A stretch of 39,115 bases of DNA, taken from Nitrososphaerota archaeon. GTDB lineage: Archaea; Thermoproteota; Nitrososphaeria; Nitrososphaerales; Nitrosopumilaceae. The notes beneath the pieces were generated by a model. That model was given only the letters and a program-made list of their open reading frames with translations. It made no database searches and had not been told where the DNA came from. The DNA is taken from positions 1 through 39,115 of the forward strand of contig JAJPGU010000020.1 in the NCBI GenBank assembly GCA_021325615.1. The letters are read 5' to 3'. Positions 1-39,115 of the stretch are shown here, one piece after another. The position numbers and the translations under genes were made by a program. Each line of letters begins with the position of its first letter. Position 1 is the first letter of the stretch.

Positions 1-92
1 ACCGGGGGTGGGTTTCGAACCCACGACCTCCAGATTATGAGTATTACCCTTTATGTGGACTGGCACTCTAGGCCAGGCTGAGCTACCCCGGC
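1..92 (-). tRNA. tRNA-Met (CAT), elongator type, with a 17-nt intron; last base(s) lie outside the window
   Basis: Read on the minus strand, the acceptor arm GCCGGGG (92-86) pairs with CCCCGGT at the window edge, with a terminal G-U pair. The D arm is 83-65. The T arm is GTGGG-TTCGAAA-CCCAC. The anticodon stem CCAG-A/TCTGG and loop CTCATAA form only if about 17 nt (about 59-43) are removed between tRNA positions 30 and 31. This gives anticodon CAT at 39-37. The anticodon stem lacks the three G-C pairs of an initiator tRNA, so elongator Met is preferred; a CAT-reading tRNA-Ile2 is the alternative. The discriminator base is beyond position 1. Removal would need the archaeal bulge-helix-bulge splicing endonuclease. 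Confidence 0.9.
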
Positions 93-242
93 ATAAGTTA
101 CGCCTAAATTCCACATGCAATTAAATGTAGCTTGAAAAATGCCAGCGTAAAAAACACCATCTGGAAATTGGCATGATTTTCCATAATGCAAGCGGTGAGA
201 TTAATTAACTCTGAAGCGTTGGCCCTGCCAAAACATTAGAGC
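93..242. other. intergenic region upstream of the tRNA
   Basis: About 150 bases without a credible gene. It must hold the tRNA promoter; on the minus strand an AT-rich element (ATTTAATTG, about 120-128) lies roughly 35 bases before the tRNA. A weak inverted repeat (ATGCCA about 136-141 with TGGCAT about 169-174) is also present and has no clear role. Confidence 0.4.
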
Positions 243-713
243 CTATCCACGGATTAGGTCGGCCCACATCTTTCTTTCCTCCATGGGGATTTGGTGTGGC
301 CTTCCTTCCGCCTTCTCTTTTATCAAGTCCGCAGCTATCTCCGCTTCCATGTGCAACTCGTCTGTTACCCTCCCTGGAAAGAACTTCGCCGGACCGGAGA
401 TGGTATAATCCATGTTTATTTCAAGCAGGGTTCCCTTTCCCAAAGGTGTCAAGACGAAATCCTTCGTACCTTTTATCACGCCTTTTGTCCAAAGAACGCG
501 CATTGATTCTCTTGGTGAAAAGGTTATGGTCTGAGCACATTTCTCCGTTTTTCCTAATGTGATCTCTCGAGTTACCTCCTTCTCGCTTTTCGAGGTGTTC
601 CTGATGGCCTTCATAAGCGTCCAGAACTTGGGGTCATCGTTCACATTGGATATTACATCCCACACCTTTTCGAGGGGTGCGTCTATCTGCACCTTGACCT
701 TGATTTCAACCAT
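243..713 (-). CDS. SRPBCC/START-like ligand-binding protein (polyketide cyclase/dehydrase-like fold)
   Basis: A 156-residue protein. The N-terminus (VEIKVKVQIDAPLEKVWDVI) is the classic first strand and helix of SRPBCC proteins, which bind hydrophobic ligands in a helix-grip cavity. Mid-protein strands (SMRVLWTKGVIKGTKDFVL, GTLLEINMDYTISGP) and the long C-terminal helix fit the fold. The ATG at 713 is chosen because the family fold begins immediately after it; the frame stays open to 791, but those extra 26 residues look non-conserved and run into the divergent promoter of the neighbour. The ligand cannot be told from sequence. It is a single-gene unit facing away from the ribbon-helix-helix gene at 823. 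Confidence 0.8.
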   Translation of the reverse strand: MVEIKVKVQIDAPLEKVWDVISNVNDDPKFWTLMKAIRNTSKSEKEVTREITLGKTEKCAQTITFSPRESMRVLWTKGVIKGTKDFVLTPLGKGTLLEINMDYTISGPAKFFPGRVTDELHMEAEIAADLIKEKAEGRPHQIPMEERKMWADLIRG

Positions 714-793
714 ACTTCCATTTGGAGATTCAACAATAAAGGATCTGGGTATACAATGTAAGACAAACCTGTGATGCACCAAGTTCATCATTT

Positions 794-803
794 CTTAAAT
801 ATT
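794..803 (+). promoter_or_regulatory. TATA box for the ribbon-helix-helix gene
   Basis: CTTAAATATT is centred about 25 bases before the ATG at 823, the spacing expected for a leaderless archaeal transcript starting on the initiation codon. Confidence 0.6.
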
Positions 804-822
804 CAAAAGTACAATTTTATCC

Positions 823-1362
823 ATGCATGATGTCGAGGCTCCGAGAAAAAAGACCGCAACTATCACCTTCCGTTTTGATGAGGATCTCATAGAAAAACTG
901 CAAACGGAGGCAAAAGAGCACCAAGTAAGCACAAACACGCTTGCAACCCAAGCCATGAAGAGATTCCTCGAATGGGACATTTACCAACCACGGATAGGCA
1001 TGGTCAGCCTGAACAAATCGGTATTTGTTAAAATTTTTGAAAATCTGAAGGAAAAGGAAGTCATAGAGATTGCAAGCACAATGGGTAAGGATGAGATACG
1101 TGACGTTGCATTGTTCATGAAAGGCGAGGTTGACGCTGATTCCTTCATGTCTTGGTATGAGGTACAGATGGTAAACTCCTCAGTACAGGTGAGCCACATG
1201 TCAGACAATGGGGTCCATACCTATGTCATGAAGCACGAACTTGGCAAAAACTGGTCGTTGTATAACAAAACCGTGCTTGAATACATATTCCAAGAGTTAT
1301 TCAACAAAAAAATTGAAGTGAAATTCAATAAAAACACCTTTGTGCTGCGTTTTTCTGAATGA
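823..1362 (+). CDS. ribbon-helix-helix DNA-binding protein with an unidentified C-terminal domain
   Basis: A protein of 179 residues. Residues about 10-50 (TATITFRFDEDLIEKLQTEA, then a second helix ending MKRFLEWD) have the ribbon-helix-helix pattern: a short basic strand followed by two helices, as in MetJ/Arc/CopG dimeric repressors. Residues about 55-179 form a separate domain that I do not recognise. It has a helical middle and a C-terminal strand pair (KKIEVKFNKNTFVLRF) suggestive of a ligand- or dimer-interface domain. The ATG at 823 is preceded by a well-placed TATA box. It is likely a transcription factor; its targets are unknown. It does not form an operon with topoisomerase IB, which is convergent. 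Confidence 0.75.
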   Translation: MHDVEAPRKKTATITFRFDEDLIEKLQTEAKEHQVSTNTLATQAMKRFLEWDIYQPRIGMVSLNKSVFVKIFENLKEKEVIEIASTMGKDEIRDVALFMKGEVDADSFMSWYEVQMVNSSVQVSHMSDNGVHTYVMKHELGKNWSLYNKTVLEYIFQELFNKKIEVKFNKNTFVLRFSE

Positions 1363-1451
1363 ATCAAAAAGGCGTCATTGTATGCCATGGTGTTAGTTGC
1401 AATCTGGAATAATCCAGTCAGCCCGTATTCAATATGCGGAAAGGCCGCAGG

Positions 1452-3035
1452 CTACGCCTGTGCACCTGAGTATCGCTTTGAGATGTCCTTCCATGTGATG
1501 GGATCCTTTGTCATCCACTGGAATTTCTTCTGCAGTGCGCTGGTGTAGAGTTTCTGCCAGTCTAGGCCAACACTGTCAGACCATGCTTTGACCACCCTTG
1601 GATCTATGTAGTTGCGTAGGGAGGTGCCCAAGTTGTAATCCCTGGTCTTCTCGACTAGCTCTATGGCAAGCTTCATTTTTTCCTCTCTCAACTTCTGTTT
1701 TTCCGCCTGTTTGTCAGTCTTGGTGGTTGACTCCCTTATCTTCTTGAGGGCCTCCTTCTTTTTCTGGAGGGATTCCTCGAAGTTCTTGGGTATCGTCCGC
1801 TTGTGGTTGCATGTTACTGCGGCTTCCAAATTGGCAAGCCTGGCATGATATATCTTGAGGTTCTCAGACTTTGAATTTAGATCTTCGACCTTCTTGAGGT
1901 AATTTCTTACCACTGTTGTGGCAAGGTATGTCCTGAATACCTTTGCAGTAAGGCCCTTGACTATGCTTCCGAGAAATTCATTGACATGTCTAGATGTAAT
2001 TTCGTCAAATATTTTGTCATCGGGCTTCTTCTTCTCTAAAAGCCTCCTGATGTTTTCATAGAATACCTTGTCCTGCTCGCCGATGGGCAAAGGCTTCTGC
2101 CACCTCACGCTGTCTTTTCCTAGGAAGTCAAATTCCATCACATTGGGTTTTAGCTTTACATGCTCCACCCTGAGCGTAGTCGCACCCACAGTGTCCGCCT
2201 CATCCTTGTCCTTTTCGTCTCCCACCCTCATGGCTGTTTTGTAAATCAAATAACTCACTGTGGCCATCTTCCTGACCTTTTCGTCCTTGTCTGATAATCT
2301 TGCACGCAATTTGCCTATTACCGCGTCTATATCTGACAATACCTTGTTGGCCTTTTCGTATTTCATACGGTCACGGGCCTGCTTCAGGTCTGACGTGTCT
2401 GAGAGCCAAACGTACTTTCGCTTACTGGTAAGCTTGTCCTCCCAGCTTGCCAACCACATAAAGTCCTGCTCATGAATTATGGACCCCCAGTTGCCTGGAG
2501 GCACCTTTGCCCCCTTGCCAAGGTTTAAGGTGACATCCTTCTCGGTGATTCTGGGTTTCCAACTTCCTCTTAATGGGTGGTCGCCCCGTCCAATGAAGAG
2601 CCCCGGAGGCTCAGCCATCCAATTGGCGACGTCAACCTCTTTTCCGTCCATCATGGCCTTTCCGTATATTGCCTTCATTTTCTCCTTCATTTCCTTCCTT
2701 GTGGCTGCGATCTTCTTCTTTTCCTCCTTTGTTACCAGCACCTTGGCGTCATTCTCCTTGTCTACCAGCCTGAACGCATCTGAAAAATCGATTTCGGAAA
2801 AACTCACTTTTCTGTACTTGTCCGGTAGCGCCTTTGCAAAGGCCTCATGGAAGTTCTTCTGGAAGACTGCATCCTTGACGTACGGGGTGTCCTTCTTTTT
2901 TGCCCACTGGTAGGCCATCTCCTCGGCGTCGAGGCTAAGGGGCACCTTGTCACCCTTTATCTTGATAACTATCCCCTTTGATTCAAACGGAGGTGGGAAT
3001 GCTATGCCATTATGTTGTAATGTCTTCCACTTCAT
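1452..3035 (-). CDS. topIB: DNA topoisomerase IB (eukaryote-like)
   Basis: Relaxes supercoils by nicking one strand through a 3'-phosphotyrosine. The 527-residue protein has the eukaryotic core N-terminus (MKWKTLQHNG, cf. human KWKFLEHKGP), the catalytic core with the RVGDEKD segment carrying an active-site Arg, a charged coiled-coil linker (about 390-450), and the C-terminal GTSLRNYIDPR motif whose Tyr (about 476) is the predicted nucleophile. The ATG at 3035 matches the family N-terminus; an in-frame GTG at 3047 is possible, and GGTGAT ahead of the ATG may act as ribosome-binding site. Among archaea this enzyme is characteristic of Thaumarchaeota, so it is strong lineage evidence. Confidence 0.96.
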   Translation of the reverse strand: MKWKTLQHNGIAFPPPFESKGIVIKIKGDKVPLSLDAEEMAYQWAKKKDTPYVKDAVFQKNFHEAFAKALPDKYRKVSFSEIDFSDAFRLVDKENDAKVLVTKEEKKKIAATRKEMKEKMKAIYGKAMMDGKEVDVANWMAEPPGLFIGRGDHPLRGSWKPRITEKDVTLNLGKGAKVPPGNWGSIIHEQDFMWLASWEDKLTSKRKYVWLSDTSDLKQARDRMKYEKANKVLSDIDAVIGKLRARLSDKDEKVRKMATVSYLIYKTAMRVGDEKDKDEADTVGATTLRVEHVKLKPNVMEFDFLGKDSVRWQKPLPIGEQDKVFYENIRRLLEKKKPDDKIFDEITSRHVNEFLGSIVKGLTAKVFRTYLATTVVRNYLKKVEDLNSKSENLKIYHARLANLEAAVTCNHKRTIPKNFEESLQKKKEALKKIRESTTKTDKQAEKQKLREEKMKLAIELVEKTRDYNLGTSLRNYIDPRVVKAWSDSVGLDWQKLYTSALQKKFQWMTKDPITWKDISKRYSGAQA

Positions 3036-3069
3036 TTTCAATATCACCCATTTTCTGAACCTAAATCTG

Positions 3070-3173
3070 TTGACTTTGACAAAAATTGACTTTCCGACTT
3101 ATATCAATCTATTCAAAAATAATATAAAAATCCTTCAAATTATTTGAATTTATAATGAATAAGAAGTCGGAAA
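3070..3173 (-). promoter_or_regulatory. topIB upstream region: TATA box with repeated and inverted sequences
   Basis: On the minus strand GATATAAG (3104-3097 region) is a good TATA box, placing transcription start near 3075 and leaving an unusually long leader of about 40 nt. TTGACTTT occurs twice as a direct repeat (3070-3077 and 3086-3093). TTTCCGACTT (3091-3100) is exactly inverted as AAGTCGGAAA (3164-3173). Between them lies the near-perfect palindrome TTCAAATTATTTGAA (3134-3148). These could be operators for topIB or partly the terminator of the SDR gene, whose stop is at 3195. Confidence 0.45.
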
Positions 3174-3194
3174 TCTCTTATATGTGGAAAAGAT

Positions 3195-4019
3195 TTAGTC
3201 GTAGAGTTCCTTTTTTATGTAATTTTCAAACTCAATGTCGGTCTTGGCCTTTTTTGCCTCAAGGAACATCACCGCGTCATTTCCTACTGGATAGCGAGGA
3301 AGCGGGTTTTCGGACCTTATGGCATTGATGATGGTCCTTGCGACCTCCTGCGGCGGTGTCCCCATCTCACACATCATGTTCAGCCCTTGGAGTACCTTTT
3401 CGGTTATCTCCTTGTAGACCGAGTCAGCCTTGGAGGCTTTCTTTAGGGATGCGAACAGGTTGGTCTTAACAACGCCGGGCTCTATTATTATGGTCCTGAT
3501 CCCAAACGGAGCAAGCTCGTACCTCATTGATTCGCTTAGGCCCTCAAGGGCAAATTTTGAGCTGATATAAGCTGGAGTAACGGGAAAGCCTATCCTGCCA
3601 GCCACGGAACTTATGTTTACGATGATCCCTGACTTTTGCGACCTCATGGTGGGAAGGACCTGCTGGATTGTCCTCACTATGCCGAAAAAATTCGTTTCAA
3701 ACTGGGCTTTTATCTCGCTGATGGCGAGGTCTTCTAGGCAGCCCACGAGGAAGTACCCGGCGTTGTTGACAAGGACATCTACCCTTTTTCCTTCCTGGAT
3801 TACCTTGCCTATGGCATTCCTGATGGTGTCCTCCCTGTCAACATCCATCTCGAGAACCTCGATTACCAAGTTCTCCTTTTTTGCCACCTCTAGTATTCTT
3901 CCCCCCTTCTTGGTGTCGCGCATTGTGGCGTAGGTGCGGTATCCCTCCCTTGCCAGGGCAAGTGCGGTTTCAAACCCGATGCCGCTTGAGCTTCCTGTCA
4001 CAATGGCTACCTTTTCCAT
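3195..4019 (-). CDS. short-chain dehydrogenase/reductase (classical SDR)
   Basis: A 274-residue NAD(P)-dependent oxidoreductase. The dinucleotide-binding motif TGSSSGIG is near residues 7-14, followed by NNAG (in LVNNAGYF), the catalytic Ser region (IVNISSVAG) and YISSK, the YxxxK pair. The arginine following the second strand (TMRD) suggests NADP preference. The substrate is unknown. The ATG at 4019 is used because a TATA-like AATTATTAAT (4040-4049, minus) sits about 26 bases upstream; an in-frame TTG at 4028 is less likely. It stands alone between topIB and the helicase gene, all on the minus strand. Confidence 0.88.
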   Translation of the reverse strand: MEKVAIVTGSSSGIGFETALALAREGYRTYATMRDTKKGGRILEVAKKENLVIEVLEMDVDREDTIRNAIGKVIQEGKRVDVLVNNAGYFLVGCLEDLAISEIKAQFETNFFGIVRTIQQVLPTMRSQKSGIIVNISSVAGRIGFPVTPAYISSKFALEGLSESMRYELAPFGIRTIIIEPGVVKTNLFASLKKASKADSVYKEITEKVLQGLNMMCEMGTPPQEVARTIINAIRSENPLPRYPVGNDAVMFLEAKKAKTDIEFENYIKKELYD

Positions 4020-4115
4020 AACTGTCAATCTTGAACCGCATTAATAATTTCTACTTATTTGCCGGGGTTGGGAAATTTGCATACACGCAAGGCCTTTGGG
4101 GATTAACCGGGACCG

Positions 4116-6629
4116 CTAGACTAGCGGCCTGTCCCCTTCGGATGGCTCTGTTATCTCCGTCTTCTCGCCGTCCATGATTCTTTGCAAGACTTCCGCCGAT
4201 GCTGCCTTGTGAAGGTATTCGTTGTTGTTGCCGCACCTGTATGAAAATGTGCAACGTGGGCACCCGGATTCGTTTTTGCAAGGGCACTCCTTTACGATAT
4301 GTAGGCTTCGCTCGAATGCCTTTTCCAGCCTGTCGTATAGCGCCTTGCTTGCTCCATTTCCTCCGATTGCGGAGTCGTATACAAAGATCAAACCGGAGGT
4401 GCCAAGGGATATTCCGCCGAGATCTTGTGAAACACCGCCGGTTATCATGTTGCTGCCCTCTATGACCACGTGCTCAGTGGCATGGTAGCCGCTTGCTTCC
4501 GTGTATTCTTCGTTTTCCGACTTGGTGATCTCTGCAAGCGGTCTTGGCGCCTTGAAGATTATGCCCTTTGTAACAAAGTCATAGTCAAGCGGCCTCTCTA
4601 GGATTATCTTCTGGCCCTGCGCTGCCTCCTGACCTAGCTCTAGGTTGGCATAGCCATAAACACGCTTTTGGACGTGCATCTTGCAAAAAGCCACCTCGAC
4701 GCCTCCTGCAGTTCGCCTCTCATAGATTGTCTCAATGGTGGGCCATTCCTCAGTGAGCGCCTTTGTGTAGTAGGGATAATCGCGGGGAAGCGGTTCAAGC
4801 TTGGCTACCATGGTTTCCGGATAGCCGATCTCCTTTACGCGGTACCTTGTGCCCGCAAGGAAATAGACTGCTGAGGGGTGCAACTCCTCGAGCGCAATGG
4901 GCAGTATCCTGTCTCCGACCTTCTTGCCGTTAAGGTAGATGTCAATAGACTTGCCTATCCCCCTGATGCTATAGTCTTCTAGAATGTCCCTGGCCTTGGT
5001 AAGGTTAGGGACGTATCTGTTTTCAAACACTTCGAGGTTTCCGTTTTCAAGGTGCCTCTGGATTACCTCCGCATGCTCTGGCATTTCGTGCCTTGCTAGG
5101 GGTTTATCACAGGCCATGGCTAGGACCTGGGACTCTTCAACGAACGGGTTTTTCGGGTCTATGTACACCTTCTCGGTATCTTCAAAGTAGTCGCCTGGGT
5201 GGTTCTTGTAGTATTGGGATATCGGATCGTTTCCAAGCACTAGGAAGGCGTGCCCGTCTTGGCCCTTTCGTGCGGCCCTCCCTATCCTCTGAACAAGTCG
5301 GTTTACGGGGATGGTGGAGGAGATCACGCCGTCGACATTTCCGACATCGATTCCAAGCTCAAGTGTAGGAGTGGCGGAAATTGCGGAAAGCTTGTCTTCC
5401 TTGAAAAGTTTTTCAACCGACCTTCGGTAGTTTGCCATCAGGCCTGCCCGATGCACCTTGATGTCCACCTTCTGCCGCCTTGCCTGCAGGGCCAAAAGTT
5501 CAGAGTTGAGGTGGGAATTGTTGAAGACCAGAGTCTTGTGTTTTTTTGTTGTGAGTTTTTTCAAAATGTCTATCATGAGTGCCCGCTGGGTGGTAAGCGA
5601 GGGGAAGAGCATGCAAAATTCAATCCTGCCTTTTTTACCGGAGCCGGTAACTTGGTACATCTTTGTGCCAAAAAGATCCTGGCAGAATGCAAGCGCATTT
5701 TCAAGCGTTGCCGAGGATGCAACAAACTGTATCTTGGGGCAGACCCTCTTTAGCCTCTTTATGATGTAATGTACGTTTGACCCGAAGATTCCAGAGTAGA
5801 CGTGGGCCTCGTCTACTGCGAGAAACCTTACGGAATTAAGCAGTGAGGCAAACCTTGTCCTGTGCCATAGGTGGTAGTGCAGGACATCAAAGTTGGTAAT
5901 CAGTACCTGCGGGGGGGATTCCAATATTTCCCTCCTTTCAGCCTCGCCCGTGTCCCCGTCAAAAACTGATATCCTAATCGCCATTTTGTGAGCCATCTCA
6001 CTTATTTTTGGCATCTGGTCCCTGGACAGTGACTTGGTGGGATAAACAAAGAGCGCCTGCACCGCGGTACCCTGAACCTTGGAATCCGCTATCTTTTGCA
6101 GTATGGGGATTACAAATGCCTCCGTCTTACCTGAAGCCGTGGGGGCCGTTATCACCACGTTCCTTCCAGACATTATCTCATGAATGGCGTTTTCTTGAAA
6201 CTTGTAAAAGTTGGAGATCCCTTTTGCCTTGAGGACCGATGTGATTCCTTCGTGTAGCCCCGAATCGTCAACACTCATCCCCGTTTCGGGTTCGGGTTCC
6301 GAGATTGGCCTAAAGTCTGAAACATAGTGTCGCTTTGAATATAGTACAGATTTTGTAAGCTCGCTTATCTTTGCCGAGCCCACCATCTTTTTTATCCCGT
6401 CCTCGCTTTGTAGGAGGCCCTCCCTTTCAAGCGAGTCCTTGGATTCCGACCCCGATTGGATTTCACCGCTGTCAAACCTGAGCAGAAACTCGAGGTATGC
6501 CTCGTCCAGGCTCTTCTTGGAGTCTATGATGTCCTCTATCCTGCATCTGTTGCAGGTAAACAATATCTTTTGATTAAAAGTCCTCTGGACCTCGATCTTT
6601 GCCTTGCATTTGGGGCATGTCTGCAACAA
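4116..6629 (-). CDS. superfamily 2 DEAD/DEAH-box helicase with C-terminal DUF1998 domain (MrfA/Hrq1-like)
   Basis: An 837-residue protein. It begins with a zinc ribbon (C5, C8, C26, C29), then RecA domain 1 with the Q-motif region, Walker A TAPTASGKT (about 161-169) and DEAH box (about 271). RecA domain 2 includes ATPTLELGIDVG and the motif VI segment QRIGRAARKG. The C-terminus carries the CPCKNESGCPRC four-cysteine cluster typical of DUF1998. MrfA and Hrq1 relatives are 3'-5' DNA helicases linked to repair of crosslinks and bulky adducts; a repair role here is inference. The start is a TTG: no early in-frame ATG exists and AAAATTAAAT (6651-6660, minus) lies 26 bases upstream. Confidence 0.88.
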   Translation of the reverse strand: MLQTCPKCKAKIEVQRTFNQKILFTCNRCRIEDIIDSKKSLDEAYLEFLLRFDSGEIQSGSESKDSLEREGLLQSEDGIKKMVGSAKISELTKSVLYSKRHYVSDFRPISEPEPETGMSVDDSGLHEGITSVLKAKGISNFYKFQENAIHEIMSGRNVVITAPTASGKTEAFVIPILQKIADSKVQGTAVQALFVYPTKSLSRDQMPKISEMAHKMAIRISVFDGDTGEAERREILESPPQVLITNFDVLHYHLWHRTRFASLLNSVRFLAVDEAHVYSGIFGSNVHYIIKRLKRVCPKIQFVASSATLENALAFCQDLFGTKMYQVTGSGKKGRIEFCMLFPSLTTQRALMIDILKKLTTKKHKTLVFNNSHLNSELLALQARRQKVDIKVHRAGLMANYRRSVEKLFKEDKLSAISATPTLELGIDVGNVDGVISSTIPVNRLVQRIGRAARKGQDGHAFLVLGNDPISQYYKNHPGDYFEDTEKVYIDPKNPFVEESQVLAMACDKPLARHEMPEHAEVIQRHLENGNLEVFENRYVPNLTKARDILEDYSIRGIGKSIDIYLNGKKVGDRILPIALEELHPSAVYFLAGTRYRVKEIGYPETMVAKLEPLPRDYPYYTKALTEEWPTIETIYERRTAGGVEVAFCKMHVQKRVYGYANLELGQEAAQGQKIILERPLDYDFVTKGIIFKAPRPLAEITKSENEEYTEASGYHATEHVVIEGSNMITGGVSQDLGGISLGTSGLIFVYDSAIGGNGASKALYDRLEKAFERSLHIVKECPCKNESGCPRCTFSYRCGNNNEYLHKAASAEVLQRIMDGEKTEITEPSEGDRPLV

Positions 6630-6650
6630 GTGGCAGGAGTCCGACGGCTG

Positions 6651-6701
6651 ATTTAATTTTTGGTCACAAGTAAAACTCCGCTTGCGGGCAAGCCTTTAAG
6701 C
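6651..6701. promoter_or_regulatory. divergent promoters of the helicase and epimerase genes
   Basis: Minus strand: AAAATTAAAT at 6660-6651 serves the helicase TTG at 6629. Plus strand: CTTTAAGC at 6694-6701 lies 26 bases before the epimerase TTG at 6723. Both spacings predict leaderless mRNAs. Confidence 0.55.
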
Positions 6702-6722
6702 AGGAATCTTTCAGTTGTTTTA

Positions 6723-7604
6723 TTGGCAATACTGGTGACCGGCGGGACTGGGTTTATCGGAACAAGACTTGTGCAGAGGCTGGTGGGGGATGGAAGGGAC
6801 GTCACTGCCCTGATACGCTCCGGTAAGAGCGCGGCCACAAAATCGGTCATAGGTGATCTGACCTATCCAGACTTTGATTTCGACGAGTCTTATGAGGTGG
6901 TCTACCACCTGGCATCGCTGTGGCCCGGAGAGAAGGATAGGAGGCTGCAGAAAAAGGTAAACTTTGACGGGACGGTAAACCTGTTCAGCAAATTGAAGGA
7001 CAAGGCCAGATCTTTTGTCTACGTGTCAGGCCTAGGGGTGTTTGGTGACACAAGGGACAAGGTGATAGACGAAAGCACGGAACTGCGGCCCAACACAGAA
7101 TATGCCAAGATAAGGCTTGAGGCGCAAAAATTCCTCGAGGAAAACTGCTTGCAGTATGGCATTCCATTCACGGTGGCATATCTGGGGGATGTTTATGGAG
7201 ATGGGGGGTGGTTCAAATCAATGATGGTTGAGAGGCTCCGCAGGAACTCGTTTAGGATCCTAGGCTCTGGGAAGTATTACCGGAGTTTTGTGCATGTTGA
7301 CGATGTAGTGTCGGCGCTTGTTGCGATTGGGGAAAAAAACCAGACAAGCCAGTCATTTGTAATAACCGATTCCAACCCTGCCATGTTTTCGGATTTTGTG
7401 GATTTTACCTGCTCCAAACTCGGGCTTGCCACGCCGGGTGCGATACCTGCATTTCTTGCAAAGGCTGCACTTGGTTCGGATTTTGTTACGTTGCTAACCA
7501 CCTCGACTAGGGCATCAAACACAAAGATTTCTGGGATATGCAATTTCAAGTACAAGTCATATCGGGAAGGAATCGGTGCTGCCCTGTCGGAGATCCAGTC
7601 CTGA
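6723..7604 (+). CDS. NAD-dependent epimerase/dehydratase family (extended SDR)
   Basis: A 293-residue protein. It starts right at the Rossmann motif: ILVTGGTGFIG with the GxxGxxG signature, followed by GDLTYPD, VYHLAS, and SGLGVFG in place of the usual catalytic Ser region. The expected YxxxK is EYAKIR here, so the lysine position is arginine, which is unusual for an active enzyme; a nearby Lys could substitute. YRSFVHVDDVV matches the family's substrate-domain motif. TTG 6723 is chosen because it places the Rossmann strand at the N-terminus and lies 26 bases after a TATA-like box; the frame is open to TTG 6660. It may act on a nucleotide sugar or an isoprenoid-like substrate; its methyltransferase neighbour does not settle which. 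Confidence 0.82.
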   Translation: MAILVTGGTGFIGTRLVQRLVGDGRDVTALIRSGKSAATKSVIGDLTYPDFDFDESYEVVYHLASLWPGEKDRRLQKKVNFDGTVNLFSKLKDKARSFVYVSGLGVFGDTRDKVIDESTELRPNTEYAKIRLEAQKFLEENCLQYGIPFTVAYLGDVYGDGGWFKSMMVERLRRNSFRILGSGKYYRSFVHVDDVVSALVAIGEKNQTSQSFVITDSNPAMFSDFVDFTCSKLGLATPGAIPAFLAKAALGSDFVTLLTTSTRASNTKISGICNFKYKSYREGIGAALSEIQS

Positions 7605-7638
7605 TTGACATATAATATGCCACATTTTTTTGATAGGT

Positions 7639-8328
7639 GTGGGTCTTGGAAGCAACTGGGGTCAGGTACTTGACATTCTTGAGCAAATAATCCCTGTTTA
7701 CGACAGGGTAAACTCGTTCATCTCCCTTGGAAAGGACAGGGAATTCAGGGAACGGGGCATACGGGGGAGGGTGAAACGGGGGGACAAGGTACTAGACGCG
7801 GGCTCGGGATTTGGAAACATGTCAAAGACTGCCATGAAAATTTGCGAGGGCGAGGTGGAAATCTTCCTGTATGATCCTCTCAGGCCAATGCTGAAGAACA
7901 CTGGCAGGCTTTTTTCTACCGCACCGTCGCTTACATGTGGCGTTTTCGAGCACATGCCTTTCGGAGAGGGACACTTTGATGCCGTGCTCTGCGGATATTC
8001 ATTGCGTGATGCAATTAGCCTCCGGATTGCCATATCTGAGGCACACAGGGTTTTAAAAAAAGGCGGCAGGTTTGTGATAGTGGACCTTGGCAAGCCTGAC
8101 AACCCGGTAATTCGCGCCGGAGTTTCGTTCTATCTGCGGGCAGTCCTGCCAATACTTGCCGTAATCGTGGGGGGCAGGCTGGGTTTAAAATTTGCCGCGC
8201 TATATGACACGTACAAGGTCTGGCCTAAGAACAAGGATCTAAACTTGCTTCTCCTTGAAAGGTTCGAAAGAGTGGAGTTTGACAAGGGGATGCTTGGGGG
8301 CGCAGTCATAATTGCCGCATACAAGTAG
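7639..8328 (+). CDS. UbiE/MenG-like SAM-dependent methyltransferase
   Basis: Class I methyltransferase of about 229 residues. The N-terminal YDRVNSFISLGKD resembles the YDxMN..S.G motif of UbiE/MenG quinone methyltransferases. Motif I is VLDAGSGFGNMS, and GYSLRDA and LKKGGRFVIVDLGKP correspond to UbiE motifs GLRN and PGG..LEFSKP. A C-terminal hydrophobic stretch (about 160-185) may associate with the membrane. These archaea make menaquinones, so demethylmenaquinone methylation is a reasonable inference but other lipids are possible. ATATAATATG (7610-7619) is about 25 bases before GTG 7639, favouring that start; TTG 7630 is in frame and also possible. Confidence 0.8.
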   Translation: MGLGSNWGQVLDILEQIIPVYDRVNSFISLGKDREFRERGIRGRVKRGDKVLDAGSGFGNMSKTAMKICEGEVEIFLYDPLRPMLKNTGRLFSTAPSLTCGVFEHMPFGEGHFDAVLCGYSLRDAISLRIAISEAHRVLKKGGRFVIVDLGKPDNPVIRAGVSFYLRAVLPILAVIVGGRLGLKFAALYDTYKVWPKNKDLNLLLLERFERVEFDKGMLGGAVIIAAYK

Positions 8329-8366
8329 TCTAAACCTTTAATTTCGGAAATGGACAAAAATCTCCT

Positions 8367-8726
8367 GTGACGGACTTTGCCCTTACCATTATGGGGAATG
8401 ACTGGATAGTGATAGCGTTTGTTGCCATCGTGATGCTTCTTGGAACAAAGCGCATGCCTGAGGCGTCTCGAAAGCTCGGGAAAATAGTGGGGGAATTTAA
8501 CAAAACGAAAAGCACCGTACAAGGGGAGATACAAAGGGCGCGGGGTGAATTTAACCCGATTCCAATTGATGGGCCTGCAACCTCTGAGAGGCAGAAGCTT
8601 GAGATCATGGCCAAGACCCTTGGCATTGACTGTGCCAACAAGACTGACGATGATTTGCGAAGCCAGATATCTTCCAAACTTTCAGGCAACGACAACAGCC
8701 GGGGTTCCGGACAGCCTGCGAAATAG
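8367..8726 (+). CDS. tatA: TatA/TatB-like twin-arginine translocase subunit
   Basis: A 119-residue protein. A single hydrophobic segment (about residues 11-26, DWIVIAFVAIVMLLG) is followed by an amphipathic basic helix (KRMPEASRKLGKIVGEFNKT), the TatA/Hcf106 signature, and then a polar tail of about 65 residues. TatA forms the pore component that exports folded proteins with twin-arginine signals. TatC is not in this window. Start GTG 8367 lies 26 bases after TTTAATTT (8337-8344), so the transcript is probably leaderless. The tail is longer than in small TatA proteins, so a TatB-like role cannot be excluded. Confidence 0.85.
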   Translation: MTDFALTIMGNDWIVIAFVAIVMLLGTKRMPEASRKLGKIVGEFNKTKSTVQGEIQRARGEFNPIPIDGPATSERQKLEIMAKTLGIDCANKTDDDLRSQISSKLSGNDNSRGSGQPAK

Positions 8727-8784
8727 GCCGCGATCTTTCTCAACAAATTTAAATACAATACCTAGTGAGACATATGGATAGGGT

Positions 8785-10032
8785 TTGACCAAGATAGATC
8801 CATGGCAGAACGCGCTCAAGCAACTCGCGTCTGCGGCAAAAATTTTGAAGCTTGACCCGGGGATACACGAAATGCTTGCAAGCCCAAAAAAGGTTCTGAC
8901 GGTTTCTCTCCCCGTAAAAATGGACGACGGAAGAATCAAGGTCTTCACTGCATTTAGATCTCAACATAATGATTTCAGGGGGCCGTTCAAGGGAGGTATC
9001 AGGTACCATCCAGATGTTACAATCGAGGAAGTAAAGGCACTCTCCATGTGGATGACTTGGAAGTGTTCCATTGTGGATGTCCCCTTTGGGGGTGGAAAGG
9101 GGGGCATAATTTGTGATCCGAAGAGGCTCTCCGCTGGCGAGAAAGAGAGGCTGACACGAAGGTATGCGTACGCCATTTCGGAGATTATAGGTCCGGGCAA
9201 GGACATTCCGGCACCGGATGTTTACACTACTGGCAAGGAGATGGCTCAGATAATGGATGTTTATAGCATGATGCACGGCCAGGCAGAACCTGCAGTTATT
9301 ACCGGCAAGCCTATCCCGGTGGGAGGATCACAGGCAAGAAACGTTGCAACAGGTCTTGGCGTATCATATTGTGTAAGGGAAGGCGCAAAGAAGATTGGGC
9401 TTAGGCTAAAGGGCGCAAAGGTCGTAATTCAGGGGTATGGTAATGCTGGAACCTTCGCTGCGGAATACATAGAGAAGATGGGGGCAAAGATAATTGCAGT
9501 AAGCGACTCGAAAGGGTCCATAATTAATCCAAAGGGTCTGGACTCTAAGAAGGTCTTGGAATTCAAGACCCGCACTGGTAGCGTGGTCGGGTATCCTGGA
9601 AGCAAGAAGGTATCGACAGAGGAACTTCTCACCACGCCATGCGACGTGCTGGTGCCGGCAGCGCTAGAAAACCAGATTACTCCGGCCATCGCAAAGGATA
9701 TGGAATGCAAAATTGTTGCCGAAGCCGCAAACGGTCCTACGACTCCGGAAGCCGACGAGATACTTTACAAAAACAAGATAATGGTGATTCCAGATATCCT
9801 GGCAAACTCTGGCGGGGTATGCATATCGTACCTAGAGTGGGTGCAAAACCTCCAGCGATACTACTGGTCGTTTGACGAAGTGGCAGGCAAGATGGAACAC
9901 CACATTGTAAAGGGGTTCAACGACACCTACGCCCTTTCAAAGAAGCACAACGTAGACATGAGGAAGGCAAGCATGGTCCTTGCTGTAGGCAGGGTTTTGG
10001 AAGCCTACGAAGCAAGGGGTCTCTGGCCCTAA
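8785..10032 (+). CDS. gdhA: glutamate dehydrogenase (NAD(P)-dependent)
   Basis: Interconverts glutamate with 2-oxoglutarate and ammonium, a key ammonia-assimilation step in an ammonia oxidiser. The 415-residue protein has the substrate region PFKGGIRYHPDV, the catalytic-lysine motif KCSIVDVPFGGGKGG, the dinucleotide fold GYGNAGTFAAEY, and the conserved C-terminal ILANSGGVCISYLEW. Length fits hexameric archaeal enzymes. The start is TTG 8785; TTTAAATA (8748-8755) precedes it by about 33 bases. A four-codon ATG ORF (8774-8788) ends overlapping this TTG. The RAM-domain gene follows after 20 bases. Confidence 0.96.
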   Translation: MTKIDPWQNALKQLASAAKILKLDPGIHEMLASPKKVLTVSLPVKMDDGRIKVFTAFRSQHNDFRGPFKGGIRYHPDVTIEEVKALSMWMTWKCSIVDVPFGGGKGGIICDPKRLSAGEKERLTRRYAYAISEIIGPGKDIPAPDVYTTGKEMAQIMDVYSMMHGQAEPAVITGKPIPVGGSQARNVATGLGVSYCVREGAKKIGLRLKGAKVVIQGYGNAGTFAAEYIEKMGAKIIAVSDSKGSIINPKGLDSKKVLEFKTRTGSVVGYPGSKKVSTEELLTTPCDVLVPAALENQITPAIAKDMECKIVAEAANGPTTPEADEILYKNKIMVIPDILANSGGVCISYLEWVQNLQRYYWSFDEVAGKMEHHIVKGFNDTYALSKKHNVDMRKASMVLAVGRVLEAYEARGLWP

Positions 10033-10052
10033 AAAGCGAATTTCAGCGCGAC

Positions 10053-10280
10053 ATGACCAAAGCATTTGTGGCCATACATTGCGAAACTGGCAAAGAATCC
10101 CAAATAATAAAAAAACTCCGTGATCTGCCTGACATAAAGAACGTCACGGGCGTCCTAGGTCTCTACGACATTATCGTGGAGATAGAGAGCGGGGACTCTG
10201 CAGTCCTTGAGAAAACCATAACGGGATACATACGGAAGGTTCCACATGTGCTCTCCACCATGACCCTGATAACGGTCTAG
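10053..10280 (+). CDS. stand-alone Lrp/AsnC ligand-binding (RAM) domain protein
   Basis: 75 residues that make up only the ACT-like RAM domain of Lrp/AsnC regulators (TKAFVAIHCETGKESQIIKK, then VTGVLGLYDIIVEIES), with no helix-turn-helix. Such stand-alone domains assemble into octamers, bind amino acids, and can act with full-length Lrp proteins. It lies 20 bases behind gdhA on the same strand, so it is probably co-transcribed; sensing glutamate or another amino acid is inference. The ATG at 10053 is the natural start. No ribosome-binding site is obvious. Confidence 0.85.
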   Translation: MTKAFVAIHCETGKESQIIKKLRDLPDIKNVTGVLGLYDIIVEIESGDSAVLEKTITGYIRKVPHVLSTMTLITV

Positions 10281-10326
10281 ATACTCTGCAGTACCCTTCG
10301 GAAAATAAAAAGTAAAGAATAGGAAT

Positions 10327-10677
10327 CTAAGACGTGCTAAAGGAGTGTCCACAAGAACATGACTTGGTCACGTTCGGGTTGTTTATCTTGAATCCTGCTC
10401 CCATTAGGCTCTCGATGTAGTCAATGCTTGCACCCTTGAGGTAGTCGGCACTGTAACTGTCAACCAGCATCTTTACGCCGTTTTCCTCAATCACAAGGTC
10501 ATCCTCTTCGGCCTTTTTCTCAAAGCCCATTCCGTAAGACAACCCGGAGCATCCGCCGCCTTGTACGTAGACTCTCAGAAAGTCGGGCTTTTCGGCCTCT
10601 TCCTTCATGAAAGCAGTTACCTTCTCGGCAGCCTTTGGCGTGATTGTTATCAGCTTTGTTGCCTGTGTATTGCTCAT
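10327..10677 (-). CDS. A-type iron-sulfur cluster carrier (IscA/ErpA/HesB family)
   Basis: 116 residues. The three conserved cysteines of A-type carriers are present: C43 in GGGCSGLSYG, and C107 and C109 in the C-terminal CSCGHSF. The family receives Fe-S clusters and delivers them to apoproteins; likely clients here include radical-SAM enzymes such as the methylthiotransferase at 36252. Start ATG 10677 has an AT-rich TATA-like element (TTATAATTT, about 10697-10705, minus) about 25 bases upstream. It converges with the gdhA unit and does not share an operon with the HP/HB pair, whose last gene ends 79 bases upstream. Confidence 0.95.
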   Translation of the reverse strand: MSNTQATKLITITPKAAEKVTAFMKEEAEKPDFLRVYVQGGGCSGLSYGMGFEKKAEEDDLVIEENGVKMLVDSYSADYLKGASIDYIESLMGAGFKINNPNVTKSCSCGHSFSTS

Positions 10678-10756
10678 ACGTAATGTTCGACCTTTAAATT
10701 ATAATAACCTTTTCCTATCTGGCATAATCGGAATCCGCTGAAGGCGGGTCGGAGAT

Positions 10757-11518
10757 CTACTTTTTCGACTTGTTAACAAAAGCCGTCATGCGTTCAGTTC
10801 GGTCCGGGTGGGTAAAGCAGAGGCCCCATGTGTAAAGTTCCAAGGCAAGTCCGGTATCGATGTCGGAGTTCCTGCCTTTGTTTATTGCAACCTTGGACAT
10901 CCTTACGGCCATTGCTGAATTCTGTGCAATCATCTTGGCGAAACTCGTTGTCTCCTCGGCAAGCTTTGCTAGCTCGACCACCTTGTTTACTAGGCCCATT
11001 TCCTTGGCCTCGTCAGATTTTATCATTCGGCCAGTGTATATCAGGTCCTTTGCCTGTGATATCCCTATTATCCTCTGGAGTCTTTGCGTTCCGCCCCAGC
11101 CTGGACAAACGCCTATTGTTACCTCGGGCTGGCCTATTTTTGCGGTATCTGCAGCAATCCTGATGTCGCATGCTAGGGCTAGCTCGCAGCCGCCTCCAAG
11201 TGCGAAGCCATTGATGGCCGCAATAGTTGGTTTGCTGCAGTTTTCCACTGTTGTGGTCAGAAGGTGGCCTACCTTTGCATATGCTTCTGCCTCGATTGGC
11301 GAAATCGTCGACATGTATGCGATGTCGGCACCGGCAGAAAATGCCTTGTCACCTTCGCCGGTAAGGACGACGACCTTTACGGCGTCATCCGACTCTATTT
11401 CTTTGAACACCTTGATTATGTCGTTTGCAACCTCGATATTCATTGCATTGAGTTTGTCAGGCCTGTTGATCTTTACAGTGCAAATCCCGTCAGATTTTGA
11501 GACGTTAACAAGAGACAT
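10757..11518 (-). CDS. enoyl-CoA hydratase family: probable 3-hydroxypropionyl-CoA dehydratase/crotonyl-CoA hydratase
   Basis: A 253-residue crotonase-fold protein. The oxyanion-hole segment is [10 protein letters not shown]; the two catalytic glutamates of hydratases are both present, E112 in [11 protein letters not shown] and E132 in [15 protein letters not shown], 20 residues apart as in rat crotonase. It lies 26 bases downstream of the ADP-forming synthetase gene, with GGAG about 8 bases before its ATG. In Nitrosopumilus maritimus the same neighbour pair catalyses activation of 3-hydroxypropionate and dehydration to acryloyl-CoA, the dehydratase also hydrating crotonyl-CoA later in the cycle. 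Function is assigned by this context plus intact active site. Confidence 0.9.
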
Positions 11519-11544
11519 GTAGACACTCCAAAACCATGCGAAAC

Positions 11545-13668
11545 TTAAACCTTGTCAGGCTTGTGTCTTCCCCACTGGTGGAGTGATGCCCCTGCTGCCA
11601 CCCAGTTTCTAATGTCGTCGTAGACTGGAACCTTGTGCTTCTCAATTAGACCTGACACCTTCTGGGTATAGGGGCCTCCGTTTCCTCCGACCAGCACTGG
11701 CTTTTTGCCCTGCTTTGAGAACTCGCCGAGGTAGTCGATGATTGTCTCCTCCAAGGGATCGTCTTGGAACACGAACCACGGCATCACGATGTCGATATTG
11801 GGATCATCCATGAACTTCTGGATGGCATACCTGTAATCATCGGCATTTGCACCCCCGGTGACATCGACTGGATTGCCTGTTCCTATTACGTAGGTCGCGG
11901 GATAATGCTCCTTCATCTCCTTCAGGGTAGCCTCGGAAACTCTGCCTAGCTCCAAGCCATATCTTTCGAATTGGTCGATTGCCCCTATCATGGGTCCTGC
12001 CCCGTTGCTTACCAGCCCGACTCTTGGGCCGCTAGCCGCGGGTTGCCATGCAAGCGCCTTGACTACTGATGCCAATTCTTGATAGCTGTCCACGGACACT
12101 ATGCCTGCCTGCTTGAATGCCCCCATGATTATGGCGTTAGAACCGCCAAGTGAGCCTGTATGTGAGGCAGCCTGTTTTGCTCCAAGAGCGGTCCTCCCGC
12201 TCTTCCATATCACCACTGGTTTTTTCTTTTCATTCATGACCCGTTTTGCGGTCTCAATGAATTTGCGACCATCGCCAAACCCCTCTACATAAAGAGCGAT
12301 TACTTTGGTCTCCGGATCATTTGCAAGATACCATATCATGTCGGCTTCGTCAACATCCGACCTGTTGCCATAGCTTACCATTTTGGAGAGGCCAAACGTG
12401 TCGGCAGTTTCAAGGAAGCTGATGCCCATTGTACCGCTCTGGGAAAGCAGCGCGACTGGACCCTGCCGTGCGCGGATCATTCTTGCCTGGCCCTGGAAGG
12501 CACAATCAAGTCGGTTTGCCGCGTTGAACATGCCTATGCAGTTTGGACCGATGATTCTGATCTTGTTCTGCTCTGACAACCTCTTTATCTCAGCCTCAAA
12601 TCCGGCCCTTTCTCCTCCAAGTTCTTTTCCTCCTCCGGACACTATCACAACATTGTGGATTCCTTTCTTAGCGCACGTTTCAAGGACAGGGGGCGTCACA
12701 GAGAGGTCTACACAAATAACTACCAGGTCTATTGGATCCTGGATCGCCTCCAAGCTTGGGTAGCACTTGATCCCAAGGATCTCTTCAGCCTTTGGGTTGA
12801 TGGGATAGACCTTGCCTTTGTAGTCGTGTTTTGCAAGGCTGTCAAGGACGGAATTTCCAACTTTTCCAGGCGTAGCAGAAGCTCCAACTAGAGCCACAGA
12901 ATTGGGCGTGAAGAAGGTCTCCATAAACTCGATGTTGGGCTGTACCTTGGAGATTGCATCCTTTTTCATCTCCTTCCTGAGTATTATTTTGGCATCAACG
13001 ACATAGTATGATTTTGGATATACTACGATTGGGTTGAAGTCCACGCTGTCAAAATATGCCGCATTGTCCACGCCTATCTTTCCTATCTGGACAAGGGCTT
13101 TGGCAAGCATGGTGAGGTCTATGGGCTTGCTTCCCCTGTACCCCTGCAGTATCTTGGATCCTTTCAGCTCTGCAAGCATAGATTTTGCATCGTCTACAGT
13201 AATCGGAAGCATCCTGAATGCTACGTCCTTGAAAATCTCGGTTAGCACGCCACCGAGGCCTACCATTATGACTGGGCCGAACTGCGGGTCGTTTTGTAAC
13301 CCTACTATTAATTCAACACCCTGTGGGACCATTTTTTCAAGAAGGATCCCCTTGAGTTGGACTCCCTTTTTCTTCGAGAGTCTTGAATGCATGTCGGTGA
13401 ATGCCTTCTTTACCTCCTTCTCATTTTGCAGGCCAACCTTCACTCCGCCAACATCTGTCTTGTGGAGGATTTGGGGCGAAACTACCTTCATGACAAGTGG
13501 GTATCCAAGTTTCTTGGCGGCCTTTGTTGCCTCTTTGGCATTACTCACTAGGGCGTAGCCTGGAACCTTGATTCCATACTTTTTCAGGACTGCTTTTGAT
13601 AGATCTTCGGTTATTACCTTATGATCGGTCGCTATCGTTTGTTCGAAAACTTTTGTAACTGAGCTCAT
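11545..13668 (-). CDS. ADP-forming acyl-CoA synthetase: probable 3-hydroxypropionyl-CoA synthetase
   Basis: A 707-residue fusion of both subunits of the acetyl-CoA synthetase (ADP-forming) family. An ATP-grasp domain comes first (about 20-235; [11 protein letters not shown]) and the CoA-binding Rossmann domain starts near 255 ([16 protein letters not shown]). The phosphorylated histidine motif SHTGSLGG places the catalytic His at 503. ADP-forming chemistry saves one phosphate bond per turn and underlies the energy economy of the thaumarchaeal HP/HB cycle. Two paralogues exist in N. maritimus, for 3-hydroxypropionate and 4-hydroxybutyrate; the adjacent hydratase points to the former. It has its own promoter and leads a two-gene operon. 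Confidence 0.9.
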
Positions 13669-13690
13669 GACGAGATCCGAGTCTTGATGT

Positions 13691-13714
13691 CATTATATTA
13701 AACTTTTGGCAAAA
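13691..13714 (-). promoter_or_regulatory. promoter of the HP/HB operon with adjoining palindrome
   Basis: TATA-like TTTAATATAATG (minus, 13702-13691) is about 29 bases from the ATG at 13668, predicting a very short or absent leader. Directly upstream, where TFB would contact DNA, is the palindrome TTTTGGCAAAA (13704-13714), a plausible operator. Confidence 0.55.
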
Positions 13715-13831
13715 TGGTACAAAATACTAGCAAATTTGTTTTCTTGAAAAATTTCTATGAAAATAATATATGGATACTACGGATCTCGGCCAAAGTACGC
13801 ATTGTTCCAGCGGCGATGGAACTGCTCTCCG

Positions 13832-14521
13832 TCACAGGCCAAATTCCGACTTGAAATTTCGGTAAAAGATGCGCATGTTTTCTTGAATGATATCCATGTT
13901 CTTTGGGATGCACTCGATTATCTTTTCTGCGGATGTGTCAGGGGCCGAAATTAGGTCGTCTCTGGACTTTTCAAGCCACAACCTTATGGTCGTTTCATCT
14001 ACTTCCAGATGAAACTGTATCCCCACCGCACTCCCTATCTTTATGGCCTGATTCTCATATGTTTTCGAATGCGCAAGTCTGGTTGCACCTGGAGGCAGAT
14101 CAAACGTATCGCCATGCCAATGGAACACTGTAGCGGGATCCCTTATGCCTTGAAACAGCCCGGATCTGGAACTGTTGTCAAACTCGATGTCGTGGTAGAA
14201 TCCTATCTCCTTCTTTGGGCCTCTATAAACGCGTGCCCCGAAGGCCTTTGCTATGAGCTGGGAACCAAGGCATATGCCAAGAACAGGTGTATTTTTTTCC
14301 ACGGCTTTTCGGATTATTCTCATCTCTTCCTTCAAGTAGGCAAGATCATCGTTTGCACTCTCCGGAGCGCCCAGGATTATTATTGCATCGGAATCTTTCT
14401 CTGGGATGGGCTCATTTCTGGCAAGAACCGTCGTTAGCCTAAACCCATCAGTTTCAAAAAGCCTACCCAGGCTGGCAATGCCCTCATTCCTATTGTTCTG
14501 AACCACGAGGATTTCTGACAT
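13832..14521 (-). CDS. class I glutamine amidotransferase-like protein
   Basis: 229 residues. The triad of class I amidotransferases is intact: Cys84 in GICLGSQLIAK, His171 and Glu173 in IQFHLEVDE. There is no synthetase domain, and the protein resembles the stand-alone GMP-synthase-like group; it may hydrolyse glutamine or gamma-glutamyl compounds, or pair with a separate synthetase. The substrate is not visible from sequence. It is transcribed divergently from the small Toprim gene and seems to share a bidirectional TATA element with it. The stop is followed by a 6-bp hairpin (13804-13822) of uncertain meaning. Confidence 0.85.
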   Translation of the reverse strand: MSEILVVQNNRNEGIASLGRLFETDGFRLTTVLARNEPIPEKDSDAIIILGAPESANDDLAYLKEEMRIIRKAVEKNTPVLGICLGSQLIAKAFGARVYRGPKKEIGFYHDIEFDNSSRSGLFQGIRDPATVFHWHGDTFDLPPGATRLAHSKTYENQAIKIGSAVGIQFHLEVDETTIRLWLEKSRDDLISAPDTSAEKIIECIPKNMDIIQENMRIFYRNFKSEFGL

Positions 14522-14542
14522 GGCTGATTTTTTGAAAATTGC

Positions 14543-14550
14543 TTAATATG
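14543..14550. promoter_or_regulatory. apparently bidirectional TATA element
   Basis: TTAATATG (plus) / CATATTAA (minus) lies about 25 bases from the amidotransferase ATG (14521) on one side and about 24 bases from the in-frame GTG at 14570 of the Toprim gene on the other. Only one TATA-like element is visible in the 39-base gap. Confidence 0.45.
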
Positions 14551-14560
14551 TTTAATTCCC

Positions 14561-14947
14561 ATGGCATGTGTGGATATTGACGAATCGGAGGCCTCGGCGG
14601 TACGAGATTTTATCAAGAATCTCAACTCCAAAAGAGACAGCGTAGTGGTGGTGGAAGGGAAGAAAGATGAGGCTGCCCTTGCCGGCTTGGGGTTCTCTGG
14701 CAAGATCTGCCAGTTCCATAAATTCAAGGGTTTGGCAAAGTTCGCAGACTGGGCCTCTAGGCACAAGCGCATCATATTGCTTCTTGATTCTGACAGGAAG
14801 GGGGCATACCTTACAAGGAGGATCATTTCTCAACTTGAGCATCGGGTAGCGATAGATCTCTCATATCGAAGGAAACTGATTGCTATTACAAGGGGCAAGA
14901 TCCGGCACGTTGAGGACCTGTCTGTGTACAAATCTAGCTATCAATAA
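14561..14947 (+). CDS. small Toprim-domain protein
   Basis: 128 residues, nearly all one Toprim fold: VVVVEGKKDEAAL supplies the catalytic Glu (32) and LLLDSDRKG the DxD pair (76, 78) that bind Mg2+. Small stand-alone Toprim proteins resemble the catalytic part of RNase M5 and primases; the substrate here is unknown. It lies just upstream of dnaG, another Toprim protein, on the same strand, although dnaG has its own promoter. ATG 14561 is the longest start; GTG 14570 fits the TATA spacing better and would remove only three residues. Confidence 0.85.
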   Translation: MACVDIDESEASAVRDFIKNLNSKRDSVVVVEGKKDEAALAGLGFSGKICQFHKFKGLAKFADWASRHKRIILLLDSDRKGAYLTRRIISQLEHRVAIDLSYRRKLIAITRGKIRHVEDLSVYKSSYQ

Positions 14948-14950
14948 GCA

Positions 14951-14996
14951 CTTATATCTGCACATTTCGAACCTTATTTGATCAAAAATTAAGGAG
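14951..14996 (+). promoter_or_regulatory. dnaG promoter and ribosome-binding site
   Basis: CTTATATC (14951-14958) is a TATA box with predicted start near 14980. AAGGAG (14991-14996) sits 8 bases before the TTG at 15005. Unlike most neighbours this gene seems to use a leader with a Shine-Dalgarno sequence, and that decides for TTG over the out-of-frame ATG at 15000. Confidence 0.65.
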
Positions 14997-15004
14997 TTAA
15001 TGAT

Positions 15005-16150
15005 TTGCCATATACAGGAATTGTCAAGTATCACGTTAAGCTCAGCTTTGACGTCGATGGACTCGTTGAAAAAGCCGATATCATAGGCGCAATCTTCGGC
15101 CAAACAGAGGGACTGCTTGGGCCAGAGATGAACCTAAATGAACTTCAGAAGGTCTCCAAAGTAGGGAGAATCGAAGTCAACGCTACGACCACGACTAATC
15201 AAACAAAGGGTGACGCCCTTATTCCAATGAGCACTGACATCAATACGGCCGCCCTTATTGCTGCTGCCATAGAAAGCATTGACAAGGTAGGACCGTTTCA
15301 GGCACACTTTAAGCTAGAGGCGATAGAGGATGTCCGATCCGCAAAAAAAAAGGAGATCGTGGACAGGGCAAAACAGATCGTCCAAAAATGGTCTACAAAG
15401 ACCATCAGCGAAGGCGAAGAAATGCTCAAGGACGTTCAAGAGGTCACGTCTTCCGGCAAACTGACAACGTTCGGTAAGGAAAAACTTGCCTGCGGTTCTG
15501 GGATATTCGATTCGCCTTGGGTGATTCTTGTAGAGGGGCGTGCGGATGTTATCAACCTGCTACGAGCGGGGTTTGACAACGCCCTTGCGATAGAGGGTGC
15601 AAGAATTGATGAATCAATCAAGTCGCTTTGCGATTCCAAGCAGAAGGTGGTTGCATTCCTTGATGGTGACAGAGCAGGAGGGTTCATTCTCAAGGAATTG
15701 AAATCCATGGTAAACATAGATGTCGTTCACAGGGCTCCAGAGGGAGTGGAAGTGGAGGAACTTACACCAATCCAGATAGCCGACACCCTCAAAGAGACTG
15801 CAGAGGAAATGAAAAAGGAGACCTCCAAGCCAAAACTTCAAAACCCCAAGGATGAACCGATTGCAAACGTTGCGAAAAAAGTGTTCCCGGATCTGAACGA
15901 GTCTCTTGAAGCAATTGCGCTGGACGACCGCCTCAATAGCGTGTTTAAGGTGCCCGTGAGCGAGGTAGTTTCAAAACTTTCACCAGGCTCAGGAATAAAA
16001 TATCTGGTGCTTGATGGGATTATAACACAGAGGCTCATAGACTCTGCCAAACAGGCTGGAATAGAGTGTGTCATCGGTCACAGGATGGCTAACCTCAAGT
16101 CAACCGACGGCCTGATACTGAAAACATTTACAGAGCTCGGCGTCGCATAA
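15005..16150 (+). CDS. dnaG: archaeal DnaG (bacterial-type primase homologue, exosome-associated)
   Basis: A 381-residue protein. The archaeal DnaG N-terminus (YTGIVKYHVKLSFDVDGLVE, with the EGLLG segment) precedes a Toprim domain at about 168-245, whose acidic residues E177 (WVILVEGRADV), D220 and D222 (FLDGDRAGG) are intact; a C-terminal archaeal-specific region follows. Archaeal DnaG associates with the RNA exosome as a poly(A)-binding subunit, and primase activity has been shown for some members. The start is TTG, supported by the AAGGAG site and by family alignment at MPYTG. rbkR begins 5 bases after the stop, so the two are co-transcribed. Confidence 0.95.
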   Translation: MPYTGIVKYHVKLSFDVDGLVEKADIIGAIFGQTEGLLGPEMNLNELQKVSKVGRIEVNATTTTNQTKGDALIPMSTDINTAALIAAAIESIDKVGPFQAHFKLEAIEDVRSAKKKEIVDRAKQIVQKWSTKTISEGEEMLKDVQEVTSSGKLTTFGKEKLACGSGIFDSPWVILVEGRADVINLLRAGFDNALAIEGARIDESIKSLCDSKQKVVAFLDGDRAGGFILKELKSMVNIDVVHRAPEGVEVEELTPIQIADTLKETAEEMKKETSKPKLQNPKDEPIANVAKKVFPDLNESLEAIALDDRLNSVFKVPVSEVVSKLSPGSGIKYLVLDGIITQRLIDSAKQAGIECVIGHRMANLKSTDGLILKTFTELGVA

Positions 16151-16155
16151 AGCCA

Positions 16156-16851
16156 ATGCTTGAACTAAAGCTCCAACACATACTTACACTTGCAGAACTT
16201 TTTGCCAAGGGGGCACGATACAACTTTGTTCCTATCACGACTTCTTCTCTCGGAAAAAGTATCCACAGGTCGCAACAGGCAGCCTCAAAACATCTCTTGG
16301 AGCTGGAGTCCGACGGCTACATTGAGAGACTGCGGTCGGGAAAAAGGGTCTCTGTGAGGATTACAACCAAGGGCCATGTGGAGATGTCAAAGATTTTCTC
16401 CGTGCTAAAATCAAGTCTTGAGACGTCGCCATCCTTTGTGGAGTTTAAGGGTACGATTGTCTCCGGCATGGGGGAGGGAGCATACTACATGTCAATGAAG
16501 GGATATGCGCGGCAATTCAAGTCAAAGCTTGGATACGTTCCATTTCCTGGGACGCTTAACGTAAAGCTAAAGGACAAGGAGTTTATCGAGGCAAAGAGGT
16601 CGCTTGATGCATACCCTGCGATAATGGTTAGCGGATTCTCGGACGGGAAGAGGTCTTATGGCTGGGTCAAGTGTTATCCTGCTAGGGTAAATAACAGCGT
16701 AGAGGCTGCTCTAATACTGCTGGAAAGGACACACCATGACGATTCTGTGATCGAGTTGATTTCGAAGGAGAACATAAAAAAGATGACCAAGCTTGCCACG
16801 GGTTCGCAGATAACAATACGTGTCAGGGTTCCTTCGAAGCCCCCGCAATGA
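16156..16851 (+). CDS. rbkR: RbkR-type bifunctional regulator: HTH domain fused to CTP-dependent riboflavin kinase
   Basis: 231 residues. Residues 1-85 form a winged helix (TSSLGKSIHRSQQAASKHLL, then a wing with SGKRVSVRIT). Residues about 95-231 are the archaeal CTP-dependent riboflavin kinase domain (GTIVSGMGEGAYYM, LGYVPFPGTLNVKL, and a Lys/Arg-rich C-terminal strand). The kinase makes FMN from riboflavin and CTP; in other archaea the same fusion, RbkR, also represses or activates riboflavin genes. The FAD synthase that uses its product is the next gene, convergent with a 2-base gap. Confidence 0.93.
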   Translation: MLELKLQHILTLAELFAKGARYNFVPITTSSLGKSIHRSQQAASKHLLELESDGYIERLRSGKRVSVRITTKGHVEMSKIFSVLKSSLETSPSFVEFKGTIVSGMGEGAYYMSMKGYARQFKSKLGYVPFPGTLNVKLKDKEFIEAKRSLDAYPAIMVSGFSDGKRSYGWVKCYPARVNNSVEAALILLERTHHDDSVIELISKENIKKMTKLATGSQITIRVRVPSKPPQ

Positions 16852-16853
16852 TA

Positions 16854-17450
16854 TTAGAGGCCGTGAATGGACTTGCCGTAATCGTTTTCTATCTTTGAGC
16901 TCTTGATGTCGGGTACGGGTGACTGCAGTCTTGCAATGGAAACGTTTACTCCAATCTTTTTGCAGCCGTCGATGATGAATTTCTCCTGGTGTATCTGATC
17001 ATAACCCAAGGCGATGATATTTGGTCGCACCAGCGCCACCGTCTTGAATATGTCGCCCTCGTGACCCACCATTGCATGGTCTACCATTGAAAGCGAATTA
17101 ACAAGATCCTTCCTCAGGTCCATGTTGTGGAGGGGAATGCGGTTTTTCATTTTTTGTGCAGTAATGTCGGTAGCTACTACCACTACGAGTACGTTCCCTA
17201 GGGCCTTGGCACCCCTTAGGGTGTGTATGTGGCCTGGATGTATGATGTCAAAAACCCCGCCGGCAAGGACGATCCTTATGGAGCCTCTCCCGAGCTCTGT
17301 CAGCATCCTCCTATCCTTCTCGACAAATCCATTTTTTACAAGAGCATCGATTCTTGTCAGCACAAAATCGGAATTTAGCGACAACTTTTTCCTGATTATC
17401 TCGACTGGATCCTCGCCTGACAGTGAGGATACATAGCACGCTGAAATCAA
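16854..17450 (-). CDS. ribL: FAD synthase (archaeal RibL-type cytidylyltransferase) with N-terminal HTH-like extension
   Basis: Adenylates FMN to FAD. The nucleotidyltransferase domain begins at about residue 58 with LAGGVFDIIHPGH, containing the HxGH motif, and later includes the GYDQ segment. Known archaeal RibL proteins are about 150 residues; here about 50-60 extra N-terminal residues (EDPVEIIRKKLSLNSDFVLT, then VKNGFVEKD) look like a winged helix. The frame is open to TTG 17471, but the TATA-like GATATAAT (17478-17471, minus) directly abuts that codon, so TTG 17450 at 24 bases is the better start. Glycerol-3-phosphate cytidylyltransferase is the closest alternative reading. Confidence 0.88.
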   Translation of the reverse strand: MISACYVSSLSGEDPVEIIRKKLSLNSDFVLTRIDALVKNGFVEKDRRMLTELGRGSIRIVLAGGVFDIIHPGHIHTLRGAKALGNVLVVVVATDITAQKMKNRIPLHNMDLRKDLVNSLSMVDHAMVGHEGDIFKTVALVRPNIIALGYDQIHQEKFIIDGCKKIGVNVSIARLQSPVPDIKSSKIENDYGKSIHGL

Positions 17451-17470
17451 TTCCTTGTCAAATGCGTCCA

Positions 17471-17478
17471 ATTATATC
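17471..17478 (-). promoter_or_regulatory. TATA box of ribL
   Basis: GATATAAT on the minus strand; it touches the longest possible start codon (TTG 17471) and lies 24 bases before TTG 17450. It therefore argues that the protein starts at 17450. Confidence 0.5.
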
Positions 17479-17509
17479 ACAAGAGCTGAGGTTGTACCAC
17501 TTGATTAAT

Positions 17510-18544
17510 CTATGTCCACGGGTCTATTCCCTTTGAGAGGCGTAGAGCATCAATGAGTCCTTCTGCATAGCCAATGCTTAGGACGGCCAACTCTTCCTTT
17601 CCGTCTCTTTGGAACTTCTCAGCGTCATCTATGTAAAGCTGCGCGTTTTCGATTATTGCCTTTTGGGTACTGTCATCTCCGAACATCCGAATTACCTCCT
17701 CCAGCGCCTTTCTTGCCTTTGGAACGTATTTTGCTAGCATCTGGTCTGAGATTTTCTGTATTGATGAATTGCTGAAAGGCTCGTCAATGCAATCTGCAAA
17801 AACCTTGAGGGCATCGGTCTCAGTAAAGTGCATTCTTCCAGGGATGATTATGGTATGCGGTGGTTTTCCAAATCCTGTTTTGGCAAGGCTTGAAAGTTTA
17901 CCAGCTGTAATGCCTTGGCTTTTTGAGCCTATTCTTGATGCTATGATGCCAAACATGGATCCTTGAATTACGTTCCTTCTTTGCTCGCCCTCGATGGCGA
18001 GGAGGCCTGCAATTGCATCCTTTGGGTCAAAAAAGAAGCCCTCATCACTATTGTATTCTAAGATGAGTATGCTGTGCAATCCTCGCACTAGGTTCTCGTA
18101 TATGGTAGAGTAAACTGTATTCCAGGTTTGCTGTTCCCTCATAATGGTGACCGGGCGTCCAATTTTGTAGTATTGGAGGCCGCATTCGCCAACAAGTGAC
18201 GGAATGGCGGAGGCTGCATGAACCGTCCTTGTCCTGATCCCTTGAAGCTCCGCCCTAGTCCGTAGCTCGATATGGGTGGTGGCAATGTAGGGGTCTCCAT
18301 ATGCCAGTAGTACGACGGTCTTCTTCTTCGCCTCGGCAAGGATTGCCTTGCCGTCCTCTACCAGCCATCTGGGTGCAAGCCTGAGCCTACTTCTTGCCAT
18401 CTTTCTTATCTTGAGCTGGTCGCTTTTTGGAATTGGACTGGTAAAGTTTTCAAAATAGACAACGTCTGCATTTTTCAGGATTTTCGATGTGCTAGGACTG
18501 ACCCCTTCGATGCCTGAGATTCCAAGGCCGATAAACCATAACAT
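17510..18544 (-). CDS. dph5: diphthine synthase (Dph5) with C-terminal DUF357-like domain
   Basis: Methylates the modified histidine of elongation factor 2 during diphthamide synthesis. The N-terminal part (MLWFIGLGISGIEGVSPST) is the tetrapyrrole-methylase fold of Dph5, with LLAYGDPYIATTH, HAASAIPS and the C-terminal IIIPGRMHFTE motif. Dph5 is usually about 260-290 residues; this protein is 344. The extra C-terminal stretch (about 275-344, AQLYIDDAEKFQRDGKEE and LSIGYAEGLIDALR) matches the pattern of DUF357, an archaeal helical domain of unknown function. ATG 18544 has AAAATATTC (minus, 18571-18563) 23 bases upstream. Confidence 0.92.
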   Translation of the reverse strand: MLWFIGLGISGIEGVSPSTSKILKNADVVYFENFTSPIPKSDQLKIRKMARSRLRLAPRWLVEDGKAILAEAKKKTVVLLAYGDPYIATTHIELRTRAELQGIRTRTVHAASAIPSLVGECGLQYYKIGRPVTIMREQQTWNTVYSTIYENLVRGLHSILILEYNSDEGFFFDPKDAIAGLLAIEGEQRRNVIQGSMFGIIASRIGSKSQGITAGKLSSLAKTGFGKPPHTIIIPGRMHFTETDALKVFADCIDEPFSNSSIQKISDQMLAKYVPKARKALEEVIRMFGDDSTQKAIIENAQLYIDDAEKFQRDGKEELAVLSIGYAEGLIDALRLSKGIDPWT

Positions 18545-18591
18545 AGCGCCGCTAGTTCTGATGAATATTTTGATGTTCGTTTTGTATGTGA

Positions 18592-19722
18592 TTAGGCTTT
18601 CTTCTGGCCGTCATGCAGCCGCTTCAGGTGGTAAAGCATCCTCTTCAATACCTCGATGCTTCGCAGATACTCGTCAGTCGACACACGCTCGTCTATGGTA
18701 TGGGAGGCATGGGGGTCGCCAGGACCATATGTTACAACGGGTATATTCAACGAGTTCCCAATTATGTTCATGTCGCCAGTCCCGGTCTTCCTAATCAGCT
18801 GCGGCCTTGATTTTTCGACATCTAGTATTCCAAGGGTTAGGGCTCTTACAAGGGGAGAACTGTGGGGTGCTTCAAAGGGCTCTGTCTCGTCAAGGATTGA
18901 ATAAAATGCATTTACACCCTGTTTCTTGGCCACATCCTGAACCGTGGTGGCAATCTTCTCTCCCACCATCTTGCAATTCATATCCACTGGGATCCTGATG
19001 TCCATTACAGCGTCGCATTCCACGGCCGTGACATTGTGGCTGGTACCTCCCTTTATCTCTGTAAGGACGGCCGTGAGCATCATGCTTTTGGGCTTGGTTT
19101 CTTGGTTTCCCTCAAGCTCATCTTTGATGGCCTTGGTGAATACGTATGATTCCTCTATTGCGTTTTTTGCAAGCCAAGGAGCGCTGGCATGTGCGCTGTC
19201 GCCTACGTTTACCTTGAGGTTGATGGCAATCCTGCCCTTGTAGGCAATGGTGATGTTTCTTATGCTGCTTGGTTCTCCAAATATCGCATAATCGATATCC
19301 AGCTTTTGTTTGACGAGGCTTTTGATCCCGGTGGCATTACCTTCCTCATCGACAACTGCTGCAAAGACCACCGTTCCATTGTTGTTTTGGAGCGATGCTG
19401 CTGCTAGAAGCATTGCCATGAGAGGGGCCTTGGCATCCGAAGCCCCCCTCCCGTAGATGTGGCCGTTTTCGTTCCTAACCTTGATCTTACCAGGGACAGT
19501 GTCCATGTGACCGCAAAGCAATATCTTCGGAGAGCCGGAACCCTTGGTCGCAATCAGGTTCCCCACCTCGTCAATGCGAATATTCTCGAAACCTAGATCA
19601 TCACACTTGTCGGCCAGGAATTCTGCCAGGGGCTTCTCGGAAAGCGATGGCGTGTACAGCCTCAGAGCCTTCTCTAGCATCTTTACTGAAAATCTTGGTG
19701 TAATGGTGATTGAGGAGTCCAA
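18592..19722 (-). CDS. lysK: [LysW]-lysine/[LysW]-ornithine hydrolase (M20 peptidase family)
   Basis: Releases lysine, and probably ornithine, from the LysW carrier protein. The 376-residue M20 metallopeptidase has LLCGHMDTVPG (metal ligand H72, D74), GRGASDAK (bridging D97), DEEG (catalytic E126 and ligand E127) and the C-terminal GDPHASHTID. The start is TTG 19722, 3 bases after the lysX stop; an ATG 14 codons later would cut into the fold. It is last in the lysS-lysW-lysX-lysK unit. Only one hydrolase is present in the window, so it likely serves both the lysine and arginine branches. Confidence 0.94.
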   Translation of the reverse strand: MDSSITITPRFSVKMLEKALRLYTPSLSEKPLAEFLADKCDDLGFENIRIDEVGNLIATKGSGSPKILLCGHMDTVPGKIKVRNENGHIYGRGASDAKAPLMAMLLAAASLQNNNGTVVFAAVVDEEGNATGIKSLVKQKLDIDYAIFGEPSSIRNITIAYKGRIAINLKVNVGDSAHASAPWLAKNAIEESYVFTKAIKDELEGNQETKPKSMMLTAVLTEIKGGTSHNVTAVECDAVMDIRIPVDMNCKMVGEKIATTVQDVAKKQGVNAFYSILDETEPFEAPHSSPLVRALTLGILDVEKSRPQLIRKTGTGDMNIIGNSLNIPVVTYGPGDPHASHTIDERVSTDEYLRSIEVLKRMLYHLKRLHDGQKKA

Positions 19723-19725
19723 TTC

Positions 19726-20574
19726 TTATTTTCTCGACTGTTTGGCGTAATCTATCATCAAGGCCGGTATATCTACGCCAGTAACCCTTACGGTATTTTT
19801 GTATTCCGTTGTGTTGTTGACTTCGTGCACGACCAATCCTCGGTCTTTGCTCTCCATGAGATCTATCCCTACTATCTGACCTTGGACAGCATTTTTTGCC
19901 TTGATGCAGATGTCTTCCATCTCCTTGGTCACCTTCAGGGGCTCTGCCTTGCCCCCGAGGGCCATGTTTGTCTTCCACTGGCCCTCTCCAGAATATCGGT
20001 ATATTGCTGCCACTATCGAGTCTCCTACCATTATTGCCCTGATGTCACGGGGAGGCCTGTTGACAAATTCCTCGAGGTAGTACACCTGGTATATTGGGTA
20101 CATCTTTTCGCGAGTTTCCATTATCCCTTCGGCGGAATCTCGATCTTTTAGCAGGGCGATCATCCTTCCCCAACTTCCGACGGTGGGCTTGAGCACCATC
20201 GGATATCCATTCTTGTCTAAATAGTCAAGGGCCGCCTCCTCCGAGAACGCAACGGCACTGAAGGGGGTGGGTACGCCATTTTTTACAAGCAGCATGTGAG
20301 TGAACAGCTTGTTTCCTGCCAGTATGCTGGTATTCAGGCTGTTGATGACATTGATGCCCTTCCCTTCGAGGGCAGCGGTCGAATGCAGGCTCCTGTAATA
20401 GCTCACACACCGCTGAATGGCGGTGTCAAAATTTTCCCTGCTCTCGTCTAGGCTGATTGATAGGCTCTTACAGTCGACCATCTTGGCTTCGATGCCCTTT
20501 TTCTTTGCGGCATCAAAGAGTGCTTTTTCTTCCCACCTGATGGTATCGTAGAGTATCGATAGGCCCGAGGTCAC
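19726..20574 (-). CDS. lysX: LysX: LysW-aminoadipate ligase (ATP-grasp)
   Basis: Joins the amino group of alpha-aminoadipate to the carrier LysW using ATP. The 282-residue RimK-type ATP-grasp protein has LKPTVGSWGRMIALL, PRDIRAIMVGDSIVAAIYR and the metal-binding VVHEVNNTTEYKN. The segment after it (NTVRVTGVDIP) resembles Thermus LysX, whereas the paralogue at 25543 has EFKG as in ArgX. This, plus homocitrate synthase in the same unit, supports the lysine assignment. GTG 20574 overlaps the lysW stop (GTGA), indicating translational coupling with the carrier it modifies. Confidence 0.88.
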   Translation of the reverse strand: MTSGLSILYDTIRWEEKALFDAAKKKGIEAKMVDCKSLSISLDESRENFDTAIQRCVSYYRSLHSTAALEGKGINVINSLNTSILAGNKLFTHMLLVKNGVPTPFSAVAFSEEAALDYLDKNGYPMVLKPTVGSWGRMIALLKDRDSAEGIMETREKMYPIYQVYYLEEFVNRPPRDIRAIMVGDSIVAAIYRYSGEGQWKTNMALGGKAEPLKVTKEMEDICIKAKNAVQGQIVGIDLMESKDRGLVVHEVNNTTEYKNTVRVTGVDIPALMIDYAKQSRK

Positions 20575-20735
20575 TGGCCCCAGTCCTCACCAACAGTTTG
20601 TGCTGGTTTCAACTCAAAGCCTGAAGATCCCTTTGTTAGCTCGAAGCTTGCACCGCAGTCGGGGCAAGTCACAATCTCGCCTTCCATCGAATCTTTTGGA
20701 GGATTGATGTTTGCATCGCATTCTAAACATTTCAT
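20571..20735 (-). CDS. lysW: LysW-like amino-group carrier protein ending in Gln instead of Glu
   Basis: 54 residues. A zinc-ribbon fold with Cys3, Cys6, Cys24 and Cys27 (MKCLECD, TCPDCGASFE) and an acidic C-terminal tail ending GEDWGQ. LysW carriers hold biosynthetic intermediates on the side-chain carboxyl of a C-terminal Glu in EDWGE; the codon here is CAG directly before TGA, so the residue is Gln. The second carrier (26401) keeps Glu. The gene starts 1 base after the lysS stop and overlaps the lysX start by 4 bases, so it is surely expressed with LysX. Either Gln is deamidated first, the terminal alpha-carboxyl is used, or the base is a sequencing error. Confidence 0.92.
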   Translation of the reverse strand: MKCLECDANINPPKDSMEGEIVTCPDCGASFELTKGSSGFELKPAQTVGEDWGQ

Positions 20736-20736
20736 A

Positions 20737-21927
20737 TTATTTACCTGTCTTTACCTTCATTTGGGTGTCATTAATTATCTTTTTTTCCAGCCTTTCGTCA
20801 AGCGGGATCTCTAGCAAATCTCCCATCCTGAGGTTTTTCAGGCCGGCGGCCACCTTTTTGGCATGCTCGTCGTTCTGTTCTAGCCCTAGCAGGGACATCA
20901 AGTATGCCGCACCATTCTTGCCAGCAAGTTCTCCAAAGACAATCCTTCTCCTATTGCCTACTATCTTTGGCTCGATCGGCTCGTAGGCTGCTGGGTTTCG
21001 AAGGATGGCAGCCAGGTGGGTTCCTGCCTTGTGCTTGTATGCTGTAGCTCCCACAATGGGCTTTGAATCATAGGGCACTATGCTTGTGTATTGTTCTATG
21101 AGCCTTGAGAGGTCCATCAACATGTCTAGCCTGAAATTGTTGGGTGATCTATAGAGGTATGTCAATGCCACTGCAGTTTCTGCAAGAGCGGGAATTCCTG
21201 TTCTTTCTCCGACGCCGTCTATTGTGGTGTGTATCTGATCAGCACCCCCATCGCATCCTGCCAGCGCATTTGCGAGTGCCAGTCCAATGTCGTTATGGCA
21301 GTGAACATCCAAGGGAGTCTTGACTTTTTCGCGTACTGTCTTTACCAGATTGTACATGCCGCTTGGCCTCATTATGCCGACTGTATCGGGTATGCTTATC
21401 CTGTCTACTCCAGCATCAGAAATCGCCTTGCAGACCTTTAGGAGAAATTCGGGATCTGCCCTGCTGGCATCCTCAACCGTGAACCTCATTTTTAAGCCGT
21501 GGGATTTGGCATACTCTACCGTCTCCACCGCCCTCTTCATGGCCTCTTCTCGCGTTATTCTGAGTTTGTCCTTCATGTGTATGTCCGAAATACCAAGGTA
21601 GGTAGCCATCCAAGTGGCATCGCATTCCAGGGCAATGTCAACGTCTTCCTTTAGTGCCCTAACATGTGCCACGATGTCGGCCTTCAAACCTTGTTTGATG
21701 ATTGTCTTGGTAGCTTCCTTGTGGTCGGGTGAAACTACAGGTGATATCTCTATTTGATCGACACCGAAATAATCGAGCATCCACGCAATCTGAATTCTCT
21801 GCTTGTTTGAGAAGGTGACACCGGGATGCTGTTCGCCTTCCCTCAGCGTGCTGTCAAGGATGTGGATTTTCTTCGACTTTTGTCCCATCTCATTGTATCT
21901 ATATGCATGATAATTCGGGTCTTCCAT
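20737..21927 (-). CDS. lysS: homocitrate synthase (alpha-isopropylmalate synthase family)
   Basis: First step of the aminoadipate route to lysine: condenses acetyl-CoA and 2-oxoglutarate. The 396-residue TIM-barrel protein has LDSTLREGEQHPGVTFSNKQ (catalytic Arg and metal Asp), VDVHCHND-type metal histidines (DVHCHNDIGLALANA) and TIDGVGERTG. The YFGVDQIEISPVVSPDH segment is closer to homocitrate synthases than to isopropylmalate synthases, and the lys context agrees; citramalate synthase is unlikely. ATG 21927 is chosen over the open frame to 22014 because GTTTATATTC lies about 29 bases upstream and a GGAG precedes the ATG. Confidence 0.9.
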   Translation of the reverse strand: MEDPNYHAYRYNEMGQKSKKIHILDSTLREGEQHPGVTFSNKQRIQIAWMLDYFGVDQIEISPVVSPDHKEATKTIIKQGLKADIVAHVRALKEDVDIALECDATWMATYLGISDIHMKDKLRITREEAMKRAVETVEYAKSHGLKMRFTVEDASRADPEFLLKVCKAISDAGVDRISIPDTVGIMRPSGMYNLVKTVREKVKTPLDVHCHNDIGLALANALAGCDGGADQIHTTIDGVGERTGIPALAETAVALTYLYRSPNNFRLDMLMDLSRLIEQYTSIVPYDSKPIVGATAYKHKAGTHLAAILRNPAAYEPIEPKIVGNRRRIVFGELAGKNGAAYLMSLLGLEQNDEHAKKVAAGLKNLRMGDLLEIPLDERLEKKIINDTQMKVKTGK

Positions 21928-21951
21928 TGCTCCTTTAGTACCTAGATCTGC

Positions 21952-21982
21952 GAATATAAACATATTTGTACAGAATTCGGCT
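21952..21982 (-). promoter_or_regulatory. lysS promoter with flanking inverted repeat half-site
   Basis: GTTTATATTC (minus, 21961-21952) is a TATA box about 29 bases from the lysS ATG. AGCCGAA on the minus strand (21982-21976) just upstream is matched by its inverse TTCGGCT at 22035-22029, 46 bases further. The Lrp-type regulator gene ends at 22044, so these may be Lrp sites. Confidence 0.45.
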
Positions 21983-22043
21983 GAAGTGGTTGGATTGATA
22001 ACGAATTTCGTCATTAATCTCTGTTTGTAGCCGAACTTCGGTT

Positions 22044-22463
22044 TTACGCTACAGTCCTTAATATGATGACGGTGTTGGTGTCAAATACACCGGGAATCTT
22101 GCGCAATGCGTCTATACAGCTGTTAATTTCTGTAATGGTAGGCGCCTTGATGATTGTCGCTATGTCGTATTGCCCCGTTATTTCGTAAACCGTGTGAACT
22201 CCTTGAAGCTTTGAAAGTCTGGCAGAAACCTTTGAAGTGTCAGTCGAGGAATCGACCGAAATTAGGATGATTGCACTTGTTGAATTGCTATCGCCTGTTT
22301 CGATGGTGAATTTTTTTATTGTGCCGCCATCTGTGAGGTTCTTCACTCGTCTTCTGACCGCTGATTCTGAAAGCCCGAGTTTCTCTCCAATCTCGACGAA
22401 GGACTGCCTAGAGTCTTTTTTTAGCATTTCAAGTATTGTTTCGTCGGTCTTGTCTCTAGACAT
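22044..22463 (-). CDS. Lrp/AsnC-family transcriptional regulator of the lysine/arginine cluster (LysM-like)
   Basis: 139 residues, full-length Lrp architecture: helix-turn-helix (ILEMLKKDSRQSFVEIGEKL, then SESAVRRRVKNL) at 6-45 and RAM ligand domain at about 60-139 (VYEITGQYDIATIIKA). It overlaps the end of lysJ by 8 bases and has a strong ribosome-binding region (AAGGAGGAG plus AAGGA) inside lysJ. In Sulfolobus an Lrp protein, LysM, in the lys cluster responds to lysine; the location here suggests the same role. Its ligand could also be arginine or a LysW-bound intermediate. Confidence 0.9.
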   Translation of the reverse strand: MSRDKTDETILEMLKKDSRQSFVEIGEKLGLSESAVRRRVKNLTDGGTIKKFTIETGDSNSTSAIILISVDSSTDTSKVSARLSKLQGVHTVYEITGQYDIATIIKAPTITEINSCIDALRKIPGVFDTNTVIILRTVA

Positions 22464-23631
22464 TCCTTCTTTGCTCCTCCTTTGACAATAGGGTGTCTAG
22501 AGTTTCTAAAGCTTTGTTTACGTCAGACTCGGAGATTACAAGTGGCGGAAGTAGCCGAATGATGTTTTTGCCGGAATAGAGGAGCAGCAAGTTGTTTGCG
22601 ATGGCGTCAAAGAGTATGTCTTTGATCTCAAACTTCATCTCAATTCCTATCATGAGCCCCTTTCCTCTGATTTCTCGGATTATCTTGTGCTTCTCCTTCA
22701 ATCGCTCGAGACCTTCGCGTAGTATTTTTCCCATCTTTGCGGCGTTTTCAACCAAGCCATCCTCCGTCAATGCTTGTATTGTGGCTATTCCGGATGAGCA
22801 CGAGAGCGGGTTTCCTCCAAACGTGGATGATTGTTCGCCCTTTCCAATCGATGCAAGTATTTCGGGTTTAACAAGTGTCGCACCCATTGGAACTCCGCCC
22901 GCTATTCCCTTTGCAAGGCACATTATGTCTGGAGCGGTGTCCCAATGCTGGCTTGCCCACAATTTTCCTGTCCTTCCAAGGCCCGCTTGGATCTCGTCAA
23001 AAATCAGTACGGCGCCCTTCTCATTACATATCTCCCTTGCTTCCTGCAGGAAGCCATCCGGTGCTACATGGATGCCGCTCTCTCCTTGGATGGGTTCCAT
23101 GATGACTAGCGCAGTGTCTGGACCAACTGCAGATCGTAGGGCCTCTGCATCTCCGAATGGAGTGAATGAGACATTAGTAAGAAGTGGTTCGAAGGCTTTT
23201 CGGTATTTTGGGTTAAATGTAAGCGATAGGGAGCCAAAGGATTTGCCGTGATAAGAGCCGTTCATTGCCACCATGCCCTTTTTACCTGTGAATTTGCGGG
23301 CAAACTTTATTGCGGCCTCTACTGCCTCAGTGCCGCTATTGTTGAGGTATACTTGGGTCAAGCCAGGAGGGGCAACCTTGATGAGCCGTTCAAGGAATTC
23401 CTCTCGCGTCTTGTTGTAAAGGGAACTATGTACGGTGATTATCTTGTCAAGCTGGGCCTTTAGGGCCTTTACAACACGGGGGTTACAGTGACCCACAAGC
23501 GCCACGCCGTACCCGCCCATGAAATCCACGTACTCCTTTCCGTTGATGTCCCAGACATGCGAACCCAAACCCCTCTCTATTGTTACTGGGAACCTTTGGT
23601 ATATGTTGCCCATGTATTGGTCTTCTGTCAT
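22456..23631 (-). CDS. lysJ: LysW-semialdehyde aminotransferase (LysJ/ArgD family, class III PLP)
   Basis: Transaminates the LysW-bound semialdehyde to LysW-lysine or LysW-ornithine. The 391-residue class III aminotransferase has NSGTEAVEAAIKFAR, the aromatic SYHGKSFGS, IFDEIQAGLGRTG with the PLP-binding Asp, and CLAKGIAGGVPMG with the Schiff-base Lys. ATG 23631 overlaps the lysZ stop (ATGA, 4 bases), which decides the start against an upstream GTG at 23649. A single aminotransferase serving both branches is usual in this system. Confidence 0.93.
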   Translation of the reverse strand: MTEDQYMGNIYQRFPVTIERGLGSHVWDINGKEYVDFMGGYGVALVGHCNPRVVKALKAQLDKIITVHSSLYNKTREEFLERLIKVAPPGLTQVYLNNSGTEAVEAAIKFARKFTGKKGMVAMNGSYHGKSFGSLSLTFNPKYRKAFEPLLTNVSFTPFGDAEALRSAVGPDTALVIMEPIQGESGIHVAPDGFLQEAREICNEKGAVLIFDEIQAGLGRTGKLWASQHWDTAPDIMCLAKGIAGGVPMGATLVKPEILASIGKGEQSSTFGGNPLSCSSGIATIQALTEDGLVENAAKMGKILREGLERLKEKHKIIREIRGKGLMIGIEMKFEIKDILFDAIANNLLLLYSGKNIIRLLPPLVISESDVNKALETLDTLLSKEEQRRNV

Positions 23632-24428
23632 TTCGAAATCACCGTGCACTTTTCGTTAGCGATGGCAGATGATATGGGGTTTTCTCTTTGGCCACTCGCC
23701 ACTATTGCCTGTTTCACGCCCATTTCGATTGCCTCTGTTGCAGCAAGTATCTTCTTTTCCATGCCAAATCCTATCTTGGGAATGATAGCCTTGGCTTCGG
23801 CAAGGGAGAGTTTTGTGACCAACTTTTCATCCATCAAAAGACCATCAACATTGGTTAGGAACAAAATCTTGTCAGAGCCCATCTTGCCTGCTACATATGC
23901 GGCAGCCCTATCGCCATCGACATTGAGGAAATCTGATTCTTCGCTTATCGCAATGGGTGAAATTACCGGAACATAGCCATTGTCTAAAATTATCTTTACC
24001 AAGCCTGAATTAACATCCTGTATTTTTCCTGTGTATCCACCGTCGATTATCATCTTTCTTCCCTTTTCATTGACTACGATTAGCTTCTTTTTTCGCTCGG
24101 CTTGTATTATCCTGCCATCAACTCCTGAAAGTCCAACTGCATTGATTCCATTTTTTTGCAACAAGCTTACAATCATCTTGTTTATCTTACCTGACATAAC
24201 CATTGTGAAAATCTCTGCGGTCTCCTTGTCGGTAAACCTGCTTTTGATGCCGCCGGGAGAAACTATGAATTTTTGCTCCTTTCCCAAAGCCTCCGAGATT
24301 TTCGTAACCTCTTTTCCTCCGCCGTGAACCAGTATTACCTGTTCATGTTCTGCAACCTTCTTCAGGTCAGATATTGTGGAGGGATGTAGACCGTCTACTA
24401 CACTTCCTCCTATCTTAATTGTAATCAT
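23628..24428 (-). CDS. lysZ: LysW-aminoadipate/glutamate kinase (LysZ/ArgB family)
   Basis: Phosphorylates the free side-chain carboxyl of LysW-bound aminoadipate or glutamate. The 266-residue amino-acid kinase has IKIGGSVV, LVHGGGKEV, FLNVDGDRAAAYVA and FLTNVDGLLMD, all typical of N-acetylglutamate kinases and LysZ. The GGIKSRFTDKET segment lies where ArgB binds the acyl group and is changed in LysZ. The gene lies 4 bases after lysY, and its TGA overlaps the lysJ ATG. No separate ArgB is seen in the window, so dual use is inferred. Confidence 0.93.
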   Translation of the reverse strand: MITIKIGGSVVDGLHPSTISDLKKVAEHEQVILVHGGGKEVTKISEALGKEQKFIVSPGGIKSRFTDKETAEIFTMVMSGKINKMIVSLLQKNGINAVGLSGVDGRIIQAERKKKLIVVNEKGRKMIIDGGYTGKIQDVNSGLVKIILDNGYVPVISPIAISEESDFLNVDGDRAAAYVAGKMGSDKILFLTNVDGLLMDEKLVTKLSLAEAKAIIPKIGFGMEKKILAATEAIEMGVKQAIVASGQRENPISSAIANEKCTVISK

Positions 24429-24432
24429 CTTA

Positions 24433-25485
24433 TCACACAGGAGTTAGCGGAGAATATGTGAGACCTTCCCTCTCATCAAATCCTGCCATCACATTCATGT
24501 TCTGGATGGCAGAGCCTGCAGCTCCTTTCATCAGGTTGTCCGAGGCTGATAGGACAACCAATCTGTTGTTATCCTCGTCGATGTCAAACCCAACATCACA
24601 GAAATTGGAACCTACCACAAACTTTGGATCTGGAAACTTGTAAAAGCCCTTTTTATCACGGATTAGTCTGATAAACTTCTCATTCTGGTATTGCTCACGG
24701 TACATCTTCCATAGGTCCATCTCACTTACCTGCTGGTTGAGAAACGTGTGGTTGGTACAGAGGATGCCCCTTACAATGTCGACAGCATGAGGACTCATCG
24801 AAACCTTGATCTTTTTTCCCGCGGCCTGGCTAAGCTCCTGCTCAATTTCTCCAGTATGTCGATGTTTTGCTGGCTTGTATGGCCTTATCACGCCAGACCT
24901 CATTGCGTGGTGGGTGCCAGCCTCAGAACCTGCTCCGGCGCCTGATGATCCTATCTTGGAATCCACTATGATATGGTCAGTGTCAATGATGCCTTTTTTT
25001 ACAAGTGGATATAATGCCAGAATAGAGGTTACCGCCATGCATCCCGGGCATGAGACAAGCTGGGATTTCTTGATTTCCTCCCTGTGAAGCTCAGGTACGC
25101 CGAACACAGACTTTGGTAGGTAATCTGGATGCGTATGTTTCCAACCATACCACTTGTCATAATCCTGTGCATTGTGCAACCTGTAGTCTGCACTCAAATC
25201 TATGATCTTCATCCCGCGGTCGTACAGCTCCTTGACTATCTCAACCGCAGTTCCGTGGGGAACCGAGGTGAACACCAAGTCGCATTTGTCCGACAACTTG
25301 TCGTAATTTAGCTCAGAAAATGTCAGGTCGGTGAATCCCTTTAGGCTTGGTTGTACCCTTGAGATGTATTCCCCTACATACTGTCTTGAGGTAACCATGG
25401 AAATTTCGACCTTTGGGTGACTTACAAGCAGCCTGAGAATTTCTCCGCCTACGTAGCCAGATGCTCCTATAACTCCTATCCTCAT
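24433..25485 (-). CDS. lysY: LysW-aminoadipyl/glutamyl phosphate reductase (LysY/ArgC family)
   Basis: Reduces the acyl-phosphate on LysW to the semialdehyde with NADPH. The 350-residue protein has the Rossmann start MRIGVIGASGYVGGEILRLL, the catalytic cysteine motif SCPGCMAVTS (C149), KIGSSGAGAGSEAG, and the C-terminal VGSNFCDVGFD. First gene of the lysY-lysZ-lysJ-lrp segment with its own promoter and a CTAGGAG ribosome-binding site 7 bases before ATG 25485. Confidence 0.94.
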   Translation of the reverse strand: MRIGVIGASGYVGGEILRLLVSHPKVEISMVTSRQYVGEYISRVQPSLKGFTDLTFSELNYDKLSDKCDLVFTSVPHGTAVEIVKELYDRGMKIIDLSADYRLHNAQDYDKWYGWKHTHPDYLPKSVFGVPELHREEIKKSQLVSCPGCMAVTSILALYPLVKKGIIDTDHIIVDSKIGSSGAGAGSEAGTHHAMRSGVIRPYKPAKHRHTGEIEQELSQAAGKKIKVSMSPHAVDIVRGILCTNHTFLNQQVSEMDLWKMYREQYQNEKFIRLIRDKKGFYKFPDPKFVVGSNFCDVGFDIDEDNNRLVVLSASDNLMKGAAGSAIQNMNVMAGFDEREGLTYSPLTPV

Positions 25486-25492
25486 TGATAAT

Positions 25493-25520
25493 CTCCTAGC
25501 ATAACACGGTATAATTTAAA
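25493..25520 (-). promoter_or_regulatory. internal promoter and ribosome-binding site of lysY
   Basis: TTTAAATTAT (minus, 25520-25511) is TATA-like, about 31 bases from the ATG. CTAGGAG (25499-25493) precedes it by 7 bases. It lies in the 57-base gap after argX and would allow lysYZJ to be expressed apart from argG-lysW-argX. Confidence 0.55.
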
Positions 25521-25542
25521 CTCTAAAATCAGGAATTCCAAT

Positions 25543-26400
25543 TTATTTCAGAGCAGTTCTGACCGCGTATTCGATCATTTCTTTTGGGATGTTTCTTTTA
25601 GCAACCTTTGCAAGTCCTTTGAATTCTACCGTATTGTTTACCTCGTGCACTACAAAGCCTCGCTTGTCATCTTCCATTATGTCAATTCCAAGAATTCCTC
25701 CCCCTACCGCCTTTGAGGCTTTCATGCAGATGTCTTCCAAGTCCTTTGTTATCTCGCAGGGCACGGGCTCTCCACCTAGTGCGATATTCGTCTTAAATCC
25801 GCCTGAGGAAGTCCTATACATGGCTGCAACTACTTGGTCTCCGACGGCTATCGCACGAATGTCGCGAGGAGGCCTCTTAACGGCCTCTTGCAGGTAGTAA
25901 ATCCTGTCGAGTGGGCCGTCTGTTAGTTCTCTAACCTCTATGATTGCGTCAGCAGTGTCTTTGTCTTTTAGGAGTATTACGCCTCTCCCCCAGCTTCCTA
26001 TGATGGGCTTTATGACTAGTGGGTATCCTTCCCTTTCTAGCGTTTCAGCGGCTGATTCGGATGAAAAGGAAAAGAAGGTCTTAGGAGTTGGGACGCCATG
26101 TTTCTTCAGAAGTAACGAAGTGAGCAACTTGTTTCCACAGTTGTTTGCAACCTCGAACCTGTTAAAAACCGGAATGTCAAGAAATTCGAGGCAAGCCGTA
26201 ATGTGCAAGCCCCTGAAGTAGCTTACACACCTTTCAAGGACGACATCACCAAAGTCAAAATCACTCCTCTTGTTCTCGGTGCTTATGTTGGTTATTTTGG
26301 CGTCCACCATTTTCGTATCATGTCCAAGCTCGATTGCCTTTTCCTCGAGCATTTTCTCCTCTAGTCTTACTCTATCGAACATGATGCGAATCTTGGGCAT
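25543..26400 (-). CDS. argX: ArgX: LysW-glutamate ligase (ATP-grasp)
   Basis: 285-residue paralogue of the LysX at 19726, with the same ATP-grasp motifs (IKPIIGSWGRGVILL, PRDIRAIAVGDQVVAAMYR, VVHEVNNTVEFKG). Its C-terminal specificity region reads EFKGLAKVAKRNIP, lacking the N..TGVD pattern of LysX, and it sits between a carrier gene and argG, so glutamate as substrate for arginine synthesis is inferred. ATG 26400 follows the lysW TAA directly. Whether one of the two ligases accepts both amino acids cannot be decided from sequence. Confidence 0.86.
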   Translation of the reverse strand: MPKIRIMFDRVRLEEKMLEEKAIELGHDTKMVDAKITNISTENKRSDFDFGDVVLERCVSYFRGLHITACLEFLDIPVFNRFEVANNCGNKLLTSLLLKKHGVPTPKTFFSFSSESAAETLEREGYPLVIKPIIGSWGRGVILLKDKDTADAIIEVRELTDGPLDRIYYLQEAVKRPPRDIRAIAVGDQVVAAMYRTSSGGFKTNIALGGEPVPCEITKDLEDICMKASKAVGGGILGIDIMEDDKRGFVVHEVNNTVEFKGLAKVAKRNIPKEMIEYAVRTALK

Positions 26401-26568
26401 TTACTCTCCCCAATCTTCGCCTACTTTTTCCGCATGTTTTAATTCGTACGCGGCGCCATTCTTTGAAGCAATCTCAAAATCCGCCCCACAGTCAGGACAG
26501 GATACGATTTCTCCAACACTGGCGTCGTCTGGAATTTTCAATGTTGCATCACATTCTGGGCAATTCAT
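26401..26568 (-). CDS. lysW: LysW amino-group carrier protein (canonical EDWGE end)
   Basis: 55 residues with zinc-ribbon cysteines 3, 6, 24 and 27 (MNCPECD, SCPDCGADFE), an acidic middle, and the canonical C-terminus VGEDWGE, where the last Glu receives glutamate or aminoadipate. ATG 26568 gives a start aligned with the carrier at 20571; a GTG at 26583 overlapping the argG stop (GTGA) is in frame and would add KNQR-type residues. It is placed between argG and argX, so it likely serves the arginine branch mainly. Confidence 0.93.
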   Translation of the reverse strand: MNCPECDATLKIPDDASVGEIVSCPDCGADFEIASKNGAAYELKHAEKVGEDWGE

Positions 26569-26579
26569 TCTTTGATTTT

Positions 26580-27764
26580 TCACCTCTTTAGTAATTTATT
26601 AGCTTCTGTTGATTGAAGCCCCCATAATTCTACGAACCCCTTTGCAAGGGTTTGATCAAAGGTGGAACCCGATCCGTAGGTTGCCAAATCATGGCTGTAA
26701 AGAGAATAATCCGATTTCCTTCCAACGACTCGTAGACTTCCTTTGAACATTTTCAGTTTTACAGTTCCGCTAACTCTCTTCTGCGACGCATTGATAAACA
26801 TATCTAAATCAGTTTTGAGGGGATCTTGCCAAAGACCGGAATATGCAAGCCATGCCCATTCCGAGTCGACCATCGTCTTGAACTTCAGTTCATGTTTCGT
26901 AAGAACCATTTTTTCAAGATCGGTGTGTGCCTCGATAAGGCAGAGTGCGGCTGGAGTCTCGTACACCTCGCGGGATTTTATCCCGACTACCCTGTCTTCT
27001 ATATGATCGACAATACCGACGCCGGCTGCGCCAGCCTTTTTGTTGATATGCTCGATTAACTGAACAGTGCCAAGGTTCCTGCCATCTACTGCTACGGGGA
27101 TTCCTTGCTCGAACTTTATTTCCAGGTATTGGGGCTTGTCGGGAAGATTCTTGGTCTTGACCCAGATGAATGCATCCTCGGGAGGTTCCGAATAGGCGTC
27201 CTCCAGCTCCCCTCCTTCTATTGCTCTGCCCCAGAGATTCTGGTCAATGCTGAACCTTTTTGCGGCAGTATCGATTTGTATGCCGTGTCTCTGGGCGAAC
27301 TTTAGCTCAACGTCCCGTGTGAGGTTGAGATCCCGGATTGGGGCAACTATTGGAAGGCTGGAGCCCGATCGCATGGTAACGTCGAATCGTACCTGGTCGT
27401 TTCCTTTGCCAGTACATCCATGTGCGAGTGCCTTTGCATTCTCTTTTTTGGCAATCTCTACCACCTTTTGAGCGATAAGGGGGCGTGCAAGGGCCGTCGC
27501 AAGACAGTATTTCTTCTGGTACAGGGCGTTTGCCTTTATTGATGGGATGATGAAGTCTTGTGCGAATTCTTTCCTTGCGTCTATGTTGTAATGCCGGATG
27601 ACGCCGAGTTTCTTTGCCTTGGCTGAAATTTTTTTCAGATCATCACCCTGTCCCACATCGACCGTTACAGTAACAACGTCCAAGTGATGCTTTTCTTGGA
27701 GATACTTGACTACGACGGAGGTGTCAAGCCCTCCGGAGAAAGCAAGAATCGCCTTTCCTTTCAT
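26580..27764 (-). CDS. argG: argininosuccinate synthase
   Basis: Joins citrulline and aspartate with ATP. The 394-residue protein begins with the N-type ATP pyrophosphatase loop AFSGGLDTS (8-16) and carries family segments YCLATALARPLIA, AHGCTGKGNDQVRF and YDPLKTDLD-like LWQDPLKTDLD. Length and ends are complete. It heads the operon argG-lysW-argX, linking the last arginine steps with the carrier system. Argininosuccinate lyase is not in the window. A TATA-like GATAAATG region (about 27803-27791, minus) precedes ATG 27764. Confidence 0.97.
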   Translation of the reverse strand: MKGKAILAFSGGLDTSVVVKYLQEKHHLDVVTVTVDVGQGDDLKKISAKAKKLGVIRHYNIDARKEFAQDFIIPSIKANALYQKKYCLATALARPLIAQKVVEIAKKENAKALAHGCTGKGNDQVRFDVTMRSGSSLPIVAPIRDLNLTRDVELKFAQRHGIQIDTAAKRFSIDQNLWGRAIEGGELEDAYSEPPEDAFIWVKTKNLPDKPQYLEIKFEQGIPVAVDGRNLGTVQLIEHINKKAGAAGVGIVDHIEDRVVGIKSREVYETPAALCLIEAHTDLEKMVLTKHELKFKTMVDSEWAWLAYSGLWQDPLKTDLDMFINASQKRVSGTVKLKMFKGSLRVVGRKSDYSLYSHDLATYGSGSTFDQTLAKGFVELWGLQSTEANKLLKR

Positions 27765-27969
27765 TGAGGTTTTCTGTGTTCAGATTTTCGCATTTATCTT
27801 TTATGATCAGAACTCGTTTCGTTTTGTTTTGGCAAGATGAAATCTAATTTCGAATTCAAATCGTTAAGTTAGTCTAAGCTAAAATTCGATCAATATTTAA
27901 CCGCAGTATTATAACGCTGTTATATGAATTTCGTCGCCTTTTCGGATATCTACGGTATGTTCTATATTT
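27765..27969. promoter_or_regulatory. divergent regulatory region between argG and the ABC transporter
   Basis: About 205 bases, the longest gap in the window. It carries the argG TATA-like element (27791-27803, minus), plus-strand TATA-like elements TTATATGAA (about 27920) and TATATTTT (27963-27970), and an inverted repeat TCGAATT (27851-27857) / AATTCGA (27884-27890) enclosing TTAG..CTAA (27870-27883). The repeat is centred between the two genes, as expected for an operator. Confidence 0.45.
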
Positions 27970-28767
27970 TTGGATCAAGTGGAGCGTGAACCTTTGACCA
28001 AACTCCAGGCAAAAAACATTGTAAAGCGCTTTGATCACAACGGCACCTCCGTAGTTGCCTTGGACGGGATAAATCTGAACGTTGAGGAGGGTGATTTTGT
28101 ATGCCTGGTAGGACCATCCGGATGTGGCAAATCTACATTTCTAAACATAATAGCTGGATTGGAAAAACCTGATTCTGGTGAGATCCTTCTAAATGGCAAG
28201 GAGATCTCCACGCCGGGCCCTGACAGGACCATGGTATTTCAGGAGGGTGCATTATTCCCGTGGCTCAAGGTGATTGATAACGTTGAATTCGGCCTAAAAA
28301 TTGCTGGGATTCCAAAGGGTGAACGCAGACAGATATCAGAAAGATATCTTGACATGATGCAGCTTACAAAATTCTCACAATCTTATATCTATCAGCTTTC
28401 GACAGGCATGAAACAGAGGGTTGCCATAGCCAGGGCGCTGGCCTTGGATCCTGAAATCCTCCTGATGGATGAGCCGTTTGCGGCCCTAGATTCCCAGACA
28501 AGAGACTTGCTCTTGGTAGAACTACAGTTAATCTGGGAGAGGACAAGAAAAACCATCATCTTTGTTACCCACAATATTGCCGAATCTGTAGTGCTGGGGA
28601 ACCGAGTTGCGATATTCAAGCACAGGCCCTCTAAGATAAAAAAAGAAATACTCATAGATTACCGAAGACCGAGGCTGGCCGAGGACGAGAACCTCTTGAA
28701 ATACCAGCATGAAATCATTCAAGAACTAAAAAGCGAGGTCATCGAACAGAAAAAAACTGGTGATTGA
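27970..28767 (+). CDS. ABC transporter ATP-binding protein (nitrate/sulfonate/taurine import type)
   Basis: 265 residues: Walker A VGPSGCGKST, Q-loop VFQEGALFPW, signature LSTGMKQR (usual LSGGM has T for the first G), Walker B ILLMDEPFAALD and the H-loop FVTHNIAES. The QEGALFPW segment and overall length fit the SsuB/TauB/NrtD group. Substrate cannot be assigned. The frame starts at TTG 27970; TATATTTT at 27963-27970 suggests the in-frame TTG 27994 may be the true leaderless start. The stop overlaps the permease start. Confidence 0.9.
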   Translation: MDQVEREPLTKLQAKNIVKRFDHNGTSVVALDGINLNVEEGDFVCLVGPSGCGKSTFLNIIAGLEKPDSGEILLNGKEISTPGPDRTMVFQEGALFPWLKVIDNVEFGLKIAGIPKGERRQISERYLDMMQLTKFSQSYIYQLSTGMKQRVAIARALALDPEILLMDEPFAALDSQTRDLLLVELQLIWERTRKTIIFVTHNIAESVVLGNRVAIFKHRPSKIKKEILIDYRRPRLAEDENLLKYQHEIIQELKSEVIEQKKTGD

Positions 28768-29531
28768 TTTTGAAGGCCAGAACACTCGCAAACAAGTTGA
28801 TATTTTACGTTGCAATCGTGGCGGTATGGCAACTTGTCTTTTCACTGCATGTTGCTCCTGAGCAGGTGATCCCCTCACCCTATTCGGTAGGGGCTGCATT
28901 GGGTCACGGCATATCCAGCGGCAGCTTGCTGTTTGGGATTGGTACGAGCATGTGGAGACTCGGGGCAGGACTTGCAATTGCAATCGCGGCGGGCATGGTG
29001 CTTGGAATTTTTATTGCCAGATTTGAATTCGTGAACCAGGTGGCAGGCTCATTCTTGCTCGGTTTGCAGTCTATCCCGTCTGTCGCATGGGTTCCAGTGG
29101 CATTTCTATGGTTTGGAAAAACAGACGGCGGAGTAATATTTGTGACAGTGATAGGCGCCTTGTTCGCCGTTGCAATGAATACACATTCCGGAATAAAAAA
29201 TGTGCCTGCATCCCTCATTGATGCAGGCAGAAACATGGGGGCAAGCGGGATCCAGCTCGTTACAAACGTAATAATTCCAGCCTCCTTTCCACATCTTATT
29301 TCGGGGTTCAAGCAGGGGTGGGCATATGCGTGGCGCGGCGTAATATCTGCCGAGGTTATTTTTGCAGTCTTGGGGCTTGGTTCGTTAATGAATATCGGTA
29401 CGAAAAGCAGTGATATTTCGCAGGTGATATCTATTCTCATCGTAATAATGTTTATTGGAATCGCTGTCGACGGTCTTGTATTCAAACGCCTCGAAAGGGC
29501 CGTGAGGATCCGGTGGGGGCCTACCTCCTAA
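28764..29531 (+). CDS. ABC transporter permease (SsuC/TauC-like)
   Basis: 255 residues with about six hydrophobic membrane segments and the cytoplasmic EAA loop (DAGRNMGASGIQLVTNVIIP, about 155-175) that contacts the ATPase. It resembles permeases of nitrate, sulfonate and pyrimidine-precursor importers. TTG 28764 overlaps the ATPase stop; TTG 28770 is equally possible. No periplasmic binding protein gene lies on either side within the window, so the substrate-capturing subunit must be encoded elsewhere or be replaced. Confidence 0.9.
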   Translation: MILKARTLANKLIFYVAIVAVWQLVFSLHVAPEQVIPSPYSVGAALGHGISSGSLLFGIGTSMWRLGAGLAIAIAAGMVLGIFIARFEFVNQVAGSFLLGLQSIPSVAWVPVAFLWFGKTDGGVIFVTVIGALFAVAMNTHSGIKNVPASLIDAGRNMGASGIQLVTNVIIPASFPHLISGFKQGWAYAWRGVISAEVIFAVLGLGSLMNIGTKSSDISQVISILIVIMFIGIAVDGLVFKRLERAVRIRWGPTS

Positions 29532-29546
29532 CGTTTTCTTGTAGCG

Positions 29547-30302
29547 CTATGATATTTTATTCAGGACTTCTAGTGCCCCGTTGAAGTCATTTGGCGAACT
29601 CAGAAGAACATTACCTGCAACTTTGTGCACCTGCCTTAGGAAGCCTACCATGTCGTTGCTGTAGGCTGACCAGTCAAGGCTGAGCATTTCCGCCGATTTC
29701 TTGTTACGCTCCGAGGCCAAAATTACGCAGGGTATGACATCAAAACCCTGGGGCTTGAGCCTGTCGACTATCCTTGTCACTTGGTCTATGGAACTAATCA
29801 CCTGAGTCACAAACCCCTTTGGCTCGGCCTCCACTTTTTTTTGGATCTTGTCGAAATTGGGATTGCTCGATATTGAAAGGTAAAAGTCAATTTTTTCGCC
29901 AAACCCCTGCTCGTTGAATTGTTTTACCACCTCACTTGGAATTAGCTTGGAATCCTTTGGGCCGGTGGGAGGAGGGTCCCCCTTTACTATCAGAAGTCCG
30001 TTTAGGTTCAGGAGAATAGCGTCGCAGACCGCCTGCGTCATGGATGTGTGGTTCCTGTCCCTTACCCTTATGCTTGCGGAAATCCTAGTAGAGTTGTTAT
30101 AATTCCTCACAAAAAAACCGGCCGTTATCGGAGATATTCTGGGGATTCCAAGGACGGAATCTGTCATATGTATCCCATCGCAGACATTCGCGACGGAGGC
30201 TGATTTCGATTTAAATCTCTCTACAGATTCCTGCAATTCGTCATGAGACAATATCCTGTCCTTGATAACCTTGGGGGGGTTCAACTCGTAAATTATTGTC
30301 AT
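29547..30302 (-). CDS. methylenetetrahydrofolate reductase-like protein (MetF family, short)
   Basis: 251 residues; bacterial MetF is about 290. The N-terminal YELNPPK corresponds to the E.FPP motif holding the catalytic Glu, and LLIVKGDPPPTGP matches the LRGDPP substrate loop. It would make methyl-tetrahydropterin for methionine synthesis. It is divergent from the methionine synthase genes with a 92-base shared promoter region, which supports the role. The pterin and electron donor used by this archaeal form are not visible from sequence. GGTTATAATC (minus, 30333-30324) is 26 bases from ATG 30302. Confidence 0.78.
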   Translation of the reverse strand: MTIIYELNPPKVIKDRILSHDELQESVERFKSKSASVANVCDGIHMTDSVLGIPRISPITAGFFVRNYNNSTRISASIRVRDRNHTSMTQAVCDAILLNLNGLLIVKGDPPPTGPKDSKLIPSEVVKQFNEQGFGEKIDFYLSISSNPNFDKIQKKVEAEPKGFVTQVISSIDQVTRIVDRLKPQGFDVIPCVILASERNKKSAEMLSLDWSAYSNDMVGFLRQVHKVAGNVLLSSPNDFNGALEVLNKIS

Positions 30303-30323
30303 AAGGGATTGTCACGGCTACTT

Positions 30324-30394
30324 GATTATAACCTTTGAAGCCAATTAACGAGTCGCAAACCAAAAGAAAATTAATACATTGATACAAACAGGAG
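30324..30394. promoter_or_regulatory. divergent promoters of metF-like and split metH genes
   Basis: Minus strand TATA GGTTATAATC (30333-30324). Plus strand AAAATTAATAC (30367-30377) is about 27 bases before TTG 30401. An AGGAG (30390-30394) precedes that TTG by 6 bases and favours it over TTG 30395. Confidence 0.6.
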
Positions 30395-30400
30395 TTGCTG

Positions 30401-31357
30401 TTGACAGTAAAAACTCCAATCGATGAATTATTGAGACAAAAGGTATTGCTATTTGATGGTGCCATGGGCACAGAAATTCAAAAACTAAATCCAAAGCCAG
30501 AGGATTTTCCAGACGGTAAGGACGGCTTCAATGATGGCCTTTCCTTCACCAAGCCTGAATGGATAAAAGGCATCCATAGGAACTATCTCAAGGCTGGCGC
30601 GGACTGCATAGAGACAAACACCTTTGGTTCAAACAAGCTCAAGCTCGAGGAATATGGATATGGGGACGAGACTCTTGAATTTAACAAAAAAATTGCTGAG
30701 CTAGCTGTCGGCGTCGCAAACGAGTTCAAAGACAGGCCTAGGTATGTTATTGGCTCGATGGGGCCTACGGGATTCCTCCCAAGCTCCAACGATCCATCCC
30801 TTGGTCAGATCCCGCTTGAACAAATAAGGGAGGCCTTTGAGATTCAGGCAGAAGGGCTGATACTGGGAGGGGTTGATGCCTTGCTCATCGAGACAAGCCA
30901 GGACATTCTAGAGGTAAAGCTCGCAATAGAGGGATGCCACAACGCGATGAACAAGACTGGAAAAAAAATCCCGATCATTGCAAACGTCACTCTTGACAAG
31001 TACGGGAAGATGTTGCTTGGGACAAACGTCCAAGCAGCATATACCACTGTTGCAGAAATGGGGGTGACTGCATTTGGGCTAAACTGTTCCACAGGACCTG
31101 TAGAAATGAGCCCAAGCGTTCAATGGCTGGATGAGCAGGACGACCTTCCTCTCCTTGTAGTCCCAAACGCGGGGATGCCAGAGAACCAGGGGGGCAGGGC
31201 TGTTTACAAGATGAATCCAGAAGAGATGGCAAGAGTGATGGGGGAGTTCCTCTCACAATACAAAAAGGTGAGGATAATAGGTGGCTGCTGCGGCACTAAC
31301 GCTGAACATATAGCACTATTACGAAAAATTATCGATGAAAAGGAAACCGGAAAATAG
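30401..31357 (+). CDS. methionine synthase, homocysteine-binding module (split MetH, N-terminal part)
   Basis: 318 residues forming one homocysteine S-methyltransferase barrel: LLFDGAMGTEIQKL, DCIETNTFGSN, IGSMGPTG, and the zinc-binding cysteines in GLNCSTGP and GGCCGTN. In E. coli MetH this module is the first third of a 1,227-residue chain; here it is a gene of its own, followed after 36 bases by the remaining modules. Together they would transfer methyl groups from methyl-tetrahydropterin via cobalamin to homocysteine. A stand-alone S-methylmethionine-dependent enzyme is the alternative but is less likely given the neighbour. Confidence 0.88.
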   Translation: MTVKTPIDELLRQKVLLFDGAMGTEIQKLNPKPEDFPDGKDGFNDGLSFTKPEWIKGIHRNYLKAGADCIETNTFGSNKLKLEEYGYGDETLEFNKKIAELAVGVANEFKDRPRYVIGSMGPTGFLPSSNDPSLGQIPLEQIREAFEIQAEGLILGGVDALLIETSQDILEVKLAIEGCHNAMNKTGKKIPIIANVTLDKYGKMLLGTNVQAAYTTVAEMGVTAFGLNCSTGPVEMSPSVQWLDEQDDLPLLVVPNAGMPENQGGRAVYKMNPEEMARVMGEFLSQYKKVRIIGGCCGTNAEHIALLRKIIDEKETGK

Positions 31358-31393
31358 GCGCTAGGTATTTAGAAAAAGCACTTGGATGGTAAT

Positions 31394-33898
31394 ATGTTGA
31401 AGGACGCAAGAGTAAGCTCGGCATTGAAGGCGGTGGATCTGAGGCAGAACCCAGCCCCGCTTATAATCGGGGAGAGGCTTAATGCCCAGGGCTCAAAAAA
31501 GGCCAAGGAATATGTCCTAGGAGGCAAGTTTGAGGAACTTGTAAAAATCGCAAGGGACCAGGTGGATGACGGTGCACACTGCCTAGACGTATGCGTGGCG
31601 ACGACAGAGCGGTCGGACGAACTCGAATTCATGAAAAAGTTGGTGAAGATGCTAAGCCTTGAGATTGAGGCGCCTCTGGTCATAGACTCGACCGAACCCA
31701 AGGTAATCGCGGCTGCACTGGAGCAGATTCCGGGGAAACCGATCATTAACTCTATCAACCTCGAGGGCGATGGAAGCCGATTCCATTCGCTTGCTCCTCT
31801 TATGATGAAGTATGGAGTCCCGGCCGTAGCCATGTGCATAGGGCCAAAGGGAATGGCGAAGACTCCGAGGGAAAAACTAGAAACCGCGGAACTTTTGTTT
31901 GAAACCGGAAAAAAATATGGGCTCCGGGAAGAGCAGTTCGTATTTGACGTGCTTACCTTTACGCTAGCTACTGGAGAGGCAGAATTTCTAGAGGCTGGGA
32001 AGAACACCCTTGAGGGAATCAGCCTTGTAAAGAAACGGTTTCCAAATGCATTTACAACCCTTGGCCTGAGCAACGTGAGCTTTGGCCTGGCACCGGCGGC
32101 AAGGAAGATACTCAATGCGGTATTTCTTTATCATGCGGTGAAATCAGGCCTCGACACCGTGATAATAAACCCAAAGGACATAATCCCGTACACTGAGATT
32201 GAAGAAAAAGAGCGTAGCCTAGCAGAGGACCTGATATTCAACAGGCACCAAAATGCGCTTGCCGACTTTATTTCTCATTTCGAGTCTGCTAGGACAACCA
32301 TAAGCGCCGCTGCAAAGAAAACGGAAGTTGATCCGTCCTGGCCCGCAGGCAAACGCTCGAACTTTAGGATTGTAAACAGGCTCCGTGATGGGATTGAACG
32401 AGACGTAATAGGGGCAATCTATGAAAAGATGGCTGACAAGCAGGGGCTCTCAGAAAAGGATGGGGTGATCAATCTTGATGCTCCAAAAGAGGTGACCCAT
32501 AGTGCCGCAATCCAAACCCTTAACGAAGACCTATTGCCAGCCATGAAGGAGGTAGGAGACAAGTTCGGTGCAGGGGAACTGATACTTCCATTTGTACTCA
32601 AATCCGCAGAATGCATGAAGGCGGCTGTGGCAGAACTTGAGAAATATCTGCTAAAGGAGGAAGGAAGCTCCAAGGGAAAACTGGTCCTTGGAACAGTATA
32701 TGGAGACGTTCACGACATAGGCAAGAATCTGGTAAAGACGATATTTGAAAACAACGGGTATACGGTATATGACTTGGGAAAACAGGTCCCCATGCAGAAA
32801 TTCTTGGAAAAAATAGAGGAGGTAAAGGCAGACGCTGTGGGGCTATCGGCATTACTGGTTTCGACATCCAAGCAGATGCAGTTTTTCGTCGAACACGCGA
32901 GGAAGAGCGACCTGCAAATCCCTGTCTTGTGCGGTGGGGCTGCAATAAACAGCAACTACATAAACCGAATAGCAAAGGATGGGGGTATATACTCCCCAGG
33001 CGTTTTTTACTGCAAAACAATGTTTGACGGACTGAAAACCATGGACAGCCTTGTTTCGGAAGAAAAGGAAAAATTCGTAAAACAATGGAATGAAAAAATC
33101 CAAAAGTGGACTGAAACAGTGGTGGAAACAACACGGGGAGACCCGGGAGCGAGGAGCGACATAAAACCGGTGCAACCGCCGTCTCCTCCACACATCAACA
33201 AGGCAATACGATTTTTACCAAAAGATGTAGACTTGAATGAAGTATGGAAATTCCTGGACAAAAAGTCTCTATTCGTCCTTTCTTGGGGGCTCAGGGGCCA
33301 ATCTGCCAAGGAATCCGAGGCGGAACACGAAGTCCTCTTGGAGGAGTGGAAGAAAAAAATACTCGAGGAGAAACTCTTTGAGCCACAGGCAGTTTATGGA
33401 TACTTCAAGTGCCACGGAAAAGATGGCATCCTGACGGTCGACGGCCCAAACGGGGAGAATCTATCGTTTGAATTCCCTAGATCGACAAGGCAAAAGCATC
33501 TTTGTCTTGCCGATTATTTTGGCGATGAAGACGTTGTTGCTTTTCAGGCGGTTACGGTTGGAAACAAGGTGACCGAGATAATCGACGAGTGGAACAAGCA
33601 AAACAGGTATACCGACGCATACTATCTACATGGCCTTGCAGTAGAAACTGCGGAGGCAATGGCCGCATGGATAAACCAGAAGGTAAAGGATGAGCTAAAA
33701 ATCGGGCAGAAGCGAGGACTTCGGTACAGCTGGGGTTATCCTAGCTGCCCAGACGTCGCACAACACTTTCTAGTGTGGAAGCTTTTGGGACCTGAAAAGT
33801 CTGGCATGACCCTGACTGAATCTGGTCAGATAATGCCTGAACAGTCAACCGCAGCCATAGTGGTGCACCATCCAGAGGCGGAATACTTTGCCCTTTGA
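31394..33898 (+). CDS. metH: methionine synthase, pterin-, cobalamin- and activation modules (split MetH, C-terminal part)
   Basis: 834 residues. The order is a pterin-binding barrel (about 20-290; IIGERLNAQGSKKAK, DVCVATTERSDE, PLVIDSTEP), cobalamin cap helices, a Rossmann-like B12 domain with DVHDIG at about 436-441 (His ligand for cobalt), and the AdoMet reactivation domain ending with RYSWGYPSCPDVAQH at about 777-791. All MetH modules except the homocysteine barrel are present. The protein implies B12-dependent methionine synthesis. ATG 31394 with GGATGGT upstream is preferred; TTG 31382 is in frame. Confidence 0.93.
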   Translation: MLKDARVSSALKAVDLRQNPAPLIIGERLNAQGSKKAKEYVLGGKFEELVKIARDQVDDGAHCLDVCVATTERSDELEFMKKLVKMLSLEIEAPLVIDSTEPKVIAAALEQIPGKPIINSINLEGDGSRFHSLAPLMMKYGVPAVAMCIGPKGMAKTPREKLETAELLFETGKKYGLREEQFVFDVLTFTLATGEAEFLEAGKNTLEGISLVKKRFPNAFTTLGLSNVSFGLAPAARKILNAVFLYHAVKSGLDTVIINPKDIIPYTEIEEKERSLAEDLIFNRHQNALADFISHFESARTTISAAAKKTEVDPSWPAGKRSNFRIVNRLRDGIERDVIGAIYEKMADKQGLSEKDGVINLDAPKEVTHSAAIQTLNEDLLPAMKEVGDKFGAGELILPFVLKSAECMKAAVAELEKYLLKEEGSSKGKLVLGTVYGDVHDIGKNLVKTIFENNGYTVYDLGKQVPMQKFLEKIEEVKADAVGLSALLVSTSKQMQFFVEHARKSDLQIPVLCGGAAINSNYINRIAKDGGIYSPGVFYCKTMFDGLKTMDSLVSEEKEKFVKQWNEKIQKWTETVVETTRGDPGARSDIKPVQPPSPPHINKAIRFLPKDVDLNEVWKFLDKKSLFVLSWGLRGQSAKESEAEHEVLLEEWKKKILEEKLFEPQAVYGYFKCHGKDGILTVDGPNGENLSFEFPRSTRQKHLCLADYFGDEDVVAFQAVTVGNKVTEIIDEWNKQNRYTDAYYLHGLAVETAEAMAAWINQKVKDELKIGQKRGLRYSWGYPSCPDVAQHFLVWKLLGPEKSGMTLTESGQIMPEQSTAAIVVHHPEAEYFAL

Positions 33899-33919
33899 GC
33901 AACGACCGGAGGGTGGCAT

Positions 33920-34483
33920 ATGTCTAGACTAGGTAAGATAAGGGAGGCGCTTTCCTCACCGGTTGAACCCCAAGCGCTGGGAAAGGGACGGGAAAAACTG
34001 GCTGCAGTCATGGTCATAATCCACGGGCCTGAACCCACAATCATAATGACTGAAAGGCCAAAAACAATGCATCACCATGCAGGAGAGATATCATTTCCCG
34101 GCGGCACGTGGCAGCAGAACGATGTGGACATGCTTGAAACCGCGGTAAGGGAAACGGGGGAGGAGATAGGGGTTACAATCGAGCGCGATAGAATAATTGG
34201 GCAGCTCCGGACCGTTAACACCCTGAATTCCGGGTTTGCAATATACCCATTCGTGGCGGTGGAAGAAGAATCACCGCGGATAAAGCCGAATTCCGAGATA
34301 GAATCGGTGCTGAGGATCCCGCTTATACCTCTCTTAAAAACTCTGGAAGACGACAAGGATCCGGCACACCAATCAATCATGGAAATGTACACCTTCAAAT
34401 TTCAAAGACACCTGATTTGGGGCGCCTCTGCAAGGATGCTTCATCAGATTTATGCGTCCCTTTCCTCAAACAGTTTGATATGA
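33920..34483 (+). CDS. Nudix hydrolase, CoA pyrophosphatase-like (NudL group)
   Basis: 187 residues. The UPF0035/CoA-specific motif upstream of the Nudix box is present (MTERPKTMHHHAGEISFPGG, cf. LLTxRS..LRHHxGxxxFPGG), followed by the Nudix helix ETAVRETGEEIGV with its metal-binding glutamates. Members split CoA derivatives into 4'-phosphopantetheine and 3',5'-ADP. A GGAGG ribosome-binding site lies 8 bases before ATG 33920, 21 bases after metH; co-transcription with metH is likely but a functional link is not obvious. Confidence 0.87.
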   Translation: MSRLGKIREALSSPVEPQALGKGREKLAAVMVIIHGPEPTIIMTERPKTMHHHAGEISFPGGTWQQNDVDMLETAVRETGEEIGVTIERDRIIGQLRTVNTLNSGFAIYPFVAVEEESPRIKPNSEIESVLRIPLIPLLKTLEDDKDPAHQSIMEMYTFKFQRHLIWGASARMLHQIYASLSSNSLI

Positions 34484-34496
34484 GGTTCAGATTCAT

Positions 34497-34505
34497 TTAA
34501 AAAGA
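34497..34505 (+). promoter_or_regulatory. TATA box of the ribosomal protein genes
   Basis: TTTAAAAAG is centred 26 bases before the eL39 ATG at 34527, predicting a leaderless transcript. Confidence 0.6.
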
Positions 34506-34526
34506 GGTCAGGATTCTCAAAATTTT

Positions 34527-34685
34527 ATGGCTGCCCGCAAGTCAACTCCAAGGAAAATCCGGCTGATGGGTAAGATCAGGCAGAACTCGGCCGTTCCAGC
34601 TTGGGTAATAGTAAAGACAAAGCGCAAGGTTAGGACTAACCCGAAGCGTAGACAGTGGCGCAGAACGGACGTGGGGGTAGGATAG
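34527..34685 (+). CDS. rpl39e: ribosomal protein eL39
   Basis: 52 residues beginning MAARKSTPRKIRLMGKIRQN and ending RRQWRRTDVGVG. It is rich in Arg and Lys with the typical eL39 core (PAWVIVKTKRKV, NPKRRQWRR). This very small protein lines the peptide exit tunnel of archaeal and eukaryotic ribosomes. The eL31 gene starts directly after its stop, the common archaeal eL39-eL31 pairing. Confidence 0.96.
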   Translation: MAARKSTPRKIRLMGKIRQNSAVPAWVIVKTKRKVRTNPKRRQWRRTDVGVG

Positions 34686-35219
34686 TTGTCAGAGGAAACG
34701 TTGGAAAGAATCTACACAATCAACCTAGGGAAGGTTTTGCTTTCTCCAAACAACCAGCGTGCCAAGCGTGCAATAAACATGATTAGATCATTTGCCGTAA
34801 AGCACATGAAATCCGAAAACGTGAAAATCGAGGAAGAGATAAGCCACCTTGTTTGGGAGCGCGGCATAAGGCACCCGCCCAGAAAGATTAGAGTAAAGCT
34901 GTCAAAGGATGACGACGGCAACATAATAGTTTCAAAATATCAGGAAGAGAAGAAAATAGAAGAAAAGGCAAAGAAAACTGAAAAGAAGACGGAGGAAAAG
35001 AAAGCAGAAGAGAAGCCAAAGAAGGCCGAGGAAAAGCCAAAGGAAAAGAAGGCCGAGGAAAAGCCAAAGGCCGAGGAGGCGGCAGAGGCCAAGCCCAAGA
35101 AGGAAGACAAGACCGAAGAAAAGAAGTCCGAGGAAAAACCTAAAGAGAAAAAGTCTGACGAGGCCAAGGCGGAAAAGAAGGCTGAGCCGTCCAAGCCATC
35201 CAAGAAGTCAAAGGAATAA
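34686..35219 (+). CDS. rpl31e: ribosomal protein eL31 with a long Lys/Glu-rich C-terminal tail
   Basis: Residues 1-85 are eL31 (ERIYTINLGKVLLSPNNQRA, then HLVWERGIRHPPRKIRVKLS), a protein near the exit tunnel. The TTG start immediately follows the eL39 stop, so translation is coupled. Residues about 88-177 are a low-complexity tail made of KKAEEKPK-like units, almost only Lys, Glu, Ala and Pro, roughly doubling the usual length. It is predicted to be disordered or a single charged helix. The usual next gene, aIF6, is absent; an FtsZ-like gene converges 4 bases after the stop. Confidence 0.93.
   Translation: MSEETLERIYTINLGKVLLSPNNQRAKRAINMIRSFAVKHMKSENVKIEEEISHLVWERGIRHPPRKIRVKLSKDDDGNIIVSKYQEEKKIEEKAKKTEKKTEEKKAEEKPKKAEEKPKEKKAEEKPKAEEAAEAKPKKEDKTEEKKSEEKPKEKKSDEAKAEKKAEPSKPSKKSKE
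35018..35070 (+). repeat. 26-bp direct repeat inside the eL31 tail
   Basis: An identical 26-bp sequence occurs at 35018-35043 and 35045-35070 (27-bp period, nine codons, unit KKAEEKPK plus one). Less exact copies flank it. Such in-frame repeats can expand or contract by slippage or recombination. Confidence 0.85.
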
Positions 35220-35223
35220 AGGC

Positions 35224-36177
35224 CTATTCTATCTGTTCTAGTTCAAGATCTATCTTTATGCTGGCATCGGGTTCGTCCCAGTCGAGGGTATTTTCTCTAG
35301 GGATGATGCCGAGCGGATCGTACCTGTCAAACCTTGTTTCGCCTTCTATGGACGAGAGAAGCACCACCTTCGACTTGTCGCCGTTGGCAACAGACATGCT
35401 CACGCGGGTGCTGTCGTTGCTAAATATGCCGCTTATCGTGCTCACCATTGAGTTTAGGACGCCTATTGGGACCTTATTTCCGCCTACGACGTAGAGGAGA
35501 GCGCTTTTGATGCTGTTCGGAGGGGCGTCCTCGTAAAGCATCTTTATTGAATCCCTCAGGGAGGTTTCGACATCTGGCATGTCCTTGCTTGTTGAAAGGA
35601 TGCTTGTCTTTGAGGGCAAAGATGAATTCTTCAAAGTGGAAACCACGTGCATGAGGGCTGCATTTGTTATTGAATTGCATGAATCGGGCGTAAGATCTGG
35701 ATTGCTCTCAAGGAAGGCATCGTTATCTATAATCACGGTGCAATCGGAATTTGCCTTGAGTCTCTTGAGTGAAACCCCAGAGAAGAAGATTCGGTCTTTT
35801 TCAAACTTGAAGGGCATGATTCCAAAGGAAAGGACGTTCTTGCCTGCCTCCTTTGCAATCTGTGAAACGATGGGCGCAAGGGCGGCGCCGGACTTGCCAG
35901 CAAGGTTGGCCACCAGTATTATGGTAGAATATGATTCTAGTTTTTGGGCAATCGAGCTTTTAGCCCCAAACGAGATACCGCGTATGAGGTAGGCAGAGGG
36001 GTTTAGGACGGGGCTGGTATTTATCAAAATCTTTGAAGAATCGGCGGTAAGGTCCTTTGGATCATGGCTAATTATTAAAGAGTCGCAGCCTAGGACTTGC
36101 TTCATTCCTCCTGCTAGCCTGCTTCCTGCGCCTCCCAAGCCGACAACTAGGATTGAATCCTTTAACTGAAACTCCAT
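35224..36177 (-). CDS. divergent FtsZ/tubulin-superfamily protein
   Basis: 317 residues. The N-terminal strand-loop ILVVGLGGAGSRLAGGM (10-26) matches FtsZ's first nucleotide loop, and IAKEAGKNVLSFGIMPFKFE (107-126) matches the FtsZ core. The tubulin signature GGGTGTG is replaced by LAGKSGA (92-98). The T7-loop area reads SKDMPDV (198-204), keeping the two acidic residues of NxDxADV but not the Asn. Thaumarchaea divide with Cdv/ESCRT proteins and carry such altered FtsZ proteins of unknown function. Length matches a globular FtsZ core without the usual tail. ATG 36177 has a TATA-like AT-run about 29 bases upstream. Confidence 0.8.
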   Translation of the reverse strand: MEFQLKDSILVVGLGGAGSRLAGGMKQVLGCDSLIISHDPKDLTADSSKILINTSPVLNPSAYLIRGISFGAKSSIAQKLESYSTIILVANLAGKSGAALAPIVSQIAKEAGKNVLSFGIMPFKFEKDRIFFSGVSLKRLKANSDCTVIIDNDAFLESNPDLTPDSCNSITNAALMHVVSTLKNSSLPSKTSILSTSKDMPDVETSLRDSIKMLYEDAPPNSIKSALLYVVGGNKVPIGVLNSMVSTISGIFSNDSTRVSMSVANGDKSKVVLLSSIEGETRFDRYDPLGIIPRENTLDWDEPDASIKIDLELEQIE

Positions 36178-36200
36178 GACTCTCTCTTGCTTACAAAAAT

Positions 36201-36211
36201 GATTAAAAAAC
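36201..36211 (-). promoter_or_regulatory. TATA-like box of the FtsZ-like gene
   Basis: GTTTTTTAATC (minus) is centred about 29 bases before the ATG at 36177. Confidence 0.45.
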
Positions 36212-36251
36212 TTTGTTGCTTAGTTTTCGTCCTAACTTCGATCTAAAATAT

Positions 36252-37520
36252 TTAGCTCACAGTCTCTCCGAACAAACCGTGCCTTGAAGCATCGGTAATC
36301 CTCACCATTGCCCTCTGGCCCAATGCGACCTTCTCTTTTACCATTACTGGCTTGTACGCGAAGTTGCGGCCCTTTATGGCGCCCTCGGAACTCTCATCAA
36401 ATAAAACCGGCCCTTCCCAGCCAATCCACTCGAGGTTTCTCTCTAGGGAAATCCTTCCTGCCAAATCAAACACCTGTTTGCTTCTTTTCATTACCTCTGA
36501 GACGGGAATCTGCATCATGCCAGCCGCCTTGGTTCCTGGCCTGGGGCTGTACCTTGAGAGATTTATTGTGTCAGGCCTGGTTTCCCGAATTAGGTCCAGC
36601 GTTTGTTCAAAGTCGTCCTCAGTTTCGGTGGGAAAGCCCACAATAATGTCGGTAGAGACAGTGAATTTTCCAAACTTTGACCTAAATGAGGCACTTGATT
36701 TCCTAAAGACATCGGCAGTATGTCCGCGCTTCATGTCCTTTAGAACCACGTTGCTGCCGCTTTGGACGGGTATGTGGAGGAACTTGAAGACCTTGGGGCT
36801 CTCAAAGGATGTGAGTAGGCCGTCACGTATCCTGGGCATGTACATTGGGTTCATCATGCCTACTCTGATCATGAAATCATTCTCAATCTCGGACACAGCC
36901 TTGACCAGTCCTGGGAGGTCTGTCCCTATGTCAAAGCCATAGCATCCATTATCAGTGGACGTGAGCCATACCTCGCAACATCCGTCATCCAACTCCTGCC
37001 TGACCTGTCTTGCTATGTCGCCGACCCTGAAGCTCTGAAGTTCGCCCTTTGAGAGTTTTGTCTGGCAGAACGTGCATTCGCTCATGCACCCGCTTGCTAT
37101 CTCGACTATCCCTACTGCAGGATTTAGGCGTACCTTGGGAATGCCCACTTTGGTGGTATCCGAGTCCTCAAGAGCAATTTTTCTTTGTCCCCTAAGGGCA
37201 GAGTCTACCACCTCTAGTGTTTTTCCAATTGAGTTTGGCCCAAGGAGGCTGGCACGAGGGCTGAATTTCTCAACAGTCGCAGTCTCAGCCTTTGGAAGGC
37301 ATCCTGCAACTACAAGGGGCTTTTTGCCGAGCTTCTTAATCCTGTGCACCATTTTGTTCGCAGTTGCATCCTTGACGGAACAGGTAACAATTACGTTAAG
37401 GTCTGAATCGGAGGGAGTCTCGGCTAGCGTGTGACCGCCATTTATCAGGAGCCCTGTTATCATCTCAGAGTCTGCAAAACTTGCAGAACACCCGTAAGCT
37501 TCAAGCCAAATCTTTGCCAT
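36252..37520 (-). CDS. tRNA methylthiotransferase (archaeal MtaB/CDKAL1-like radical SAM enzyme)
   Basis: Adds a methylthio group to N6-threonylcarbamoyladenosine 37 in tRNA. The 422-residue protein has the N-terminal UPF0004 domain with three Fe-S cysteines (C11, C47, C74), the radical-SAM motif CMSECTFC (C145, C149, C152), and a C-terminal TRAM-like RNA-binding region (about 365-422, ending ITDASRHGLFGE). The e-MtaB assignment rests on the archaeal context. It follows fumC with a 1-base gap and is co-transcribed with it. Confidence 0.92.
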   Translation of the reverse strand: MAKIWLEAYGCSASFADSEMITGLLINGGHTLAETPSDSDLNVIVTCSVKDATANKMVHRIKKLGKKPLVVAGCLPKAETATVEKFSPRASLLGPNSIGKTLEVVDSALRGQRKIALEDSDTTKVGIPKVRLNPAVGIVEIASGCMSECTFCQTKLSKGELQSFRVGDIARQVRQELDDGCCEVWLTSTDNGCYGFDIGTDLPGLVKAVSEIENDFMIRVGMMNPMYMPRIRDGLLTSFESPKVFKFLHIPVQSGSNVVLKDMKRGHTADVFRKSSASFRSKFGKFTVSTDIIVGFPTETEDDFEQTLDLIRETRPDTINLSRYSPRPGTKAAGMMQIPVSEVMKRSKQVFDLAGRISLERNLEWIGWEGPVLFDESSEGAIKGRNFAYKPVMVKEKVALGQRAMVRITDASRHGLFGETVS

Positions 37521-37521
37521 G

Positions 37522-38922
37522 TTATCCCAGCAGCGAGTTTACCTCTTTCTCGCTCATCAATCCTTTTGAAACCACAAGTTGTCGTATGGTCTTTCCAGTC
37601 TTGAGTGATTCCTTGTAGAGGTCTGCAGAGGCCAAGTAACCGAGCTTTGGAGCCAGCAGGGTCACTATGACTGGACTATTTTCTATGTACTGGCGCAACT
37701 TCTGCTTGTTTGCCGTAAGCCCTGAAACCAAGTTGCGAGAAAATATCGGCACAAAGTTCTTGATCATGTCTGTTGACTCTAGGACGGCCTTGAGCATGAC
37801 GGGCAACATTACATTTAGCTCGAACTGGCCCGACTGGGCGGCAAGAGCCACGGTCGTATCGTTCCCAACAATGTTGAAGCAAATCATGTTCATGCATTCT
37901 GCAAGCGATGGGTTGACCTTGCCAGGCATGATGGAGGAGCCGGCATGGACCGCGGGGATCCCCAACTCTGAAAGTCCTGCCACCGGTCCCGATGCCATCA
38001 ACCTGATATCATTTGAAAACCTGCCAAGTTCGAGTGCAAGATTCCTCAAGGTGGATGAGAGGTTCGAGACTGCAAATCTGCTCTGCAGGCCGTACTGCAT
38101 GTCGGGCTCGGGCTTTAGTGGAATCTTTGTTATCTTTGCGAGCTCTAATATCGCAACTGACCGGTATCCCTTTGGAGTGTTTGCTCCGCTGCCCACTGCT
38201 GTTCCTCCCAATGCGACGTATTCCATCTCCTTTTTTGCAGAAAAAATGGCATCGCGTGCTTTTGCAATTGCGGTGGCATACGCGGCAAATTCACCGCCAA
38301 GTGTTACAGGAAGTGCGTCCATCAAATGTGTCCTGCCAATCTTTTGAAAACTTGCAAACTCCTTTGCCTTTTTGGATATGGTTTTAATCAATTCGTCAAG
38401 TACTGGGATTACCTGTTTTATGTTGAAAAGTATGGCTATGTGCATAGCAGTGGGGAAGGTGTCGTTTGATGATTGGGACATGTTTACGTGATCATTTGGG
38501 TGCAAGACCTTTTCGCTGCCCTTCTTTTCCCCGAGGATTTCCAGTGCGATATTTGCGACTACCTCGTTGGTGTTCATGTTAAAAGCAGTCCCAGCCCCAG
38601 AGTTGATTGGCTCGACAAGGAACTGGTCTAGGTGCTTGCCAGAAATTATCCTGTCGCAGGCCTTCACTATGGCGTTTCCACGCTTGGCATCGATGGCCTT
38701 GGACCGCATGTTGGCGATGGCCGCGGATCTCTTTATCATGACAAAGGCCATTATCAGGTTGATGTGGGGCCTGAGGCCCGTTACATGGTACTGGTTTATT
38801 GCCCTTGAGGTAAAGGCGCCGTAATAGGCATCGGCTGGGATTTTTACCTCGCCCAGAGAATCTCTTTCCGTTCTGTACTCCACGTGCAACCCTCCTCCAA
38901 AATTCCTAATATTCATTGCCAT
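37522..38922 (-). CDS. fumC: fumarate hydratase class II
   Basis: Interconverts fumarate and malate. The 466-residue fumarase/aspartase-superfamily protein has NSGAGTAFNMNTNEVVAN, the SQSSNDTFPTAMH segment, GRTHLMDALPVTLGGE and the catalytic SS loop GSSIMPGKVNP (S327/S328 counting from ATG 38916). GQFELNVMLPVM favours fumarase over aspartase, whose motif is LQLNVMEPV. The open frame runs to 39105, but its first 61 residues are unlike the family and overlap the divergent promoter; ATG 38922, or 38916, is chosen. The enzyme would connect the HP/HB cycle product with the C4 acid pool. Confidence 0.9.
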   Translation of the reverse strand: MAMNIRNFGGGLHVEYRTERDSLGEVKIPADAYYGAFTSRAINQYHVTGLRPHINLIMAFVMIKRSAAIANMRSKAIDAKRGNAIVKACDRIISGKHLDQFLVEPINSGAGTAFNMNTNEVVANIALEILGEKKGSEKVLHPNDHVNMSQSSNDTFPTAMHIAILFNIKQVIPVLDELIKTISKKAKEFASFQKIGRTHLMDALPVTLGGEFAAYATAIAKARDAIFSAKKEMEYVALGGTAVGSGANTPKGYRSVAILELAKITKIPLKPEPDMQYGLQSRFAVSNLSSTLRNLALELGRFSNDIRLMASGPVAGLSELGIPAVHAGSSIMPGKVNPSLAECMNMICFNIVGNDTTVALAAQSGQFELNVMLPVMLKAVLESTDMIKNFVPIFSRNLVSGLTANKQKLRQYIENSPVIVTLLAPKLGYLASADLYKESLKTGKTIRQLVVSKGLMSEKEVNSLLG

Positions 38923-38990
38923 TTGAAAAATTACAAAAATATCGCAGGCAACATCAGAACTTTCGTGTAATTTAGAGTGAAAACCCAATA

Positions 38991-39000
38991 GATTAATATA
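38991..39000 (+). promoter_or_regulatory. TATA box of the last, truncated gene
   Basis: GATTAATATA is centred 24 bases before the ATG at 39020. TTATAAAAAAG at 39002-39012 is too close to serve that ATG. Confidence 0.5.
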
Positions 39001-39019
39001 CTTATAAAAAAGATTCGAG

Positions 39020-39115
39020 ATGATGAATAAACGATACAGTATACTGTCCATTGCTGCAGTTGTAGCAGTGGCGGGAATTCTGTTCGGTAGCACATATTCA
39101 AACACACAGGTAGTA
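39020..39115 (+). CDS. N-terminus of a putative exported protein, cut by the window end
   Basis: 32 codons are visible. The start MMNKRYS is followed by a hydrophobic stretch (ILSIAAVVAVAGILFGS, about residues 8-24) and then STYSNTQVV, which looks like a signal peptide or membrane anchor. ATG 39020 and ATG 39023 are both possible starts. No domain can be recognised in this fragment, so the product is unknown. It is divergent from fumC. Confidence 0.7.
   Translation, partial: MMNKRYSILSIAAVVAVAGILFGSTYSNTQVV

Follow-up and report, generated by a model that had tools for sequence, protein, structure and literature searches.

The lysine and arginine gene cluster

The window, our term for the whole stretch of 39,115 nucleotides analyzed here (contig JAJPGU010000020.1), comes from a Ca. 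Nitrosotalea-like genome whose closest named records are Nitrosotalea. Its minus strand carries a lysine and arginine cluster in the order ArgG, ArgW (ending in Glu), ArgX, LysY, LysZ, LysJ, LysM, a homocitrate-synthase-type enzyme, LysW-Q, LysX and LysK. The features are given below in that order, with profile scores and family cut-offs.

26580..27764, minus strand: ArgG, argininosuccinate synthase; assigned from gene order and ORF translation, with homologs in the same place in relatives
26401..26583, minus strand: ArgW/LysW2, the paralogous carrier, ending in Glu (GAG, 26404-26406); NF041070, 90.5 bits (cut-off 75)
25543..26400, minus strand: ArgX-type ligase, adjoining ArgW and ArgG; TIGR02144, 302 bits
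24433..25485, minus strand: LysY/ArgC reductase; TIGR01850, 429 bits (cut-off 234)
23628..24428, minus strand: LysZ, [LysW]-aminoadipate/glutamate kinase; NF010662, 295 bits (cut-off 194)
22456..23649, minus strand: LysJ/ArgD aminotransferase; TIGR00707, 426 bits (cut-off 410)
22044..22463, minus strand: LysM-type Lrp/AsnC regulator; NF040947, 189 bits (cut-off 180)
20737..22014, minus strand: homocitrate/isopropylmalate synthase-type enzyme; TIGR02146, 388.7 bits, slightly under the cut-off of 413.6
20571..20735, minus strand: lysW-Q, LysW-type carrier of 54 aa with four zinc cysteines and the tail EDWG-Gln; ORF translation and profile
19726..20574, minus strand: LysX ligase, ATP-grasp, RimK family; TIGR02144, 336.9 bits (cut-off 275.6)
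about 20164-20178, minus strand: GSWGR motif within LysX
18592..19722, minus strand: LysK, M20 [LysW]-lysine/ornithine hydrolase; TIGR01902, 261 bits (cut-off 163)

The synthase-type enzyme probably catalyzes the first step toward alpha-aminoadipate. Elsewhere in the window, a 3-hydroxypropionate--CoA ligase gene (11545-13668, minus strand, scoring above its cut-off) neighbors an enoyl-CoA hydratase gene (10757-11518, minus strand), and the two probably belong to the 3-hydroxypropionate/4-hydroxybutyrate carbon-fixation cycle. In some other genomes the LysW-LysX-LysK trio is intact while the rest of the lysine/arginine cluster sits elsewhere (L068/L069, L070/L071, L107/L108 and L098/L099).

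The 54-residue product of lysW-Q is MKCLECDANINPPKDSMEGEIVTCPDCGASFELTKGSSGFELKPAQTVGEDWGQ. Its last sense codon is CAG (20574-20576), followed by the stop TGA (20571-20573), which is overlapped by the GTG start of lysX (20574-20572). The first-pass annotation had called a LysW beside LysX ending in EDWG-Gln, with a paralog ending in Glu and with four zinc cysteines and the EDWG tail intact; the CAG and GAG codons of the two carrier genes and the translation (CLEC and CPDC pairs, then EDWG) bear it out. The zinc-ribbon domain is PF21344. Against NF041070, the NCBIfam profile for archaeal LysW/ArgW carriers, the protein scored 82.9 bits, above the cut-off of 75, and against TIGR01206 (lysW) it scored 26.1 bits, below the cut-off of 53.2. 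One hallmark of LysW/ArgW carriers, a C-terminal Glu with its gamma-carboxyl, is absent as encoded, while the remaining ones are present: the CxxC pairs, the EDWG tail and GSWGR of its partner, the NF041070 match and the gene neighborhood. No third LysW gene was found in this genome, which has only lysW-Q and ArgW/LysW2.

The EDWGQ tail was seen in all 29 congeners that were read directly, one of which (G035) matches the coordinates of the complete Ca. Nitrosotalea devanaterra genome LN890280. The window's own family writes terminal Gln as CAG, and other families use CAG or CAA; because both codons are used where there is no overlapping start, it is the residue that is conserved and not the codon. 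Errors in sequencing or assembly, and recoding of the codon, can be dismissed as having a negligible chance, since the same residue recurs in hundreds of independent genomes and both Gln codons are in use. The f1 loci that were read have the overlap of lysW stop and lysX GTG as CAGTGA, or as GAGTGA in Glu revertants, and this overlap may lie behind the use of CAG rather than CAA in that family.

Distribution of Gln-ending carriers

We searched 400 genomes of the class with a DNA pattern for EDWGQ followed by a stop, using the reversed pattern as control. The pattern matched in 263 genomes and the control in none of the 400. By hand tally across families, all 263 genomes with at least one Gln carrier belong to f1, f2 and f8, which contributed 290 genomes to the sample; the remaining 110 genomes, from other families of the class, had none. 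We take f1, f2 and f8 to be the ammonia oxidizers (Nitrosopumilaceae, Nitrosocaldaceae and Nitrososphaeraceae).

Within these three families every combination of endings was found. The arrangement of the window, LysW-Q with ArgW-E, is typical of f1, f2-g2 and f8-g43, while the reverse, LysW-E with ArgW-Q, occurs in f8-g45 and g49. Gln is on both carriers in f8-g44, g20, g53 and g55 and in f1-g28. In f8-g8, represented by complete single-contig genomes (G043, G144 and G148; loci L065, L066 and L067), ArgW has been lost from between ArgG and ArgX, leaving a lone LysW-Q with both LysX and ArgX retained. Glu is on both carriers in f2-g46, and also, nested among Gln relatives, in the f1-g27 clade (G131, G246, G309 and G321) and in G282. 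In one f1 genome (G175, L100) the sole carrier ends in Glu; the LysX-linked LysW is gone, and LysX still lies beside the homocitrate-synthase gene. Across f1 each paralog mostly retains its own ending. Within f8, the genomes with two Gln carriers are presumably Nitrososphaera-like and those with a single Gln carrier Nitrosocosmicus-like.

The possibility raised beforehand, that relatives uniformly end in Glu, is thus contradicted by most of the genomes in these families. Whether Gln is conserved beside LysX, as had also been asked, has a split answer: it is so among the congeners and in typical f1 genomes, but Gln is not tied to LysX, since some genera pair ArgW-Q with LysW-E.

Two further observations were made in these loci. 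One f8 genome (G353, L083/L084) has two differing copies of the cluster, one with LysW-E and ArgW-Q and the other with LysW-Q; its assembly has ∼6% contamination, and the double cluster may represent two organisms. At column 53 of the carrier alignment, eight residues from the end, ammonia oxidizers mostly have KPAQ in LysW versus KPAE in ArgW, a Glu/Gln split that is independent of the terminal residue.

A second sample covered 309 further genomes of the same phylum, outside the class, again tallied by hand. True Gln-tail carriers were present in 14 of these, from families f32, f37, f55 and f58, versus 175 genomes with a Glu tail. A fifteenth EDWGQ match, in G433, arose by chance in a frame that does not encode a carrier. 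We read 13 of the outside-class loci; 12 had true carriers, most of them in LysX/LysZ/LysY/LysK clusters, and in the loci read the Gln carrier was usually the only carrier of its genome. A restriction of the Gln ending to ammonia oxidizers is ruled out by these four families. For f32, f37 and f55, sisters with a Glu ending exist within the genus or the family. Genus g118 has Gln in G515 and G535 and Glu in G461, G495 and G540; genus g134 has Gln in G523 and Glu in G488; and same-family Glu sisters occur in f37-g122, f32-g163 and g174. Such close pairing of the two forms means that the Gln form arose several times, and from these sequences its occurrences in the four outside families are read as independent. 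The phenomenon is broader than the first-pass annotation described, and it is part of the known LysW/ArgW carrier system. We found no published mention of a Gln-ending LysW in the open-access literature; a genome-scale model of Nitrosopumilus maritimus employs only the ArgX-linked LysW (PMC6038301).

Constraint on the terminal residue and the ligases

The terminal residue was sampled with a carrier pattern that required DWG and left the residues after it free. From 204 loci this yielded 278 carriers, which are not independent because many of the genomes are closely related: 176 ended in Gln, 102 in Glu and none in any other residue. Mapped onto a tree of 227 carrier-adjacent ligases, the terminal position has switched between Gln and Glu at least nine times, compared with 20 to 66 changes for freely varying sites. 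That no third residue occurs suggests that this position tolerates only Glu or a side chain convertible into it. The four cysteines are present in all aligned carriers of the class, an invariance that is partly built in, as the search pattern partly required Cys and DWG.

The ligases show no corresponding change. Among 94 carrier-linked ligases there were 27 invariant positions, including those of GSWGR, the motif by which LysX recognizes EDWGE (PMC10433800). Between sister genomes, the ligase serving a Gln carrier and the one serving a Glu carrier were as much as 88% identical, and no substitution was consistently associated with the ending. No residue of LysX or ArgX covaried with the Gln/Glu state; the lone strong column was an artefact, caused by the lysX reading frame starting within the lysW stop region. 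A ligase unaffected by the ending suggests either that it always meets Glu, or that it uses the alpha-carboxyl.

Function of the Gln carrier

Genomes with two Gln carriers or with a sole Gln carrier retain LysX, ArgX, LysZ, LysY, LysJ and LysK, and no ArgJ was found in 15 Gln genomes tested. With both ligases and the shared enzymes kept, and without ArgJ, such genomes must be using a Gln carrier, so by gene content LysW-Gln is very probably a working carrier.

The first-pass annotation had considered that this LysW is inactive or regulatory while the Glu-ending paralog carries both cargoes. A genome with one Glu carrier could in principle work in this way, and in Sulfolobus one LysW does serve both pathways (PMC10433800). 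As a general account it is refuted by the genomes, complete one-contig ones included, in which both carriers or the single carrier end in Gln beside LysX and ArgX; the strong conservation of EDWGQ and of its pairing with LysX also stands against it, and we consider it highly improbable.

A search for lysA gave no match in the tested Gln genomes of f1, f32, f37 and f55. Six f8 genomes (G043, G144, G148, G156, G174 and G177) have a lysA-like PLP decarboxylase scoring 235-256 bits, under the family cut-off of 298, which was not seen in the tested f1 genomes; it may give these f8 genomes a second lysine route.

Routes to a loaded carrier

A working carrier ending in Gln could be loaded without any change to its side chain if LysX and ArgX used the alpha-carboxyl of the final residue as the point of attachment, the side chain then having no need to be a free acid. 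LysX belongs to the RimK family, and RimK makes alpha-linked additions; LysK is related to M20 hydrolases such as carboxypeptidase G2; and free exchange of Glu and Gln with an unchanged ligase is as would be expected. However, the linkage reported in the literature is to the gamma-carboxyl, and in Natrinema an E54A carrier, whose alpha-carboxyl is intact, fails in arginine synthesis and leaves the cell an arginine auxotroph (PMC10433800). Alpha-linkage also predicts terminal residues other than Glu and Gln, of which the 278 carriers offered none. We consider alpha-linkage unlikely.

The failure of E54A despite its alpha-carboxyl, together with the missing third residue, favors instead deamidation of LysW-Gln to Glu before loading. 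As the sequence patterns stand, this is probably what occurs: repeated Glu/Gln exchange, no matching change in the ligase, and only Glu or Gln at the end are best fitted by it. Of the three options listed by the first-pass annotation, then, deamidation has gained, alpha-linkage has become a minor prospect, and the inactive carrier with LysW2 serving both pathways has, as a general account, been lost to the genomes with two Gln carriers or a sole one.

Under the deamidation model, LysW-Gln would be made as a pro-form of the carrier. The side-chain amide of Gln54 would be hydrolyzed once, giving Glu54 with its gamma-carboxyl, to which LysX would join aminoadipate (or ArgX glutamate) through its amino group; the steps of LysZ, LysY and LysJ would follow as usual.

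The deamidation might be the work of a separate deamidase or broad amidase, other than LysK, that turns Gln54 into Glu54. The distribution of Gln, the switches between endings and the unchanged ligase accommodate such an enzyme equally, but each of the at least five distant lineages in which Gln arose independently would have to possess it. The only candidate near the cluster, a class-I glutamine amidotransferase (13832-14521, minus strand), is ruled out by its distribution: it is common to f1, f2, f3 and f8 and present in Glu genomes, and it had no match (E up to 1e-10) in the Gln genomes of f32, f37, f55 and f58, nor in G105. A dedicated enzyme of this kind seems to us rather unlikely.

Repeated independent origins of Gln favor an enzyme already present in every such genome. 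The likeliest deamidase would be LysK, which at the end of the cycle frees lysine or ornithine by hydrolyzing its amide bond to Glu54. In chemical terms a carrier ending in Gln is one "loaded with ammonia", so the hydrolase that frees the product could also activate the newly made carrier. LysK scored above its family cut-off in every one of 15 genomes, of which 13 have a Gln carrier; its catalytic site is preserved, with H72, D74, D96, E126, E127, E150 and H341 invariant; and it remains beside LysW-Q and LysX in several genomes in which the remaining cluster has moved. It occurs in Glu-only genomes too, so its presence does not discriminate. No residues specific to ammonia oxidizers were found in LysK, and a comparison of the small number of sister pairs at hand gave no convincing convergent column in LysK, LysZ, LysY or LysJ. 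We name LysK tentatively, as an enzyme that may well perform the Gln54 deamidation.

A precedent is Dop of Mycobacterium, a single hydrolase that deamidates the terminal Gln with which Pup is encoded there and also detaches Pup from tagged proteins (PMC8599861). It is conceivable, though we hold it with some doubt, that the Gln carriers take part in a full pro-carrier cycle, in which LysK would be a dual deamidase and product-releasing hydrolase, following Dop-like logic independently of Pup, and in which carrier activation would be a control point.

The C-terminal Glu of LysW has been considered indispensable for cargo attachment, and Gln in its place implies either a hidden activation step or a linkage that is not universal. 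Gln is found in most ammonia-oxidizing archaea, cultured species included, and in unrelated lineages as well. In either case, accounts of how some of the most abundant archaea make lysine and arginine would have to change.

Comparison with known carrier systems

The LysW/ArgW proteins of Thermus, Sulfolobus, Thermococcus and haloarchaea (PDB 3vpb, 5k2m and 3wwl) resemble lysW-Q in size, in their two CxxC zinc pairs and in the EDWG tail, and their operons include LysX, LysZ, LysY, LysJ and LysK as in the window. They differ at the last residue, which is Glu with the cargo on its gamma-carboxyl in the known carriers, and Gln in lysW-Q. RimK alpha-L-glutamate ligases share a superfamily with LysX; RimK acts on the alpha-carboxyl, whereas LysX has been described as acting on the gamma-carboxyl.

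The likeness to the Pup/PafA/Dop system is one of scheme: a small protein is joined through the gamma-carboxyl of a C-terminal Glu, and that position is encoded as Gln in some lineages and Glu in others. Carrier, ligase and hydrolase are all without sequence relation between the two systems. The Pup ligase has a glutamine-synthetase fold, in contrast to the ATP-grasp LysX, and the hydrolase of the LysW system belongs to M20. Lacking Pup homology and a PafA/Dop-type ligase and hydrolase, the lysW-Q system does not qualify as a Pup-like modifier. Pup tags proteins for degradation, whereas LysW serves biosynthesis; if the dual role of LysK is true, the Pup scheme of encoding Gln, deamidating it, ligating, and cutting with the same hydrolase would have evolved twice, in this second instance for metabolism alone.
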